Assembly: GCF_000226315.1 (NCBI RefSeq)
Contig: NC_016026.1
Coordinates: 1,302,001-1,366,000, forward strand
Length of the DNA stretch: 64,000 nucleotides
Direction of reading: 5' to 3'
Source: Micavibrio aeruginosavorus ARL-13
GTDB lineage: Bacteria; Pseudomonadota; Alphaproteobacteria; Micavibrionales; Micavibrionaceae
A program made the position numbers and the translations under genes. Each line of letters begins with the position of its first letter. Position 1 is the first letter of the stretch. Shown one piece after another: positions 1 through 64,000 of the stretch. The notes beneath the pieces were generated by a model. That model ran no database searches, was not told the origin of the DNA, and saw only the letters and a program-made list of their open reading frames with translations.

Positions 1-340
1 CGAAAACATGAAGATCGGACCCGTTTGGGCACCCCGAATCCCCTCACCGCCGCCAAAGGACCCGTTCGCGGGTCAGCGAAGGTCATTTTGGGGCAAAATC
101 CCCCCGCCAGACCCGCGGAAAGGCAGGGTTTTTAAAAAAAAATTTCATATAAAATTATGGAATACGAAGTCAAAAATTGAACAAAAACAAACCCAAAATT
201 TTGAGCACGGCAAACCTGTGGCAAGCCCTTGAGCCCAAAGGCAAAAAAAATGATTTTCAGGGGCGATTTTTTATTGCATATAGGCGCCCGTTGTATGTAT
301 ACAACAATTTCCGTAACAACTCATTGGGAGGACCCATGCA
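1..340. other. Non-coding region left of the acetyltransferase gene
   Basis: No convincing gene is visible here. The 74-codon open frame starting at position 8 has a proline- and lysine-rich translation and no ribosome binding site. Positions 59-74 form a 6-bp hairpin with a TTCG loop. Part of it (68-74) can instead pair with 110-116, so two structures exclude each other. Positions 120-260 are AT-rich. A 16-bp dyad, GTTGTATGTATACAAC, lies at 290-305, about 35 bases before the next start codon, and could be an operator. Confidence 0.5.
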
Positions 341-1114
341 TTGACAACGCTCGAGCTGACACGTGTTACTCAGGACAACCCTGTACTTCTCGCCCTTTTT
401 GAACGGGCATACCGCCAAATTTTGGCACCCGCTTTCCCCGATACCAACCAAGCCGAAACGCTGGATAAATTCTTAGCGGGCATGAATGGTGAAATTAAGA
501 ACTTCGATGTCGTGGTCAATTTAATTGGCCAAAACTTACGCGATATCGACAGGGCTGAATTAGCCGGGATCAGTGTGGCCTATTACTATCCTGAACATAA
601 CGTCGGCAATCTTGCGTACAATGCAATTGACCCGAATATCCGCCAAGGCGGCCTGGGCAAAGCCATGGTCCAATGCCGTATTGAATCCCTGAAAGAAAAA
701 GCAGCAGAACGCGGCAAATCCCTGCGCGCTGTTTTTCTGGAAGTGAACAACCCGGAACGCGCCCCCAAAGAACTGGACACTATGGATGCGAATAAACGTG
801 TCGCCATTTTTGAAAAATGGGGCGCACGCAAAATTGGCATCGATTACGTCCAGCCGCCCGTCTACGAAGACGGCACGTTCTGCGATTACATGGATTTGTA
901 CAGCTATCCGGTCGATGGCCGCTACGCCAACCGCAAGGATGTCAGCGCTTTCCTGATGGCATCCTACTGCCTGAGCTATGGCACAACAGGCGACCGCCAA
1001 ATGGCTTTGCGTACCATGTACAACCAACTATCCGAATGGAAACCGGAACGCCCCCTGCCCCCCGGCACCCCAGCCGGATACCAGGTCGGCAGCCATGCTT
1101 TGCAGCTTGTGTAA
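341..1114 (+). CDS. GNAT-family N-acetyltransferase
   Basis: This is a 257-residue protein with a GNAT fold signature. The acetyl-CoA pyrophosphate loop RQGGLGKAM is at residues 101-109, preceded by the usual strand NLAYNAIDP. A second helix-strand segment, NKRVAIFEKWGARKIG, is at 151-166. The C-terminal 90 residues do not belong to the minimal GNAT core and I do not recognise them. The substrate is unknown. The start is TTG at 341, chosen because GGGAGG at 326-331 sits nine bases upstream. The nearby ATG at 336 gives only ATG-CAT-TGA and its stop overlaps the TTG. A terminator follows the gene, so it is a single-gene transcript. The fold is secure; the role is not. Confidence 0.8.
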   Translation: MTTLELTRVTQDNPVLLALFERAYRQILAPAFPDTNQAETLDKFLAGMNGEIKNFDVVVNLIGQNLRDIDRAELAGISVAYYYPEHNVGNLAYNAIDPNIRQGGLGKAMVQCRIESLKEKAAERGKSLRAVFLEVNNPERAPKELDTMDANKRVAIFEKWGARKIGIDYVQPPVYEDGTFCDYMDLYSYPVDGRYANRKDVSAFLMASYCLSYGTTGDRQMALRTMYNQLSEWKPERPLPPGTPAGYQVGSHALQLV

Positions 1115-1143
1115 GCGTTAAGAGTAAAATAAATTCGACATTA

Positions 1144-1180
1144 TAAAGCCGGAAGATCCTTTATCTTCCGGCTTTATTTT
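1144..1180 (+). terminator. Rho-independent terminator after the GNAT gene
   Basis: A perfect 13-bp stem (1145-1157 with 1163-1175) has a five-base loop and is followed by ATTTT. It separates the acetyltransferase gene from the MBOAT gene. Confidence 0.85.
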
Positions 1181-1209
1181 CAAAGTGGCTCTTTATCAAG
1201 GCGCAGAGA

Positions 1210-2658
1210 ATGCTTTTTAACTCATACGTTTTTATTCTATTTTTTCTGCCCATCACCTTCTTCGTTTATTTCATCCTGACGAAGCAGCGCCTGTTCACAG
1301 CCGCAAAAGCCTTTTTGGCAGGTTCTAGCCTTTTTTTCTACAGCTGGTGGAGTGTTGCCTATCTGCCACTCATCCTGATTTCCATGATCGTCAATTTTTC
1401 AATTGGCTCCATCTTAACCGCCGATGATAGTGGCAAGAAAAGGCATGGCATTAAAAGCAGGAAAGCCATGCTGATCGCCGGACTTGCGTTTAACCTCGGG
1501 CTTATTGGTTACTTCAAATACGCCGATTTTTTTGTGACCAATGTCAACGCGATCGCAGGAACGGATATTCCCGCACTCCACGTAATTCTCCCCCTTGCCA
1601 TCAGCTTTTATACGTTCCAACAGATCGCCTATCTGGTCGATAGCTATGACAGACAAACGAAAGAATACGATTTTCTCAGCTACGTTATTTTTGTGACATT
1701 TTTCCCGCAGCTGATTGCCGGGCCCATTATTCACCACAAGGAAATAATGCCGCAATTTGCCAGCCGCTGGAACATGGTCAAACGCTATAGAAACATCGCC
1801 GTTGGCTTATTCATCTTCAGCGTTGGCCTATTTAAAAAAGTCATTATTGCGGATAGCTTCGCCCAATGGGCAACAGCGGGGTTCGATGGGGCTCAGACTT
1901 TAACTTTCTTCGAAGGGTGGGCGACCAGCCTCAGTTACACATTCCAGATCTATTTCGACTTCAGCGGCTATACCGATATGGCGATTGGGGCGGCTCTTCT
2001 GTTTAACATTCGTCTGCCGCAAAACTTTAATTCTCCGTACAAAGCAACCAGCATTCAAGATTTCTGGAAACGCTGGCACATGACGCTCAGCAAATTTCTC
2101 CGTGATTATCTATATATCCCACTGGGCGGAAACAGATACGGCCTCCCCCGAACATGTGTGAACCTCTTTGCCACATTCATTCTTGGCGGCTTGTGGCACG
2201 GTGCCAGCTGGATGTTCATTATTTGGGGCGCTTTGCATGGAATGGCGCTCATCGTACATCGGCTGTGGCAGGTGACAAAACTGCGGATACCCACGTTTAT
2301 CGCGTGGTTTTTAACGTTTAACTTTATCAATGTGACATGGGTATTCTTCCGCGCAACCAACATGGAATCCGCGCAGAAGGTGTTATCTGCCATGCTTGAT
2401 ATTAAAACCATATCCATAAGCGAAAATATGTTTGCCGCCATCAATGGAAAGATGGATGAAATATTGATCGCGACGGTATTGGCATTTGCAATCACCCTCT
2501 TCGCGAAAAACAACGCACAAATAGAATCCTTCCTACGCCACAATGCCGCGACGCTGAAAGCTCGGTGTTGTTATGTCGCCGCGGGCTTAATGCTGGCTAT
2601 ATCGCTGTTCATGATTGGACAGATTGGGAAGTCAGAATTCCTGTATTTTAATTTCTAA
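1210..2658 (+). CDS. Membrane-bound O-acyltransferase (MBOAT), AlgI/DltB type
   Basis: This 482-residue polytopic protein belongs to the MBOAT family, whose AlgI branch moves acetyl groups across the inner membrane onto extracellular polysaccharide. The N-terminus MLFNSYVFILFFLPI is typical of AlgI. The family core runs from FDFSGYTDMAIG (249-260) through FWKRWHMTLSKFLRDY (285-300) to LGGLWHGASW (325-334), where His330 is the invariant catalytic histidine. About ten hydrophobic segments are visible. The next gene starts 18 bases downstream and encodes an exported SGNH-like protein, the usual partner of such an enzyme. The acceptor polymer is not indicated because no polymer synthesis genes are in view. 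Confidence 0.92.
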   Translation: MLFNSYVFILFFLPITFFVYFILTKQRLFTAAKAFLAGSSLFFYSWWSVAYLPLILISMIVNFSIGSILTADDSGKKRHGIKSRKAMLIAGLAFNLGLIGYFKYADFFVTNVNAIAGTDIPALHVILPLAISFYTFQQIAYLVDSYDRQTKEYDFLSYVIFVTFFPQLIAGPIIHHKEIMPQFASRWNMVKRYRNIAVGLFIFSVGLFKKVIIADSFAQWATAGFDGAQTLTFFEGWATSLSYTFQIYFDFSGYTDMAIGAALLFNIRLPQNFNSPYKATSIQDFWKRWHMTLSKFLRDYLYIPLGGNRYGLPRTCVNLFATFILGGLWHGASWMFIIWGALHGMALIVHRLWQVTKLRIPTFIAWFLTFNFINVTWVFFRATNMESAQKVLSAMLDIKTISISENMFAAINGKMDEILIATVLAFAITLFAKNNAQIESFLRHNAATLKARCCYVAAGLMLAISLFMIGQIGKSEFLYFNF

Positions 2659-2676
2659 TCGCGGATTTATAAAACA

Positions 2677-3855
2677 ATGATCAAGCGCAGAATTGCAAAG
2701 CGTAATATCCGCCTGTTCTTTATCGCCCCAGCCATAGCGGCGATATTGATACTGATTATGGGTATTTTCGACCCCACCGGGGTTCTTCATGCCCACGGAT
2801 TCCGCGCAGGAATTATGAAAGATATGCGCCAACAGGCCGCCGGCGTGATGAACATCAACCCCAATCTGGATTCAATTATCCTTGGAACCAGCGTTCTTGA
2901 AAACACATCATCGCGCGAAGCGGAACGTGTTCTGGGCGGGGCATACGCAAATATATCCATGTCAGGAAGCAGTTTTTATGAACGTCACTTCGCCTTAGAT
3001 AGACTGCTTAAAACGCAAAAAATAAAGACAGTCATATATTCTTTGGACGACAACTATCTCTCGCAAACGAGGGAACACTCATCATATCCGGTTGCGCAAT
3101 ATGATTACCTCTACAACTGGAACACACTTGATAACATTAAGATCTATCAAGATTTTCCAATATTCAAATGCCTGATAAAGAAAGAAAAAAAGCGCAAAAA
3201 ATGCATGTCTGATGACATCATGTTTGACCGCCCCAATATGTGGATGAACGACCCGAATGAAAATATTCGCTTTGGCGGGCTTGATCACTGGTTCGCCGCA
3301 AACAACAACCAACAGGTTATCGACGCCCTGTCTTCCATTTCATCCAGCGCCCAAGACATTGCGGACGGAAAACAGAAACAGGATGACGCGGAAGAGATAT
3401 CGAAAAACATAAAAGCGACAGAAAAATATATTGATGATTACGTTCTGTCTTATGTGCGCAATTACCCAAGAACGGAATTCCATTTGGTTTTCCCGCCGTA
3501 TTCTCGGATTAAATTTGCGCAGTGGCATCAGGGAAACCCTAAATATAGCCAAACACACGAAGCCGCAATCCGCTATCTGGCACAAGCCCAGAAGTCATTA
3601 AGCAATCTTTATGTCTACGGATACGAAGATATGAAATTTATTGATGATATCGCCAATTACAAGGATACCGGTCACTACCACGAACGTATCAACACCATGA
3701 TGTTGCAATCCATTCACGATAAGAAAAGTGTGATTACACCGGATAATGCCGAAACTTACATTGCAACAGCCCGTCGCAATGCGCTCAGCTTCGACCTGAT
3801 TGGATTGGGACGTAAGATTGATGCCTATCTCAAAACACAAAAAAAGACGGATTAA
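2677..3855 (+). CDS. Membrane-anchored SGNH-like (AlgJ/AlgX/DltD-type) protein
   Basis: This 392-residue protein has an N-terminal membrane anchor (residues 12-30) and a periplasmic domain. LGTSVLENTS at 69-78 resembles the block I nucleophile loop of SGNH acyltransferases, with GTS in place of GDS (Ser72). Near the C-terminus, KDTGHYHERIN at 329-339 supplies an Asp330 and His333/His335 arrangement like the Asp-x-x-His of block V. The segment FPPYSRIKF (272-280) lies in between. Known MBOAT partners such as AlgJ, AlgX or DltD complete acyl transfer in the periplasm, and the 18-base gap to the MBOAT gene supports the same role here. The SGNH assignment rests on motifs and context only. Confidence 0.65.
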   Translation: MIKRRIAKRNIRLFFIAPAIAAILILIMGIFDPTGVLHAHGFRAGIMKDMRQQAAGVMNINPNLDSIILGTSVLENTSSREAERVLGGAYANISMSGSSFYERHFALDRLLKTQKIKTVIYSLDDNYLSQTREHSSYPVAQYDYLYNWNTLDNIKIYQDFPIFKCLIKKEKKRKKCMSDDIMFDRPNMWMNDPNENIRFGGLDHWFAANNNQQVIDALSSISSSAQDIADGKQKQDDAEEISKNIKATEKYIDDYVLSYVRNYPRTEFHLVFPPYSRIKFAQWHQGNPKYSQTHEAAIRYLAQAQKSLSNLYVYGYEDMKFIDDIANYKDTGHYHERINTMMLQSIHDKKSVITPDNAETYIATARRNALSFDLIGLGRKIDAYLKTQKKTD

Positions 3856-3867
3856 TACATCCGCCTT
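3839..3867 (-). terminator. Terminator of the tpiA-secG-pyrG transcript
   Basis: Read on the minus strand, AAGGCGGAT pairs with ATCCGTCTT across a six-base loop. One G-U pair makes it better as minus-strand RNA than as plus-strand RNA. Seven T residues follow. The T run and half the stem lie inside the last codons of the convergent SGNH-like gene. Confidence 0.6.
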
Positions 3868-3877
3868 CTTCTGAATT

Positions 3878-5503
3878 TCAAACCAATCGGCTTTGTTTTA
3901 TCGCGGCATCCACAAACGCTACAAACAACGGATGCGGATCAAAGGGTTTGGATTTGAGTTCGGGGTGGAATTGGACACCGACAAACCATGGGTGGTCCGC
4001 ATATTCCACGATTTCCGGCAAACGACCATCCGGGGACAGGCCGGAGAAAATCAGACCTTGTTGTTCCAGACGATCCTTGTACGCCATGTTTACTTCGTAC
4101 CGGTGGCGGTGGCGTTCGGAGATTTCTGTTGTGCCGTAGGCATCGGCAACCTTGCTGCCCTTTTTCAGGATGGCTGGATAGGCCCCCAGACGCATCGTGC
4201 CGCCCATATCGTTGGACGCGCTGCGCTGTTCGGTCTGGTTGCCCTTGACCCATTCGGTCATCAGGCCAACCACGGATTCTTCGCACGGGCCAAATTCGGT
4301 CGAGCTGGCTTTTTCAAGACCCAGCAAATTGCGTGTGGCTTCGATGACGGCCAATTGCATGCCGAAGCAAATGCCGAAATACGGCACGGAACGCTCGCGC
4401 GCAAAACGGGCCGCGTTGATCTTGCCCTGTGCGCCCCGTTCCCCAAAGCCGCCAGGAACCAGAATGCCGTTGATATTGTGCAAATGGTCGGCGGGGTTTT
4501 CGGCTTCGAAAATCGTTGATTCAATGAACTTCAAATTCACGCGCGCATTGTTGGCGATACCGCCATGGATCAAGGCTTCGTTCAGCGATTTATAGCTGTC
4601 GTTCAGGCCGGTATATTTGCCCACAACGGCAATGTTTACTTCGCCTTCTGGGTCTTTAATCCGGTGGACGATGTTCTTCCAAACGGACAGATCCGGTTCC
4701 TTGTTATCCAGACCGAAGAACGCCAGAACCTGTGTATCCAGCCCCTCGGCATGATAGGTCAGCGGCACTTCATAAATGGTTTTCACATCCAGTGCCGGAA
4801 TGACCCGTTCAAACGGAATGTTACAGAACAGGGAGATTTTGCGGCGGTCATCGTCTTCGATATGGCGATCAGCGCGGCAGAGCAGGATATGCGGGCGAAT
4901 ACCTGCGCTCATCAGCTCTTTCACCGAATGTTGCGTCGGTTTGGTTTTCAGCTCACCCGCCGCCGGGATATAGGGCAACAGGGTCACATGGGTATACAGC
5001 GCACGGGCATCGCCCAGCTCGTTGCCCAATTGGCGGATGGCCTCCAGAAAGGGCAGGCTTTCAATATCGCCCACCGTACCGCCGATTTCGCACAGGATGA
5101 AATCAGCCGTACCATCCTTCTCCATCACGAAGGATTTAATTTCATTCGTGATGTGGGGAATAACCTGAATGGTTGCGCCCAGATATTCGCCCTTGCGTTC
5201 CTTTTGCAGGACGTTGGTGTAAATCTGGCCGGTGGTGATATTGTCGTTCTTCTGCGCCGGACGGCCCGTGAAACGTTCATAGTGCCCCAGATCAAGATCC
5301 GTTTCCGCGCCGTCATCGGTCACGAACACTTCGCCGTGCTGGAAGGGGCTCATCGTGCCCGGATCAACGTTCAGGTAAGGATCAAGCTTGATCAGACGAA
5401 CCGAATACCCGCGCGATTGTAACAATGCGCCCAAAGCGGCGGATCCGAGGCCCTTCCCAAGGGAAGAAACCACGCCGCCGGTAATAAAGATAAATCGTGA
5501 CAT
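3878..5503 (-). CDS. pyrG: CTP synthase
   Basis: CTP synthase aminates UTP to CTP using ATP and glutamine, the last step of pyrimidine nucleotide synthesis. The 541-residue product has the N-terminal synthetase domain starting [15 protein letters not shown] (P-loop) and the ligand region [14 protein letters not shown]. The C-terminal class I glutamine amidotransferase domain has the nucleophile elbow FGICFGMQ and the VQFHPE His-Glu pair. The reading frame is open further upstream, but the family start [10 protein letters not shown] corresponds to ATG at 5503. That start lies four bases after the secG stop, so the two genes are translationally close. Confidence 0.97.
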
Positions 5504-5507
5504 TTTT

Positions 5508-5882
5508 CTATTGAGCGACCGGAACAGAAGGTTCAGCTGGGGGAGTGTCTTTGTCGGCTTTCTTTTCCGCCTCATCATCGGCGCCCGCTTCGGCGGGTGC
5601 CGATGCCGCAGCCGGTTCATCCAGACGGTCAAGAATGCTGCCTTTACTGGTCGATGCGTTCGCCAGAATGCCCAGCACCAGGCTGGTGACGAAGAAGCAA
5701 CCAGCACAAATCGCCGTTGCGCGGCTCAGCGCGTTGGCTGTCGCACCCGGGCTGGCCAGGCCGCCAATACCACCACCGCCGCCACCAATGCCCAGACCGC
5801 CCCCTTCGGAACGCTGGATCAACACCAGACCAATAATGGCCAGGGCAAGGATAAGGTGAATGACAAGAACGACCTGAATCAT
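5508..5882 (-). CDS. secG: Preprotein translocase subunit SecG
   Basis: SecG is the small accessory subunit of the SecYEG protein-export channel. The 124-residue product has a first membrane segment at residues 3-22, a glycine-rich cytoplasmic loop ([15 protein letters not shown]) that is diagnostic for the family, and a second membrane segment at about 53-75. The acidic, Ala/Pro-rich tail after residue 85 is common in alphaproteobacterial SecG. It sits between tpiA and pyrG, a frequent alphaproteobacterial arrangement. Confidence 0.93.
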
Positions 5883-5936
5883 GGGCTTTCCCGTTAAGAG
5901 AATGAATCTGTTACTTCTACCCCGGCGTTTTACGCT

Positions 5937-6704
5937 TTATTGCACCGCTTTGGCAATAGCCAGATATTGGTCCGCCTTTAAACTGGCCCCGCCGATCAGG
6001 GCCCCGTCCACATCCGGAATAGCCAGCAATTCCCCGGCATTCTCCGGTTTTACCGACCCGCCATACAAAATCCGCACCCCGGCCCCGTCCGCCATTTTCC
6101 CCACCAAAATCCCGCGGATAAAAGCGTGCATGGCTGCAACATCCGCCGGGGTCGCCGTTTTGCCCGTGCCAATGGCCCAGACCGGTTCATAGGCAATCAC
6201 CGTATTCGATGCCGTTGCCCCAGCCGGGATCGATCCATCAAGCTGTTGTTTTACAATTGTTTTTTCTTGACCCGCCACGCGCTGCGCCTCGGTTTCCCCG
6301 ACGCAGATAATGGTCATCAACCCCGCCTGATGCGCCTGAACCGCCTTGGCGGCCACGGTTTGGTCCCCCTCCGCATGGTGCTGGCGGCGCTCGGAATGGC
6401 CCAGAATTACGGCGGAACAGCCCACATCTTTGAGCATCGGCGCGGCAATATCCCCGGTGAATGCACCCGTCTCATGGGGCGAACAATCCTGCCCGCCAAC
6501 GCGCAAAGCGCCGCGATTATGGTCAATCACGGCCCGGACGGCCGGAATATGGATAAAGGTAGGGCAAACCAGAAAATCGCAGCGATCCAGCAAGCTGGCA
6601 TCTTTTTCCACGCCATCAATTACGGCCTCGGCCAATTGACGAACGCTGACCAGCGTTCCGTGCATCTTCCAATTTCCAGCAATCAGCTTTTTCTTCGTCG
6701 TCAT
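5937..6704 (-). CDS. tpiA: Triose-phosphate isomerase
   Basis: This enzyme interconverts dihydroxyacetone phosphate and glyceraldehyde 3-phosphate in glycolysis and gluconeogenesis. The 255-residue protein has the conserved N-terminal AGNWKMHGT (Lys13), the catalytic histidine in LGHSERR near residue 100, and the catalytic glutamate in AYEPVWAIGTG near residue 170, with the phosphate-binding loop that follows. It is the first gene of the tpiA-secG-pyrG unit. The terminator of the small upstream gene ends about 50 bases before its start, so its own promoter must lie in that short gap or within the small gene. Confidence 0.97.
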   Translation of the reverse strand: MTTKKKLIAGNWKMHGTLVSVRQLAEAVIDGVEKDASLLDRCDFLVCPTFIHIPAVRAVIDHNRGALRVGGQDCSPHETGAFTGDIAAPMLKDVGCSAVILGHSERRQHHAEGDQTVAAKAVQAHQAGLMTIICVGETEAQRVAGQEKTIVKQQLDGSIPAGATASNTVIAYEPVWAIGTGKTATPADVAAMHAFIRGILVGKMADGAGVRILYGGSVKPENAGELLAIPDVDGALIGGASLKADQYLAIAKAVQ

Positions 6705-6756
6705 GGCATCGCCCCATCAAAAAATAAGACCGACAGAATACATACAACACGGCATT

Positions 6757-6783
6757 AAAAAAAGCCGCCCGAAGGCGGCTTTT
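6757..6783 (-). terminator. Terminator of the 38-codon gene
   Basis: A perfect 9-bp stem (6761-6769 with 6774-6782) closes a four-base loop. On the minus strand it is followed by a run of seven T. It lies 25 bases after the stop codon of the small gene and before tpiA. Confidence 0.85.
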
Positions 6784-6807
6784 CTGAATTGATCAATTCA
6801 AAATGTT

Positions 6808-6924
6808 TTAAATGGCCGGTTTCGGCGCGTTCACTGGTGTGCGAACAGCAGCTTCCGGAGCCTTGGCAACCGGTGCTTCGTTCTTTGTTGCAGTTGTAAA
6901 TTCAGTAGCAGCTTCTTTTTTCAT
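6808..6924 (-). CDS. Small basic Ala/Pro/Lys-rich protein, 38 residues, unknown function
   Basis: This short frame begins MKKEAATEFTTATKNEA and ends VNAPKPAI, with many Ala, Pro, Lys and Glu residues and no Cys, Trp or membrane segment. It looks disordered. I do not recognise the family. The case for a real gene is contextual. A strong ribosome binding site GAGGAG (6931-6936) lies six bases before the ATG. A plausible sigma-70 promoter (6967-6994) precedes it. A stem-loop with a T run follows the stop. The gene stands alone between tpiA and the divergent ppiD. It could be a nucleoid- or RNA-binding peptide, or the transcript itself may be the functional product. Confidence 0.7.
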   Translation of the reverse strand: MKKEAATEFTTATKNEAPVAKAPEAAVRTPVNAPKPAI

Positions 6925-6966
6925 ATTACACTCCTCTAGTTGTTAGGGTTTTTAGCTACAGGACGT

Positions 6967-6994
6967 ATCGTAATAACACTTGGGAAAAACACAA
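6967..6994 (-). promoter_or_regulatory. Putative sigma-70 promoter of the 38-codon gene
   Basis: On the minus strand, TTGTGT (6989-6994) and TACGAT (6967-6972) are 16 bases apart. The predicted start of transcription gives a leader of about 36 bases before the ATG. Confidence 0.45.
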
Positions 6995-7007
6995 TCGGAA
7001 ACAAACT

Positions 7008-7026
7008 TTATCCGCACTTATGCACA
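7008..7026 (+). promoter_or_regulatory. Tandem DnaA-box-like sequences
   Basis: TTATCCGCA (7008-7016) and TTATGCACA (7018-7026) lie in the same orientation ten bases apart. The second fits the consensus TTATNCACA exactly and the first differs at one position. They lie in the divergent region between the small gene and ppiD. Two boxes alone do not make an origin. Confidence 0.3.
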
Positions 7027-7069
7027 GATCAAAAAACTGCGGACATAAAGGCCGAAACACGCCAAGCGG

Positions 7070-7098
7070 TTGCACAAAGACCGCATCGTTTCTATAGT
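7070..7098 (+). promoter_or_regulatory. Putative sigma-70 promoter of ppiD
   Basis: TTGCAC (7070-7075) and TATAGT (7093-7098) are spaced by 17 bases. Transcription would start near 7105, about 37 bases before the chosen ppiD start. This argues against using the upstream in-frame TTG at 7070. Confidence 0.6.
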
Positions 7099-7141
7099 TC
7101 CCGCCAGATTCTTTAAAACTCACGAAGGGTTATACACCATC

Positions 7142-9064
7142 ATGATGCGGTCCATGCGCGAAGGCGTTCATTCCAAGATCATCAAAATTGTTCTGTTCGG
7201 CTTGCTCACCATGGCTGTGTTCGGATTGGTCTTGATGGATGTTGGCGGTTTTTTCCGTGGCGGTATGGGCAACACCAACGTCGCCACCGTCGCCGGGTCA
7301 TCCATTTCCAGCACGGAATTCCAGCGTCATGTCCAACGCGTTTTATCCAATCAGGGAATTACACCCACGGACGCCTATAACTTTGGGTATATCGATCAGA
7401 TTTTGGACAATGAAATCGCCCGCACGGTGATTTCAAACGCAACAGTCGATCAGGGCGTTCTGGTGGGTGACGATGCTGTCGCCAAACAAATCAACACCAT
7501 GATTGCTCCGTTGTTGCAAAGCAATCCGGAAGCGTCGAAGAAAGATATCCTGCAACGCGTTTTGATGAACCAAGGCATTTCCGAAACCGAATTCGTCAAC
7601 GCCATTCGCCATGAAATTGCCAACAGCACCCTGCAATCCGCCATTCAGGCGGGTGGTGCACTGGTGACACGTGACGAATTGGTGGCGCTGTACCAATTGC
7701 GCAACGAAAGCCGCAGCATCAACGCCATCATCCTGAAAAATTCCGATATGACAGATATCAAACCGGCGGATGAAGCGGTTCTGACCGTGTTTTACGATGC
7801 CGCCCGCGCCCGCTATGCCAAGCCGGAAACACGCAGCATGACCATCGCTGTCCTCAGCGAAAAGCAAGTACGCGATACGATGGATATTTCCGATGAAGAA
7901 TTGCGGATCGAATATGACCGCAACATTGCCCAGTACCGCACGGCGGAAAAACGCGTCCTGCAACAGGCCGTTCTGATCGATCAGGCGGATGCCGAGGCCG
8001 TGAAAGCCAAAATGGATGCAGGCGCAACACTGAAAGACGCCGTCAAATCCCACACGGGTAAAACCGACGCCTATCTGGGCGAAAGTGAATTTGAACGGGC
8101 CGGATTGATCGAAAACATTGCCAATGGCGCATTTGGCGCAAAAGTTGGTGATGTCGTCGGCCCGCTCGAAACTCCGCTTGGCTGGCACATTTTGGTCCTG
8201 ACCAAAATCAATGCGCCCGATACAACGCCGTTTGAAAAGGTTAAAGCCGATCTGAAAAAAGAATTGTTACAGATCCGCCTGTCCGACGAAATCCTGGCCA
8301 CCGCCAACCAGATTGATGACCGACTGGCCGCCGGCGAATCACTGGACGACATTGTGAAATCAATGAATCTGGACGTGACCAAAATTGGTGCCGTTCATAA
8401 CGATGGATCAACGCCGGACAAAAAAGACGGCATGACTGCGTTTGATAAAGATCGCGGTGCCATCCTCGAAACCGCATTCAGCGTCGAAGCTGGCGAAACC
8501 GCCCCGGTCATGGAAATCTCCGGCGGGCGTTTCGCGGCGGTGCGTGTTGATAACGTAACCCCCCTCTCCTACACCCCGTATGAAGAGGTGAAGGACGAAA
8601 TCGCCAAAGGGTGGATGGACGACCAACGTGCCACCGCCAACCGCGACCGCGCACAGAAATTACAACAAGCTGTCGCCGGTGGTGAAAAAACGCTTGAGCA
8701 AGCGGCCAAGGATCTGGGGTTAAGCGTACAGACATTCAGCAACATCAAAGCTGGCGCAGAACCGAAAGCCCCGATGAGCACCGCCACGCTGGCCGCTTTA
8801 TTCGACGGCGTGCAGGGCGAAACCATGATGGCCCCGGTTGATGGTGGCTTTATGGTTGGAACCATCACCGCAATCAATATCCCGGTGGCTGATAAAATCA
8901 GCGACCAGGATTTGCGCCCAATTTCGGATTCCATCACCCGTACCGCCGGAAATGAATTCATGGCTGTATATGTGCAACATCTGGAAGATAAATACGGCGT
9001 CAAAATCAACCGCCGCATGCTGGATCTGATGTTCGGGCCGGAAAGCGGAACAGTGGCGCAGTAA
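7142..9064 (+). CDS. ppiD: Membrane-anchored periplasmic peptidyl-prolyl isomerase, PpiD-like
   Basis: This 640-residue protein is a PpiD/SurA-type folding factor for exported proteins. It has a short cytoplasmic tail MMRSMREGVHSKIIK and one membrane anchor at about residues 15-37. A SurA-N-like chaperone region follows (TVAGSSISSTEFQRHV onward). A parvulin-type PPIC domain lies around residues 230-355, ending in the conserved PLETPLGWHILVL strand. The C-terminal region contains a second, degenerate parvulin-like stretch. The start is the first of two consecutive ATGs, because the longer frame begins inside the promoter. GAAGGG at 7124-7129 is a possible, slightly distant ribosome binding site. 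The gene is divergent from the small 38-codon gene. Confidence 0.88.
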   Translation: MMRSMREGVHSKIIKIVLFGLLTMAVFGLVLMDVGGFFRGGMGNTNVATVAGSSISSTEFQRHVQRVLSNQGITPTDAYNFGYIDQILDNEIARTVISNATVDQGVLVGDDAVAKQINTMIAPLLQSNPEASKKDILQRVLMNQGISETEFVNAIRHEIANSTLQSAIQAGGALVTRDELVALYQLRNESRSINAIILKNSDMTDIKPADEAVLTVFYDAARARYAKPETRSMTIAVLSEKQVRDTMDISDEELRIEYDRNIAQYRTAEKRVLQQAVLIDQADAEAVKAKMDAGATLKDAVKSHTGKTDAYLGESEFERAGLIENIANGAFGAKVGDVVGPLETPLGWHILVLTKINAPDTTPFEKVKADLKKELLQIRLSDEILATANQIDDRLAAGESLDDIVKSMNLDVTKIGAVHNDGSTPDKKDGMTAFDKDRGAILETAFSVEAGETAPVMEISGGRFAAVRVDNVTPLSYTPYEEVKDEIAKGWMDDQRATANRDRAQKLQQAVAGGEKTLEQAAKDLGLSVQTFSNIKAGAEPKAPMSTATLAALFDGVQGETMMAPVDGGFMVGTITAINIPVADKISDQDLRPISDSITRTAGNEFMAVYVQHLEDKYGVKINRRMLDLMFGPESGTVAQ

Positions 9065-9074
9065 GCCAACCCAA

Positions 9075-9106
9075 TAAAAAACCCCGGAATAATCCGGGGT
9101 TTTTTA
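9075..9106. terminator. Bidirectional terminator between ppiD and the YibQ-type gene
   Basis: A 7-bp GC-rich stem (9082-9088 with 9093-9099) is flanked by six A on the left and six T on the right, so it can stop transcription from both convergent genes. Confidence 0.85.
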
Positions 9107-9110
9107 TCGC

Positions 9111-10118
9111 CTATTTCACCACCTGTGACGCGTGCACCAACTCAATCCCCTTATCCTTGAGCGTCGGCAACCACGCCCGCAAACCTTCAATCGTCACGTC
9201 CTTTGGGTGGCCAATCGCGATGGCCAGGCCGTCTTTCAACGCTTTACGCTCAACCTGCGCCAAAGATTTGGAAACGAACTCTGCCGTATTTTCATGGTCC
9301 AGGAAAACATCACGGCCCGCGTGCGGCACGCCGGCTTCGCGCGCCATATCACCCGCGACTGAATTTTGAATCGTTCGGCTGTCGATGAAATACAGATTGC
9401 GGGATTTTAATGCGCTCATCACGCGGGCCATGGCCGCCTTATCCTGCGTCAGCTTGCTGCCCATGTGGTTATTGATACCAACATAACCTTCAAACGCGCT
9501 CAGGCCGTCCTGCAGAACCTGATCAAAAACAGCAATATCCTGACCCACACACAAAACCTCTGGCCCCGGATCTTTGGTCTGGCTCATCGGTTCCATCGGC
9601 ACATGCACCATCAATTCATGTCCGGCGTCCTTCGCTTTGGCCGTTTGCGCCTTGATGTTGCTGGCATACGGTAGATAAGCCAGCGTCAGCCCCGCAGGCA
9701 AATCCACCACGGCGGCGGATCGTTTGACGTCCACGCCCATATCATCAATGATGATCACGACGCGCGGGTTGGTGGCGGTTCTGTGGACGGGTGCGGCCAG
9801 TAATTCATCCACCACATCGCCGACCGTTTCGGGTTCGTGCAAGATAATTTCTTCATCAACAATCGCCGGATCAACTGTCGGTTCAGCCGTTTGTAACGGT
9901 TCGGTTGACAACGGAAATGACGGCGCAAAATCCGGTGTGGGAATAACGTCGCGCTCAACCGCAACAATCGCCTCGGTCACATCGTGCGATGGAACGGGCG
10001 CGTAATCGCGTTTGACCACCAGTTGATCCAGCACGATCACCAGGGCAACGACAGCAAGAATGATGGAGGCCGCGCGCAGCGGCGTCAGGACTTTGAAGAT
10101 TTTCATGGCGCGCACCAT
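9111..10118 (-). CDS. Divergent polysaccharide deacetylase family protein (YibQ/DUF610)
   Basis: This 335-residue protein has an N-terminal membrane anchor (residues 15-33), a Pro/Glu-rich linker of about 75 residues, and a C-terminal domain of the YibQ family (COG2861), a divergent branch of polysaccharide deacetylases. Family hallmarks are VVIIIDDMGVD (around 120), the segment YVGINNHMGS with its conserved Asn-His, and the late AIAIGHPKD. The biochemical activity of the family is not firmly established. In many proteobacteria such genes sit beside cell-wall peptidase genes, which is not the case here. ATG at 10118 is used because AGGGGG (10129-10134) lies ten bases upstream. ATG at 10106 is an alternative. 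Confidence 0.85.
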   Translation of the reverse strand: MVRAMKIFKVLTPLRAASIILAVVALVIVLDQLVVKRDYAPVPSHDVTEAIVAVERDVIPTPDFAPSFPLSTEPLQTAEPTVDPAIVDEEIILHEPETVGDVVDELLAAPVHRTATNPRVVIIIDDMGVDVKRSAAVVDLPAGLTLAYLPYASNIKAQTAKAKDAGHELMVHVPMEPMSQTKDPGPEVLCVGQDIAVFDQVLQDGLSAFEGYVGINNHMGSKLTQDKAAMARVMSALKSRNLYFIDSRTIQNSVAGDMAREAGVPHAGRDVFLDHENTAEFVSKSLAQVERKALKDGLAIAIGHPKDVTIEGLRAWLPTLKDKGIELVHASQVVK

Positions 10119-10230
10119 ACCGCATTCGCCCCCTGTGGAAAAGTCACTGGACGAAACGGGAAAAAAACGGCAATATCCGCCGCCTCACCCCGGGGAAATC
10201 CCACCAAATCAGAACATTCGCAGTCATTTC

Positions 10231-10259
10231 TTGACACAAACCATGAACTAAACTAGAAC
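10231..10259 (+). promoter_or_regulatory. lexA promoter
   Basis: TTGACA (10231-10236) is a perfect -35 element. It is followed after 17 bases by TAGAAC (10254-10259) as a weak -10. The -10 overlaps the second half of the SOS box, so LexA bound there would block RNA polymerase. Confidence 0.65.
10245..10259 (+). promoter_or_regulatory. SOS box (LexA operator), GAAC-N7-GAAC
   Basis: The direct repeat GAAC TAAACTA GAAC matches the alphaproteobacterial LexA operator, known as GTTC-N7-GTTC on the other strand. It lies 110 bases before lexA and overlaps the promoter -10, the expected layout for autorepression. Confidence 0.85.
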
Positions 10260-10369
10260 AAAAAGGGTATGCAGAATCACGCATTCCGCATATCAAATCC
10301 GCCCAAAATGACGGATTTGCATCCAAAAGCCCCAAAAAGCGGGCAAAAACAAAGGGAATACAACGCCAA

Positions 10370-11074
10370 ATGCTGACCAGAAAACAACGTGACCTTCTTG
10401 TTCTCATTCACGAACGGATGCAGACGGGCGAAGTGGCCCCCTCGTTTGATGAGATGAAGGATGCGCTGGGCCTGAAATCCAAATCGGGCGTCCACCGTTT
10501 GATCAGCGCGTTGGTTGAGCGTGGGTATCTGGAACGCCTGCCCCACCGCGCCCGCGCATTGGAAGTCAAAAAATTACCGGAAGGGTATAAACCCGATGGC
10601 GCGGATTCATCCGCCGCCGCGGCCCAGACCCGCGCCATTGCCAGCGTGTACGAAGATGCCCGCATGGCCGCCCCGCCCCCGGCGAACAATTTCGCACAAA
10701 TCCCCCTGCACGGTAAAATCGCCGCGGGTACACCGATCGAAGCCATTCGTGACGAAGAAACATTGATCGATGTGCCGCCGCAAATGCTAGGGTCCGGCGA
10801 ACATTACGCCCTGCGCGTTGATGGGGATTCGATGATCAAGGCCGGGATCAACGACCACGATATCGTGATCATCCGCAACACCACCACCGCCGAAAACGGT
10901 ACAATTGTTGTTGCACTGATTGATGACAGCGAAGTGACCCTGAAACGCTTCCGCAAATCCGGGAACAAGATCATTCTGGAACCGGAAAACGACGATTACG
11001 AGCCTCGCGTTCTGGAGCCGGAGCGCGTGAAGATTCAGGGGCGGTTGGTCAGTTTGTACCGCACGTATCACTAA
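10370..11074 (+). CDS. lexA: LexA repressor
   Basis: LexA represses DNA-damage genes and cleaves itself when RecA is activated. The 234-residue protein has an N-terminal winged helix (residues 1-65, MLTRKQRDLLVLIHERM to RARALEV), a long linker, and a C-terminal S24 peptidase domain. The cleavage site Ala119-Gly120 is in KIAAGTPIEA. The catalytic Ser154 is in DGDSMIKAGI and the general base Lys192 is in VTLKRF. The gene has its own SOS box in the promoter. It is convergent with comEC, with a palindromic repeat between them. Confidence 0.97.
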   Translation: MLTRKQRDLLVLIHERMQTGEVAPSFDEMKDALGLKSKSGVHRLISALVERGYLERLPHRARALEVKKLPEGYKPDGADSSAAAAQTRAIASVYEDARMAAPPPANNFAQIPLHGKIAAGTPIEAIRDEETLIDVPPQMLGSGEHYALRVDGDSMIKAGINDHDIVIIRNTTTAENGTIVVALIDDSEVTLKRFRKSGNKIILEPENDDYEPRVLEPERVKIQGRLVSLYRTYH

Positions 11075-11104
11075 CTAATAAGAAAAACGCCCCTTTCCTC
11101 CTAT

Positions 11105-11172
11105 CGTCACCCCGGCGAAGGCCGGGGTCCATGGGATAGACTGTATGGATTCCGGCCTTCGCCGGAATGACG
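11105..11172. repeat. Intergenic palindromic repeat, copy 1
   Basis: This 68-bp element starts CGTCACCCCGG and ends CCGGAATGACG. It consists of two hairpin-forming arms, a GC palindrome around CGAAGGC and its counterpart, joined by a linker containing CCATGG. It fills the gap between the convergent lexA and comEC genes. It is related to copies at 17651, 28652 and 37258. Confidence 0.8.
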
Positions 11173-11185
11173 ATTGTGATAAATC

Positions 11186-13321
11186 CTACCGCCCGTTATT
11201 CATTGCCCACGGGCGATCACCGCGCAAATCGCGCACACTGCGGATAACGGGTTCTTCCCCATCCCGCACCCAGATCGCCACCGACCCATTGCGCCAGACA
11301 TCGAACCGATCAATCACCGCCCCGGCGGCGCACTCTTTCTCCACCGGCATCCGGGCAACAACAACATCCGCCCACGCACAATCGGTGGCCAGTGCGGCAG
11401 GCTGGTTGACGAAGGCGACTTTCGCCCCGTCCATCTCCATCCGGCACGCATCGGCGTCACACGACACCATGCCATTTTCACCCTGATATAATCCTTCATT
11501 CGGGATTTTCTCGGTTGACCCTTCCGGCAACCCGGATTCCTGGGTCCAGACCTCGGCGGTGAATCGATCCGCCACGCGCGATGAAATCATCATCCGGTCG
11601 GAATCCATCCGCGCCGCCCATAATTTCCCGGTGGACGAGATCAATATATCCGGCGGCGTGGCCACAACCACCATCACCATACCCACCGCCAAAGGCAATA
11701 AACCCAACCACCGCGACCGCCCGGCCCAGAGCAGCATAAACAGCATTCCAAACGTCATAATGCCAAGCGCCGCGCCCGACCATACCGGCCAATGCACCAC
11801 CGCATGCGGCCACCCGGCCACAATGCGCGCAATATCCAGCATGACATCCACGCCCCACGCCATACCCGCCAACGGCCAATCCGCCAACCCCAATGGCGCA
11901 AGGAAATAAACCAAAATGGCCAATGGCATGATGATAAAACTGGCCAGCGGCACCACGATAAAGTTAGCCGCAACGCCGTATGTTGCCACTTGTTGGAAAT
12001 GATAGAGCGAGAATGGGGCCGTGACGATGGTGGCCAGAATGGTCGTCAAACACACACCCGCCAGATAAATCATGGCCCGCTGCAACCACCCGGCTTTTGT
12101 ATACGCCTCCACCCACCAATCGCGCGTAACATCGTAAAACCAGATCAACCCGATCACAGCGGCAAACGACATCTGAAAACTCGCGCCGAGCAAGATGTCC
12201 GGGTAAAACAGCAACAACGCCCCCGCGCTGACCGCCGCCAGTCGCATGGAAAACGGGCTGCGGTTCAGGCCGATGGCCATCAGGAACAATCCCGTCATAA
12301 TCAAGGCGCGGAATGTCGGCACGCTCATCCCCACAATCAGCGCATAGGCAAAGGCCGCAATAAACGCGATCACGGCGGCGTAGGATTTAATCGGGTGATA
12401 CAGCGCAAAACGTGGGAACAGCGCCATCAGCAAGCGGCTGAGGAAAAACGCCGCGCCCGCCGCCATGCCGATATTCATACCGGAAATGGCGATGATGTGG
12501 GCCAATCCGGCAATCCGAACATCATCCCACAAATCCTCGCTCATCGCCGCGCGTTCACCAGTCAGCAGGGCGATGACAACGCCGGTTTCGCGTTCGCCCA
12601 CATGCTCTTTCGCGGCCTGCGCCAGCATCAGACGGTAATTTTCCAACCCCTGATAAAACCCTCCTTTTTGTTCCGATAAAATCTCTGGCGCTTTATACGC
12701 AAACCCCATTGCGCCCAGTTCGCGGAAATAGGCATAGCGTTGAAAATCAAAACTGCCCGGCGCCACGGGGGCCGATGGCGGATTCAACCCGCCCAGAACG
12801 CGAATGCGTTGACCGGGGCGCAGGCCTTCATCCTTGCTGATCGTCATGCGAATGCGGCGCGGGGTTTTCTCCGACGCAATCTCCTCGATCGACAGATCAT
12901 CCAAAACGGCGCGGCTGCCCCGCCCGCTTTCCAGCAATTCCAGCGACCGGATCGTGCCTGTCACATTGGCAAAGCGCATTTGTTTTTCCAGCACGGGCCC
13001 GCGCACCATTTCCGTGCGGACCTTGCCCGCCGCAAATCCAGCCCCGAACGCCAGCGCAAGGCCGAACAGCAACAGCAAAGCCACCGATCCGCCCGCCCGC
13101 GCCCGCCGCCATTGCCACAAAACGGCCAGCGCCGGAGCCAGAAGAACGGCCAGCGCCCCCACCCATGACGGTTCAAATTTGAGCGAGAAATAGGCGCAAA
13201 TCCCCGCCCCCAGAAGAACGGGCAGCCATAAAACGTAATGCGGGCGCTGCGCGGCGATCACCGCCGCCATGCCCCGCCACGTTGCCGTGCTAATCCCTTG
13301 CTCCGAAACGCTGAAATCCAC
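11186..13321 (-). CDS. comEC: ComEC/Rec2-type DNA uptake channel protein
   Basis: This 711-residue polytopic membrane protein carries an N-terminal DUF4131 region (to about residue 230) with an OB-like soluble part. The Competence domain follows with its signature TGERAAM and HIIAISGMNIGMAAG (residues 270-295), then about eight membrane helices. In the family it forms the inner-membrane pore for single-stranded DNA during transformation. The C-terminal soluble part is only about 120 residues and shows no HxHxDH, so the metallo-beta-lactamase-like domain of Bacillus-type ComEC is missing, as is common in alphaproteobacteria. It lies back to back with gltX. Whether the cell is transformable cannot be judged from this gene alone. 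Confidence 0.9.
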   Translation of the reverse strand: MDFSVSEQGISTATWRGMAAVIAAQRPHYVLWLPVLLGAGICAYFSLKFEPSWVGALAVLLAPALAVLWQWRRARAGGSVALLLLFGLALAFGAGFAAGKVRTEMVRGPVLEKQMRFANVTGTIRSLELLESGRGSRAVLDDLSIEEIASEKTPRRIRMTISKDEGLRPGQRIRVLGGLNPPSAPVAPGSFDFQRYAYFRELGAMGFAYKAPEILSEQKGGFYQGLENYRLMLAQAAKEHVGERETGVVIALLTGERAAMSEDLWDDVRIAGLAHIIAISGMNIGMAAGAAFFLSRLLMALFPRFALYHPIKSYAAVIAFIAAFAYALIVGMSVPTFRALIMTGLFLMAIGLNRSPFSMRLAAVSAGALLLFYPDILLGASFQMSFAAVIGLIWFYDVTRDWWVEAYTKAGWLQRAMIYLAGVCLTTILATIVTAPFSLYHFQQVATYGVAANFIVVPLASFIIMPLAILVYFLAPLGLADWPLAGMAWGVDVMLDIARIVAGWPHAVVHWPVWSGAALGIMTFGMLFMLLWAGRSRWLGLLPLAVGMVMVVVATPPDILISSTGKLWAARMDSDRMMISSRVADRFTAEVWTQESGLPEGSTEKIPNEGLYQGENGMVSCDADACRMEMDGAKVAFVNQPAALATDCAWADVVVARMPVEKECAAGAVIDRFDVWRNGSVAIWVRDGEEPVIRSVRDLRGDRPWAMNNGR

Positions 13322-13393
13322 CTGCGAAACCTGTTTTCTGGCTTGTTTTCTTATGCTACCAAAGGCTTACAGAATTTAAAGGATAATACAACC

Positions 13394-14785
13394 ATGACCA
13401 TCATTACCCGTATCCCCCCGTCCCCCACCGGCCTGATGCATATCGGCACGGCCCGCACGGCCCTGTATAACTGGCTGTTCGCGCGCCGCCATAACGGCAA
13501 AATGCTGTTCCGGATCGAGGATACGGACCGCGAACGCTACGCCCCCGAATATGTGGATTCCATCAAGGACGGCCTGACCTGGTTGGGGCTGGATTGGGAT
13601 GGCGACGTCGTTTCCCAATTCGACCGCCGCGACCGCCATGCCGAAGTAGCCCTTGAAATGGTCAAGGCGGGCAAAGCCTATTACTGTTATTGCACGCCGG
13701 AAGAATTGGAAACCATGCGGGAAAAGGCCAAAGCAGAAGGCCGCGTGACATTTTATGACCGCCGCTGGCGCGATGCCGACCCGGCCACCGCCCCGAAAGA
13801 CATCAAACCCGTCGTCCGCATCAAGGCCCCATTGGATGGCAACAGCGTCGTCCATGACAAGGTGCAGGGCGATGTGACCGTGGCCAACGAACAATTGGAT
13901 GATTTCATCATCCTGCGCAGCGACGGCACGCCAACCTATATGCTGGCCGTCGTCGTCGATGACCATGACATGGGCGTCACCCACGTCATTCGCGGTGACG
14001 ACCATTTGAACAACACGTTCCGCCAGAACATCATTTACACCGCTATGGGCTGGGACGTTCCGGTTTACGCGCACCTGCCGCTGATTTTGGGGCCGGATGG
14101 CGCGAAATTATCCAAACGCCACGGTGCCACGGGCGTGAAGGAATACGAAAAAATGGGCTATCTGCCCGAAGCCATGCGCAACTATCTCCTGCGTTTGGGT
14201 TGGAGCCACGGCGATGATGAAATCATTTCCACCGAACAGGCGATTGAGTGGTTTGATCTGGACCATATCGGCCAATCCGCCGCACGGTTTGATTTTGCCA
14301 AGCTGGAAAACGTGAACGCGCATTACATCAAACTGGCCGACAATCCGCGTCTGGTGGATCTGGTGACACCATTCCTGATCGAACGTGGTTACACCGTGGA
14401 TGACACGGGCCGCGCCCGCCTGCTGGCCGGCATGGACGAACTGAAAAACCGCGCAAAAACGATCGTGCAGATTGCCGATGAAGGGGCCTTCTACGTCAAA
14501 ACCGTGCCATTTGATTTTGATGAGAAGGCGAAAGCCAACCTGGACAAAGCCATCCTGCAAACATTGAAGGATACGTTGTCGGGCATCACCGAATTCAACG
14601 CGACGAATATCGAAGACGCCTGCAAAACAGTGGCCAATGATTTGCGGGAGGGTAAACTGGGCAAAGTCGCTATGCCGCTCCGCGCCGCCCTGACCGGGAC
14701 GACAGTGTCCCCGTCGGTCTTCCATGCCGCCGAACTCCTTGGAAAATCAGAGGTTTTACAGCGCCTTGATCATTCTTTGACATAA
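13394..14785 (+). CDS. gltX: Glutamate--tRNA ligase
   Basis: This class I aminoacyl-tRNA synthetase charges tRNA-Glu. The 463-residue product begins MTIITRIPPSPTGLMHIGTA, with the HIGH-type signature as His16-Ile-Gly-Thr19, and has the second signature KLSKR at 238-242. FRIEDTDRERY and the helical anticodon-binding C-terminal region are also present. The ATG at 13394 follows AAAGGA (13378-13383) and matches the family start, while the longer open frame overlaps comEC. Many alphaproteobacteria carry two GluRS genes, one of which also charges tRNA-Gln. Which type this is cannot be told from the window. Confidence 0.95.
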   Translation: MTIITRIPPSPTGLMHIGTARTALYNWLFARRHNGKMLFRIEDTDRERYAPEYVDSIKDGLTWLGLDWDGDVVSQFDRRDRHAEVALEMVKAGKAYYCYCTPEELETMREKAKAEGRVTFYDRRWRDADPATAPKDIKPVVRIKAPLDGNSVVHDKVQGDVTVANEQLDDFIILRSDGTPTYMLAVVVDDHDMGVTHVIRGDDHLNNTFRQNIIYTAMGWDVPVYAHLPLILGPDGAKLSKRHGATGVKEYEKMGYLPEAMRNYLLRLGWSHGDDEIISTEQAIEWFDLDHIGQSAARFDFAKLENVNAHYIKLADNPRLVDLVTPFLIERGYTVDDTGRARLLAGMDELKNRAKTIVQIADEGAFYVKTVPFDFDEKAKANLDKAILQTLKDTLSGITEFNATNIEDACKTVANDLREGKLGKVAMPLRAALTGTTVSPSVFHAAELLGKSEVLQRLDHSLT

Positions 14786-14804
14786 CAATTGAACTATGCA
14801 AAAG

Positions 14805-14844
14805 TCCGCCATTCACATGAAAAACAGGGAATGGCGGATTTTTT
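14805..14844 (+). terminator. Terminator of gltX, abutting the M48 gene start
   Basis: A perfect 10-bp stem (14805-14814 with 14829-14838) with a 14-base loop is followed by TTTTTT. The last T is immediately followed by the ATG of the M48 peptidase gene at 14845. Confidence 0.75.
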
Positions 14845-16083
14845 ATGGCCCCACGTTTTTATCAGTTGCGCCATTACGGCGCACTCGCATTTTCCTACAC
14901 CATGACGGCAGCCATTGCCGCCGCAACGTATACAATCGGTATGCCGGCTATTCTGGGCGTTGCAGCGACTTTTGCAACGTGGAAAACAATCAAAGAAATT
15001 CGTGCAAACAAACACGTCTTTGAAAACAATCTGAAAAAACACGAAGACAACTATTCATATTCACCCAAGCTACAACAAATCGTTCAGGATCTTTATAAAG
15101 CATCTGGTCTCAGCGCCGATAAATATCCAATCCACGATTTTGACATCGATGAATCAATGCCACAAAAGCAAGGGGCCAAATACGAAGAAATCCGCAAACA
15201 CATACGCAGCAAATACACAGCCATGCCGAACGCCGCCGCAATCAATTTGGGCAAACCGGTAATTATGATTTCAAAATCATTGCTAGAAATTCTCAACGAC
15301 CGCGAAGAAAAGGCGGTTCTAGCCCACGAATTTGCCCACATCGTTGCAAAGCATTCAATTATCGACCTGCCCCAGCAAGTCATTCATCGCACATCACGCG
15401 GTGCAAACAGCATTCTTTATATTTTCAGCACTGCTGCAACAGAGGCTATAAACTTTGCGATTGGATGGTTAACAACAATCGTCGCGCCAATTATCGCCGC
15501 GAAGCTATCCGGATTGGGCCAGCTCATTAAGAAAATGAACCGCGGCAATACAGACGAAAATGATCGCATGACCGATGCCGATGCAAAGCGCCTAACCAGA
15601 ATTACTTTGGGATGTTTTGCCTTTGGCGTTGCGACCAATGTCGCGTTCTTCAGCGCGATCAACCCAATGATTGCCGGAATTTTTCTGGCCACATGGGGTC
15701 TTGGAAAAACCGCGCGCATAACCAGCGCAACGCTATCACGCAGTCAGGAATATCAAGCCGACCGCGGTGCTGTCTTACTTGGCGCTGATCCTCTTGCACT
15801 GGTCACAGCCTTGCGCAAGCTCAATGAAATTAAAAACATTAAACTTGCGGAACTGGATGGCAACGCCACCAAAAAGCCCAGCACATTGTCCCGCGCATGG
15901 GCAAACCTGCACGCCAGCCATCCAACCGTTGAACGCCGCATTGGCCGCTTGAGTGCAATTGCCCGTCAATCCGGCTACAGCGAACAACAAATCACCCATG
16001 CAACCACATGTACGCTGGATCTGACCGCCCTGAACCAAGTTCCACACCGCGCGGCGCAGGCTTATATAAACCATATGACCTAA
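14845..16083 (+). CDS. M48-family membrane metallopeptidase
   Basis: This 412-residue protein is an HtpX/Ste24-type zinc peptidase. The HEFAH zinc motif is at residues 161-165 and the third ligand Glu302 is in SRSQEYQAD. Asp306 completes the ExxxD pattern. Hydrophobic segments lie at about 18-45, 190-222 and 255-285, so the active site faces one side of the inner membrane. The family handles membrane-protein quality control. The start is uncertain. ATG at 14845 directly follows the T run of the gltX terminator and has no ribosome binding site. ATG at 14902 (residue 20) also lacks one and would shorten the first membrane segment. Confidence 0.85.
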   Translation: MAPRFYQLRHYGALAFSYTMTAAIAAATYTIGMPAILGVAATFATWKTIKEIRANKHVFENNLKKHEDNYSYSPKLQQIVQDLYKASGLSADKYPIHDFDIDESMPQKQGAKYEEIRKHIRSKYTAMPNAAAINLGKPVIMISKSLLEILNDREEKAVLAHEFAHIVAKHSIIDLPQQVIHRTSRGANSILYIFSTAATEAINFAIGWLTTIVAPIIAAKLSGLGQLIKKMNRGNTDENDRMTDADAKRLTRITLGCFAFGVATNVAFFSAINPMIAGIFLATWGLGKTARITSATLSRSQEYQADRGAVLLGADPLALVTALRKLNEIKNIKLAELDGNATKKPSTLSRAWANLHASHPTVERRIGRLSAIARQSGYSEQQITHATTCTLDLTALNQVPHRAAQAYINHMT

Positions 16084-16142
16084 GCCACGATAATTTTCAT
16101 AACGTAAAATCATTTGGTTTATAGCAGTAACCTTTTTTAAAC

Positions 16143-16168
16143 GCGCTGCCTTTATCTTTGTGCAGCGC
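16143..16168. other. Hairpin upstream of gltA
   Basis: GCGCTGC (16143-16149) and GCAGCGC (16162-16168) form a 7-bp stem with a 12-base loop. No T run follows on the plus strand. It overlaps the putative gltA promoter, so it may be an operator-like dyad rather than a terminator. Confidence 0.3.
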
Positions 16169-16179
16169 AGGCCTATGAT
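16151..16179 (+). promoter_or_regulatory. Putative gltA promoter
   Basis: TATGAT (16174-16179) matches the -10 consensus at five of six positions. TTTATC (16151-16156), a weak -35, lies 17 bases upstream. The leader to the gltA ATG would be about 70 bases. Confidence 0.4.
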
Positions 16180-16254
16180 TGCGCAATCGATTTGGCGTCC
16201 GCCGAATCTTTCACACGTACACATTTTCGCTTTTCCATTCCGTGGGGTAACACC

Positions 16255-17559
16255 ATGTCCGCAGATACAGCACAAAAAACATTCACCCTGACCAATGATC
16301 AGACGGGTGCATCAACGAAACTGCCCGTTCTGGACGGTGTTATGGGCCCGCCGGTGATCGACATTCGCAAGCTGTATGATGAAACCAGCCATTTCACATT
16401 CGATCCCAGCTTTATGGCGACGGGCAGTTGTAAATCCCGCATTACCTTTATTGACGGCGACAAGGGCATCCTGCTCCATCGTGGTTACACCATTCAGGAT
16501 CTGGCGGAAAAAAGCACCTTTATGGAAGTGTGCTACGCCCTGCTCTACGGCGATCTGCCGAATGCCAAGCAGCTGAAGGAATTTGAGCACAACATCACCT
16601 ATCACACGATGGTGCATGAACAACTGCACTTCTTCTTCCGTGGATTCCGTCGCGATGCACACCCGATGGCTGTCATGTGCGGCGTGGTTGGGGCATTGTC
16701 TGCATTCTATCATGACTCGCTCGACATTCACGATCCGAAACAACGCGAAATTTCCGCACATCGCTTGATTGCGAAATTGCCGACACTGGCCGCCATGTCT
16801 TACAAATATTCAATCGGTCAGCCGTTTATGTATCCGCGCAACGATTTATCGTTTGCTGAAAACTTCCTGTATATGTGCTTCGCCGTTCCGGCGGAACCGT
16901 ACACGGTAAACCCGGTTCTGGCCCGTGCCATGGACCGCATTTTCACCCTGCACGCCGACCATGAACAAAACGCATCAACATCCACCGTGCGTTTGGCCGG
17001 TTCATCGCAGGCCAACCCGTTCGCCTGTATCGCCGCCGGCATTGCCTGCCTGTGGGGTCCGGCGCATGGCGGTGCGAACCAGGCCGTTCTGGAGATGCTG
17101 GAAGAAATCGGACACAAGGACAACATCCCTGAATTTCTGGCCAAGGTGAAAGACAAGGGCGATAACACCCGCCTGATGGGCTTTGGTCACCGCGTTTACA
17201 AAAACTACGATCCGCGCGCCGAAGTTCTGAAAAAATCCTGTGACGAAGTACTGGCCGAACTGGGCATCAATGACCCGCTGTTGGAACTGGCGCAGGAATT
17301 GGAACGCATTGCGTTGTCTGATCCGTATTTCATTGAACGCAAACTGTTCCCGAACGTCGATTTTTATTCCGGCATTATCCTGAAAGCCATGGGCTTCCCG
17401 ACATCCATGTTCACGGTGTTGTTCGCCGTGGCCCGGACCGTGGGTTGGATTTCCCAATGGAAAGAAATGATGGAAGAGCCGAGCCTGAAAATCGGCCGCC
17501 CGCGCCAGCTTTATACCGGCCCGGCGCAACGCGAATATGTCCCGGTGGACAAACGATAG
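16255..17559 (+). CDS. gltA: Citrate synthase
   Basis: Citrate synthase condenses oxaloacetate and acetyl-CoA at the entry of the TCA cycle. The 434-residue length and the N-terminal beta-rich extension are those of the hexameric, NADH-sensitive type II enzyme of Gram-negative bacteria. Active-site signatures are the histidine in [12 protein letters not shown], the histidine in [14 protein letters not shown], and the aspartate in [10 protein letters not shown]. The ATG at 16255 follows GTGGGG (16242-16247). The upstream TTG in the same frame is not supported. A strong terminator follows. Confidence 0.97.
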
Positions 17560-17563
17560 GAAT

Positions 17564-17597
17564 AAAAAAGGGCGGTTCAAACCGCCCTTTTCTTTTT
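17564..17597 (+). terminator. Terminator of gltA
   Basis: AAAGGGCGG pairs with CCGCCCTTT around a short AT loop and is followed by TTCTTTTT. Its A-rich left flank means it may also act on the minus strand. Confidence 0.85.
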
Positions 17598-17650
17598 CTG
17601 ACCACCCGCCCCGCACCGTGACGTTGAACGGGCCGTCCCATCTAACATCT

Positions 17651-17726
17651 TGTCATTCCCGTGAAAACGGGAATCCATTGTGACGATCCGTTTATTGTAT
17701 GGATCCCCGTTTTCACGGGGATGACA
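17651..17726. repeat. Intergenic palindromic repeat, copy 2
   Basis: This 76-bp element begins TGTCATTCCCGTG and ends CACGGGGATGACA. It has two hairpin arms and the conserved TGTCAT/ATGACA termini. It lies between the convergent gltA and lpxB. Confidence 0.8.
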
Positions 17727-17736
17727 GGGAAAGAGA

Positions 17737-18993
17737 TTACGCCCCCGAGGCCGCCATGCGCGCCGTGACACCCGCCGGGCGGCTGAGCGTTTCCACACGG
17801 GTTTGGGCCATGTTCAAGACGAACTGCGCCGCCTCCACCGAGGGTGTCTCATCGCCACGGCCACGCAACAATTTACGCATGGTGGCGAACGACGCGCGTT
17901 GTTCTTCGCTCTCAAACCCTTCATCCAGAATACCACTCACGGCCTTGGCAATAATCTCTGGCTTGGCCGCGTCCTGAATAAATTCAGGGACAGCACGCTT
18001 GTTCAACAGAATATTCGCCAGATGCGCAAAGCGCACACGGATCAACATTTTTACCAACCACCACGTCAGCGGATTCATGGTGTAGGTAATTACATGCGGA
18101 ATGTTCGCAACACCCAGTTCCAGCCCCACCGTGCCGGATACAGCCACAGCAGCATCGAGCGCTTTCAGACTGTCGCTTTTCGTGTTGATGCCGTCGGTGA
18201 AATACACGTTATCGACGTCCTTCAACAAGGTTCGCAATTCGGGTTCCAGATGCGGCAGGGTCGGCACCATAAATGACAAATCGCGGCGGTTCTTCCGCAG
18301 GGCCAATGCCACTTCGCGGATCAATCCGCCCATGCGTTTAACCTCGCCCATACGGCTGCCGAAGAACAGGCCCAAAACCTTACCATCTTCCGGCACACCC
18401 AACGCCGCGCGAGCTTTGGCGCGATCACCAGACGTGGTCAGCGCCAGTTTCGTTTCCATCACCGGATGACCGACGAATGCGGCGTTCAAACCATGGCGCG
18501 TGAAATAATTGGGTTCAAACGGGAACAGGCACATCAGCCCATCATACAGGGCCGCAACCTTCTGCGCCCGGCCCGGTCGCCACGCCCACACAGTCGGCGC
18601 GACATAGTGAATGAAGACCGGTTTTTTCACGCCGCGTTCGCGCAGTTTTTTTACGACGCGGAAACAAAAATCCGGCGCATCGATCGTAACGACCACATCC
18701 GGTTCACGCTTGGCAATATCATCGACCGTTTCGTTGATGCGGCGGATCAAATGCCGCAAACGTGGCAGAATTTCCGCCACACCCATTAGGGACAGATCAG
18801 ACATCGGGAACAGGGATTTCAGCCCCTCGCCCTCCATCTGCGTTCCACCGATGCCGTGGAAATGCAGATGCGGCGCATCGTCATCCGCCGCGCAGATTTC
18901 GCGCATCGTGTGCATCATACGCGCGCCCAGCGTATCGCCCGATGTTTCACCGGCGATCAGATAGATCGAAAGATCTTTATTGCCTGTTGTCAT
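17737..18993 (-). CDS. lpxB: Lipid-A-disaccharide synthase
   Basis: LpxB joins UDP-2,3-diacylglucosamine and lipid X to form the lipid A disaccharide on the inner face of the inner membrane. The 418-residue GT19 protein has the N-terminal LIAGETSGDTLGARMM signature. HYVAPTVWAWRPGRA is the conserved substrate-binding segment near residue 140. LFFGSRMGEV lies in the UDP-binding half, followed by AVSGTVGLELG. The start overlaps the lpxI stop by four bases (ATGA), so the two are translationally coupled. Confidence 0.96.
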   Translation of the reverse strand: MTTGNKDLSIYLIAGETSGDTLGARMMHTMREICAADDDAPHLHFHGIGGTQMEGEGLKSLFPMSDLSLMGVAEILPRLRHLIRRINETVDDIAKREPDVVVTIDAPDFCFRVVKKLRERGVKKPVFIHYVAPTVWAWRPGRAQKVAALYDGLMCLFPFEPNYFTRHGLNAAFVGHPVMETKLALTTSGDRAKARAALGVPEDGKVLGLFFGSRMGEVKRMGGLIREVALALRKNRRDLSFMVPTLPHLEPELRTLLKDVDNVYFTDGINTKSDSLKALDAAVAVSGTVGLELGVANIPHVITYTMNPLTWWLVKMLIRVRFAHLANILLNKRAVPEFIQDAAKPEIIAKAVSGILDEGFESEEQRASFATMRKLLRGRGDETPSVEAAQFVLNMAQTRVETLSRPAGVTARMAASGA

Positions 18994-19832
18994 AGAATAT
19001 CGGGATCCACCCCAATCACGAACATTTTATACTGATCCGCCAGATCCGCGACCTTCTGCGGGTCGAGGAGCAGGCTGCGGTTCGCTTCAACAGCAATACC
19101 CGCATACCCGGCCAGTGCCGCGTGGTGGATCGTATCCGGCCCAATGGTTGGCAGGTCGAGCGATTCATCCTGTTGCGGCTTGGACATTTTTACCAAAATC
19201 GGCCCGCGCCCTTCGCGTTTCAGCAGACCGCAACGGCGGATCAATTCATCCGTGCCTTCGATCCCCTCAACACCCAGAACCAGATCCTGTTGCATCACCA
19301 CGCTCTGGCCAATATCCAGGCGGCCCAGCGTGTGAGCGACCTTAATCCCGTGGCGAATGGCGTTCATATCCTCCGGCGTTGGTTCGCGGGAACCAATACG
19401 GCCCGCCTTGGGCATGATATCTTCGATAAAATGCTGGACGGCATGAATTCTGAATCCATCACGTTCCAATTCACGGCGCAGGGCCTTCAACAACCCATCA
19501 TCACCAATCGCCCGCAGACCAAGGCGCAGGAAGAATTTCAGCGTGCGGAAATCCGGACGCAGTTCTTTCAACGATGGACGACGGATGGAGCCGATCAGGA
19601 CCAGATCGCGCACCTTGTGCGCCTTCAGCGTATTGATGATCTGCCCGGCCGCACCCAAACGGGTCAGCATGTAACGGCGATCTTTCAGAATCGCCAGATC
19701 GGTTTGGCGTTCAAAGCCAACAACAAAGGTATCGATACCCTTTGTATCGCATACACCCAGCAACCGTTCCGGCAACAATCCGCCACCGGCAATAATGCCC
19801 AGTAATTTTACGTCTTCGATTTTGTCGGTCAT
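18990..19832 (-). CDS. lpxI: UDP-2,3-diacylglucosamine pyrophosphatase LpxI
   Basis: LpxI hydrolyses UDP-2,3-diacylglucosamine to lipid X and UMP, replacing LpxH in alphaproteobacteria. The 280-residue protein starts MTDKIEDVKLLGIIAGGG and carries the family segments LVLIGSIRRPSLKELRPD and VVMQQDLVLGVEGIEGTD, with the C-terminal LPTIGPDTI. ATG at 19832 is preceded by GGAG eight bases upstream and lies two bases after the lpxA stop. The order lpxA-lpxI-lpxB is standard in this class. Confidence 0.94.
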   Translation of the reverse strand: MTDKIEDVKLLGIIAGGGLLPERLLGVCDTKGIDTFVVGFERQTDLAILKDRRYMLTRLGAAGQIINTLKAHKVRDLVLIGSIRRPSLKELRPDFRTLKFFLRLGLRAIGDDGLLKALRRELERDGFRIHAVQHFIEDIMPKAGRIGSREPTPEDMNAIRHGIKVAHTLGRLDIGQSVVMQQDLVLGVEGIEGTDELIRRCGLLKREGRGPILVKMSKPQQDESLDLPTIGPDTIHHAALAGYAGIAVEANRSLLLDPQKVADLADQYKMFVIGVDPDIL

Positions 19833-19834
19833 CG

Positions 19835-20641
19835 TTACACACTCCGTTTTGCAGGCTGGCACAGCGGAAAGCGTGTTTTGGCCCGCGCAAATTCGACCAT
19901 TTCCATGACCAGATTGTCGCTGGAATAATCGCTGGCCACCATTTCGATGCGTTGATCCATCGTGCCTTCTTCGCCGAACATCTGGTTAAAGGCGCGTTGC
20001 ATGGCTTTCACCTGATCCTTGGTAAAACCACGGCGTTCCAGACCAATCAGGTTCAGACCCGCCAGCGATGCGCGTTCACCCTTCACACGGCCAAACGGGA
20101 TTACGTCATTTTCAACACCGGACATGCCGCCAATCACGGCATGCGCGCCAATACGCACAAATTGGTGCACGGCGGACAAACCACCAATCAACGCAAAATC
20201 ACCAACAACCACGTGGCCGGCCAATGTTGCGTTATTCGCCATGATCACGTTGTTACCAACGATACAATCATGCGCGACGTGGGACGCCATCATAAACAGG
20301 CCGTTATCACCCACGCGCGTTTCCATGCCACCGCCTTCGGTGCCCGGGTTCATCGTCACGTGTTCGCGGATTTTGTTGTTCTTGCCGATGATCAGACGGG
20401 ATTTTTCACCGCCGAATTTCAAATCCTGTGGTGCGGAACCGATGGACGCGAACGGGAAAATTTCCGTTCCTTCGCCAATCGTCGTATGGCCATCCACCAC
20501 CACATGCGAATGCAAAACAACGTTGTCGCCCAACGTGACATGTTCACCCACAATGGAATACGGGCCGATCTTTACGCCCTGCCCCAGTGTGGCGCCGGGG
20601 GCGATGATAGCAGTAGGATGAATCAATGCGGCGGAAGACAT
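19835..20641 (-). CDS. lpxA: UDP-N-acetylglucosamine O-acyltransferase LpxA
   Basis: LpxA starts lipid A synthesis by moving a 3-hydroxyacyl chain from acyl carrier protein to UDP-GlcNAc. The 268-residue product is a left-handed parallel beta helix of hexapeptide repeats (for example IAPGATLGQGVKIGPYSIVG). The catalytic His124 is in HVAHDC and the C-terminal region is helical. ATG at 20641 gives the family start MSSAALIHPTA. No strong ribosome binding site is visible. A possible terminator lies in the 127-base gap after fabZ, so lpxA may have a promoter of its own. Confidence 0.96.
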   Translation of the reverse strand: MSSAALIHPTAIIAPGATLGQGVKIGPYSIVGEHVTLGDNVVLHSHVVVDGHTTIGEGTEIFPFASIGSAPQDLKFGGEKSRLIIGKNNKIREHVTMNPGTEGGGMETRVGDNGLFMMASHVAHDCIVGNNVIMANNATLAGHVVVGDFALIGGLSAVHQFVRIGAHAVIGGMSGVENDVIPFGRVKGERASLAGLNLIGLERRGFTKDQVKAMQRAFNQMFGEEGTMDQRIEMVASDYSSDNLVMEMVEFARAKTRFPLCQPAKRSV

Positions 20642-20699
20642 GACAGATGACACTTTCGACAATAAGGGAATACAGGTGCAAGCACACCTATAGAGTATA

Positions 20700-20722
20700 G
20701 AAAAATGGCGGAATTCCGCCAA
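20700..20722 (-). terminator. Possible terminator or attenuator between fabZ and lpxA
   Basis: The perfect palindrome TGGCGGAATTCCGCCA (20706-20721) forms a 6-bp stem with an AATT loop. On the minus strand it is followed by TTTTT. It is short but in the right orientation to reduce read-through from fabZ into lpxA. Confidence 0.5.
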
Positions 20723-20768
20723 ATCACGCTTTGTTGCGGGGTGTTACAGACAAACGGTTCGGCGGACC

Positions 20769-21233
20769 TTAATTGTCCATGATCATGGCGCTGAATTCGG
20801 CCTCGGCACACAACGTGTCGCCGACCATGGCCTCGCCCTTGAATTTCCAGACGGGGCCACGCTGCTTGGTTTTCTGAACATGGATATGCAAGGAATCCCC
20901 CGGCACGACGGGCTTGCGGAAACGGGCCTCATCAATGGTCATGAAATAGACCAGTTTTCCTTCCGCCTCTTTCCCCAGCGTTTGCACGACCATAATGGCC
21001 GCCGTCTGGGCCATGGCCTCAACAATCAAAACGCCCGGCATGACCGGAAAACGGGGGAAGTGCCCTTGGAAATGCGGTTCGTTGAATGTCACGTTTTTCA
21101 GACCAACGGCGCGTTCATTCGGCACGAATTCCAAAATCCGATCCACCAAAAGGATAGGATAGCGATGCGGGATCATTTCCATGATCCGTGTGATGTCGAT
21201 GTTCACTGCCGCAGAGGCGTTTTGTTCGCTCAT
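20769..21233 (-). CDS. fabZ: 3-hydroxyacyl-ACP dehydratase FabZ
   Basis: FabZ dehydrates 3-hydroxyacyl-ACP in fatty acid elongation and competes with LpxA and LpxD for the same substrates. The 154-residue hot-dog-fold protein shows the core [14 protein letters not shown], the catalytic His58 in PHFQGHFP and the catalytic Glu72 in [10 protein letters not shown]. It lies between lpxD and lpxA in the usual order, 12 bases after lpxD. Confidence 0.96.
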
Positions 21234-21245
21234 GGTCGTCTCTTC

Positions 21246-22262
21246 TTATTTCTGTTTTTTGATCAGGCGATTCAACATCGCAATTTGACGCATATATTGC
21301 TTGATTGGCAAGGCCGGAGAACCCATTTGTTCTTCGCCCGCCGGAACATCCCGCATCAGACCGGATTGCGCCGCAATACGTGCACCGCGCCCAATACGCA
21401 AATGCCCGGCCACACCCACCTGCCCGGCCAGAACGACATAGTCTTCCAGCACAGTGGACCCGGACACGCCGACCTGAGATACAATCACGCAGCCACGGCC
21501 AATTTTTACGTTATGTCCAATTTGAACCAGATTGTCGATCCATGTGCCCGCACCAATCACCGTATCCGGTCCAGCCCCACGATCGATACAGGTGTTCGCG
21601 CCAATCTCCACGCGGTCCTCAATGACCACGCGGCCCAGCTGGGGCACCTTTACATGACCCGCCGGATCAATGGCAAACCCAAACCCATCCTGGCCAATGC
21701 GTACACCGGGATAAAGCCGCACGGCATTCCCAATCACACAATGTGTCACCGTCGCGCCCGCGCCAATACGGCATTTTTGCCCCACGGTCACGTTGCGCCC
21801 AATCACGGCATTGGATTCAATCCATGATCCATCGCCAATCGTTGCCCCTGCCTGCACCACGGCACCATCATCAATCACACACCCGGCCCCAATCGTAGCG
21901 GATGGATCAACATGGGCGTGCGGTGATATCCGCGCCGCCGGATAGGCCTCCGGATAAAATTTCTGCGCGCACAGGGCATAGGCCTTGTAAGGATTTTTGC
22001 TGACCAGCAGGGCCATGCCCGCCGGTGCGAATTCCACCATCTGCGGAGCCACAAAACAGGCCCCGGCTTTGCTGGCGCGGAACGCATCGCGATATTTTAT
22101 ATTGTCGAGAAAGCTGATCTGATCCGCACCCGCCTGATCCAGGGCGCCAACATCATGGACCATATGCGCGGAATTACCGCTTTGCAATTCCGCGCCGCAT
22201 GACGCCGCAATATCGGCAAGACTGAACGGACCCAGCCGGGTGAAAAACGATTGATCAGCCAC
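21246..22262 (-). CDS. lpxD: UDP-3-O-acylglucosamine N-acyltransferase LpxD
   Basis: LpxD adds the second hydroxyacyl chain to lipid A precursor. The 338-residue protein has the N-terminal uridine-binding domain (residues 1-105), a hexapeptide-repeat beta helix from about 110 to 300, the catalytic His250 in QIGHNVKIG, and a C-terminal helix. The start is GTG at 22262, six bases after the skp stop, with GAG just upstream as a weak ribosome binding site. No better in-frame ATG exists near the family start. Confidence 0.95.
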
Positions 22263-22268
22263 GAAAAC

Positions 22269-22934
22269 TTACTCGGCCAACGGTGTGTTGGATTTTTCAG
22301 CACCGGACAACGCAGTATCAACCGCCTTTTCCGCCGCACTGATATCCAGTTTCACATCCGGGAAGTCCTTGTTCAGCTTGTCCATCACCGGACCGGTAAT
22401 GTCCATTTCCTTTTCGGCCAGAACCACGTTCTGACGAGTCAGGACAATGTCATAGCCATTGGCTTGGGCCTGTTCGGCCACAATTTCGGTCATGCGGGAC
22501 CGCAGCTTGTTATACGCATCGGCAGAAGCCTTTTCCAACGACACGCGGCGACGTTGCGCCAGACGACGCGCATCCATCAGTTTTTCTTCAAACGCACGGC
22601 GTTTTTCAGCGAATTTTTCCGGGGTCAGCTTATCACGCTCAGCGACCAGCTTCTTCTCCTCATCTCCCAGATCGCGCTCCATCTTGGAAAATTCCTTCTG
22701 GAAAGCGTCGCGTTGGTTCGCCAGTTGATCCTGAATCGATTTTCCGGCTTTGGAACTGTTCAAAACGGCTTGTGCATCAATCACCGCGATCACGTGACCA
22801 GACCCTGCGGCGGATTCCGCTTTGGTCACGTCATTGGTCGCATGGCTCAGTAACGACGGCCCAACGATCAGGGCCAACCCCGCTAACACAACAACACCAG
22901 CGCCCGCCAAAACAGCCATTTTATTTACTTGCAT
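22269..22934 (-). CDS. skp: Periplasmic chaperone Skp/OmpH
   Basis: Skp holds unfolded outer-membrane proteins on their way to BamA. The 221-residue protein starts MQVNKMAVLAGAG and has an N-terminal hydrophobic segment (about residues 8-28) acting as signal or anchor. A conserved beta strand, HVIAVIDAQAVLNSS, follows, then a long charged coiled coil (about 70-145, rich in Lys, Glu and Arg) that forms the jellyfish tentacles. ATG at 22934 follows AAGGG. The N-terminal hydrophobic stretch is not followed by a clear signal peptidase site, so it may stay anchored. Confidence 0.9.
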   Translation of the reverse strand: MQVNKMAVLAGAGVVVLAGLALIVGPSLLSHATNDVTKAESAAGSGHVIAVIDAQAVLNSSKAGKSIQDQLANQRDAFQKEFSKMERDLGDEEKKLVAERDKLTPEKFAEKRRAFEEKLMDARRLAQRRRVSLEKASADAYNKLRSRMTEIVAEQAQANGYDIVLTRQNVVLAEKEMDITGPVMDKLNKDFPDVKLDISAAEKAVDTALSGAEKSNTPLAE

Positions 22935-22964
22935 CGTCAAACCCTTTTGCTTGTCAGATGTATG

Positions 22965-25286
22965 TTAGAACCGCGTGCCGAAGCTGAAGCGGAAGTTTTC
23001 TTCCTTGTCGAAATCTTCCTTCATGAACGGAGCGGAGAAATCAACCCGAACCGGGCCAATCGGTGAACGCCATGACACACCAACACCGGCACCAGCGCGC
23101 AGGGAATTGATATCTTCAACGTCGGAACCGACATCGTCAATTTCCCACAGCGAACCGAAATCGGTAAACGCGTGGCCCTTGATTCCCATTTCATCGGGCA
23201 ACCCGACCGGGAACGACAATTCCACCGACCCGCGATAGAACATGTTGCCCCCCAGCGAGTCATCGGTACCAATATCACGCGGACCGACACCAGCCGGTTC
23301 AAACCCGCGCAACGTACCACCGCCAAGGAAGAAGCGTTCGTTAATAGCAACGTTTTCATCGCCATAACCATGAATGGCCCCAACCTCACCCAAAACGTTC
23401 AGGACAACGCGATCGGTGTCGAACAGCGGATAGAAATGCGATGCGCCCAATTTGGCCGAGATATATTGCGAATCCCCGCCCAGACCGGACATTTCAGTGT
23501 CAAGCCAGCCATAGGTGCCGTCAGACGGGAACAACGTGCTGTTCCGTGAGTCATAGGTCAGCATCTGGCCAATGGCAGAGGTTGAACGTTCGCCGGCCTG
23601 TTCCTTAATGTAACGGGAGGCATCATCCTGTACTTCGGTGATTTCGTTTTGCTCGATACGATAGCGCAACGATTGACGCCATTTTTCCGACAACGGGTAA
23701 CCGAATTCAACACCACCACCGGTCCGCTTCTGGTCATAGGAGCTTTCGTCCTGCAGGTCGCGGGTAATGTGGAAGGCATTGACGCCAGCCGAAAAATCGC
23801 GGTCCAGGAAATATGGTTCGGTAAAGGCGAAATCAAATTCCGTCCGTTCACCGGCAATCGTGGCACCGAGCAACAAATCCTGCCCTTTACCCAGGAAGTT
23901 CCGTTCGCGAATCTTGAAGTCAGCCAACGGACCATCAGCGGTCGAGAAACCCGCACCGATGGAAAGTTCGCCCGTGGATTTTTCGGCAACTTCGATATCG
24001 ACGACCGATTTATCCGGTGCAGTGCCCGGCTGCGGTGTGACAATCACGTTTTCGAAATATCCAAGATCGCGGATTTTCTGTTCCGATTTGGCCACCTTTT
24101 CACGGTTGAACGGGTCGCCCTCGACCAGATCCATCTCGCGACGGATGACTTTGTCCAAGGTACGGACGTTACCGCGAATATCAATACGCTCAACGAATAC
24201 TTTTGGCGTTTCGCGGATATTGAAGGTCAGGTCAACGGTACGTTTTTCGCGGTTACGTTCAACACCTGGCTTTACATCGACGAAGGCAAACTGCCGGTTG
24301 CCCAACTCGCGGGTGAAGGCATCGACCGTGCGTTCAACTTCATCCGCATTGTACCAGTCGCCCGGCTTAAAGGTCAGGAATGGAACCAGTTCGGCCTCGT
24401 TGAAGTCGCGCAAATTGGCATCAATCGTGACATTGCCAACGCGGTAACGCGGCCCTTCTTCAACAGTGAATGTCAGATAGAACGCATCCTTGTCCTTGGA
24501 CAATTCGGCGTTCGACGCCAGAATGCGGAAATCGGCATAACCTTGCGACAGATAGAACCGGCGCAACAATTCCTGGTCATAGGACAGGCGGTCCGGGTCA
24601 TAACGGTCATCAGAGCCGAGGAAACGGTACCAGCGATCTTCCTTCGTGCTGATCTCACTGCGCAACGTGTCGTCGTCATACACTTCGTTGCCGACAAAAC
24701 GAATACCCTTCACCTTTGTCACCGGGCCTTCGTCAATTTCGAACACCAGGTTGACGCGGTTTTGGTCCAACTCAATCACTTTCGGATCAATCTGGGCCGA
24801 GAAACGGCCGGAGCGCGTATAAACCTGATACAGGCGGTTCAGGTCGGATTGCACTTTCGTCCGGGTAAACACCTGACGCGGGCGCAGGCTGATTTCAGCC
24901 AGCAAATCTTCGTCTTTCAGCTTGTCGTTGCCTTCGAACGCAATCTCGCTGATGACGGGGTTTTCAACCACGGTGACTTCCAGCGTGCTGCCCTTCTGGC
25001 GCAGGGTCACGTCGGCGAACAGACCGGTGCCAAACAGGCTTTTCAGCGCGCCATCGAGCAGGTCCTGCGTCATCGGGTCGCCGACCTTGGCGTCCAGATA
25101 TGTCAGAACGGTCACGGGCTCGATACGCTGGGTGCCCAGCACTTCGATGTCTTTGATTTTCGTGCCGGTTGCCTGTTCAGACGCATACCCTTGTGCGGAT
25201 ACGGCTGTCGGCACGGCCAGAATTGAAAAAGCGCAAAGCCCCGCTATGGCCAGAAGGCCAAGCCCTGTAACACGGATCATGTTCAT
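22965..25286 (-). CDS. bamA: Outer membrane protein assembly factor BamA
   Basis: BamA is the central beta-barrel of the BAM complex that inserts outer-membrane proteins. The 773-residue product has a signal peptide ending near VSA-QG (residue 31). Five POTRA domains follow up to about residue 430 (the first starts IKDIEVLGTQRIEP), then a C-terminal 16-strand barrel. The L6 loop motif RGF appears in GGGTLRGFEPAGVGPRD, and the chain ends in Phe as outer-membrane barrels do. It lies between rseP and skp, the classical context. Confidence 0.97.
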   Translation of the reverse strand: MNMIRVTGLGLLAIAGLCAFSILAVPTAVSAQGYASEQATGTKIKDIEVLGTQRIEPVTVLTYLDAKVGDPMTQDLLDGALKSLFGTGLFADVTLRQKGSTLEVTVVENPVISEIAFEGNDKLKDEDLLAEISLRPRQVFTRTKVQSDLNRLYQVYTRSGRFSAQIDPKVIELDQNRVNLVFEIDEGPVTKVKGIRFVGNEVYDDDTLRSEISTKEDRWYRFLGSDDRYDPDRLSYDQELLRRFYLSQGYADFRILASNAELSKDKDAFYLTFTVEEGPRYRVGNVTIDANLRDFNEAELVPFLTFKPGDWYNADEVERTVDAFTRELGNRQFAFVDVKPGVERNREKRTVDLTFNIRETPKVFVERIDIRGNVRTLDKVIRREMDLVEGDPFNREKVAKSEQKIRDLGYFENVIVTPQPGTAPDKSVVDIEVAEKSTGELSIGAGFSTADGPLADFKIRERNFLGKGQDLLLGATIAGERTEFDFAFTEPYFLDRDFSAGVNAFHITRDLQDESSYDQKRTGGGVEFGYPLSEKWRQSLRYRIEQNEITEVQDDASRYIKEQAGERSTSAIGQMLTYDSRNSTLFPSDGTYGWLDTEMSGLGGDSQYISAKLGASHFYPLFDTDRVVLNVLGEVGAIHGYGDENVAINERFFLGGGTLRGFEPAGVGPRDIGTDDSLGGNMFYRGSVELSFPVGLPDEMGIKGHAFTDFGSLWEIDDVGSDVEDINSLRAGAGVGVSWRSPIGPVRVDFSAPFMKEDFDKEENFRFSFGTRF

Positions 25287-25309
25287 TTACGTCCTGTAGA
25301 ATCCGCCGG

Positions 25310-26701
25310 TCAGAGGACCAGCTGTACGATATCGTTCAGGTTAGCAAATAGCATGATTCCGACAAGTATGGCTAGTCCGAATCGGAAGGCATATTCCTGA
25401 AATTGCTCAGAAATCGGGCCGCCTTTCACCGCCTCAACGGCATAGAAAGCCAAGTGTCCGCCATCCAGCATCGGGATTGGGAACAGGTTGATCAAACCAA
25501 GGTTTATGGAAAGTAATGCCGTGAAGCTGATCAGGGCCAAAATCCCGACCTGTGCCATATCCCCGGCCAGCGCCCCGATACGGATAATCCCGCCCAGTTC
25601 GGTTGCACTGCGCGTTCCGGTGAACATCTGCCCGATGGCTTCCAGCGTGCTGGTGGTGACGGACCATGTTTCGGCCACAGCGGCCCCAACGGCACCGATC
25701 GGGTTATGGCGGATGGTTTTCTGCGGCGCGCCTTGGGCGACGACCAGAACGTTATACCCCTCCGATTCCGGGTTTTTCAGATCCTGGTTCTGTTCCAGCA
25801 ACGGCTGGACCACCATACCCTCTTCCTTCGCACCACGATCCAGCATGATCGTGAAGGTTTTGCCCATATTGGCCAACAAAGCCGTACGGATCGCCTCCGG
25901 TGTTTCGGTGCGCTGGCCGTTAACGGCCACAATATTATCAATCGCCAGACCATCGCCCGGGCTGATCACGCCCAGCATGCCGCGCGTGCTTTTAAACCCG
26001 TGGCGGTCTTCGGTTTCCATTCGCTCCGGCGTTGCGGTCAGGGTAATCACCTCGCCCGCACGGTTAACGGTGAACTCCATCGGCGTGTCCAGCTTCACCA
26101 TCACGGAACGGCGCAATTCATCAAAACGATCGATCGGCTGACCATCAATGGTCAAAATCACGTCATGCGGTTTGAACCCGGCTTTATCAGCCGCGGAGCC
26201 CGCGATCACAGCGGAGGATTCTGCCGGGGTAACATCCTGACCATGGAACATGAACAGGCCCGCCAACAAAACAATGGCGAACAGATAGTTAATCGCCGGC
26301 CCGGCAAACACGATGGCCGCACGCTTGCCGACGGATTTGGCGAAGAAAGCCTCTTTGCGTTCGGCTTCGGTCATGGCGCGCGGCGCTTCACCACCCTCGC
26401 CTTTGACCTTGTCCGAATGGCCGGCGCTGGCCGGATCGGAATCGCCGAACATCTTCACATAGCCCCCCAGCGGGATCAGCGAAAACTTCCACCGCGTGCC
26501 GTGTTTATCGTTAAAACCCCAGATTTCGCGGCCAAAACCGATGGAGAAAACCTCCACCCGCACACCGCACAGGCGCGCAATGTAGTAATGGCCAAATTCA
26601 TGGATGAACACCAGGATGCTCAAAACCAGCAGGAACGACCCGCCATAAAGCCAGATATTACCGGCAACCAGCTGAAACATTTCGGCCATGGACGTGGTCA
26701 T
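25310..26701 (-). CDS. rseP: Site-2 zinc metalloprotease RseP
   Basis: RseP cuts transmembrane segments of anti-sigma factors and remnant signal peptides within the inner membrane. The 463-residue protein has the zinc motif HEFGH at residues 34-38 in the first membrane helix. Two PDZ regions follow (about 165-245 and 245-320). The third ligand is in the late helix IPMLDGGHLAFYAVE. Four membrane segments are visible. It is encoded between dxr and bamA. Its substrate anti-sigma factor is not in the window. Confidence 0.95.
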   Translation of the reverse strand: MTTSMAEMFQLVAGNIWLYGGSFLLVLSILVFIHEFGHYYIARLCGVRVEVFSIGFGREIWGFNDKHGTRWKFSLIPLGGYVKMFGDSDPASAGHSDKVKGEGGEAPRAMTEAERKEAFFAKSVGKRAAIVFAGPAINYLFAIVLLAGLFMFHGQDVTPAESSAVIAGSAADKAGFKPHDVILTIDGQPIDRFDELRRSVMVKLDTPMEFTVNRAGEVITLTATPERMETEDRHGFKSTRGMLGVISPGDGLAIDNIVAVNGQRTETPEAIRTALLANMGKTFTIMLDRGAKEEGMVVQPLLEQNQDLKNPESEGYNVLVVAQGAPQKTIRHNPIGAVGAAVAETWSVTTSTLEAIGQMFTGTRSATELGGIIRIGALAGDMAQVGILALISFTALLSINLGLINLFPIPMLDGGHLAFYAVEAVKGGPISEQFQEYAFRFGLAILVGIMLFANLNDIVQLVL

Positions 26702-26725
26702 TGCAACTCCGTAGGATCTTGGTCG

Positions 26726-27898
26726 TTAAGCGCTTTTCAGCGCGTGATGAGAATTCATATAGGCGGTTGTATCGTCGCGCACAGCGCCGTCAAAGTCCAG
26801 CACATCAGAAAGATTGGACATATCCACCTTTTCGACGCGCTCGACCGCATATCTCACTGCGTCCATAATACCATAAAACCCGATCTGACCGCCCAGAAAT
26901 GCCGCAACGGCCACTTCGTTCGCCGCGTTGAACGCTATGCAATGGGCTGGGCCAGCGCGCAAACAATCATACGCCATTGGGATAGAGGGGAAGCGCACCG
27001 GGTCGATCTGTTCGAAATCCAACCGAGACAATGTTTTTAAATCCAGCCGCTGGCCGCTGGTTCTGATCCGGTCTGGCCAGCCTAAAGTATAGGCAATCGG
27101 CGTGCGCATATCCGGCGCGCCCAGTTGGGCCAAAACCGATCCATCGGCATATTCGACCATGGAATGAATGACCGATTGCGGGTGGACCAGCACGTCAATC
27201 TGTTCCGGCGGCATGGCGAACAGATAATGCGCCTCAATGATCTCCAGCGCTTTGTTCATCATGCTGGCACTGTCGACGGAAATCTTGGCTCCCATGATCC
27301 AGTTCGGGTGCGCGACGGCCTGCGCCGGGGTGGCGGCGCGCATTTGATCCATCGTCCAGGTGCGGAACGGCCCACCCGAGGCGGTCAGGATAATGCGGTC
27401 GATACCGGCACGGTTTTCATTTTCAAAAACCTGAAACACGGCGTTGTGTTCACTGTCCACAGGCAGAAGTGTTGCACCGCTTGCCCGCGCAGCAGCCATC
27501 ACCAGGGGTCCCGCAGCGACCAAGGGTTCCTTGTTTGCAATCGCCACACATTGCCCTTGAGCAATCGCGGCCAGAATGGGTTCCAGCCCCGCCATGCCGA
27601 CAATCGCCGCCATGGTCCAATCGGTCGGCATACTAGCCGCTTCGATCACAGCCGCACGTCCGGCCGCACAGTCAATACCCGTTCCGGCCAGGCGGTTTTT
27701 CAATGCGGTGTAATGGGTTTCATCGCCGATAACGGCACGCTTGGCTTTCAGTTGAATGGCTTGATCGGCCAGACGATCCACATTCGTCTGCGCCGTCAAC
27801 GCCTGTATGTCATACGCTTCAGGATTGTTTAGGATCAAATCAACCGTTGATGTCCCAACCGACCCGGTCGATCCCAGAATAGTTACGCGTTTACTCAT
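26726..27898 (-). CDS. dxr: 1-deoxy-D-xylulose 5-phosphate reductoisomerase
   Basis: DXR makes methylerythritol 4-phosphate, the committed step of the MEP isoprenoid pathway, and so feeds undecaprenyl phosphate synthesis by UppS nearby. The 390-residue protein has the NADPH-binding start VTILGSTGSVGTS, the metal-binding LPVDSEHNAVFQ (Asp and Glu ligands) and the active-site stretch SASMMNKALEIIEAHYLF. ATG at 27898 overlaps the cdsA stop by four bases. One oddity is ANKEPLV where the family normally has ANKESLV; this lies next to the NADPH and substrate pocket. Confidence 0.96.
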   Translation of the reverse strand: MSKRVTILGSTGSVGTSTVDLILNNPEAYDIQALTAQTNVDRLADQAIQLKAKRAVIGDETHYTALKNRLAGTGIDCAAGRAAVIEAASMPTDWTMAAIVGMAGLEPILAAIAQGQCVAIANKEPLVAAGPLVMAAARASGATLLPVDSEHNAVFQVFENENRAGIDRIILTASGGPFRTWTMDQMRAATPAQAVAHPNWIMGAKISVDSASMMNKALEIIEAHYLFAMPPEQIDVLVHPQSVIHSMVEYADGSVLAQLGAPDMRTPIAYTLGWPDRIRTSGQRLDLKTLSRLDFEQIDPVRFPSIPMAYDCLRAGPAHCIAFNAANEVAVAAFLGGQIGFYGIMDAVRYAVERVEKVDMSNLSDVLDFDGAVRDDTTAYMNSHHALKSA

Positions 27899-28587
27899 CG
27901 CAGCCACATCATGTAAGCCAGCAGGAAGACTGGCGAAACCAGTAACAATGAATCAATCCGGTCCAGCAAACCGCCATGGCCGGGAATCAAATTCCCCGTA
28001 TCCTTCACACCGACGCGGCGTTTGAATGCGGAGATCAACAAATCACCCGCCTGCCCTACGGCCCCAAACCAGCACCCGGTTAAAAACACGACAAAGGAAT
28101 GGATGGGGATTAAACCGCCACTGACAACCGGCGTCCATTGCATCAGGCTGGGGCGTGCGGCGAACAAGAGGGTCAGAACAACGCCGCTCGACACCATCGC
28201 GCCGATAAATCCGGCCCATGTTTTATTCGGGCTGACCCGCGGTGCCAGTTTCGGCCCGCCAATCGCGCGGCCCGCAAAATACGCGCCGATATCGCTGGCC
28301 CAGACACAGAGCAACAAAGTCGCAACCAGAAACAACCCTTCCAGAAATTGTGTCCGCAACCAGATGAAGGACGTATAGGCCACCACCATATACAACGCGC
28401 CAACCAAAACATCGCGCATCGGGTGGTCACCTGCATCCGACATACGCCACCATTCCCAAACGGAAATCATCGCCGCAACCAGCATGAAAATGAAGAAAGG
28501 CATATGTCCCAGATAAATCAGGAACAGGGTCAACGGGCCCAAAATCACGCCCGATAAAATGCGGGATTGCAGAGATGTCAGTTTCAT
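27895..28587 (-). CDS. cdsA: Phosphatidate cytidylyltransferase
   Basis: CdsA makes CDP-diacylglycerol from phosphatidic acid and CTP, the branch point of phospholipid synthesis. The 230-residue protein has about seven membrane helices and the complete family signature near the C-terminus: SAFKRRVGVKD, then PGHGGLLDRID (residues 187-213). Its stop overlaps the dxr start, so the two are coupled. A palindromic repeat of 68 bp separates it from uppS upstream. Confidence 0.95.
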   Translation of the reverse strand: MKLTSLQSRILSGVILGPLTLFLIYLGHMPFFIFMLVAAMISVWEWWRMSDAGDHPMRDVLVGALYMVVAYTSFIWLRTQFLEGLFLVATLLLCVWASDIGAYFAGRAIGGPKLAPRVSPNKTWAGFIGAMVSSGVVLTLLFAARPSLMQWTPVVSGGLIPIHSFVVFLTGCWFGAVGQAGDLLISAFKRRVGVKDTGNLIPGHGGLLDRIDSLLLVSPVFLLAYMMWLR

Positions 28588-28651
28588 ATCCGGTTCAACC
28601 TGATCTGCGCCAATATAAATGCGCGGTGCCCTGTTTTATTCACCCCACATT

Positions 28652-28719
28652 CGTCATACCGGCAAAGGCCGGTATCCATGGGATGGATCGTATGGATACC
28701 GGCCTTCGCCGGTATGACG
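28652..28719. repeat. Intergenic palindromic repeat, copy 3
   Basis: This 68-bp element begins CGTCATACCGGC and ends GCCGGTATGACG, with an internal CCATGG and a GGATCGTATGGAT linker very like that of copy 1. Unlike copies 1 and 2 it lies between co-directional genes (uppS and cdsA), so it would be transcribed within the operon. Confidence 0.8.
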
Positions 28720-28734
28720 GCTTCTTTATTTCTT

Positions 28735-29454
28735 TTACTTCGCCTCAGACTTCACACCACCAAAACGGCGGTCGCGCGCTTTGAAATCCACAATGGCGGC
28801 TTCCAAGTCGGCTTTCGAAAAATCGGGCCACAACGTGTCACAGTAAAACAATTCAGAATACGCACACTGCCACAGCAGGAAATTGCTGATCCGGCGTTCG
28901 CCGCTGGTACGGATCAGAATATCCGGATCGGGTGCCCCCGCAGTTGACAGGAACTGGGGCAGATATTCCTCTGCCGCCTCATAAGTCGGCTCAATACCCT
29001 GCTCAGCCATTGCACGGGCCATATTGGTCGCCGCACACAAAATATCCTGCCGCCCGCCATAATTCAGGGCGATCATCACGGTGATGGCGGTGTTATTGGC
29101 GGTCAGGTTCTCGGCCTGCTCGATCATCTTGACGATGTCAGGTTCCAGTTCTTCGCGGCGGCCGATGACTTTCAACCGGATATTATTCCGGTGCAGTTCC
29201 GCCGTTTCCGCACGCAAATACATGCGCAGAAGGCGCATCAATTCGCGCACTTCATCAACCGGGCGGCTCCAGTTTTCCGTCGAAAACCCGAACAGGGTCA
29301 GGTATTCAACGCCCAGTTCAACCGCCGCTTCGACAACGCGCTTCACGGATTCAACGCCGCGCTGGTGCCCCGCCGTCCGCGGAAGCCCACGTTGCGTAGC
29401 CCAACGGCCATTGCCGTCCATAATGATCGCGATGTGGCGCGGTGATTGACTCAT
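28735..29454 (-). CDS. uppS: Undecaprenyl diphosphate synthase (cis-prenyltransferase)
   Basis: UppS extends farnesyl diphosphate with isopentenyl units to the C55 lipid carrier needed for peptidoglycan and O-antigen. The 239-residue protein has the catalytic IAIIMDGNGRWA (Asp13), followed by AGHQRGVES. LTLFGFSTENWSRP and the C-terminal DILIRTSGERRISNFLLWQ are also family signatures. It lies between frr and cdsA, the standard frr-uppS-cdsA-dxr order. Confidence 0.97.
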   Translation of the reverse strand: MSQSPRHIAIIMDGNGRWATQRGLPRTAGHQRGVESVKRVVEAAVELGVEYLTLFGFSTENWSRPVDEVRELMRLLRMYLRAETAELHRNNIRLKVIGRREELEPDIVKMIEQAENLTANNTAITVMIALNYGGRQDILCAATNMARAMAEQGIEPTYEAAEEYLPQFLSTAGAPDPDILIRTSGERRISNFLLWQCAYSELFYCDTLWPDFSKADLEAAIVDFKARDRRFGGVKSEAK

Positions 29455-29470
29455 GTGCGAAATACCAGGA

Positions 29471-30019
29471 TCAAACGGTCATAATGTCTTTTTCTTTATC
29501 GACCAACATTTTGTCGATCTGTGCAATGTAACCATCGGTCAGCTTTTGCACTTCATCGGACAAACGCTTTTGATCGTCTTCGGACACTTCGCCCTTCATC
29601 GCCTTGATGCCATCCATACCGTCGCGGCGAATGTTGCGCACGGCAACACGGGCACCTTCAGCATATTTACCGGCCACTTTGGTCAGTTCTTTGCGGCGCT
29701 CTTCGTTCAATTGCGGAACCGGCACGCGGATGACGTTACCTTCGGCCTGCGGGTTCAGACCCAGACCGGATTCACGAATGGCCTTTTCAACGTTTTTGGA
29801 AATGGTTGCGTCCCATACCGTAACCGTCAGCATACGGGGTTCCGGCACGCTGACCGAACCGCATTGACTGATCGGCATGTGCGAGCCGTATGCTTCAACC
29901 TGAACGGTTTCCAGCATGCTGGTCGCGGCACGTCCGGTGCGCAGGCCCGTAAATTCGGTTTTCAACTGTTCCATCGCGCCATCCATGCGGCGTTTCAGAT
30001 CATTTTTATCGTAAGCCAT
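29471..30019 (-). CDS. frr: Ribosome recycling factor
   Basis: RRF splits post-termination ribosomes together with EF-G. The 182-residue product matches the family length. The first half includes the conserved [20 protein letters not shown] and [16 protein letters not shown]. The C-terminal helix contains [19 protein letters not shown]. It follows pyrH by 28 bases and precedes uppS by 16 bases, consistent with one transcript. Confidence 0.97.
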
Positions 30020-30047
30020 TGTGATTTCTCCTTGGTCTTCTTCGTAC

Positions 30048-30821
30048 TTATTGATCGGTCACGATCGTAAACTTGCCTTCGCCACGGACAACCTTGGCAA
30101 AATTGCCCGCTTCCAACACCGAGAACACCACGATTGGAATGTGGTTTTCACGGGCCAGCGAAATCGCCGTTGCGTCCATGACCTTCAAATCCTTGGTCAG
30201 CACGTCCATATAGGACAACGTATCGTAATGGGTGGCCGACGGGTCCTTATGCGGGTCGGCGGAATAAACGCCATCAACCTTGGTGCCCTTGAACAATGCA
30301 TCACAGCCCATTTCCGTGGCGCGCAAGGCCGCCGGCGTATCGGTTGTAAAAAACGGGTTGCCCGAACCGGCGGCAAAGATCACAACGCGGCCTTTTTCCA
30401 TGTGGCGCAGGGCGCGACGGCGGATAAAGGGTTCGCACACAGCCTGCATCGGAATTGCCGATTGCACGCGGGTCGGCACGCCAACTTTTTCAAACGCGGA
30501 TTGCAGAGCCAGCGCATTCATCACCGTGCCCAACATGCCGATATAATCCCCAGTGACACGCTCCAGGCCATTTTCGGCCCCGGACACACCACGGAAAATG
30601 TTCCCGGCCCCAACGACGACGCACACCTGAACCCCCAACTCAATCGCCTGCTTCACATCTGCGGCGATCCGATCGATGGTGGCCGGGTCGATGCCGTATT
30701 CACGATCGCCCATCAACACTTCGCCCGACATTTTCAGCAACACGCGCTTGAAGCGGACAGACGGGTCAACGGTCGGAACGGAAGAATCACAGGATTGCGC
30801 AGACATAGGGGCGGCCTTCAT
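30048..30821 (-). CDS. pyrH: UMP kinase
   Basis: PyrH phosphorylates UMP to UDP. The 257-residue protein has the amino-acid-kinase fold, with [15 protein letters not shown] at the N-terminal glycine loop, [30 protein letters not shown] and a C-terminal nucleotide-binding strand. About 22 residues precede the conserved core, more than usual. ATG at 30821 has AAAGAGAT upstream. ATG at 30806 (residue 6) has GAAGG at good spacing and may be the true start. The gene follows the tsf terminator, so it begins a new transcript. Confidence 0.95.
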
Positions 30822-30872
30822 CTTTGATCTCTTTGTTTATTCGGGGCTTTTCGGCATTTTCAAATCGGCCTT

Positions 30873-30901
30873 ACTCTAATCAGCCTGTGGGGCGGAAACA
30901 A
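30873..30901 (-). promoter_or_regulatory. Weak candidate promoter for pyrH-frr-uppS
   Basis: On the minus strand, TTGTTT (30896-30901) and TAGAGT (30873-30878) are 17 bases apart. A promoter is expected between the tsf terminator and pyrH, but the match is modest. Confidence 0.3.
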
Positions 30902-30970
30902 GGCAATTTTCCGGGGATTTCGGGGTTTTACAGGTCGGGGGTGCCTTTTTCCCAGCCATAACACACCATG

Positions 30971-30998
30971 AAAAAACCCCGCCAGTTGGCGGGGTTTT
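30971..30998 (-). terminator. Terminator of rpsB-tsf
   Basis: An 11-bp stem (30973-30983 with 30988-30998) with an AGTT loop is followed on the minus strand by TTTTTT. It lies 22 bases after the tsf stop. Confidence 0.9.
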
Positions 30999-31020
30999 CG
31001 CAATTCTTTGAAAAAACGGA

Positions 31021-31944
31021 TTAACCGTTTACCACTTTCGCCACTTCCGCAGCGAAGTCGGTTTCTTCTTTCTCGATGCCTTCACCCAGTTGGAAGCGTG
31101 CGAAACCAGCCAGTTTCACCGGAGCGCCAACATCCTTGGATGCGTTTTCGATAACTTTTGAGATTTTGGTTTCGCCGTCCATGATAAAGATCTGCTCAAT
31201 CAAGCAAACTTCTTCATAGTACTTGCGAACACGGCCTTCCAACATTTTTTCGATAATGTCGGCAGCTTTGCCTTGTTCTTTGGCGGTTTCGCGGATCACG
31301 TTCTTTTCGCGCTCCAGAACGTCCGGGTCAACGGACGAGCTGTCCAGATAGGCCGGGTTAGCCGCAGCAACGTGCATAGCGATTTGCTTGCCCAGAGCTT
31401 CCAGCTTGGCTTTATCGCCCGTGGATTCCAGCGCAACCAGAACACCAATTTTGCCCAGACCGTCGCCGATTGCATTGTGAACATAGGTCGCCACAATACC
31501 GTCGTTTACAGCCAGTTTGGCCGAACGGCGCAGGCTCATGTTCTCACCAATCGTGGCGATCAGGGTGGTCAGCGTGTCCTTTACGGATTTACCGCCTTCG
31601 ATCACAACCTCAGCCACTTCTTCAACTTTGCCAGCGCCTTTCAGGGCCGCTTTGGCAACGTTGCGAACCAGAGCCTGGAACTGATCGTTACGGGCAACGA
31701 AGTCGGTTTCAGCGTTCACTTCAACGATCGCTGCGCTGGTGCCTTCGGCAACAACAGCAACCAGACCTTCAGCCGTTGTACGACCGGATTTCTTCGCGGC
31801 CTTGGACAGACCTTTCGTGCGCAGCCAGTCCATAGCGGCTTCGATATCGCCGTTGTTTTCGACCAGGGCTTGTTTGGCATCCATCATGCCAGCGCCGGAT
31901 TTTTCGCGGAGTTCTTTCACCATAGAGGCGGTAATATCAGCCAT
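31021..31944 (-). CDS. tsf: Translation elongation factor Ts
   Basis: EF-Ts recycles EF-Tu by promoting GDP release. The 307-residue protein starts [21 protein letters not shown] and has the N-terminal UBA-like domain, the EF-Tu contact motif TDFVARND, two core subdomains and the C-terminal helix-hairpin. It follows rpsB by about 84 bases with a strong hairpin in the gap, and a terminator closes the unit. Confidence 0.97.
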
Positions 31945-31982
31945 TTTTCAGTCCTTTATTCGTGAATCTTCAGATTAAGCTT

Positions 31983-32014
31983 AAAGAACAATCGGGGCTG
32001 TTACGCCCCGATTG
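31983..32014 (-). terminator. Intercistronic hairpin between rpsB and tsf, probable attenuator
   Basis: A perfect 10-bp stem (31989-31998 with 32005-32014) with a six-base loop is followed on the minus strand by TTCTTTAA, a weak U tract. Partial termination between rpsB and tsf is known in other bacteria and fits this position. Confidence 0.55.
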
Positions 32015-32028
32015 TCTGATCGGTTGAA

Positions 32029-32814
32029 TTAGGCGGTTGCCTGTTTCTTTTCAGCAACCGGAGCTGCCGGCAGCGTTTCCGTGATATCCGCACGGGCGCC
32101 GATATCGGCACCGGAGGATTTCAGTTCGGCTTGCAGACCGTCCAGAACCGAAGCCGCAACCAGGTCGCAGTACAGTTCAATGGCGCGCAGCGCGTCGTCG
32201 TTACCCGGAATCGGGAAATCAACGCCAGCCGGATCGCTGTTGGAGTCCAGAATTGCGAATACCGGAATACCCAGCATGTTCGCTTCTTTAATCGCGATAT
32301 CTTCCATGTTGGTGTCGATCACGAACAAAGCGTCCGGAACACCGCCCATTTCTTTGATACCGCCGATGGATTTTTCGAGCTTTTCACGCTCGCGTGCCAT
32401 CATCAGCAGTTCTTTTTTCGTGTATTTGCTGGCCATGTCGCTGGACATGATGCTGTCCAGTTCGCGCAGACGGTTGATGGAACCGGAAACGGTTTTCCAG
32501 TTGGTCATCATACCACCCAACCAACGGTGGTTTACATAGTACTGGCCGCATTTTTTCGCAGCTTCAGCCACTTTGTCCTGCGCCTGGCGTTTCGTGCCAA
32601 CGAACAGAACGCGACCACCTTTGGACACGATATCGCGGATACCTTTCAGGCCAGCGTCCAGCATCGGAACCGTTTGTTGCAGGTCCATGATGTGGATGCC
32701 GTTGCGCACACCGAAGATAAACGGGCGCATTTTCGGGTTCCAGCGACGGGTGTGGTGACCAAAGTGAACGCCAGCTTCGAGCAATTGGCGCATAGTGAAT
32801 GTCGGCATAGCCAT
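32029..32814 (-). CDS. rpsB: Small ribosomal subunit protein S2
   Basis: S2 binds late to the head-body junction of the 30S subunit. The 261-residue product begins [20 protein letters not shown] and has the family signatures [15 protein letters not shown] and [16 protein letters not shown], then [16 protein letters not shown]. The C-terminal Ala/Lys-rich tail is typical of alphaproteobacteria. A promoter lies at 32938-32966, giving a leader of about 115 bases that contains an inverted repeat. Confidence 0.97.
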
Positions 32815-32854
32815 TGTATTTACGTCCTTTTTTCCGGTTTAACCTCTGCGGAGC

Positions 32855-32880
32855 GTGATTTTTGAACCATTCAAAAACAC
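32855..32880 (-). other. Inverted repeat in the rpsB leader
   Basis: TTTTTGAA (32859-32866) and TTCAAAAA (32870-32877) form an 8-bp stem with a three-base loop, extended by GTG/CAC around one bulged base. It is within the rpsB 5' leader. S2 autoregulation through a leader is known elsewhere, but I cannot match this to a described structure. Confidence 0.3.
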
Positions 32881-32937
32881 CGGAGGGAGCGCCAAAATGA
32901 CGAATCCCAATCCCCGCATGTGGATTTAAGTGCGTGT

Positions 32938-32966
32938 GATATACCCGTATCAGCCGCAGTTTTCAA
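32938..32966 (-). promoter_or_regulatory. rpsB promoter
   Basis: On the minus strand, TTGAAA (32961-32966) and TATATC (32938-32943) are exactly 17 bases apart. This is the best sigma-70-like promoter in the gap between ung and rpsB. Confidence 0.65.
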
Positions 32967-33074
32967 GCAGTTTCGCCGGAAAAGAAGGCACCAGAGTACG
33001 CCGTCGCAGACTTATTTTATCGCAGGTGCAGCATGAAATGGGAGGAATTCGGCCAATCAATTGATTTTATTTAA

Positions 33075-33746
33075 TTAAATCCACTGAACAGCGGCCCGGC
33101 CCTGCTCCGCCAGATAATCATTGGCGGCCCGGAAATGCCCGCAGCCGATGAACCCGCGATGGGCAGAGAGTGGTGAGGGGTGCGGCGCGGTCAGGACCAG
33201 ATGGCGGGACTGGTCGATGAAGGCCCCCTTCTTCTGGGCATACGACCCCCACAGCATAAAGGCCACATGGTCGCGTCCGTCATTCACGGCGCGGATGACG
33301 GCATCCGTGAAATCTTCCCAACCCTTGTTCTGGTGCGATCCGGCTTTGTCCGCCTGAACGGTCAGGGTGGCGTTCAATAACAAAACCCCCTGCTCCGCCC
33401 ACCGGGTCAGATTGCCGTGGCTGGGCGGTGTAACGCCAAAATCACGCTCCAGTTCCTTGTACATATTGCGCAGGCTGGGTGGAATTTTAACGCCATCGGG
33501 AACGGAGAATGACAAGCCATGCGCCTGCCCCTCACCGTGATACGGGTCTTGGCCCAAAATCACCACGCGGACATCATCGAATTTCGTATGGTTCAGCGCA
33601 TTGAAAATATGGTCTTCGCGCGGATAGATCACATTGCCGTTGGCGTGTTCAGATTTCAAAAAAGTCTGCAAATTCGTCATGTAAGGGCGATCAAATTCAG
33701 GGCCGATGCGGGAGAGCCAGCTTGGGTCGATCATCGATGTCTGCAT
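33075..33746 (-). CDS. ung: Uracil-DNA glycosylase
   Basis: Ung removes uracil from DNA. The 223-residue family 1 enzyme has the water-activating loop GQDPYH at residues 65-70 (Asp67) and the DNA-intercalating loop HPSPLSAHRG at 189-198. LLLNATLTV lies in between. It starts three bases after the dnaE stop, so both are on one transcript, a pairing that joins replication and base repair. The 260-base gap after it holds the rpsB promoter. Confidence 0.97.
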   Translation of the reverse strand: MQTSMIDPSWLSRIGPEFDRPYMTNLQTFLKSEHANGNVIYPREDHIFNALNHTKFDDVRVVILGQDPYHGEGQAHGLSFSVPDGVKIPPSLRNMYKELERDFGVTPPSHGNLTRWAEQGVLLLNATLTVQADKAGSHQNKGWEDFTDAVIRAVNDGRDHVAFMLWGSYAQKKGAFIDQSRHLVLTAPHPSPLSAHRGFIGCGHFRAANDYLAEQGRAAVQWI

Positions 33747-33749
33747 GGT

Positions 33750-36700
33750 TTACAGCTCCTGAACCTCACCCACGCCGTGGGTTTTTTGCAGGGCTTGCCG
33801 GGCCTGGGCCGAGAATGACCATGATCCAGGCAAAGTGATTTCGGCGTATTCGACATCGTTTAACGGCACATGGACAAACACGCGCGCCGGACCACGGCCT
33901 TCAACATCCAGAAGATCTTTCAATTTCTGCACAGGGGCCGCATCGGTCATAACAATACGCACCTCACGGATTTTTCCGGCCAGCGCGTCATCCAACGGGC
34001 GCAAATCGTGCACGGTCAGGCGGACCTGATCATCCTGCATTTCGGCGGCGGCTTTTAACAACAAGGCTTCGCCCGGTTCCAGAAAATCCTTCGACCGCGC
34101 CAATGTTTCGGAGAAGATCACAACTTCATACACGCCGGAGGAGTCAGAGAGTTGCAGGAACGCGAATTTGTTTCCTGATTTCTGTGACACTTTGATCTGT
34201 TTCTTCAACAGCACCCCGGCCATATCAACCGATACGGCATGGCGCGTGGCCAATTGTTCTTCCACGTTGGCCATGGTCACGATTTTCATGCGTTCCAGCT
34301 GCGCCGCCTTGGTATCCAGCGGGTGCGCGGACAGATAGAAACCAACCGCATCAAATTCATGTTTCAATTTTTCCAGCGGATCCCACGGATCGACCTTGGG
34401 AAATTCCGGCAGCCCCAATCCCGATCCACCGCCAGCCGGACCGCCGCCAAACAGGCTGGCCTGCCCCGCGGCCTTTTCCTGCGCCAGTGACTGGGCGTAG
34501 CGCATAATAATTTCGGCCCCGCCATACACGCTGGCCCGGTCGGGATGCAATTTATCAAACGCGCCGGCGCTGGCCATCTGTTCAATCTGGCGTTTGTTCA
34601 TACCGGCCGCGTCCATACGCGTTGCGAAATCGGCCAGCGTTTTATATTTACCGTTGGTATCACGTTCGACGACGATGCGTTCCATCGCCTGCGCGCCCAC
34701 GCCCTTCAGTGCGGCCAGCGCGTAACGCACCGCATCGCCCTCGACCGAGAACATGGTTTTTGATTCATTCACATCCGGCGGCAAAAGCGACAGGCCCATC
34801 TTGTCGATTTCCTGTTTGAAAATCGCCAGTTTGTCGGTGTTGCCAGCATCCAGCGTCATGGACGCCGCCATAAATTCAGTCGGGTAATTGGCCTTCAGCC
34901 ACCCGGTCCAATACGCAATCAGGGCATAGGCTGCGGCGTGGGATTTGTTGAAACCATATCCGGCGAATTTATCGATCTGGTCGAAAATATATCCGGCCTG
35001 TTCGGGATCGACGTTGTTGTGTTCTTTGGCGCCATCGACGAATTTCTGCCGTTGCGCGTCCATCTCGGCCTTAATCTTTTTACCCATGGCGCGACGAAGC
35101 AAGTCAGCGCCGCCGAGTGAGTAACCGGACAAGGCCTGCGCCGCCTGCATCACCTGTTCCTGATAGATCATGATGCCGTATGTTTCTTCCAGATACGGCT
35201 TCAGCAACGGATGCATGTAGTCGGGGTCTTCCTTGCCTTCCTTAATGGAAATATAGCGCGGAATGTTATCCATCGGGCCGGGACGATACAGGGACACGAG
35301 GGCGATAATATCTTCCAACCGGTTCGGCTTCATCCCCGTCAGGGTGGAGCGCATGCCGGAACTTTCAAGCTGGAACACACCAACCGTCTTGCCCTCGGCC
35401 AGCATTTTGTATGTTTTTTGGTCATCCAAAGGTACTTGCAGGATATTGATATCCTCGCCCTTGGATTCCTTGATCAACTCCACCGCTTTCTGAATAACCG
35501 TCATGGTTTTCAGGCCGAGGAAGTCGAATTTCACCAATCCCGCCTGTTCAACATATTTCATGTTGAACTGCGTCACCGGCATGTCCGTGCCCGGTTCGCG
35601 GTAGAGCGGCACCAATTCATGCAATGGGCGATCGCCAATCACCACACCGGCGGCGTGGGTTGAGGCATGGCGGTATAACCCTTCCAATTGCAAGGCAATG
35701 TCGACCAGTTTTGAGGTCGTTTCGTCCTTGTACAATTCGTTTTTCAGGTCCGGATCTTGCTCCAGCGCTTCTTCAAGCGTGATCGGGTTGGCCGGGTTGT
35801 TCGGGATCATTTTCGCGATCCGGTCCACCTGGCCATACGACATTTGCAAGACACGCCCCACGTCACGCACAACGGCGCGGGCTTTCAACTGACCGAACGT
35901 AATAATCTGGGCCACGTGGTCGTAACCGTAACGGTTTTGCACATACCGGATCACTTCGTCCCGTCGATCCTGACAAAAGTCCACGTCGAAGTCCGGCATA
36001 GATACACGTTCGGGGTTCAAGAAACGTTCGAACAGCAAACCGAAATGCAGCGGATCAAGGTCGGTAATTTTCAACGACCATGCGACAACGGAACCCGCAC
36101 CCGATCCCCGTCCCGGCCCCACCGGAATGTTATTATCCTTCGCCCATTTGATAAAATCAGAAACGATCAGGAAGTAACCGGGGAACCCCATTTGCACGAT
36201 CACGTTCAGTTCAAACGCCAATCGGTCGTGATAGGGTTTGGCCACTTCGGCGCGGGTCGCCTCGTCCATCGTTTCGGTGAAGACAAAATTCTGCAAACGC
36301 CAGTTCAGGCCCTCTTCCGCCTGCACCTTCAATTCATCGACTTCGGTCCGTCCACCTTCGGTGGCAAAGGGCGGCAAAATGGGATTGATCGGTTTCAGCA
36401 GGAAGGAACAGCGTTGCGCAATCCGCACCGTGTTTTCAATCGCTTCGGGAAGGTCGGAGAACAAGGCCTCCATTTCCGCCGCACTTTTAAAATAATGTTC
36501 ACGCGTTTCGCGGCGGCGGTCGGCTTCGGTAATATAACGCCCACCGGCAATGCACAGCAGTGCATCATGCGCTTCGTACATATCCTCGGTCGCGAAATAG
36601 CAATCGTTGGTGGCCACCAACGGAATGTTGTGTTTATAGGCCAGGTCGATCAACGCCTCTTCAATCTGATCTTCTTCGCGCAGATCGTGGCGTTGCAGTT

Positions 36701-37199
36701 CGATATAAAACCGCCCGTCAAAAAGCTTGGTCAAACGCTTTAAGGATTCTTCGGCAGGCTTGGGTTGATTGTGCAGAAGATACTGCCCAATTGGCCCCTT
36801 AACTCCACCACTCAGGCAAATCAAACCATCAGAATGGCCGTCCAGATTTTCCCACGTAATGTGCGGATCATCGGTGGCGCTTTCGGCGGCCATGAAAGAC
36901 TGGCTGACCAGCCAGCTGATGTTCTTGTACCCTTGCGTATTCTGTACCAACAGAACCAGATGATGCCCCTCAACACCCAGACGCATCTGGCACCCGATGA
37001 TGGGTTGCACACCGCCCTTGGCGGCCTCCAGCGCGAATTCCATTGCACCGAACAGGTTCCCCGTATCGGTAATGGCCGCCGCCGGCATGGATTTTTTCTG
37101 GCAGAGTTTGACGAGGTCCTTAACCTTGATCGCCCCTTCCGCCAATGAATAGGCGGAATGGGTGTGCAAATGGACAAAATTTGCGTGCGGTTTGGACAT
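33750..37199 (-). CDS. dnaE: DNA polymerase III alpha subunit
   Basis: DnaE is the replicative polymerase. The 1149-residue chain has an N-terminal PHP domain (FVHLHTHSAYSLAEGA), the polymerase palm with the catalytic PDFDVDFCQDRRDEV, the thumb and fingers region, a helix-hairpin-helix stretch, and a C-terminal OB-fold and beta-clamp region. ATG at 37199 gives MSKPHANFVHLHTH, matching the family. ATG at 37208 and an upstream TTG are alternatives. A palindromic repeat separates it from lolD. This is the DnaE1 type by length; no imuA/imuB genes are near. Confidence 0.96.
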   Translation of the reverse strand: MSKPHANFVHLHTHSAYSLAEGAIKVKDLVKLCQKKSMPAAAITDTGNLFGAMEFALEAAKGGVQPIIGCQMRLGVEGHHLVLLVQNTQGYKNISWLVSQSFMAAESATDDPHITWENLDGHSDGLICLSGGVKGPIGQYLLHNQPKPAEESLKRLTKLFDGRFYIELQRHDLREEDQIEEALIDLAYKHNIPLVATNDCYFATEDMYEAHDALLCIAGGRYITEADRRRETREHYFKSAAEMEALFSDLPEAIENTVRIAQRCSFLLKPINPILPPFATEGGRTEVDELKVQAEEGLNWRLQNFVFTETMDEATRAEVAKPYHDRLAFELNVIVQMGFPGYFLIVSDFIKWAKDNNIPVGPGRGSGAGSVVAWSLKITDLDPLHFGLLFERFLNPERVSMPDFDVDFCQDRRDEVIRYVQNRYGYDHVAQIITFGQLKARAVVRDVGRVLQMSYGQVDRIAKMIPNNPANPITLEEALEQDPDLKNELYKDETTSKLVDIALQLEGLYRHASTHAAGVVIGDRPLHELVPLYREPGTDMPVTQFNMKYVEQAGLVKFDFLGLKTMTVIQKAVELIKESKGEDINILQVPLDDQKTYKMLAEGKTVGVFQLESSGMRSTLTGMKPNRLEDIIALVSLYRPGPMDNIPRYISIKEGKEDPDYMHPLLKPYLEETYGIMIYQEQVMQAAQALSGYSLGGADLLRRAMGKKIKAEMDAQRQKFVDGAKEHNNVDPEQAGYIFDQIDKFAGYGFNKSHAAAYALIAYWTGWLKANYPTEFMAASMTLDAGNTDKLAIFKQEIDKMGLSLLPPDVNESKTMFSVEGDAVRYALAALKGVGAQAMERIVVERDTNGKYKTLADFATRMDAAGMNKRQIEQMASAGAFDKLHPDRASVYGGAEIIMRYAQSLAQEKAAGQASLFGGGPAGGGSGLGLPEFPKVDPWDPLEKLKHEFDAVGFYLSAHPLDTKAAQLERMKIVTMANVEEQLATRHAVSVDMAGVLLKKQIKVSQKSGNKFAFLQLSDSSGVYEVVIFSETLARSKDFLEPGEALLLKAAAEMQDDQVRLTVHDLRPLDDALAGKIREVRIVMTDAAPVQKLKDLLDVEGRGPARVFVHVPLNDVEYAEITLPGSWSFSAQARQALQKTHGVGEVQEL

Positions 37200-37257
37200 G
37201 GCCGCCATTAAACCGAATTTATGGCGGATTTCCAAGGGTGAAAACCCATCTCCCGGC

Positions 37258-37346
37258 TGTCATCCCCGCCTTGTGCGGGGATCCGGGGCCATAAATACAT
37301 GATTATCCCGGTCAATTCCGGATCCCCGCACAAGGCGGGGATGACA
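37258..37346. repeat. Intergenic palindromic repeat, copy 4
   Basis: This 89-bp element, the longest copy, starts TGTCATCCCCGCC and ends GGCGGGGATGACA. The two arms are nearly perfect inverted copies of each other (CCTTGTGCGG against CCGCACAAGG) with a 30-base AT-rich spacer. It lies between dnaE and lolD. Confidence 0.85.
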
Positions 37347-37363
37347 AGCATGAGAATACAGCC

Positions 37364-38044
37364 TTAACGGACCGTAATTTTCCCGTCTTTCAGTTCCAAC
37401 ACCCGGTCCATGCGTTTGGCCAGATCCATGTTGTGCGTGGCGATCAACGCCCCAATCCCCGCCGAACGGGTCAATTGGATCAGCATTTCAAACACATGGT
37501 CCGCCGTATGCGGGTCGAGGTTGCCCGTAGGTTCATCGGCCAGCAGGATGCGCGGTTTGTTCGCAATTGCGCGGGCAATGGCCACGCGTTGCTGTTCCCC
37601 ACCGGACAGGCGCGCCGGACGGTGATCCAACCGGTGGGCCAGACCAAGGGCGCCCAGCAATTTATCCGCCCGTGCCATGGCATCGGCCCGCGATTTGCCG
37701 GCAATCATCTGCGGGATCATCACGTTTTCCTGCGCGCTGAATTCCGGTTGCAGATTGTGAAACTGATACACGAAGCCGATAGAATCGCGGCGCAGCGATG
37801 TACGTGCGGAATCGTTCAGGTTGCTGGCGTCTTTATCACCAACCATAATCGTGCCGCCCGTCGGTTTATCGAGCAGGCCAATCATCTGCAGCAAGGTCGA
37901 TTTACCCGCACCCGATGGCCCCACCAACGCGGCAATTTCGCCAGCGCGCAGTTGCAGGTCGAGGTCCTTCAGGATCGTCAGGCTTTGATCCGCCTGATGA
38001 AATGTTTTTTCGAGGCCCTTAACGTCCAGCAGAATGTTACTCAT
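37364..38044 (-). CDS. lolD: Lipoprotein-releasing ABC transporter ATPase LolD
   Basis: LolD powers extraction of outer-membrane lipoproteins from the inner membrane for LolA. The 226-residue ATPase has Walker A GPSGAGKSTLLQ, the Q loop, the signature LSGGEQQRVAIARAI and Walker B ILLADEPTGNLD. It overlaps the permease gene by eight bases, so the two are coupled. Similar FtsE/MacB-type ATPases are the alternative, but the permease partner is LolC/E type. Confidence 0.94.
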   Translation of the reverse strand: MSNILLDVKGLEKTFHQADQSLTILKDLDLQLRAGEIAALVGPSGAGKSTLLQMIGLLDKPTGGTIMVGDKDASNLNDSARTSLRRDSIGFVYQFHNLQPEFSAQENVMIPQMIAGKSRADAMARADKLLGALGLAHRLDHRPARLSGGEQQRVAIARAIANKPRILLADEPTGNLDPHTADHVFEMLIQLTRSAGIGALIATHNMDLAKRMDRVLELKDGKITVR

Positions 38045-39278
38045 AACGCAGAGCCTCCACCGGATCGAGGCGCGCGGCGCGCCATGCCGGATACAATGTC
38101 GCCAAAATGGACAGGGTAAAGGCCATGGCGATCACGGCAATCACTTCGTTCCAATCAATCACGGCGGGCAATTTCGACAGGAAATAGATTTCTTCGCTGA
38201 ACAATTCCGTGCCGGTCAAACCTTGCAAGAATTGACGGATGGATTCGATGTTCAGGGCAAAGGCAATACCCAACGCCGTGCCAACGAACGTCCCCACGAC
38301 CCCAATGCTGGCCCCGGTCAGGATAAATATTTTCATCATACTGCGTCGTGTGGCCCCCATGGTCCGCATGATGGCAATATCGCGCCCCTTGTCCTTGACC
38401 AGCATGATCATGGATGAAATGACGTTAAACGCCGCGACCAGAATAATCATAGTCAGGATCAGGAACATAACGTTCCGTTCCACCTGCAACGCGTTCAGGA
38501 ACGAACTGTTGTTATCACGCCAATCATAAACCCCGGCAACGCCGTCAGTGATCAGGGAAATATCCCGTTTAACCGTATTCAGATGTTGCGGGTTCTTGGT
38601 GACGATTTCCAGTGAGGATACGGCCTTGCCCATCTGGTAAAACGCCTGTGCAGCATCCAGCGGCACGAAAATGAAATTCGAGTCATATTCATACATACCG
38701 ACATCGAAAATCATCGCCACGGTAAAGGTCCGGCTGCTGGGCATCCCACCAAATGGCGTCACTTTGGCCTTCGGCGAAACCAGCGTAAACGTGCTGCCGA
38801 TTTTCAAATTCAATTTTTCGGACATCAGGCGGCCGATGGCGGCGCTGTAGCCCACGAAATCCGCGGGCTCACCTTCGATGAAGTGATCAGACAAAACCGG
38901 CTTTTTCATCAGGTCATCGCGGGTCATACCACGGACCATCACGCCGGTGGAATACCCGTTAATGGTCATCAGGGCCTGGCTTTCGATGATGCCGGAAACG
39001 GATGTTACACCCGGCACATCGCCGATCTGTAACTTCATAATGCTGTAATCTTCCAGCGGTGCGCTGAGTGAATAGACGTTGATATGCCCATTCAGGCCCA
39101 GAATGCGGGTTACCAATTCCTGCCGGAATCCGTTCATCACCGACATCACGATAATCAACGTTGCCACGCCCAGCATGATACCGGCAAACGAAAATCCGGC
39201 GATAACGGATACGAATCCTTCGGCCTTGCGCGCGCGCAAATATCGTCCGGCCACCATGCGTTCAAAGGGAGAGAACAT
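38037..39278 (-). CDS. lolC: Lipoprotein-releasing permease, LolC/LolE family
   Basis: This 413-residue permease has an N-terminal membrane helix (about 24-45), a large periplasmic domain (about 45-270) and three further helices at the C-terminus, the FtsX/MacB-like layout. The start MFSPFERMVAGRYLRARKAEGFVSVIAGFS is typical of LolC/E. Only one permease gene accompanies lolD. Alphaproteobacteria often use a single LolC/E-type protein, presumably as a homodimer, so the choice of lolC over lolE is nominal. Confidence 0.92.
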   Translation of the reverse strand: MFSPFERMVAGRYLRARKAEGFVSVIAGFSFAGIMLGVATLIIVMSVMNGFRQELVTRILGLNGHINVYSLSAPLEDYSIMKLQIGDVPGVTSVSGIIESQALMTINGYSTGVMVRGMTRDDLMKKPVLSDHFIEGEPADFVGYSAAIGRLMSEKLNLKIGSTFTLVSPKAKVTPFGGMPSSRTFTVAMIFDVGMYEYDSNFIFVPLDAAQAFYQMGKAVSSLEIVTKNPQHLNTVKRDISLITDGVAGVYDWRDNNSSFLNALQVERNVMFLILTMIILVAAFNVISSMIMLVKDKGRDIAIMRTMGATRRSMMKIFILTGASIGVVGTFVGTALGIAFALNIESIRQFLQGLTGTELFSEEIYFLSKLPAVIDWNEVIAVIAMAFTLSILATLYPAWRAARLDPVEALRYE

Positions 39279-39305
39279 CGACTTCTTTACAACACCCGTA
39301 CGAGG

Positions 39306-39908
39306 TTAAAAATCATTACGGGGCATATGCCCCCGCCAGTCCAGATCCGTCACAATATTTGCATGACGGTTTTGCATTAACGTCACACGACCCGCATGCC
39401 CCTGATCCAGACGGGGATGATTGGTATCACCCCAGAATGCGGACCATGCCTTGGCCTGTTCAATCTTCTTCGGCAACATGCGGTGCCCCATCAACGGGTC
39501 ATGACGCGCGGCCTTCAGCGCATCGTCCATGGCCATAATGTTAAACAGCTTCGCCAGTTGCCGTGGCTCCGCCGCGGCATGCGACCGCGCACCTTCACGC
39601 GGCACAATGCCATGCTGTCCCATCTCAACCTGCAATGTCTGCCATTCAGTGAGAAAGGCCTGCATATACGGGCTGAAATCCGCTTTGATGGCGTCGGGCA
39701 CGGCACCCATGTAAAGCCAGGCCATGCCCGCCTTAATTTCGGCGTACCCATCACCACCATCGAAGAATTCAGACAATGCGTTCATCACATCATCCAAACG
39801 CTCCAACGGTTTAGGATTGGTGTAAACATGCTGCTCAACAATTTTTGCAAATGCGGCAGCATCCTGGTTCCAATCCATGTCCAGAAGCCATTTTTTATTC
39901 TGTCCCAT
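39306..39908 (-). CDS. Hypothetical protein, 200 residues
   Basis: I do not recognise this protein. It is hydrophilic, with no signal peptide or membrane segment, one tryptophan-rich start (MGQNKKWLLDMDW), and a middle region DGYAEIKAGMAWLYMGAVPD. The C-terminal third is rich in His and Arg (HPRLDQGHAGRVTLMQNRH). It is co-directional with proS upstream and lolC downstream (27-base gap) and probably on the same transcript. Composition and codon use look like the neighbours, so recent import is not suggested. Confidence 0.65.
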   Translation of the reverse strand: MGQNKKWLLDMDWNQDAAAFAKIVEQHVYTNPKPLERLDDVMNALSEFFDGGDGYAEIKAGMAWLYMGAVPDAIKADFSPYMQAFLTEWQTLQVEMGQHGIVPREGARSHAAAEPRQLAKLFNIMAMDDALKAARHDPLMGHRMLPKKIEQAKAWSAFWGDTNHPRLDQGHAGRVTLMQNRHANIVTDLDWRGHMPRNDF

Positions 39909-39977
39909 TCCCGTTCCCTGTTTTTATTTTTTGTTTTAAAGCCAGGGCGCTTTGAATTTTTAGAGATCAAAGCATCC

Positions 39978-41465
39978 CTAGTATGATTTACCGATCAGGA
40001 CGGTTTTCCCTTCATCAGCAAATGGCAGGCATCGCGTTGTCAGCGACAAATCTTTTTTCAGCTCGGCCAGACCAGCCTCATTGATAATCGAGGACGGCGC
40101 ACGCACGAACCCAAGCCCGCCACCTTCGTAGAACGAGCGGATATCACCCAATGTTTTGACATCGGTGATGTTATCATTGGTGAATTTACGGGCGCGGGCC
40201 AACATATCGGCCTGCATCGTATCCAGAACGGATTGCAGTGTGCCGAAAAATTCTTCGACCTTGACCGTTTTCTTGGAATCCTTGCCCAGATCGCGGCGAA
40301 TGAAGGTCAATGTGCCCTCCTCCGCTTCGCGTTGGCCAATTTCAACACGCACCGGAACGCCGCGTTTAATGCTGCCCCACATTTTATCGGGGGTACGGGC
40401 ATCGGAATTGTCGAAGTGAACGCGGAAACCGGCACGGCGCAGACCGTCGGAAATTTCCTTGCAACGCTCAATCACCATGGCGGCCCCGGCATCGTCACGA
40501 ACGATCGGGATAATGGTGACTTGGTGCGGTGCAATTTTCGGCGGCATGATCATGCCATCATCATCGCCATGCGTCATGATCAACCCGCCGATGGAGCGCG
40601 TCGAAAGCCCCCATGACGTGGTGTAGGCATGGTGTTGCTGACCATCACGGCCCTGGAATTGAATATTGCATGACTTGGCAAAATTCTGCCCCAGATCATG
40701 GGACGTACAGGCCTGCAACGCTTTGCCATCCTGCATCATTGCTTCGATGGTGAAAGTGCGCACGGCGCCGGGGAAACGTTCATCGGCAGTTTTTTCGCCC
40801 ATGATGCCCGGCATCGCCAATACGTTTTCATACAGTTCGTTATAAACCCGCAGCATTTTCATCGCATCTTCATGCGCGTCTTCTGCGGTTTCAAAGGCAT
40901 TGTGCCCTTCCTGCCACAGGAATTCGGACGTGCGCAGGAACAGGCGCGTGCGCATTTCCCACCGCATGACGTTGCACCATTGGTTCAACAGCAACGGCAA
41001 ATCGCGGTACGATTGCACCCAACGCGACATCGCATCACCGATAATGGTTTCCGATGTCGGACGGATAACGAACGGTTCTTCCAATTCCGCGGACGGGGCC
41101 GGAATCAGTTTTCCATCCGGACCCGCCTCCAAACGGTGGTGCGTTACAACTGCACATTCCTTGGCGAACCCATCGACATGCTCAGCTTCACGACTGATGA
41201 AACTCAGCGGGATCAGCAACGGAAAATACGCGTTCTGCACCCCTTCGGCCTTGATCATGTCATCCAGTGCCCGCTGGATGTTTTCCCACAGCGCAAAGCC
41301 ATAGGGTTTAATGATCATGGAACCGCGCACAGGCGAATTTTCCGCCATATCGGCGGCCTTGATGATCGCCTGATACCACTGCGGAAAATCTTCGCCTCGT
41401 GTGGGCGTAATTGCAGTTTTAACCTTCTGGCCCGAAGCAGATTGCTTCGCCTGAGCACCGGACAT
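39978..41465 (-). CDS. proS: Proline--tRNA ligase, archaeal/eukaryal (type 3) form
   Basis: This class II synthetase charges tRNA-Pro. The 495-residue chain is of the form found in archaea, eukaryotes and some bacteria, not the usual bacterial form with an editing insert or the short alphaproteobacterial one. It starts with FPQWYQAIIKAADMAENS, has motif 2 region RPTSETIIGDAMSRW, and lacks an editing insert between motifs 2 and 3. It ends with a C-terminal domain closing in Tyr (GKSY), which in the family reaches into the active site. That domain keeps only one cysteine (TRCLPF), so the usual four-Cys zinc site is gone. AGGAAGGA precedes the ATG. Confidence 0.92.
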   Translation of the reverse strand: MSGAQAKQSASGQKVKTAITPTRGEDFPQWYQAIIKAADMAENSPVRGSMIIKPYGFALWENIQRALDDMIKAEGVQNAYFPLLIPLSFISREAEHVDGFAKECAVVTHHRLEAGPDGKLIPAPSAELEEPFVIRPTSETIIGDAMSRWVQSYRDLPLLLNQWCNVMRWEMRTRLFLRTSEFLWQEGHNAFETAEDAHEDAMKMLRVYNELYENVLAMPGIMGEKTADERFPGAVRTFTIEAMMQDGKALQACTSHDLGQNFAKSCNIQFQGRDGQQHHAYTTSWGLSTRSIGGLIMTHGDDDGMIMPPKIAPHQVTIIPIVRDDAGAAMVIERCKEISDGLRRAGFRVHFDNSDARTPDKMWGSIKRGVPVRVEIGQREAEEGTLTFIRRDLGKDSKKTVKVEEFFGTLQSVLDTMQADMLARARKFTNDNITDVKTLGDIRSFYEGGGLGFVRAPSSIINEAGLAELKKDLSLTTRCLPFADEGKTVLIGKSY

Positions 41466-41513
41466 GGGCGTCCTTCCTTCTACTAATCAAATGTCAATTG
41501 TTCGCCCTCAACG

Positions 41514-41535
41514 GGCGGGTTGATTACAACCCGCC
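41514..41535 (-). other. Hairpin spanning the stop codon of the Pro/Ala-rich gene
   Basis: A perfect 9-bp stem (41514-41522 with 41527-41535) has the stop codon in its four-base loop. A second small hairpin follows. There is no T run, so this is more likely an RNA-stability or read-through control element than a terminator. Confidence 0.35.
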
Positions 41536-42480
41536 TGCGCTCGGCAATTTATCATCTTCCGGGCCACGCGGAGCCGGTGCCGGAGCGGGCGCGGGCGCCG
41601 GCGCTGGTGCAGGAACTGGCATCGCGGCAGGTGGCGGAGCCATCTCCGCCTCAGGTGCCAGGATGGTGATGTTCCCCTGATCTGCCGGCGGGGCCGACAG
41701 GGTTTCCGGGGCCTGCATTGCCGGTGCCAAAGGGGCATCCGGTGCCGGAATTGTTTCAGCCGGAACAGGCAGACTGCCTTCCGGCAACGGAGATGCCGGG
41801 GGTGCCGATGGAGCCTGAGCAGGATCCATCATCATTTCACCGCTCATCTCATCGCTCGGTACAGGAGCGGTTTCTGGTGCTGTTTCTGGGGCGGCTTCAG
41901 GCGCTGTCGCTTCCGGTGCCGGGGTTTCCTCAACAACGGCCGGAGCCTGCTCTTCAACAGCCGGTGCCATGTCCTGCACGATCGGTGCGGGTTCTTCGGT
42001 TACAGGCTCGGCCGCAACAGGTTCAGATTCAACAACCGGAGCGGCAACCTTTTTGACTTTTTTCTTCGGCGGGGCCTGCTCAACAACCGGCTTTTCGCGG
42101 CACAGCGTGTTGGTCTGGGTCGTAATGTCCATACCGTTATACATCACGCGGCCATCGCGATAAATTTCAACCAGCCCGGCATCGGCCTTCAACTCGGTCC
42201 CGGCGGGCAGCATTTTTGACAAACGCTGTTCCAGATTGATCGACATCGGAACGCGGATCACCTCACCCATACCCGGCATTTGCGGGGACAGATCAGCCGG
42301 AGCAACAGATTTGCCATGTGCATCGACACCCGGCTTGTAATTGGCCGAACCATCGCCAACAAAACCGGCGCGCGTACCGCAAACAATGCTGTCATACGCG
42401 TTTGCGTTCGTAGCAAAAAATCCGATTGAACCCGCAACAATTGCGGCGGAAATCATCAATTTAAAAGTCATCGTTTTCAT
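41524..42480 (-). CDS. Secreted Pro/Ala-rich protein, unknown function
   Basis: This 318-residue protein has a signal peptide (cleavage near NANA-YD, residue 28). A small folded region of about 100 residues follows, with two cysteines (VCGTRAG and TLCREKP) and the segment LPAGTELKADAGLVEIYRDG. After that comes a tail of nearly 190 residues made of Pro, Ala, Glu and Met, ending in a (Pro-Ala)7 run. The tail resembles wall-spanning linkers of TonB- or OmpA-associated proteins, but no peptidoglycan-binding domain is present. It lies between the DUF1467 gene and proS. I do not assign a function. Confidence 0.7.
   Translation of the reverse strand: MKTMTFKLMISAAIVAGSIGFFATNANAYDSIVCGTRAGFVGDGSANYKPGVDAHGKSVAPADLSPQMPGMGEVIRVPMSINLEQRLSKMLPAGTELKADAGLVEIYRDGRVMYNGMDITTQTNTLCREKPVVEQAPPKKKVKKVAAPVVESEPVAAEPVTEEPAPIVQDMAPAVEEQAPAVVEETPAPEATAPEAAPETAPETAPVPSDEMSGEMMMDPAQAPSAPPASPLPEGSLPVPAETIPAPDAPLAPAMQAPETLSAPPADQGNITILAPEAEMAPPPAAMPVPAPAPAPAPAPAPAPRGPEDDKLPSAGGL
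41573..41617. repeat. GC-rich simple repeat encoding (Pro-Ala)n
   Basis: About 45 bases of near-repeats of the hexamer family GGAGCG/GGCGCC/GGTGCC encode alternating Pro and Ala at the end of the secreted protein. It is a low-complexity tract within a gene and probably variable in length between strains. Confidence 0.6.
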
Positions 42481-42495
42481 GGTGCCGGGCTCCCC

Positions 42496-42747
42496 TTACT
42501 GCATCTGGCTGGCGATATATCGATAATCTATTATCCCACTGTCAATCAACACATAAACGCAAACCCAGAGGAACGCGGCTATGACCGTTGTGACAACGCA
42601 TTTAATTCCCATATTGGCGGCGATCGGGGCGCTGGAGGCCATGCCCGGCTCCGGCCTGCGCGGCGGCTGGACCTTCCATGGCAAAACCACGAATAAAGTC
42701 ACCCACCAAATCAGAAGATACACAACGATTCCGGTAAACCAGGTCAT
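42496..42747 (-). CDS. DUF1467 family membrane protein
   Basis: This 83-residue protein has two membrane helices (about 4-23 and 51-72). The conserved pattern WFTGIVVYLLIWWVTLFVVLPW is followed by a Pro-rich loop with PGMASSAP, as in the DUF1467 family of alphaproteobacteria. The function is unknown. Genes of this family are regularly found beside nuo, birA and RNase J genes in this class, and the same order is seen here. Confidence 0.85.
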   Translation of the reverse strand: MTWFTGIVVYLLIWWVTLFVVLPWKVQPPRRPEPGMASSAPIAANMGIKCVVTTVIAAFLWVCVYVLIDSGIIDYRYIASQMQ

Positions 42748-42791
42748 TGCAACCTCAATTCCATAATTTTGAAATGTTTAATCCGGATGGA

Positions 42792-44501
42792 TCAAACACG
42801 AACAACATGCACAGACGTTTTCGGCTTTAACCCTAGAATATCGCTGATAAAACGGCGTGCAACGATCCGAACTTCTTCGGCGATGCTATCATCCGTCCTT
42901 TTTGCATCAATGTCCAGATCGACGAATAAATCCTCGATTTCATCGACCAGATCATGCTCCAGCTTCTTTTCCTCCGGGCTGTCGTGGTCAATCAGACCCA
43001 TGGTCGACACCCGCGGATCGGAAATCAGGTCACCCCGGTCGTCCACAACCAAAGTCACATGGACCGTGCCGGTAAATTGCAGCTTGCGGCGAGTGGCAAT
43101 CGCCTGGTGATCCGCCGGGATCAGACGGGACGGCTCAACCGCCAGCGTGCCCGTACGAACATGATCGACCACCTCGGCCCCCTTCGGGTCCAGACGGATG
43201 ACGGACCCGTTATTGGGTACGATGGAACTGGACACCTGCGCCCCCAGAGCCAGCCGCGACTGCGCCGCCAGTTGCACACGTTCGCCGTGAACCGGAATAA
43301 CGATCTTCGGGCGCACCCAACTGAACATCTCCAGAATATCATCGCGGTACGGGTGACCGGATACGTGGATCAGGTGGTTTGTATCCAGCGGTGTCACGAT
43401 ATGCACGCCCGTCGCGCTCAGATTGTTTTTCACGACGTTGATTTCTTCTTCGTTCCCCGGAATCGGGCGCGCGGAGAAAATCACCGTGTCGCCGCGATTG
43501 AAACGAATAAACGGGTGTTCGGCCCGCGCAATCCGCGCCAGCATCGCCCGCGCCTCGCCCTGCGATCCCGTCACGATCATCACCAGATTTTCGTCCGGAA
43601 CGGAATCAATCTCGTCCTCTTCCAAAAATGGGCGCACATCGTTCAAGTATCCGCATTCACGCGCCGCACCAGTCATGCGGTGCAAGGACCGCCCCAGCAA
43701 GGCAACGGACCGGCCATTGGCCTCGGCTGCCTTGCAAATGGAATGAACGCGGCCAATGTTGGACGCAAAAATCGTAATGGCAATTCGCCCTTTCACTTCG
43801 CCGAACAAGGCGGTCAGGCCACGCTGGACCTCCATCTCCGACAACGTGTTGCCCGGAACTTCGGCGTTCGTAGAATCGCCGATATAAGCCAGAACCCCTT
43901 CATCGCCCAAACGTTTGAACGCTGCGGCATCGGTGTTGTCACCAATGACCGGTTCGGGGTCGAGGTTCCAGTCACCACTGTGCACGATATGGCCATGCGG
44001 CGATTTGATCGCAACGGCCACAGCCTGCGGGATTGAGTGCGCCACATGGATAAATTCCATTTCAAACGGCGCAAGGTTCAACATCTGCCCCGGCGACACC
44101 ACATGGATTTTGGCATTGCTGCTGCCCGGCAGGTCGTTGAATTTCTGGCGCAACACGCTGGCGGTAAAGGCCGTGCAATAAATCGGGCACCGCAGGCGCG
44201 ACCACAGATGCGCAACCGCACCCACGTGATCTTCGTGCGCATGGGTCACAACCAAACCGACCAGATCATCGGCACGATCCGCGATAAATTCCGGATCCGG
44301 CAAAAGCAGATCAATGCCCGGGAAACGGTGCCCGGCAAAACCGATACCACAATCGATGGCCAGCCATTTGCCCTGATACCCATAGACGTTCAGGTTCACG
44401 CCAAATTGCTCACTGCCACCCAGCGGGATGAAGTGAACGAAATCGGGATCGATGGAGAAATCTTCGACGCTGCGCGTCTTTTTATTGTTCTTTTTTGTCA
44501 T
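42792..44501 (-). CDS. rnj: Ribonuclease J
   Basis: RNase J is a beta-CASP metallo-beta-lactamase with 5'-exo- and endonuclease activity in RNA turnover and rRNA maturation. The 569-residue protein has the zinc motif THAHEDHVGA (residues 86-95), HSGDWNLDPEPV, and the beta-CASP motifs TGSQGE and HVSGHPYRDD. The later IPVHGE histidine and a C-terminal domain are also present. In alphaproteobacteria it typically sits after nuoN-birA as here. The N-terminal Lys/Asn-rich tail is disordered. Confidence 0.94.
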   Translation of the reverse strand: MTKKNNKKTRSVEDFSIDPDFVHFIPLGGSEQFGVNLNVYGYQGKWLAIDCGIGFAGHRFPGIDLLLPDPEFIADRADDLVGLVVTHAHEDHVGAVAHLWSRLRCPIYCTAFTASVLRQKFNDLPGSSNAKIHVVSPGQMLNLAPFEMEFIHVAHSIPQAVAVAIKSPHGHIVHSGDWNLDPEPVIGDNTDAAAFKRLGDEGVLAYIGDSTNAEVPGNTLSEMEVQRGLTALFGEVKGRIAITIFASNIGRVHSICKAAEANGRSVALLGRSLHRMTGAARECGYLNDVRPFLEEDEIDSVPDENLVMIVTGSQGEARAMLARIARAEHPFIRFNRGDTVIFSARPIPGNEEEINVVKNNLSATGVHIVTPLDTNHLIHVSGHPYRDDILEMFSWVRPKIVIPVHGERVQLAAQSRLALGAQVSSSIVPNNGSVIRLDPKGAEVVDHVRTGTLAVEPSRLIPADHQAIATRRKLQFTGTVHVTLVVDDRGDLISDPRVSTMGLIDHDSPEEKKLEHDLVDEIEDLFVDLDIDAKRTDDSIAEEVRIVARRFISDILGLKPKTSVHVVRV

Positions 44502-44541
44502 GGGGCGATTGTGCAGGTATTTGGCGGATTATCAATGTTTT

Positions 44542-45279
44542 TTAAGCGTTGTTTGGAAAATAGACCTCACCCGCATGAACGATTTGCACCGATCCATCCG
44601 GGGTTTGGAGCAACAGGGCCCCGTTATCATCAATACCAAGGAATGTCCCCGACACATCCCCGCCATGCAGGCGTGCCGTAATCGGTGTGTTTAACCCATG
44701 CGCCCGTGCCATCCACGCATCACGCACCCATGAAAAACCATCGTTTTTCCAGCGTGTATAAAGGCGGCCCAAATGGTGCAAAACCCGGTCCCGCACGGTG
44801 ATGACATCCAATTCATGCCCGGCCAGTTGCGCCAGACCGATCCGGTCCGTCGGGGCGGCATTGATATTGATACCCGTACCGATAATCAGCGCATCCACCA
44901 ACCCCGTCGGGCCCAGATCGCTTTCCAGCAAAATGCCCGCACATTTCACCCCATCGACTAGAATATCATTCGGCCATTTCAGGGTCAGTCCATCGCCCTG
45001 CTGCCCGGTCAGTTCATGCGCCGCATCGGCCACGGCCAGCGCAACGACAAAGGCCATTTGCCCGGCCAGCGCAGGCGCGCAAGCCGGTTTCAGCAAAATC
45101 GACATATACAGATTGCCAACGGGCGACACCCATTGATTGCCACGGCGTCCACGGCCCGCGGTTTGAACCTCCGCCTGCACCACCAGCCCTTCAGATGCGC
45201 CGGACAATAATTCCGTCCGGACGACATCCTGAGTCGATGGAAGACTGTCATACACACGACAGTCCCAGCGAATGCTCAT
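44542..45279 (-). CDS. birA: Biotin--[acetyl-CoA-carboxylase] ligase
   Basis: BirA makes biotinyl-AMP and attaches biotin to the carboxyl carrier protein. The 245-residue protein has the biotinyl-AMP loop GRGRRGN at 42-48, the LKWPNDILVDGVKCAGIL block near residue 100, the central GTGININ and a small C-terminal SH3-like domain (RLHGGDVSGTFLGIDDNGAL). No N-terminal DNA-binding domain is present, so it is a class I ligase that does not repress transcription. It starts three bases after the nuoN stop. Confidence 0.94.
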   Translation of the reverse strand: MSIRWDCRVYDSLPSTQDVVRTELLSGASEGLVVQAEVQTAGRGRRGNQWVSPVGNLYMSILLKPACAPALAGQMAFVVALAVADAAHELTGQQGDGLTLKWPNDILVDGVKCAGILLESDLGPTGLVDALIIGTGININAAPTDRIGLAQLAGHELDVITVRDRVLHHLGRLYTRWKNDGFSWVRDAWMARAHGLNTPITARLHGGDVSGTFLGIDDNGALLLQTPDGSVQIVHAGEVYFPNNA

Positions 45280-45282
45280 GGC

Positions 45283-46833
45283 TTAGAGCGCCTGCCCGAA
45301 CAGGGCGCTGGCCGCCGCGCGGGTGGTTTCCACCAACGCATCCGGCATCAGAACAAAGCCAACGACCAGCACGACGCAAGCGGTCAGAACCAGACGTTTG
45401 GTCGTACCGATTTCACCATCGAACGGATCGGCAGCCTCATCGAAGAACATGACCTTGATCAGGCGCAGATAGTAGAACGCAGCCACAACCGACGCCACAA
45501 CGCCCAGCACCGCCAGAACATAGAAGCCCGACGCCACAGCGGCCTTGAACACAAGGAATTTGCCAAAGAATCCGGCCAACGGCGGAATGCCGCTCATCGA
45601 GAACAGCAGCAAGGCCATGGCATAAGCCAGTGCCGGTTTATACCGGGACAGACCCGCCAGATCATTGATGGTTTCAACCGCAACGTCATCACGGCGCATC
45701 ACCAGAACGATCGCAAACACACCAAGCGTCATCACCATGTAGATAGCGAGGTAGAACAGAACGGCGGCCACGCCCTCTTCCGTCCCGGCCAGAAGGCCGA
45801 GCAGCACATAGCCCATATTGCCGATCGAGCTGTAGGCCAGCAGGCGTTTGATATTGTTCTGCGCCAAACCAGCCACAGCCCCAACCACCATACTGGCGGC
45901 GGCCAGAATCCAGATGATTTGCTGCCAATCCGGCATCATGGCCCCAAAAGGACCAAACAACAGGCGGGTCAGCAAGGCCATAGCCGCAATTTTCGGCACG
46001 ATGGCGAACAAGGCGGTGACGGGGGTCGGTGCGCCTTCGTACACGTCCGGGGTCCACATGTGGAACGGAACGGCGGAAACCTTGAACGCCAACCCGACCA
46101 GAACAAACACCATGCCCACGATAGCGCCGGCAGTTATGCCCGCTTCGCTGGCATTGGCTTCGGTCAGGGTTGCGGCAATCGTGTCAAAGCTGAGCGACCC
46201 GGTATAGCCATAAATCAGCGAAATACCGAACAACAACATACCCGACGCCAGTGCACCAAGGACGAAATATTTCAATCCGGCTTCGGCCGCACGCGCATGA
46301 TCGCGGCGGAACGCGGCCAGTACATACAGGCTGAGCGATTGCAATTCGAGCGCAACATACAGCGAGAGCATGTTATTCGCCGAAACCATCAGCAACATGC
46401 CCAAACCAGCAAACAACACCAGCACGGGGTATTCAAACCGCGCCATGCGTTCCTGATACAGATACCGCACAGAAATGGCGAGCGCACCGGACAAACCGGC
46501 CAGAATCATGAATTTTGTAAAGATCGCAAAGCGGTCGGACACAAACATGCCATCAAACGCCAGCGAACGGTCCCAGTCCAGTCCCGTCAGGAACAAAGCC
46601 GTGACAATAAAGGCCCCAATGGCACCCCAGCACACGGTCCGCGTGCCGTCATTGCCACGCATGACACCGAAGATCAGCAGCATCATGCCCGCCACGGCCA
46701 GGAACATTTCCGGAATGGCCGCACCAAACATGGACGACGTTACCAGATGCGTTTCCGCAATGGCCACGACATCGACTGCCTTTTCGACAACCTGCTCCAC
46801 GGCCTGTTCAACGGCGATCACTTCATTACTCAT
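45283..46833 (-). CDS. nuoN: NADH-quinone oxidoreductase subunit N
   Basis: NuoN is one of three antiporter-like proton-pumping subunits in the membrane arm of complex I. The 516-residue protein has about fourteen membrane helices, the discontinuous-helix region [25 protein letters not shown], and [17 protein letters not shown]. The N-terminus (about 35 residues, acidic, with [16 protein letters not shown]) is an extension before the first helix. The start overlaps the nuoM stop by four bases. Confidence 0.95.
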
Positions 46834-48368
46834 TGATTTTCTCCCGCAACAACGCTGCCGGTATTTGTGGTGGCCACATCGGTCGTGCTCAGATCGGCTT
46901 CATACCGGCTGATCAAATTATCGACGGAGGGCTGAACCTTGTTCAAAACCATATTCGGGAACACACCCAGCCAGATGGTCAGGATCGCCAGTGGAACCAG
47001 ACAGACGATTTCGCGCCAGTTCATGTCCAGCATTTCCGCCGCATCCTCGTTCACCTGCGGACCAAAAATCACGCGGCGATACAGGATCAGCATATAAGGG
47101 GCACCCAAAATCAGACCCGTGGTCGCCAGCACGGCCACCAGCGTGTCCACACGATACGCCCCCAGCAGAGCCAGGAATTCACCCACGAACCCGGACGTTC
47201 CCGGCAGGCCGACGGAACCGAGCATAAAGATCATAAACACAACGGCGTATTTCGGCATGTTTTTAACCACGCCGCCATAACGGGAAATTTCCCGTGTGTG
47301 CAACCGGTCATAAACAACACCAACGCAGAGGAACAGCGCGGCGGATACGATCCCGTGGCTGATCATCTGGAAGATACCGCCCTGAATCCCCTGCGCCGTC
47401 ATGGTGAACAGACCCAAGGTCACATACCCCATGTGCGCAACGGATGAATAGGCAATCAGCTTCTTCATATCATCCTGAACCAACGCGACCAGCGATGTGT
47501 AGATGATGGCGATAATCGACAGGCCGAACACCATCGGGGCGAAGAATTCGGTCGCTTCCGGCAGCATCGGGATGGAAAATCGCAGGAAGCCGTAACCACC
47601 CATTTTCAGCAGAACACCGGCCAGAATGACCGAGCCCGCTGTCGGGGCTTCAACGTGGGCATCCGGCAACCATGTATGGACCGGCCACATCGGCATCTTG
47701 ACCGCGAAGCTGGCGAAGAAGGCCAGCCACAGCCAGAATTGAACATCACGCGGGAAACCATGTTCCATCAGGGTCGGAATATCGGTCGTGCCCGCCTGGA
47801 AATACATGTACAGCAACGCCACCAGCATCAAAACCGAGCCGAGCAGCGTGTAGAGGAAGAATTTATACGCGGAATAGACCCGGCGCTTGCCACCCCAGAT
47901 CCCGATAATCAGGAACATCGGGATCAGCACACCTTCGAAGAAGGCATAGAACAGCACAGCATCCAAAGCGCAGAACGTCCCGATCATAAAGGTTTCGAGC
48001 ACGAGGAAGGCCACCATATATTCCTTCACCCGCGACGTAATTGACGTCCAGCTGGCCAGAATACAGATCGGGGTCAGGAAGGCGGACAACACGACAAAGA
48101 ACATGGACAAACCGTCAACGCCCATGTGATAGCCAATATTCAGCCCCGGGAACCATGTCGATTTTTCAACAAACTGGTACGACGCCGTCGACCCGTCGAA
48201 ATTGTTCATCATGTACAGGGACAGCGCAAAGGTGAACAGGCTGGTATACAGCGCCGCAAACCGCGCATTGCGCGCAACGACCAGCGCATCCCCCCGGATC
48301 GTCAGGATAAACAACGCCCCAACCAAAGGCAGGAAAGTCAAAAGCGAAAGGATCGGAAAATCAATCAT
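46830..48368 (-). CDS. nuoM: NADH-quinone oxidoreductase subunit M
   Basis: NuoM is a membrane-arm antiporter-like subunit. The 512-residue protein shows [18 protein letters not shown] near residue 85, [18 protein letters not shown] (with the conserved Glu for proton transfer), [21 protein letters not shown] with the conserved Lys, and [14 protein letters not shown]. The C-terminus is an Asp/Thr-rich soluble tail. It is coupled to nuoN by a four-base overlap and lies 26 bases after nuoL. Confidence 0.96.
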
Positions 48369-48394
48369 CTTAGATTACACCTTTATCCGGGTCT

Positions 48395-50392
48395 TTACTG
48401 TCCCATTGTCGCGCGGAAGACGAACCACGACACCAGGCCGATCAGTCCGATCATCATCACGAATGCATATTGGAAGACGTATCCAGTCTGGAACCGGCTC
48501 AACACACCGGCAAACCGGGCATACATACTGGCCACACCATCCGGGCCATAACCGTCAATGACCGCCTTGTCCCCTTTTTGCCAGAAGAATCGGCCCAACC
48601 GGAATGCATTGCGCGTGAAGACGCGGTCATAAAGTTCATCAAACCACCATTTGTTGTAGAACAACGCATGGATCGGTTTGAAAACCTTGACCATGACCGA
48701 CGGCATGTTCGGCGCGAACATATAGAAAATGTAGGCCAGAATAATCCCGGCGCTGGCCACAAAGATCGGCAGAACCTTGACCCACGTCGGAACATGGTGC
48801 GCGGCCTCGACCGTGTCATTTTCCGGCAGGACGAAGATCGAGCCGCCCCAGAAATGCATCTTGTCCCACACATTAACCAGCCCGGTCATGTTCAGAATAT
48901 CGCCTGCGTGACCCGCCGCATTCGGTGAACCAACGAACCCGCCATAGAGTACGGACCCCGCCAAAATCGCACCCGCGGCCAGAACGGTCAGCGGCAACAA
49001 CATGATCAACGGTGATTCATGAACATGTGCCATGACCTTTTCATCCGCGCGCGGTTTGCCGTGGAAGGTCATCAGGATCAAACGCCAGCTGTAGAATGCG
49101 GTCAGCAAGGCAGCCACAATCCCGAACCAATATGCCATTGTTCCGAACCATGTGTGGTCGGCAAAGGCCGTTTCCAAAATCATGTCCTTGGAATAATACC
49201 CGGCGAAGAACGGCATGCCCGCCAACGCCAGCGACCCCACCCACATCAGGATATAGGTCGAGGGAATCAGGTGCCAGATGCCACCCATTTTGCGCATGTC
49301 TTGTTCATCGGACATGGCGTGAATGACGGAACCCGCGCCCAAGAACAGCAAGGCCTTGAAGAACGCGTGGGTCGTCAAATGGAACATGGCCGCAGGATAG
49401 GCCGATACGCCCAGGGCAAAGAACATGTAACCCAGCTGGCTCATCGTCGAATAGGCGATGACGCGTTTAATATCGAACTGCGTCAAACCAATCGTCGCCG
49501 CGACCAGAGCCGTAACCGCACCAAAGATGCAAACAACCATCAACGCGGTCGGCGCATATTCGAATACAGGCGAGAATCGGGACACCAGGAACACACCCGC
49601 CGTCACCATCGTCGCCGCGTGAATCAGCGCGGATACAGGCGTCGGGCCCTCCATCGCGTCCGGCAGCCAGGTGTGCAACCCCAACTGCGCCGATTTACCA
49701 ACCGCACCCATAAAGAGCAGCAGGCAAGCCAGCGTCAGGGCATGGACCTCATAGCCCAGGAACATGAACATCGTGTCCTTGTGCTGGGCGGCCTGGTCAA
49801 AAATGCCTTGGAATTGCACGGTGCCAAAAACCATGAAGATGGTAAAAATGCCCAAAGCCAGACCAAAGTCACCAACACGGTTGACCACAAACGCCTTCAC
49901 GGCGGCGGCATTGGCGGAATGTTTATGGTTCCAGAACCCGATCAACAGGTACGACGCCAGACCAACCCCTTCCCAACCGAAGAACAGTTGGACCAGGTTA
50001 TCAGCACTGACCAGCATCAGCATCGCAAAGGTAAACAGCGACAGATACGACATAAACCGCGCTTTGCACGGGTCGTGGCTCATATATCCGACGGAATAAA
50101 CGTGGACACAGGCCGAAACGATGTTGATGACGCACATCATCACCACGGACAATTGGTCAAAACGCAACGCCCAATCAACCGTAAAATCACCCACGGTGAT
50201 CCAGTTTTCAAGGCTGACCACATGGGGTTGTGATTGAATGATCACGCTGTAGAACAAGGAACATGACGCAACCGCCGCCATGATCAAACCGGTGCAGGTT
50301 ACAAACTGCGCTCCCTTGTCACCGATCTGTTTTCCAAACAGAAAGGCAATCACGAACCCCAGAAGCGGCGCAAAAACGGCAATCAGTTCCAT
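48395..50392 (-). CDS. nuoL: NADH-quinone oxidoreductase subunit L
   Basis: NuoL is the most distal proton-pumping subunit. The 665-residue length includes the long lateral helix at the C-terminus that clamps the membrane arm. Signatures are FFGWEGVGLASYLLIGFW, GKSAQLGLHTWLPDAMEGPTPVSALIHAATMV and AYSTMSQLGYMFFALG. It follows nuoK by six bases. Confidence 0.96.
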   Translation of the reverse strand: MELIAVFAPLLGFVIAFLFGKQIGDKGAQFVTCTGLIMAAVASCSLFYSVIIQSQPHVVSLENWITVGDFTVDWALRFDQLSVVMMCVINIVSACVHVYSVGYMSHDPCKARFMSYLSLFTFAMLMLVSADNLVQLFFGWEGVGLASYLLIGFWNHKHSANAAAVKAFVVNRVGDFGLALGIFTIFMVFGTVQFQGIFDQAAQHKDTMFMFLGYEVHALTLACLLLFMGAVGKSAQLGLHTWLPDAMEGPTPVSALIHAATMVTAGVFLVSRFSPVFEYAPTALMVVCIFGAVTALVAATIGLTQFDIKRVIAYSTMSQLGYMFFALGVSAYPAAMFHLTTHAFFKALLFLGAGSVIHAMSDEQDMRKMGGIWHLIPSTYILMWVGSLALAGMPFFAGYYSKDMILETAFADHTWFGTMAYWFGIVAALLTAFYSWRLILMTFHGKPRADEKVMAHVHESPLIMLLPLTVLAAGAILAGSVLYGGFVGSPNAAGHAGDILNMTGLVNVWDKMHFWGGSIFVLPENDTVEAAHHVPTWVKVLPIFVASAGIILAYIFYMFAPNMPSVMVKVFKPIHALFYNKWWFDELYDRVFTRNAFRLGRFFWQKGDKAVIDGYGPDGVASMYARFAGVLSRFQTGYVFQYAFVMMIGLIGLVSWFVFRATMGQ

Positions 50393-50398
50393 TTGCTT

Positions 50399-50725
50399 TT
50401 AGCCCTTAAGCGTAGAGATGTCCTCAACCGCGATGGTGCCACGGTTGCGGAAGAACACGACCAGAATGGCCAGACCAATCGCGGCCTCGGCCGCGGCAAC
50501 GGTCAGGATAAACATGGCGAAAACCTGTCCCGCCAAATCGCCCATCATGGATGAAAACGCGACGAAGTTGACGTTCACCGCCAACAACATCAATTCAATC
50601 GACATCAGGATAACGATCACGTTTTTACGGTTCAGAAAAATCCCGAACACGCCAAGCGTGAACAAAATACCCGCCAGTGTCAGATAATGGACCAAACCAA
50701 CATTCAATAATGTTTCCATCATCAT
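50399..50725 (-). CDS. nuoK: NADH-quinone oxidoreductase subunit K
   Basis: NuoK is a small membrane-arm subunit with three helices. The 108-residue protein carries the two conserved buried glutamates, in [11 protein letters not shown] and [14 protein letters not shown], needed for proton pumping. Three consecutive-frame ATG codons lie at the start; the first is used. It follows nuoJ by three bases. Confidence 0.95.
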
Positions 50726-50728
50726 GGC

Positions 50729-51334
50729 TTAAACCCCCGTACCCGGCGTTACTTTTACAATTTCCATGGCGTCATCAACGCTACGCGCATTCTGGGCCGC
50801 AATTTTCTGCTTGCGAACACCCGGGCGCACACGGTGCGTCAGAACAATGGCCCCGATCATAGCGACCAGCAGAACCAGGCCCGACATCTGGAACACCATG
50901 ACATAGTTGGTATAGAGAATTTGGCCCAGAGCCTCGGAGTTCGTGATTTCGCCCGCTTTATCAAACGGGTTGGCAAGGTTGGCCTGCGGTGCCGCGCCCC
51001 ACGCCGTGTACATCATCACCAGCTCGGCCAGCAGAACGACACCCAGCAATAGTCCCAGCGGAACATACTGCATCGCGCCCTTGCGCAGATCGGCGAAGCT
51101 GATGTCCAGCATCATCACAACGAACAGGAACAAAACCGCGACCGCCCCGACATAAACGATCACCAAAATCATGGCGATAAATTCGGCCCCTAGCAGGATG
51201 AACAATCCCGCCGCGTTAAAGAACGCGAGGATCAGGAACAGAACGGAGTGCACGGGGTTGCGGGCCGTAATAACCATGATGGCGCTTAGGACCAGAACAG
51301 CGGCGAAAAGATAGAAGGCGATGGCTTGAATCAT
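50729..51334 (-). CDS. nuoJ: NADH-quinone oxidoreductase subunit J
   Basis: NuoJ forms five helices in the membrane arm beside NuoK. The 201-residue protein has the conserved VHSVLFLILAFFNAAGLFILLGAEF and the segment VYVGAVAVLFLFVVMM (third helix with its pi-bulge). Here it is the first gene of a second nuo transcript, because the nuoA-I unit ends at a terminator 2.4 kb upstream. Its promoter must lie in 51335-51549, a region shared with the divergent pagL; I could not pick a convincing -10 and -35. Confidence 0.95.
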   Translation of the reverse strand: MIQAIAFYLFAAVLVLSAIMVITARNPVHSVLFLILAFFNAAGLFILLGAEFIAMILVIVYVGAVAVLFLFVVMMLDISFADLRKGAMQYVPLGLLLGVVLLAELVMMYTAWGAAPQANLANPFDKAGEITNSEALGQILYTNYVMVFQMSGLVLLVAMIGAIVLTHRVRPGVRKQKIAAQNARSVDDAMEIVKVTPGTGV

Positions 51335-51549
51335 GATGTATCAAACAGCACTTTTTTGTTTTGCACCAAGCAGATGGACCCGTTTGGCGGCGTTGCCCCT
51401 TTCTAGTATGACCAGCGCCGCACCGCAAGGTCCGTATCTGTGCAAATCCACGAATATTTCTATTGATTTTTCCCCGCCGCCGGAGAAGAATGCGAACAGA
51501 CTTGCGTATGCTATTTCTTCTTTTTAATCAAATCACTAGGACGAAACCC

Positions 51550-52062
51550 GTGAAAAACATCGTTTTGCCGCTGATGGCGCTCTGCGTATTCCTGACAACC
51601 GCCTTTGCTGGCACATCCGCTCACGCCGATGATTATGACAAAATTAGCCTGTCCGTCGGTTATTTTGACGTTTTTGATGATGAAGACGCACTTGATATGC
51701 GCGCCGAATACCGCTGGGATTCGCCGCTGATCTGGCAAATTAAACCCTTCGCCGCTCTTGAGTACACCACGGACGGCAGCGGCTGGATTGGCGCTGGCGT
51801 TTATTATGACTATCACTTCGGTAACGGTTTCGTGATTACCCCCAGCTTCGCCCCCGGCCTGTATAACGATGGTGGCGGCAAGGACCTGGGCCACGTGATC
51901 GAATTCCGCAGCCAGATCGAAGTTGGCTATGAATTTGAAAACGCTTCCCGCGTCAGTGTTGGCCTGTCCCACCTGTCAAACGCCAGCCTGGATGATCACA
52001 ACCCAGGTACGGAAGTGCTGAGCCTGTATTACCACATGCCGGTTGGCATGCTGTTCCCGTAA
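51550..52062 (+). CDS. pagL: Lipid A 3-O-deacylase, PagL family
   Basis: PagL is an outer-membrane beta-barrel enzyme that removes the 3-O-acyl chain of lipid A. The 170-residue protein has a signal peptide cut near AHA-DD (residue 26) and alternating strands of an eight-strand barrel. The catalytic triad is intact: His141, Ser143 and Glu155 in LSHLSNASLDD...GTEVLSL, with the same spacing (H, H+2, H+14) as Pseudomonas PagL. The start is GTG at 51550, preceded by AGGACG. The open frame extends upstream into an Arg-rich stretch unlike a signal peptide. It is the only plus-strand gene inside the nuo region. Confidence 0.88.
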   Translation: MKNIVLPLMALCVFLTTAFAGTSAHADDYDKISLSVGYFDVFDDEDALDMRAEYRWDSPLIWQIKPFAALEYTTDGSGWIGAGVYYDYHFGNGFVITPSFAPGLYNDGGGKDLGHVIEFRSQIEVGYEFENASRVSVGLSHLSNASLDDHNPGTEVLSLYYHMPVGMLFP

Positions 52063-52082
52063 GCGGGCCGAGCACACGAATC

Positions 52083-52112
52083 AAAAAGGCGGCCCGATGT
52101 GCCGCCTTTTTT
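52083..52112. terminator. Bidirectional terminator between pagL and the RluA-type gene
   Basis: An 11-bp stem (52083-52093 with 52101-52111), a seven-base loop and T tracts on both strands serve the two convergent genes. Confidence 0.88.
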
Positions 52113-52121
52113 CTTGGCCCG

Positions 52122-52787
52122 CTAGAAGGGGCATTCTGCAATAAAGGTACATTCCTGCCCAGTGGATGGATGCACAAATCGCAATTGTTCCGCGTGTAAT
52201 TGCAAGCGGTCCGCCGCTGCCAACGCATCACCATCAGCATAAAAAACATCGCCCAATATAGGGTGGCCAATTGCCAGCATATGAACACGCAATTGATGTG
52301 TACGCCCTGTGCGCGGGAATAGTCGCACGCGCGTTGCGTTATCTTCACGCGCAATAACTTCCCAATCGGTTTGCGCCGAACGGCCATTTTCATGGTCGAC
52401 GCGGTGGCGCGGCTTGCGATCAACATCGATACCCAATGGCAAATCAATATGTCCGCTCTCGCCATCCATCTGCCTCCACACGCGCGCGACATAAATTTTC
52501 TGCGCCGTGCGGTTTTCAAACTGGGCCGCAACGAAGGCATGGGCCCGTTTATTCAAGCCCATCACAACAACGCCGGACGTATCGCGATCAAGGCGATGAA
52601 TGATCGATGCCTTTGGAAATAATTTGCGAACCCGCACATCCAGACAATCCCACAAACGCGGATCTTTTCCGGGTACGTGCAACAGCCCACTCGGCTTTTC
52701 AACGACCAAGAGGTCATCATCCTGATAGATGATAACCACGGGGTCGTTTGGTGGGGTATAAACCGGATCGGCCAGATGATCTTCCAT
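52122..52787 (-). CDS. RluA-family pseudouridine synthase
   Basis: RluA enzymes isomerise uridine in rRNA or tRNA. The 221-residue protein has the catalytic motif HRLDRDTSG with Asp67, KPSGLLHVPG near residue 31, and the late GRTHQLRVHMLAIGHPILGD. There is no S4 domain, so it is of the short RluA type rather than RluC/D. ATG at 52787 is chosen over GTG at 52793; AGG lies nine bases upstream. The exact RNA target cannot be assigned. Confidence 0.9.
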   Translation of the reverse strand: MEDHLADPVYTPPNDPVVIIYQDDDLLVVEKPSGLLHVPGKDPRLWDCLDVRVRKLFPKASIIHRLDRDTSGVVVMGLNKRAHAFVAAQFENRTAQKIYVARVWRQMDGESGHIDLPLGIDVDRKPRHRVDHENGRSAQTDWEVIAREDNATRVRLFPRTGRTHQLRVHMLAIGHPILGDVFYADGDALAAADRLQLHAEQLRFVHPSTGQECTFIAECPF

Positions 52788-52835
52788 GGCCACAGCCTAG
52801 GACATTTTATACGGCCCTGGCAACGATCTGCGTAA

Positions 52836-53588
52836 TCAGGCGAATTCGCCGTTATTAACGGCCTCCTCAACCTTTTCACGAATCTTTTCTTCGATCTTGG
52901 CGCGTTCTTCCGGCGACATCGCCGCCAATTCCTCTTCCGTTACGCCAGCACTTTTCAGGATCATGGCGCGCACTTTTTCCTCATAAGACATGGATGCGAA
53001 CTCAAGGAACTCATCCACAACACTATGTGTTTCTTCCTCTGGCTCCTCTGGCGCGCCTTCATTCTGCTGGGTTGCAATAATCTGGGTTTTCACCAATGTT
53101 TCGGCGGACCCATCACGAGCCTCGACACTTTCCCGCGCGGCATCGGCGGCCATTGCCGCATAATCCACCTCAAATTCCACGGGCGGAACTTTCGCCCATT
53201 GCGCCGGGGTCAGCGCATCTTTGCTCATCACCACGGTCCCGCCCAAGGCTTTGGCAATCTCTTCCGCGCGCTGCTGCGCCAATGCGGGCCCCGACCCTTG
53301 CGGATCGGATACGCTATCCAGTTTTGAAATCTTCCCATACGCAGCATTGGATGTTTCCATCACACCGCTGTTATACAACTTAGCCACGGTTTTTCCGTCT
53401 ACGACCACTTCGGCATAGAGTTTCTGCGACGGATGATCTTCCAGATTTTTGGGCTTGGTGTATTCAAGTTCCTTAATCTTTTCGATCTTCGCCATGAAAT
53501 CGGGATCGGCCTTTTTCGTCAGCGATTTTGTTAGATCAAAATTGAACATCGTGAGCGAACCCACTTTGATTCCATCCATACCCGCCAT
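52836..53588 (-). CDS. Hypothetical protein with C-terminal helical domain, 250 residues
   Basis: I do not recognise this protein. It has no signal peptide. The first 130 residues are mixed (SLTMFNFDLTKSLTKKADPDFM). The segment ALTPAQWAKVPPVEFEVDY follows, then an acidic linker (PEEPEEETHSVVDEF). It ends in a charged helical region with MSPEERAKIEEKIREKVEE that could form a coiled coil. ATG at 53588 has GAGGTG seven bases upstream, so the longer frame is not needed. It lies with the RluA-type gene in the insert that splits nuoI from nuoJ. Confidence 0.7.
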   Translation of the reverse strand: MAGMDGIKVGSLTMFNFDLTKSLTKKADPDFMAKIEKIKELEYTKPKNLEDHPSQKLYAEVVVDGKTVAKLYNSGVMETSNAAYGKISKLDSVSDPQGSGPALAQQRAEEIAKALGGTVVMSKDALTPAQWAKVPPVEFEVDYAAMAADAARESVEARDGSAETLVKTQIIATQQNEGAPEEPEEETHSVVDEFLEFASMSYEEKVRAMILKSAGVTEEELAAMSPEERAKIEEKIREKVEEAVNNGEFA

Positions 53589-53690
53589 AATCACACCTCG
53601 GTAAAAGTTGCACGCGTCGGCGGGGTATCTGCAATTTTCATGCCATTTCAAAGTGGTCGGAACACATTGATTTTCAATGACGGCAGAATC

Positions 53691-53722
53691 AAAACACCCC
53701 GGAAGAATCTTCCGGGGTGTTT
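53691..53722 (-). terminator. Terminator at the end of nuoA-nuoI
   Basis: A 13-bp perfect stem around AAT (53693-53705 with 53709-53721) is followed on the minus strand by TTTT. It lies 25 bases after the nuoI stop and ends the first complex I transcript. Confidence 0.85.
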
Positions 53723-53746
53723 ATATTTGCCGGGCTTTATTGCCCC

Positions 53747-54238
53747 TTAACGGTATGGCGCATCCGCCGCCAGGTTCGCCGCGATCTGGGCTTCCCAACG
53801 GTCACCGTTGGCCAGCAGGCGGTCCTTGTTGTAATACAACTCTTCGCGTGTTTCGGTGGCGAATTCGAAATTCGGCCCCTCAACAATCGCATCAACCGGG
53901 CACGCCTCGGCGCACAGGCCGCAGTAAATGCATTTGGTCATATCGATATCGTAACGCGTTGTGCGGCGGGAACCGTCATCACGCGGTTCGGCTTCAATCG
54001 TAATCGCCAGTGCCGGGCAGATGGCTTCGCACAGTTTGCAGGCGATGCAACGCTCTTCCCCGTTCGGGTAACGGCGCAAGGCATGTTCGCCGCGGAAGCG
54101 CGGGGAAATCGGGCCCTTTTCATACGGGTAGTTGATCGTGACCCGGGGCTTGAACATGTATTTGAACGTCAGCGCCATGCCCTTGACGATTTCAGACAGC
54201 AGGAAACTGCGTGCGATATAATCGAGTGTCATACTCAT
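53747..54238 (-). CDS. nuoI: NADH-quinone oxidoreductase subunit I
   Basis: NuoI carries iron-sulfur clusters N6a and N6b that pass electrons toward N2. The 163-residue protein has two ferredoxin motifs, [12 protein letters not shown] and [12 protein letters not shown], each contributing to a 4Fe-4S cluster, and the N-terminal amphipathic stretch [18 protein letters not shown]. It follows nuoH by six bases and is the last gene before the terminator. Confidence 0.97.
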
Positions 54239-54244
54239 TACCCC

Positions 54245-55258
54245 TTACGGCAAAGCATCGAAAGCCAACAGCGTACCCGCCACCACAACAACCCAGATCA
54301 GGCTGAACGGCAGGAAGATTTTCCAGCCCAAGCGCATCAATTGGTCGTAACGGTAACGCGGGAATGTACCGCGGGCCCAGATAAAGAAGAACAAAACGGC
54401 GCAAACCTTCACAATGAACCAGATCACGCCCGGAACAACGGCCAGTTCCGTAATACCAAACGGCGGCAACCAACCACCCAGGAACAGAACCGTGGTAATG
54501 GCCGACATCAGAATCATGTTGGCATATTCACCCAGGAAGAACAGCGCGAACGCCATGGACGAATATTCAACCATGAACCCGCCGGACAATTCCGATTCAC
54601 CTTCCGGCAAATCGAACGGTGCGCGGTTGGTTTCGGCCAGAATGGAGACCAGAAACACAATGAACATCGGGAACAACAACGCCTGCATCCAGACCGGGCG
54701 CGGGGCCATCACAATGTCGGTCAGGTTCAGGGAACCCACGCACAGCAACACGGTGACGATCACCAGACCCATGGATACTTCGTACGACACCATCTGCGAT
54801 GCCGAACGCATCGCGCCCAGAAATGCGTATTTCGAGTTCGAGGCCCAACCGGCCATGATCACGCCGTAAACGCCCATCGACGAAATGGCGAACAGATACA
54901 GGATACCAACGTTAATATCGGCAATCACCCATTTCAAATTCACCGGAATAACCGCCCATGCGACCAGCGCCAGTGTGAACAGCAACATCGGTGCCAACAG
55001 GAACACCGGGCCGTTGGCTTGTGACGGGATAATGGTTTCCTTCGACAGCAATTTGACGCCGTCGGCAATCGGTTGCAGCAACCCGAACGGCCCCACGGTC
55101 ATCGGACCCTGACGACGCTGGATCGCGCCCAGAACCTTGCGCTCGGCATAGGTCAAATACGCCACGGCCAGAACAACCGCCACGATCATCAACAGGATCT
55201 GACCCACCATAATCGCGCCGGGCAGTCCGTATGTCGTCCAAAGTGCAAGCATATCCAT
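54245..55258 (-). CDS. nuoH: NADH-quinone oxidoreductase subunit H
   Basis: NuoH anchors the peripheral arm and helps form the quinone chamber. The 337-residue protein has eight membrane helices and the conserved [40 protein letters not shown] and the C-terminal [17 protein letters not shown] are also present. The start is ATG at 55258. A 119-residue accessory gene lies between it and nuoG. Confidence 0.97.
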
Positions 55259-55269
55259 TTGTTTTACCC

Positions 55270-55629
55270 TTATTTTGGATAGGTACGGGCGTGCATACGC
55301 GCGCCGTAGTGAGGTTGTTTGGCCTTGATCACCCGATCATCGAACGGGCGTTTGGCTGCAAAAGCCGGATCGCCGTGATAATTGAATATGTCCGTCGACG
55401 TATCCAGTTTCGGCAGAATTAACGGTTCAATCTCTGGCATACGACCAAGGATGTGAGCGTTCGACACAATGATAGCTTCAAGATCGCGCTCTTGTTCCTT
55501 TTCATCGGCCCTACCATCCAGAACCACCACGCCGATATTATGGTCGACCAACGCGCGGGCCATGGCCATGGCGGCCACATGGGCCCCCAGTACCAAAACA
55601 ATCCGTCTGTTGTTTGTGGTTCCGGTCAT
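55270..55629 (-). CDS. Small Rossmann-like protein embedded between nuoG and nuoH
   Basis: This 119-residue protein is not a standard complex I subunit. Residues 9-40 form a beta-alpha-beta unit with [16 protein letters not shown] then IGVVVLDGR, like the start of a nucleotide-binding Rossmann fold but with GAHVAA in place of GxGxxG. Residues 40-52 are strongly charged. The C-terminal half ([17 protein letters not shown], then [13 protein letters not shown]) is basic and may be disordered. It begins 10 bases after the nuoG stop and ends 11 bases before nuoH, so it is translated with them. The function is unknown; an assembly or accessory role is a guess from position only. Confidence 0.75.
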
Positions 55630-55639
55630 TGGTTACGCC

Positions 55640-57697
55640 TTACTCCGCCGCAATCTGCTGTTCGGCCGCAAAACCATTGCGGGCGAATGTTGTCGCGCAT
55701 TTCGCCATGGTCAGCGAAGCCTTCGTCACCACGTTGGTGATATAGAAGTTTTTCACCGCCGGAACAAACGCACCGGAATTGACCAGACCAGATGCCCCAA
55801 AGCTGCGCCATGGGGATGCGACCAGCGTATCCACCTGCCCCAGATGCGGCCATTCATGGACAATGCGTGAACGCAAGCCCGCCAGATCATCATATGGCAA
55901 CGGATGGTCCATCCATGCGGACAAGGCACGAATGACTTTCCAATCTTCACGCGCTTCACCCACCGGCCAGACCGCCGCACGGCCCATCTGCACACGGCCT
56001 TCGGTATTCACATACAGGCCGTCCTTTTCAGTATATGCCGCACCCGGCAGAATAATGTCGGCACGCGCGGCACCGGCATCACCATGGTGGCCTTGGTACA
56101 CAACGAACGCCGATTGCGGAATGGAATCCACCACCGCCGCATCATCACAACCCAACAGGTAAACCAGTTCCATACCGGATACATCCAGCAGATTCTTGCC
56201 CGCCACGAAACCGATATCCAGCGCACCAACGCGTGATGCCGCAACGTGCAGAACGTTGAACCCGTTCCAATCATCACGCACCATGTTGAAGGTTTCGGCA
56301 ACTTCGCGGCACAAGGCATGAACGGCCAGACCATCGGCCCGGCGGAATGCCCCCATGCCCACGATAATCATCGGGTTTTTGGCGTTTTTCAGAACATCCG
56401 CGAACGCGCCCTTGCCCGCCGCAATATCCTTCAGCGTATCAGCCCCGGCCCCCAGATAGGTGGTCGGATAAGACAGATCATGGTTTTCACCAATCACGCC
56501 AACCTTCACCTTGGTCTTGCGCCATGCTTTACGAATACGCGCATTGATCATGGCGGCTTCGGCACGCGGGTTGGTTCCAACCAGCAGGATCGCATCGGCC
56601 TGTTCAATACCGGTAATGCCGGTGTTGAACACGTAACCGGCCCGCACCGTTGGGTCAAACGCAGCACCATCGGTGCGGCATTCCAGATTACGGCTGCCAA
56701 TCACGCCCATCAGGTCTTTCAACGCGACCATGGATTCCAGATCACACAGATCGCCAGCCAACGCGGCCACGGCACTCGGGTTCGTGGAGCGCATACGATG
56801 AGCGAGGATAGCAAACGCCTCATCCCATTCCGCCGCGCGCAGGCGGCCCGTGTTTTCATCACGCACGAACGGACGATCCAGACGCTGACGCTTCAACCCG
56901 TCATAGGCAAAACGTGTGCGGTCATCAATCCATTCTTCGTTCACATCTTCGTGCAGGCGCGGCAGAACACGCATCACTTCCGTACCACGGCTGTCCACGC
57001 GAATGTTCGCACCAACCGCATCCATCACGTCGATGGTTTCGGTTTTTTTCAATTCCCACGGACGGGCCTGGAACGCATACGGTTTCGACGTCAGCGCACC
57101 AACCGGGCACACATCAATCATGTTGCCGGACAATTCGGTGGACACCGCCGCCTGAACAAACGTGGTGATTTCAACATCTTCACCACGGTTCAGCAGGCCC
57201 AGCTCCGGCACGCCGCCAATTTCTTCGCCAAAACGAACGCACCGCGTGCATTGAATGCAGCGGGTCATCACGGTTTTGATCAGCGGGCCGAAATCCTTGT
57301 CCTTTACCGCGCGTTTGCTTTCGTAATAACGCGAACGGTCATACCCATAACCAACGGCCTGATCCTGCAGATCACATTCGCCACCCTGGTCGCAAATCGG
57401 GCAATCCAGCGGGTGGTTGATCAGCAGCATTTCCATCACGCCCTTGCGTGCCTTTTTCACCATGTCGGTTTCGGTGAAAACCTCCATGTTGTCGGCACAG
57501 GCCAGTGCGCACGATGCCTGCGGCTTCGGCGGTCCACCCTTCACCTCGACCAGACACATACGGCAGTTGGCCGGAACGGTCAGACGGTCGTGATAGCAGA
57601 AACGCGGAATTTCAATTCCCAGCATTTCAGCAGCCTGAAGGATCGACGTGCCCTTTTCGACTTCGACTTCAATGTCATTGATCTTTAATTTTGGCAT
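55640..57697 (-). CDS. nuoG: NADH-quinone oxidoreductase subunit G
   Basis: NuoG is the large iron-sulfur subunit of the peripheral arm. The 685-residue chain has an N-terminal 2Fe-2S domain (Cys34, Cys45, Cys48 and Cys63), the His-Cys3 motif HPLDCPICDQGGEC for N5, and the 4Fe-4S motif CIQCTRCVRF with DVCPVGAL. A molybdopterin-oxidoreductase-like domain without cofactor ligands follows. The extra CxxCxxxC of the N7 cluster is not seen. Its start overlaps the end of the upstream accessory gene by 13 bases. Confidence 0.97.
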   Translation of the reverse strand: MPKLKINDIEVEVEKGTSILQAAEMLGIEIPRFCYHDRLTVPANCRMCLVEVKGGPPKPQASCALACADNMEVFTETDMVKKARKGVMEMLLINHPLDCPICDQGGECDLQDQAVGYGYDRSRYYESKRAVKDKDFGPLIKTVMTRCIQCTRCVRFGEEIGGVPELGLLNRGEDVEITTFVQAAVSTELSGNMIDVCPVGALTSKPYAFQARPWELKKTETIDVMDAVGANIRVDSRGTEVMRVLPRLHEDVNEEWIDDRTRFAYDGLKRQRLDRPFVRDENTGRLRAAEWDEAFAILAHRMRSTNPSAVAALAGDLCDLESMVALKDLMGVIGSRNLECRTDGAAFDPTVRAGYVFNTGITGIEQADAILLVGTNPRAEAAMINARIRKAWRKTKVKVGVIGENHDLSYPTTYLGAGADTLKDIAAGKGAFADVLKNAKNPMIIVGMGAFRRADGLAVHALCREVAETFNMVRDDWNGFNVLHVAASRVGALDIGFVAGKNLLDVSGMELVYLLGCDDAAVVDSIPQSAFVVYQGHHGDAGAARADIILPGAAYTEKDGLYVNTEGRVQMGRAAVWPVGEAREDWKVIRALSAWMDHPLPYDDLAGLRSRIVHEWPHLGQVDTLVASPWRSFGASGLVNSGAFVPAVKNFYITNVVTKASLTMAKCATTFARNGFAAEQQIAAE

Positions 57698-58428
57698 GGT
57701 TTTGCTTCCTGCTTACTCATCCGCTGTGTCCAGTTGCGGGCTTCAACGATTACCGGTCGGTTTTCCCACGACATTTGCAACCAATCCTGGGTCGGAACAT
57801 GCAATGTCTGGCGGAAAATCTCGCTCCAACCGATTTTTTCAACTTTTTCCGGCCCGAAATCCAGCGCGCCCTGCCACTCGATTTCACCGTCACGAACATT
57901 TTTGTAAACGGTCAGCTCGTCGCCCTCTTCAAGGCAGTTCAAACCGTCATAACTGGCTTTACCGTACTCATGCACGGACCAGATCACACCCTCTGTCCCG
58001 GTTTCACAGAATGGCTCCAACGCGCCAAACAAAACCGTTCCATCCTTACGCTCCAAACGCGCCGGCAGACGGGCATAGAACATATTTTGCCATGCTTCCG
58101 GTTTCATGCCTTTTTGCAGACCATGGTGGTGCTGGCTGCGGTCATAATCGACCGTGCCTTCCCACTGCACATCGCCATCGGTGACGGTTTTAAAAACCTT
58201 CACCAGATCACCAGTTTCAAATTTGATTTTATCCGCCTTCGGCTTGTTAAAAAGCGTCACGCCCCAGTCATACGCCGACCGCACGGTCCGCACGCCCAAA
58301 TGCTTGATCTCCGCATTCAGCTTGTCGGCCTTGGCTTGATCTTCCGCAGTTGCATACGGCAATTCGACCCGCATCGTGGTCAACATGCCGGCTTTTTTTA
58401 CACGACGTAAGGGCGCGACGTTGCTCAT
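57685..58428 (-). CDS. Accessory protein between nuoF and nuoG with an internal duplication
   Basis: I do not recognise this 247-residue protein. It contains two copies of one unit. The first (about residues 55-120) has [21 protein letters not shown] followed by TVDYDR and ends near MFYARLPA. The second (about 150-215) has [21 protein letters not shown] followed by ALDFGP and ends near [10 protein letters not shown]. The shared pattern is GD-x-x-x-V-[FY]-K-x-V-x-DG-[DE]-[IV]-x-W-x-G-x-x-D-[FY], a beta-rich unit repeated at an offset of about 96 residues. There is no signal peptide, membrane segment or cluster motif. It starts within four bases of the nuoF stop and overlaps nuoG by 13 bases, so it is tightly coupled to both. 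Confidence 0.85.
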
Positions 58429-59717
58429 GCCGCCCTCGCCGCAATTTTGCGGTATTCCATGATGCGTTTTTCCATTTCCGGGCGGAAATGGCGGATCAGG
58501 CCTTGGATCGGCCAGGCCGCCGCATCACCCAACGCGCAAATCGTGTGTCCTTCGACTTGTTTGGTCACATCCCACAACATGTCGATTTCCTCAACCGTTG
58601 CGTTGCCCTTGACCATGCGGGTCATCACGCGCCACATCCACCCCGTACCTTCACGGCACGGCGTACATTGGCCACAGGATTCGTGTTTGTAAAATTCGGA
58701 CAAACGGGCAATCGCGTAAACGATATCCGTCGATTTATCCATGACGATCACACCCGCCGTGCCCAGGCCGGAACCAGCAGCACGCAAGGAATCAAAATCC
58801 ATCACAACCGTGTCGCACACGTCGCGCGGCAGCAGCGGCGTGGATGAACCACCCGGAATAACCGCCAGCAGATTGTCCCAACCACCGCGAACGCCGCCGC
58901 AATGCTTGTCGATCAGTTCTTTCAGCGTGATGCCCATGGCTTCTTCGACGTTGCATGGGTTGTTGACGTGACCGGAGACACAGAACAATTTCGTGCCCGT
59001 ATTTTTCTCATCCCGGCCAATGCCCGCAAACCATGAACCACCACGGCGCAGAATGGTCGGCGCAACGGCAATCGTTTCCACGTTGTTCACCGTCGTCGGG
59101 CAGGAATACAAACCCGCCATTGCCGGGAACGGCGGTTTGTTCCGCGGTTCGCCCTTTTTGCCTTCAAGGCTGTTCAACAGCGCGGTTTCCTCACCGCAGA
59201 TATAGGCGCCAGCCCCACGGTGCAGAACAACATCAAAGTCCCACCCCGAACCAGCCGCGTTTTTACCCAGCAGACCAGCGGCATAAGCCTCTTTAATCGC
59301 CTTAACAACGGCGGAGCCTTCGTTATAAAACTCACCGCGAATGTAGATATAGGCCGCGTGCGCATTCATTGCGAAACCGGCAATCAACGCGCCTTCGATC
59401 AATTTATGCGGTTCGTTGCGCAGTATGTCGCGGTCTTTGCACGTACCCGGCTCGGATTCGTCGGCGTTGATGACCAGATAGCTCGGACGGCCATCCGGAT
59501 TTTCTTTCGGCATGAACGACCATTTCATACCCGTCGGGAAACCGGCACCACCGCGACCACGCAGACCGGATTTTTTCATCTCGTCGATGATCCAGTCGCG
59601 GCCCTCCGCGATAATGTCCTTGGTGTTATCCCAATCGCCACGGGCTTTCGCGTATTCCAGAGAATACGGTTCCCAGCCATAGATGTTCGTGAAAATACGG
59701 TCTTTATCGTCCAACAT
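58425..59717 (-). CDS. nuoF: NADH-quinone oxidoreductase subunit F
   Basis: NuoF binds NADH and FMN and holds cluster N3. The 430-residue protein has the FMN loop [15 protein letters not shown], the NADH-binding [19 protein letters not shown], and the 4Fe-4S ligands in [12 protein letters not shown] with the later cysteine in [11 protein letters not shown] at 59717 overlaps the nuoE stop by one base (TGATG), while the longer open frame runs into nuoE. Confidence 0.97.
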
Positions 59718-60370
59718 CACACAACTCCAACTTTTTTCGCCAGATCTTCCAACGATGTCGGCCCAGCGGCGGACATGGAGCATTTACGGCCCGTTTGCGA
59801 TCCAACCGGAACATCTTTCCCGTCTTTCAGCGCGCTCAGAATATCCTTCATGCGCAACGGGCTCAGATCTTCGTAAAAATCATCATTGATCTGGATCATC
59901 GGTGCATTCACGCACGCGCCCAGGCATTCAACCTCGACCACCGTGAACATGCCGTCCTTGGTGTTTTCGCCGGTTTTGATGCCCAGATGATCTTCGCAGG
60001 CCTTTTTAATATCGCCTGCACCGCACAGCCAGCACGGCGTGGTCGTGCAAACCTGCACCAGATATTTCCCAACCGGGGCCAGATTGTACATGGAGTAGAA
60101 TGTTGCAACTTCGTACACCTTGATCTTCGGCAGATCCAGAATACGGGCAATTTCGTCCATCGCCGCGCGTGGAATCCAGCCACCGAACGGCGGTGTTGCC
60201 TTCGCGCCATCTTCGGCCATTTGGCGTTGCGCCAGATCCAGCAACGGCATGGTGGCGCTGCGCTGGCGACCTTCCGGATAACGGGAGATAATTTCCTCTA
60301 CCTGCGCGGTGTCGCGGAAGGTGAAATTCTCCGGCTGATAATCTGCATTCAGGTCGACGTGCTTTTTCAC
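59717..60370 (-). CDS. nuoE: NADH-quinone oxidoreductase subunit E
   Basis: NuoE carries the 2Fe-2S cluster N1a. The 217-residue protein has a thioredoxin-like domain with the ligands in [10 protein letters not shown] and [10 protein letters not shown]. The C-terminal extension (about 45 residues past the conserved core) is usual in alphaproteobacteria. The start is GTG at 60370 with GGAG eight bases upstream. It lies 19 bases after the secreted accessory gene. Confidence 0.95.
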
Positions 60371-60389
60371 GGCGATACTCCGTTCGTTT

Positions 60390-60824
60390 CTACTTCTTTA
60401 AATCGTCAATTTTTTCCGGCTTGCCCGTGGGCGCGGCAATCTGGTTGCGGCGCAAAGCTTCGGATAATTGTTCTTTGCTGCACCCGGCCACGCGCTTGCC
60501 CATCAGAATGTCGTCACCTTCGGTGCCAAACACACTCAAACGTTTTGACGGGGTCAGGACAAACGCCCCCGTTTCGCTCAACTCAACAACCGTGCCCTCT
60601 TCGTCCGTATAACGCCCCGGGGTCAACGCCATCACCATTTCATCGGCAATGCGGCCATTGGGCTGCCGCCCGTCCTTGCCAAAATTGCGCCCTTCCTTGT
60701 CTTCACAGAAGGCTTCAATGGCGTCCCATCCCATTTCGGCGCGGGCCGGGGTTGTCACGAAACACGTAACACCCAAACCAATCACGGCCGATACCGCCAG
60801 AATGATTGCATGAATAAAGGGCAT
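60390..60824 (-). CDS. Secreted small protein embedded between nuoD and nuoE
   Basis: This 144-residue protein has an N-terminal signal peptide (hydrophobic 4-24, cleavage after ARA at residue 29). The mature part is a small hydrophilic domain with two cysteines (Cys40 in EAFCEDK and Cys115 in VAGCSKE) that could form a disulfide, and a central beta-rich region GRYTDEEGTVVELSETGAFVLTP. Complex I has no periplasmic subunit of this kind in bacteria. Its ATG overlaps the nuoD stop (TAATG), so it is translated with nuoD. I do not recognise the family and do not assign a function. Confidence 0.75.
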   Translation of the reverse strand: MPFIHAIILAVSAVIGLGVTCFVTTPARAEMGWDAIEAFCEDKEGRNFGKDGRQPNGRIADEMVMALTPGRYTDEEGTVVELSETGAFVLTPSKRLSVFGTEGDDILMGKRVAGCSKEQLSEALRRNQIAAPTGKPEKIDDLKK

Positions 60825-62044
60825 TATCGGTCAATCTCCCCGAACACGATGTCCATGGAACCAATATTGGCCACAACGTCGGCCAGCATATGGCCACGGC
60901 TCATGAAATCCAGACCTTGCAAGTGCAGGAATCCCGGCGCACGAATGCGGCAACGATACGGACGGTTTCCACCATCGGATACCAGATACACGCCAAATTC
61001 CCCTTTCGGCGCCTCGACCGCGGCGTATGTTTCGCCCGCCGGAACGTGATAGCCCTCAGTGTATAGTTTGAAATGGTGGATCAATGCTTCCATTGAGGAT
61101 TTCATTTCCCCACGCGGCGGCGGCGCGATCTTACGATCATCAACCTTCACCGGGCCACCCGGCATTTGCTGGATCGCCTGCTTCATAATTTTCAGCGATT
61201 GGCGCATTTCTTCCATGCGGACCAGATAACGGGCATAGCAATCGCCCGTCTTACCAACCGGAATGTCGAAATCCATATCGGCGTAAACTTCGTACGGCTG
61301 GGATTTACGCAAATCCCACGCAACGCCGGAACCACGCAACATCGGGCCGGTAAAGCCCCAGTTCAGCGCCTCCTCCTTCGTCACGACACCGATATCCACA
61401 GTCCGCTGTTTGAAAATGCGGTTTCCGGTCATCAGATCGTCGAGGTCATCAATGACCGCCGGAACGGATTTTTCAACCCAATCCATCATGTCATCCAGCA
61501 GACCCGCCGGAAGATCCTGTGACACACCACCCGGGCGGAAATAGTTCGCGTGCAGGCGTGCGCCACACACGCGTTCATAAAATTCCATCCCCTTCTCACG
61601 CTCTTCAAATCCCCACAGGGCCGGCGTGATCGCACCAACGTCCAGCGCAAAGGTGGTGATGTTCAGAAGGTGGTTCAGGATACGACCCAGTTCACAGTAC
61701 AGAACGCGGATATACTGCGCCCGTTTCGGAACCGTAATGCCCAGCAATTTTTCCGTGGCCAGAGCGAACGCATGTTCCTGGTTCATCGGGGCCACGTAAT
61801 CCAGGCGGTCGAAATACGGCACCGCCTGCATATAGGTTTTATATTCAATCAGTTTTTCCGTACCACGGTGCAACAGACCAATGTGCGGATCGGCGCGTTC
61901 AACAACTTCGCCTTCCATTTCCAACACCAGACGCAGCACACCGTGCGCGGCCGGGTGTTGCGGGCCGAAGTTCATCGTGTACGGACGAATTTGTGTTTCT
62001 TCGCCAATATCCAGTGCGGCGCTATCATTCTTCACGGAGCCCAT
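60824..62044 (-). CDS. nuoD: NADH-quinone oxidoreductase subunit D
   Basis: NuoD forms the quinone-binding pocket with NuoB. The 406-residue protein has [19 protein letters not shown], the conserved quinone-site His and Tyr regions ([12 protein letters not shown] and [11 protein letters not shown]), and the C-terminal [16 protein letters not shown]. It overlaps nuoC by one base (TAATG) and the secreted accessory gene by one base. Confidence 0.97.
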
Positions 62045-62715
62045 TACGCGTCTCCTCCTACGGATTTCTTCTTCGGATCACGGTAACCAAAATTGGGTTT
62101 CACCGCTTTTTCATCACCGGGCAATTGTACGTCAACCATACCTTCCCACGGGCTGGTATAATCGAACCGGCGGAAATCCTGAGTCAATTTGACGGGTTCA
62201 TAAACAACGCGCTTCAACTCCTCGTCATAACGCAGTTCAACATAGCCAGTCAGCGGGAAATCTTTACGCTGCGGGTGACCTTCGAAACCATAGTCGGTCA
62301 GGATACGGCGCAGATCCGGGTTACCCGTGAAATACACGCCATACATGTCCCACACTTCGCGTTCCAACCAACCCGCACCACTGAACACGCTGACAACGGA
62401 CGGCACCGGCGTATCTTCCGCCGCGGTCAGTTTCACGCGTACGCGCTGGTTCTGGGTAATGGACAGCAGATTGTAAACAACCTCAAAACGCTCCGGACGG
62501 TCCGGGAAATCGACGCCGCAAATGTCGATGATTGTCGTGAACTGGCACTCCATATCATCGCGCAGGAATTGCAGAACCGGAATAATATGGTCACGCTTGA
62601 CCGTGAACACGGGCGTACCACGTTCAACGGTGTGTTCAATCACCGCGCGGTCCAAGCTTTCGTGAATATGTTCGGCCAGATCCATGATGGATTCGAGGGC
62701 GCCTTCATCGGACAT
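62044..62715 (-). CDS. nuoC: NADH-quinone oxidoreductase subunit C
   Basis: NuoC is a scaffold of the peripheral arm (30 kDa subunit). The 223-residue protein has the signature [49 protein letters not shown] and the N-terminal alpha-beta domain. It stands separate from nuoD, not fused as in Escherichia coli. It follows nuoB by 21 bases. Confidence 0.96.
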
Positions 62716-62736
62716 GATCTTCTCGCTCCTCTTCGC

Positions 62737-63312
62737 TTATCGAACGATCCGCGTGTCTTCACGCTGGATTTTCTTTTGCAATTGCAACAAGCCGTAAACC
62801 AGCGCTTCCGCGGTCGGCGGGCATCCGGGCACGTAAATATCAACCGGAACAATCCGGTCGCATCCGCGCACGACGGAGTATGAATAATGGTAATAACCGC
62901 CACCATTCGCGCACGACCCCATCGAAACAACCCAGCGGGGTTCCGGCATCTGGTCATACACACGGCGCAGCGCCGGGGCCATTTTGTTGGTCAGTGTTCC
63001 GGCCACAATCATCACGTCGGATTGACGCGGGCTGGGGCGCGGGATCATGCCGAAACGGTCGAGGTCATAACGGCTCATATACGCGTGGATCATCTCCACC
63101 GCACAGCACGCCAGACCGAACGTCATCGGCCACAGCGAACCGGTGCGCGCCCAATCGAACAGGTTATCGGCCTGCGTCAGCAGAAAGCCCTTTTCATTCA
63201 GATGCTTTGAAATCGCGGCGGGCACAACGTCCTGCTGCGCGGCGGGCGGCATAGCCAATCCTGTTTCCAGCGGCGCAGGCGGTGCGGTAAAGACGTGACG
63301 ATCATGTGACAT
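62737..63312 (-). CDS. nuoB: NADH-quinone oxidoreductase subunit B
   Basis: NuoB carries cluster N2, the last cluster before quinone. The 191-residue protein has the tandem cysteines in [10 protein letters not shown], the third in [11 protein letters not shown] and the fourth in [12 protein letters not shown]. It follows nuoA by six bases. The N-terminal 30 residues are variable in the family. Confidence 0.97.
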
Positions 63313-63318
63313 TGCTGA

Positions 63319-63690
63319 TTACTCCCAATCCAACGCGCCTTTTTTCCATTCATATATGAACCCAACCGTCAGAATTCCAAGGAACGTGACCATGGACCAG
63401 AACCCGAAGACGCCAATGTCGCCCAGCGTAACCGCCCAGGGGAACAGGAACGCAACTTCCAGATCGAAGATGATGAACAAGATGGCGACCAGATAGAACC
63501 GCACATCAAATTTGTGCCGTGCATCGTCGAACGCATCGAAACCGCATTCATAAGCGGACAGCTTGTTCACATCGGGATTGCGTTTCCCGGCCAGCAATGA
63601 CGCCACGATCATGGCGACCGACATGCCGCCCGCAATGACGATAAAAACAAGGATCGGAAGATAGTTCAGAAGGAGGTCTGAAGGGGCCAT
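63319..63690 (-). CDS. nuoA: NADH-quinone oxidoreductase subunit A
   Basis: NuoA is a three-helix membrane subunit at the junction of the two arms. ATG at 63690 gives 123 residues, the family length, starting [16 protein letters not shown]. The conserved loop with [10 protein letters not shown] (residues 44-53) and [22 protein letters not shown] are present. The longer open frame would add 23 residues with no family match. It is the first gene of the nuoA-I unit. Confidence 0.95.
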
Positions 63691-63792
63691 GGTTCCCGCC
63701 TGATTCCAGAGGGTTAGAATACTTATGCGCCATTCATAAACCACAGAATCCCGCCCCACAAGCCCTAGATCGAGAGTTTCCAGATGGGTTTT

Positions 63793-63821
63793 TTGACAAT
63801 TCGCACAGACAGAATGAGAAT
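63793..63821 (+). promoter_or_regulatory. Plus-strand promoter-like sequence overlapping the Fur-like box
   Basis: TTGACA (63793-63798) is a perfect -35, and GAGAAT (63816-63821) sits 17 bases downstream as a weak -10. It points away from nuoA. No plus-strand gene follows in the window, so if active it would make a small or antisense RNA. Confidence 0.3.
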
Positions 63822-63829
63822 TATTCTCA
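63815..63829. promoter_or_regulatory. Fur- or RirA-like palindrome upstream of nuoA
   Basis: TGAGAATTATTCTCA is a perfect 7-1-7 inverted repeat. It differs from the Fur core TGATAAT-N-ATTATCA by one symmetrical pair and also fits the TGA-N9-TCA pattern of RirA/IscR-type sites in alphaproteobacteria. It lies 125 bases before nuoA, which opens an operon of iron-sulfur proteins, so iron-responsive control is plausible but not shown. Confidence 0.45.
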
Positions 63830-63846
63830 CTCTCAAGAATGGGCGC

Positions 63847-63893
63847 AACAAGCTCCCTCTGTTATTTTTCATAAACAACAGAGGGAGCTTGTT
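63847..63893. other. Long perfect hairpin between nuoA and the next gene
   Basis: Seventeen perfectly paired bases (63847-63863 with 63877-63893) enclose a 13-base AT-rich loop. It lies 12 bases downstream of the stop of the partial minus-strand gene at the right edge. No T run follows on either strand, so it is not a canonical terminator but may stabilise a 3' end. Confidence 0.6.
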
Positions 63894-63904
63894 AACTCAG
63901 ATGC

Positions 63905-64000
63905 TTATGGCGCCGTACTCAGCCGCGGTGACGCATCAATGGTCGCTCCATTGGCACCGCCAAACTCGTTGGCCCCGTCGCTGTCGGATGCTTCATCAAA
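63905..64000 (-). CDS. C-terminal end of an unidentified gene, cut by the window edge
   Basis: An open minus-strand frame enters at 64000 and stops at 63905. It encodes 31 residues rich in Gly, Ala, Asp and Asn (FDEASDSDGANEFGGANG onward), ending STAP. This looks like the low-complexity tail of a longer protein. The hairpin just after the stop supports a real 3' end. Nothing more can be said without the upstream sequence. Confidence 0.45.
   Translation of the reverse strand, partial: FDEASDSDGANEFGGANGATIDASPRLSTAP

Follow-up and report, generated by a model that had tools for sequence, protein, structure and literature searches.

A candidate small-protein gene restricted to Micavibrio aeruginosavorus in the gap between tpiA and a ppiD-like gene

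A 38-codon open reading frame (ORF) lying between tpiA and a divergent ppiD-like gene of Micavibrio aeruginosavorus ARL-13 is, with a probability of about two in three (0.67), a real and independent small-protein gene, restricted to this species as far as our searches reach. The stretch of DNA analysed, 64,000 nucleotides long and referred to hereafter as the window, corresponds to G000:C1:1302001-1366000 of the single-contig genome G000 (2,481,983 bases), and is compared below with G002, a close genome of 2,458,610 bases, which we take to be another M. aeruginosavorus strain. A stand-alone 38-codon gene had been proposed by a first-pass annotation of this DNA, and a short gene of this kind is the best-supported reading, on the basis of a gene-like coding score, the codon choice and the frame kept in G002; neither the promoter nor the ribosome-binding site by itself rises above chance level, and selection on the coding sequence is not demonstrated. 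If the gene is real, transcription would begin near 6960 and stop at the 6757 terminator, giving an RNA of ~200 nt, the good ribosome-binding site would drive translation of the 38-residue protein, and the product would be a disordered, basic, cytosolic peptide which, at a guess, works by binding a partner, be it nucleic acid, the ribosome or a protein. Such a gene would resemble the orphan small-protein genes in having fewer than 50 codons, its own ribosome-binding site and no family match, as well as in being confined to one species and acquired in the space between conserved genes; it would differ from them in nothing essential. One likely orphan small protein is hereby added to a predatory bacterium, which by itself is an ordinary find. 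Most of the highly expressed attack-phase genes of M. aeruginosavorus are reported to be hypothetical (PMC3189940). Among the literature matches listed, as represented by their titles and the beginnings of their abstracts, the locus is not described in work on M. aeruginosavorus or on alphaproteobacterial small proteins.

Locus anatomy and signals against chance expectation

The features of the locus are collected in Table 1. The 117-base frame with its ATG, stop codon, GAGGAG and terminator is present as the first-pass annotation described it, on the minus strand, which had been left unstated, and the domain matches of the two neighbours fit their naming as tpiA and ppiD. The promoter of the ppiD-like gene is read as TTGCAC-17-TATAGT at 7070-7098.

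Table 1. Features of the tpiA-ppiD region, in window coordinates.
Feature	Position	Strand	Description
38-codon ORF	6808-6924	-	ATG at 6924 to TAA, stop at 6808; 117 nt; product MKKEAATEFTTATKNEAPVAKAPEAAVRTPVNAPKPAI
Ribosome-binding site GAGGAG (core AGGAG)	6931-6936	-	6 nt 5' of the ORF's ATG
Weak promoter-like pair TTGTGT-16-TACGAT	6967-6994	-	3/6 + 4/6 = 7/12 consensus bases; hexamers at 6994 and 6967
Intrinsic terminator	6757-6783	-	Perfect 10-bp stem, UUCG loop, then T-run
Perfect palindrome TGAATTGATCAATTCA	6785-6800		Between the ORF stop codon and the terminator
Gap between terminator and tpiA start	6705-6756	-	52 nt; holds weak promoter-like TTGTAT-15-TATTTT (7/12)
tpiA (triose-phosphate isomerase)	5937-6704	-	Same-strand downstream neighbour; Pfam TIM, E 2.2e-85
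ppiD-like gene	7142-9064	+	Divergent upstream neighbour; SurA-like N-terminal domain and PPIC rotamase

The signals around the frame are of unequal weight. A promoter-like pair with hexamers 16 bases apart does exist where it had been described, but at 7/12 it is no better than chance: since the 216 bp upstream of the ORF hold four pairs that score 7/12 or more, where shuffles lead one to expect 6.3, the pair is not evidence for a promoter, and the best pair upstream is another one (8/12, at 7032-7005). The terminator is a hairpin of the form AAAAGCCGCC-TTCG-GGCGGCTTTT at 6783-6760, with a run of seven T ending at 6757 and a folding energy of -15.5 kcal/mol, and nothing else in the window matches its sequence when up to three mismatches are allowed. 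A consensus terminator scanner does not include the hairpin at 6783-6760 in its list, probably because some of the T-run is taken up into the stem. In the predicted fold of the RNA, the ribosome-binding site is mostly paired (mean pairing probability 0.69) and the ATG is not (0.14).

For the background frequencies, 400 kb of DNA surrounding the window were sampled, a codon model was trained on the long frames found there, and the 116 intergenic pieces that measure 120 bp or more (37.6 kb in all) were set apart; the gene calls behind the intergenic and the coding statistics come from simple home-made callers. The intergenic set contains 163 ATG start-stop pairs of 30-59 codons, against 168.6 in shuffles, and a ribosome-binding site of at least five bases precedes 7 of the 163, against 6.0 of 168.6, which is chance level for the site alone. 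Ribosome-binding site and coding score taken jointly give a different picture, as they single out only two of the 163 real pairs against a mean of 0.017 frames per shuffled set, and just one of the 60 dinucleotide-shuffled sets had any such frame; the threshold was the score of the candidate ORF itself, and the figure is hence an after-the-fact chance of something equally good. When all start codons and lengths of 20-59 codons are admitted, 42 of 1,034 start-stop pairs carry a ribosome-binding site, among which this ORF ranks second by coding score, and it is one of the two out of these 42 with a terminator-like site in a scripted hairpin test. The earlier contention that so complete a set of signals around so short a frame is unlikely to be accidental holds for frame, site and coding score considered together, but not for the promoter or the site considered singly.

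These figures bear on the view that the ORF is open merely by chance and lies in a regulatory gap, without being translated or having a transcript of its own. That promoter and ribosome-binding site each occur at chance frequency would be expected of such a frame, as would its being shared with one genome only and the lack of demonstrated selection on the protein. Against it stand the joint signal, met with only 0.017 times per shuffled 37.6 kb, and the singularity of the hairpin sequence within the window, so that we regard a chance frame as very improbable.

The second of the two frames with the joint signal lies outside the window, at G000:C1:1459040-1459171 on the plus strand (L180:19040-19171). 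It is a membrane-like frame of 43 codons with the ribosome-binding site AAGGAG, has the best coding score of the 42 listed small frames, and differs from G002 by seven synonymous base changes and one changed codon. No Pfam match was obtained for it; its sequence features make it a likely real small gene.

Coding statistics and the predicted peptide

The coding score of the ORF, +7.0 bits, is equalled or exceeded by 86% of 2,962 real gene segments, whereas only 0.2% of the 2,000 shuffles without stops reach it, and only 1.1% and 0.9% of gene segments that are open out of register; 38% of segments read antisense and in register to genes attain it as well. Per codon, the ORF ranks sixth among 219 intergenic frames of 30-59 codons. 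The frame that lies on the opposite strand at 6812-6946 was rejected as a real gene, as it scores -16.6 and lacks a ribosome-binding site within the preceding 25 bases.

The codon choice of the ORF leans towards that of ribosomal-protein and elongation-factor genes, on a scale trained on 23 genes of the ribosomal-protein region that were picked by eye (103 segments). It is matched by 75% of these 103 highly expressed segments, which are the training set itself, by 4.9% of ordinary gene segments, and by two of the 219 intergenic frames, this ORF included. When the same protein is encoded with ordinary codon use, the codon choice of the ORF is equalled in 0.7% of 5,000 draws, a share that becomes 2.0% when the base composition is that of intergenic DNA; the signal rests largely on the alanine codon GCT, which serves for five of the ten alanines. 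Judged by its codons, the ORF would probably be highly expressed.

The product had been characterized as rich in Ala, Pro, Lys and Glu and as matching nothing known. The count gives 10 alanines, five prolines and five lysines, together with five threonines, and the search gives no family at all up to E = 10 in Pfam, NCBIfam or PHROGs. With a pI of 9.4 and a GRAVY of -0.44, the peptide contains no C, D, G, H, L, Q, S, W or Y and no membrane-like stretch, and AlphaFold, run from two sequences and thus on a shallow alignment, returns a pTM of 0.13 and a mean pLDDT of 68.8; such values would be expected of a disordered peptide and, at this alignment depth, are weak evidence that the product is probably unstructured.

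Weak tblastn matches of the peptide were obtained at 18 loci, with E values of 0.005 and worse. At 14 of them, a frame with a GPGAF motif runs on the opposite strand at the match; the matches at L005, L011, L015 and L019 (E 0.04-0.5) are without the motif. The corresponding GPGAF-frame protein of G000 matches Pfam PF00814 and is read as TsaB, and the weak matches in G032 and G119 likewise sit opposite a tsaB-like frame. The likeness between the ORF and TsaB-like genes is confined to these weak peptide matches opposite the GPGAF frame, with no relation at the DNA level: in a comparison with the copy in G000, an equally high score is obtained from 8.4% of shuffled sequences, and the relation was dismissed as a coincidence.

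Conservation and origin of the tpiA-ppiD gap

The DNA of the ORF is present in two of 104 family genomes, and the peptide finds a match at E <= 0.01 in four of 142 genomes of the order, namely G000, G002 and, weakly and partially, G032 and G119. A tblastn search, the means by which conservation of the frame was to be judged, thus recovers it intact in G002 and yields no credible match elsewhere among the 142 order genomes. In G002 the ORF has the same start and stop, no indel and 92% identity, the stretch from GAGGAG through the ATG is identical, and both promoter-like hexamers are unchanged. Frameshifts in homologues, which according to the first-pass annotation would count against a gene, are absent from G002, the only homologue found. 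This intactness by itself says little, because among the 24 small frames that have a ribosome-binding site and could be aligned, 13 are intact in G002.

A comparison of the codons in this one genome pair gives three synonymous and three changed codons (P = 0.18), and selection on the protein is not demonstrated. When seven random substitutions are placed in the ORF, the frame stays intact in 77% of trials, of which 18% show three or fewer amino-acid changes. By region, identity to G002 amounts to 29/29 (100%) at 6757-6785, 51/52 (98%) at 6705-6756, 110/117 (94%) in the ORF and 65/70 (93%) at 6925-6994; since the flanks are about as conserved as the frame, coding selection is not demonstrated here either. 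The excess of third-position changes (four of the seven substitutions) was likewise rejected as proof of coding, as there are too few changes and the opposite-strand frame shares the third positions. In tpiA, 677 of 765 positions are identical, and third positions are changed at 67 of about 255 (26%), against 4 of 39 in the ORF. Intergenic DNA of the window diverges from G002 by 11% on average, and 6705-7069 by 6.3%. Elsewhere in the window, a 128-bp intergenic stretch at 51335-51462 diverges by only 2.3% compared with the same mean of 11%.

The slow change of the region relative to the third positions of tpiA is also what would be expected of a non-coding RNA of ~200 nt, or of an RNA with a second role, in which the open frame is incidental. 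The strong terminator and a folding z-score of -2.67 point in the same direction, but the folding surplus is likely owed largely to the terminator and palindrome hairpins, and intergenic DNA of the two genomes is slow in general, as the 11% in the window against 26% at tpiA third positions indicates. In addition, Rfam gives no match at or above a family cut-off, the 15 matches below threshold all fall on the terminator hairpin at least in part, and under this explanation the coding score and the codon choice would have to be coincidences. A non-coding RNA is therefore considered unlikely, and the small-protein gene is preferred.

The palindrome between the ORF and the terminator was considered as a shared regulatory element and discarded. 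Its 14-base core, GAATTGATCAATTC, has only one other exact copy in G000, which lies inside a YmdB-family gene, and in G002 there are one other exact copy and one copy with a single mismatch.

The surroundings of tpiA suggest how the gene may have arisen. Of 58 genomes, 53 have a tpiA match, and the comparison covered 30 loci, 28 of them from relatives; a ppiD-like gene stands beside tpiA in 26 of these 28 and is absent from the locus in L130 and L133. By sizes extrapolated from tblastn ends, the tpiA-ppiD gap measures about 437 bp in G000 and about 433 bp in G002, against about 52-195 bp in 25 of the 26 relatives. The motif ACTATA occurs near the start of the ppiD-like gene in 10 of 14 relatives' gaps tested, and reads as a part of that gene's promoter. 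Because the gaps of relatives are short, the best reading is that the M. aeruginosavorus lineage gained some 300 bp here, with the ORF and its terminator. As for a mobile origin, the peptide has no match in plasmid or phage records, in searches that filter low-complexity sequence. The remaining relative of the 26 (L147, in G020) has a gap of about 729 bp upstream of tpiA, with a GGGGCC...GGCCCC hairpin adjoining an A-run, which may reflect a separate gain between these genes in another lineage.

A possible attenuator upstream of tpiA

tpiA lies on the strand of the ORF and begins 52 nt beyond the end of the terminator, an arrangement that brings to mind a leader peptide and attenuator of tpiA, in which the transcript would run into tpiA whenever the terminator fails to form. 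In such a scheme, codons 4-9 of the ORF (GAAGCUGCUACUGAAUU) would pair with AAUUCAGAAAAGCCGCCUUC, which comprises the 3' half of the palindrome and the 5' arm of the terminator; a ribosome occupying the early codons would leave the terminator able to form, and read-through would follow when no ribosome is there. The predicted gain from this antiterminator pairing is -7.3 kcal/mol in G000, a value that 1.7% of 300 shuffles of the upstream sequence equal. G002 is predicted to form these pairs too, but with a gain of no more than -3.6, close to the -2.8 that shuffles give on average. The pairing was, moreover, found after looking, spans more than 100 nt, and has to compete with a terminator that alone amounts to -15.5. 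Below the Rfam thresholds, the best match, at 6814-6755, is likewise to a family of leader-peptide attenuators (Phe_leader; 32.8 bits, cut-off 55), yet it covers the hairpins only and not the ORF. Attenuators of the trp and pyrBI type share with this locus a short ORF, an intrinsic terminator and a metabolic gene on the same strand, whereas here the peptide lacks a run of control codons, no single amino acid being repeated more than twice in succession, and the antiterminator is weak and unequal in G002. The short distance between tpiA and the divergent gene in 25 of the 26 relatives, as well as the weak promoter-like pair of tpiA's own that stands after the terminator, further argue against it. 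An attenuator for tpiA is accordingly possible but not favoured, and we hold it to be an unlikely alternative to the independent small-protein gene.

The two functions might also be combined in a species-specific, translation-controlled switch, with the 38-codon frame serving both as an abundant small protein and as the sensor of the attenuator. We consider this highly unlikely; if true, it would tie tpiA and glycolytic flux to translation capacity as the predator moves between its attack and attachment phases. Among RNA elements of the window, the Rfam rpsB RNA (RF01815) is found at 32820-32922 on the minus strand, directly 5' of the gene for ribosomal protein S2, where such a feature is expected.
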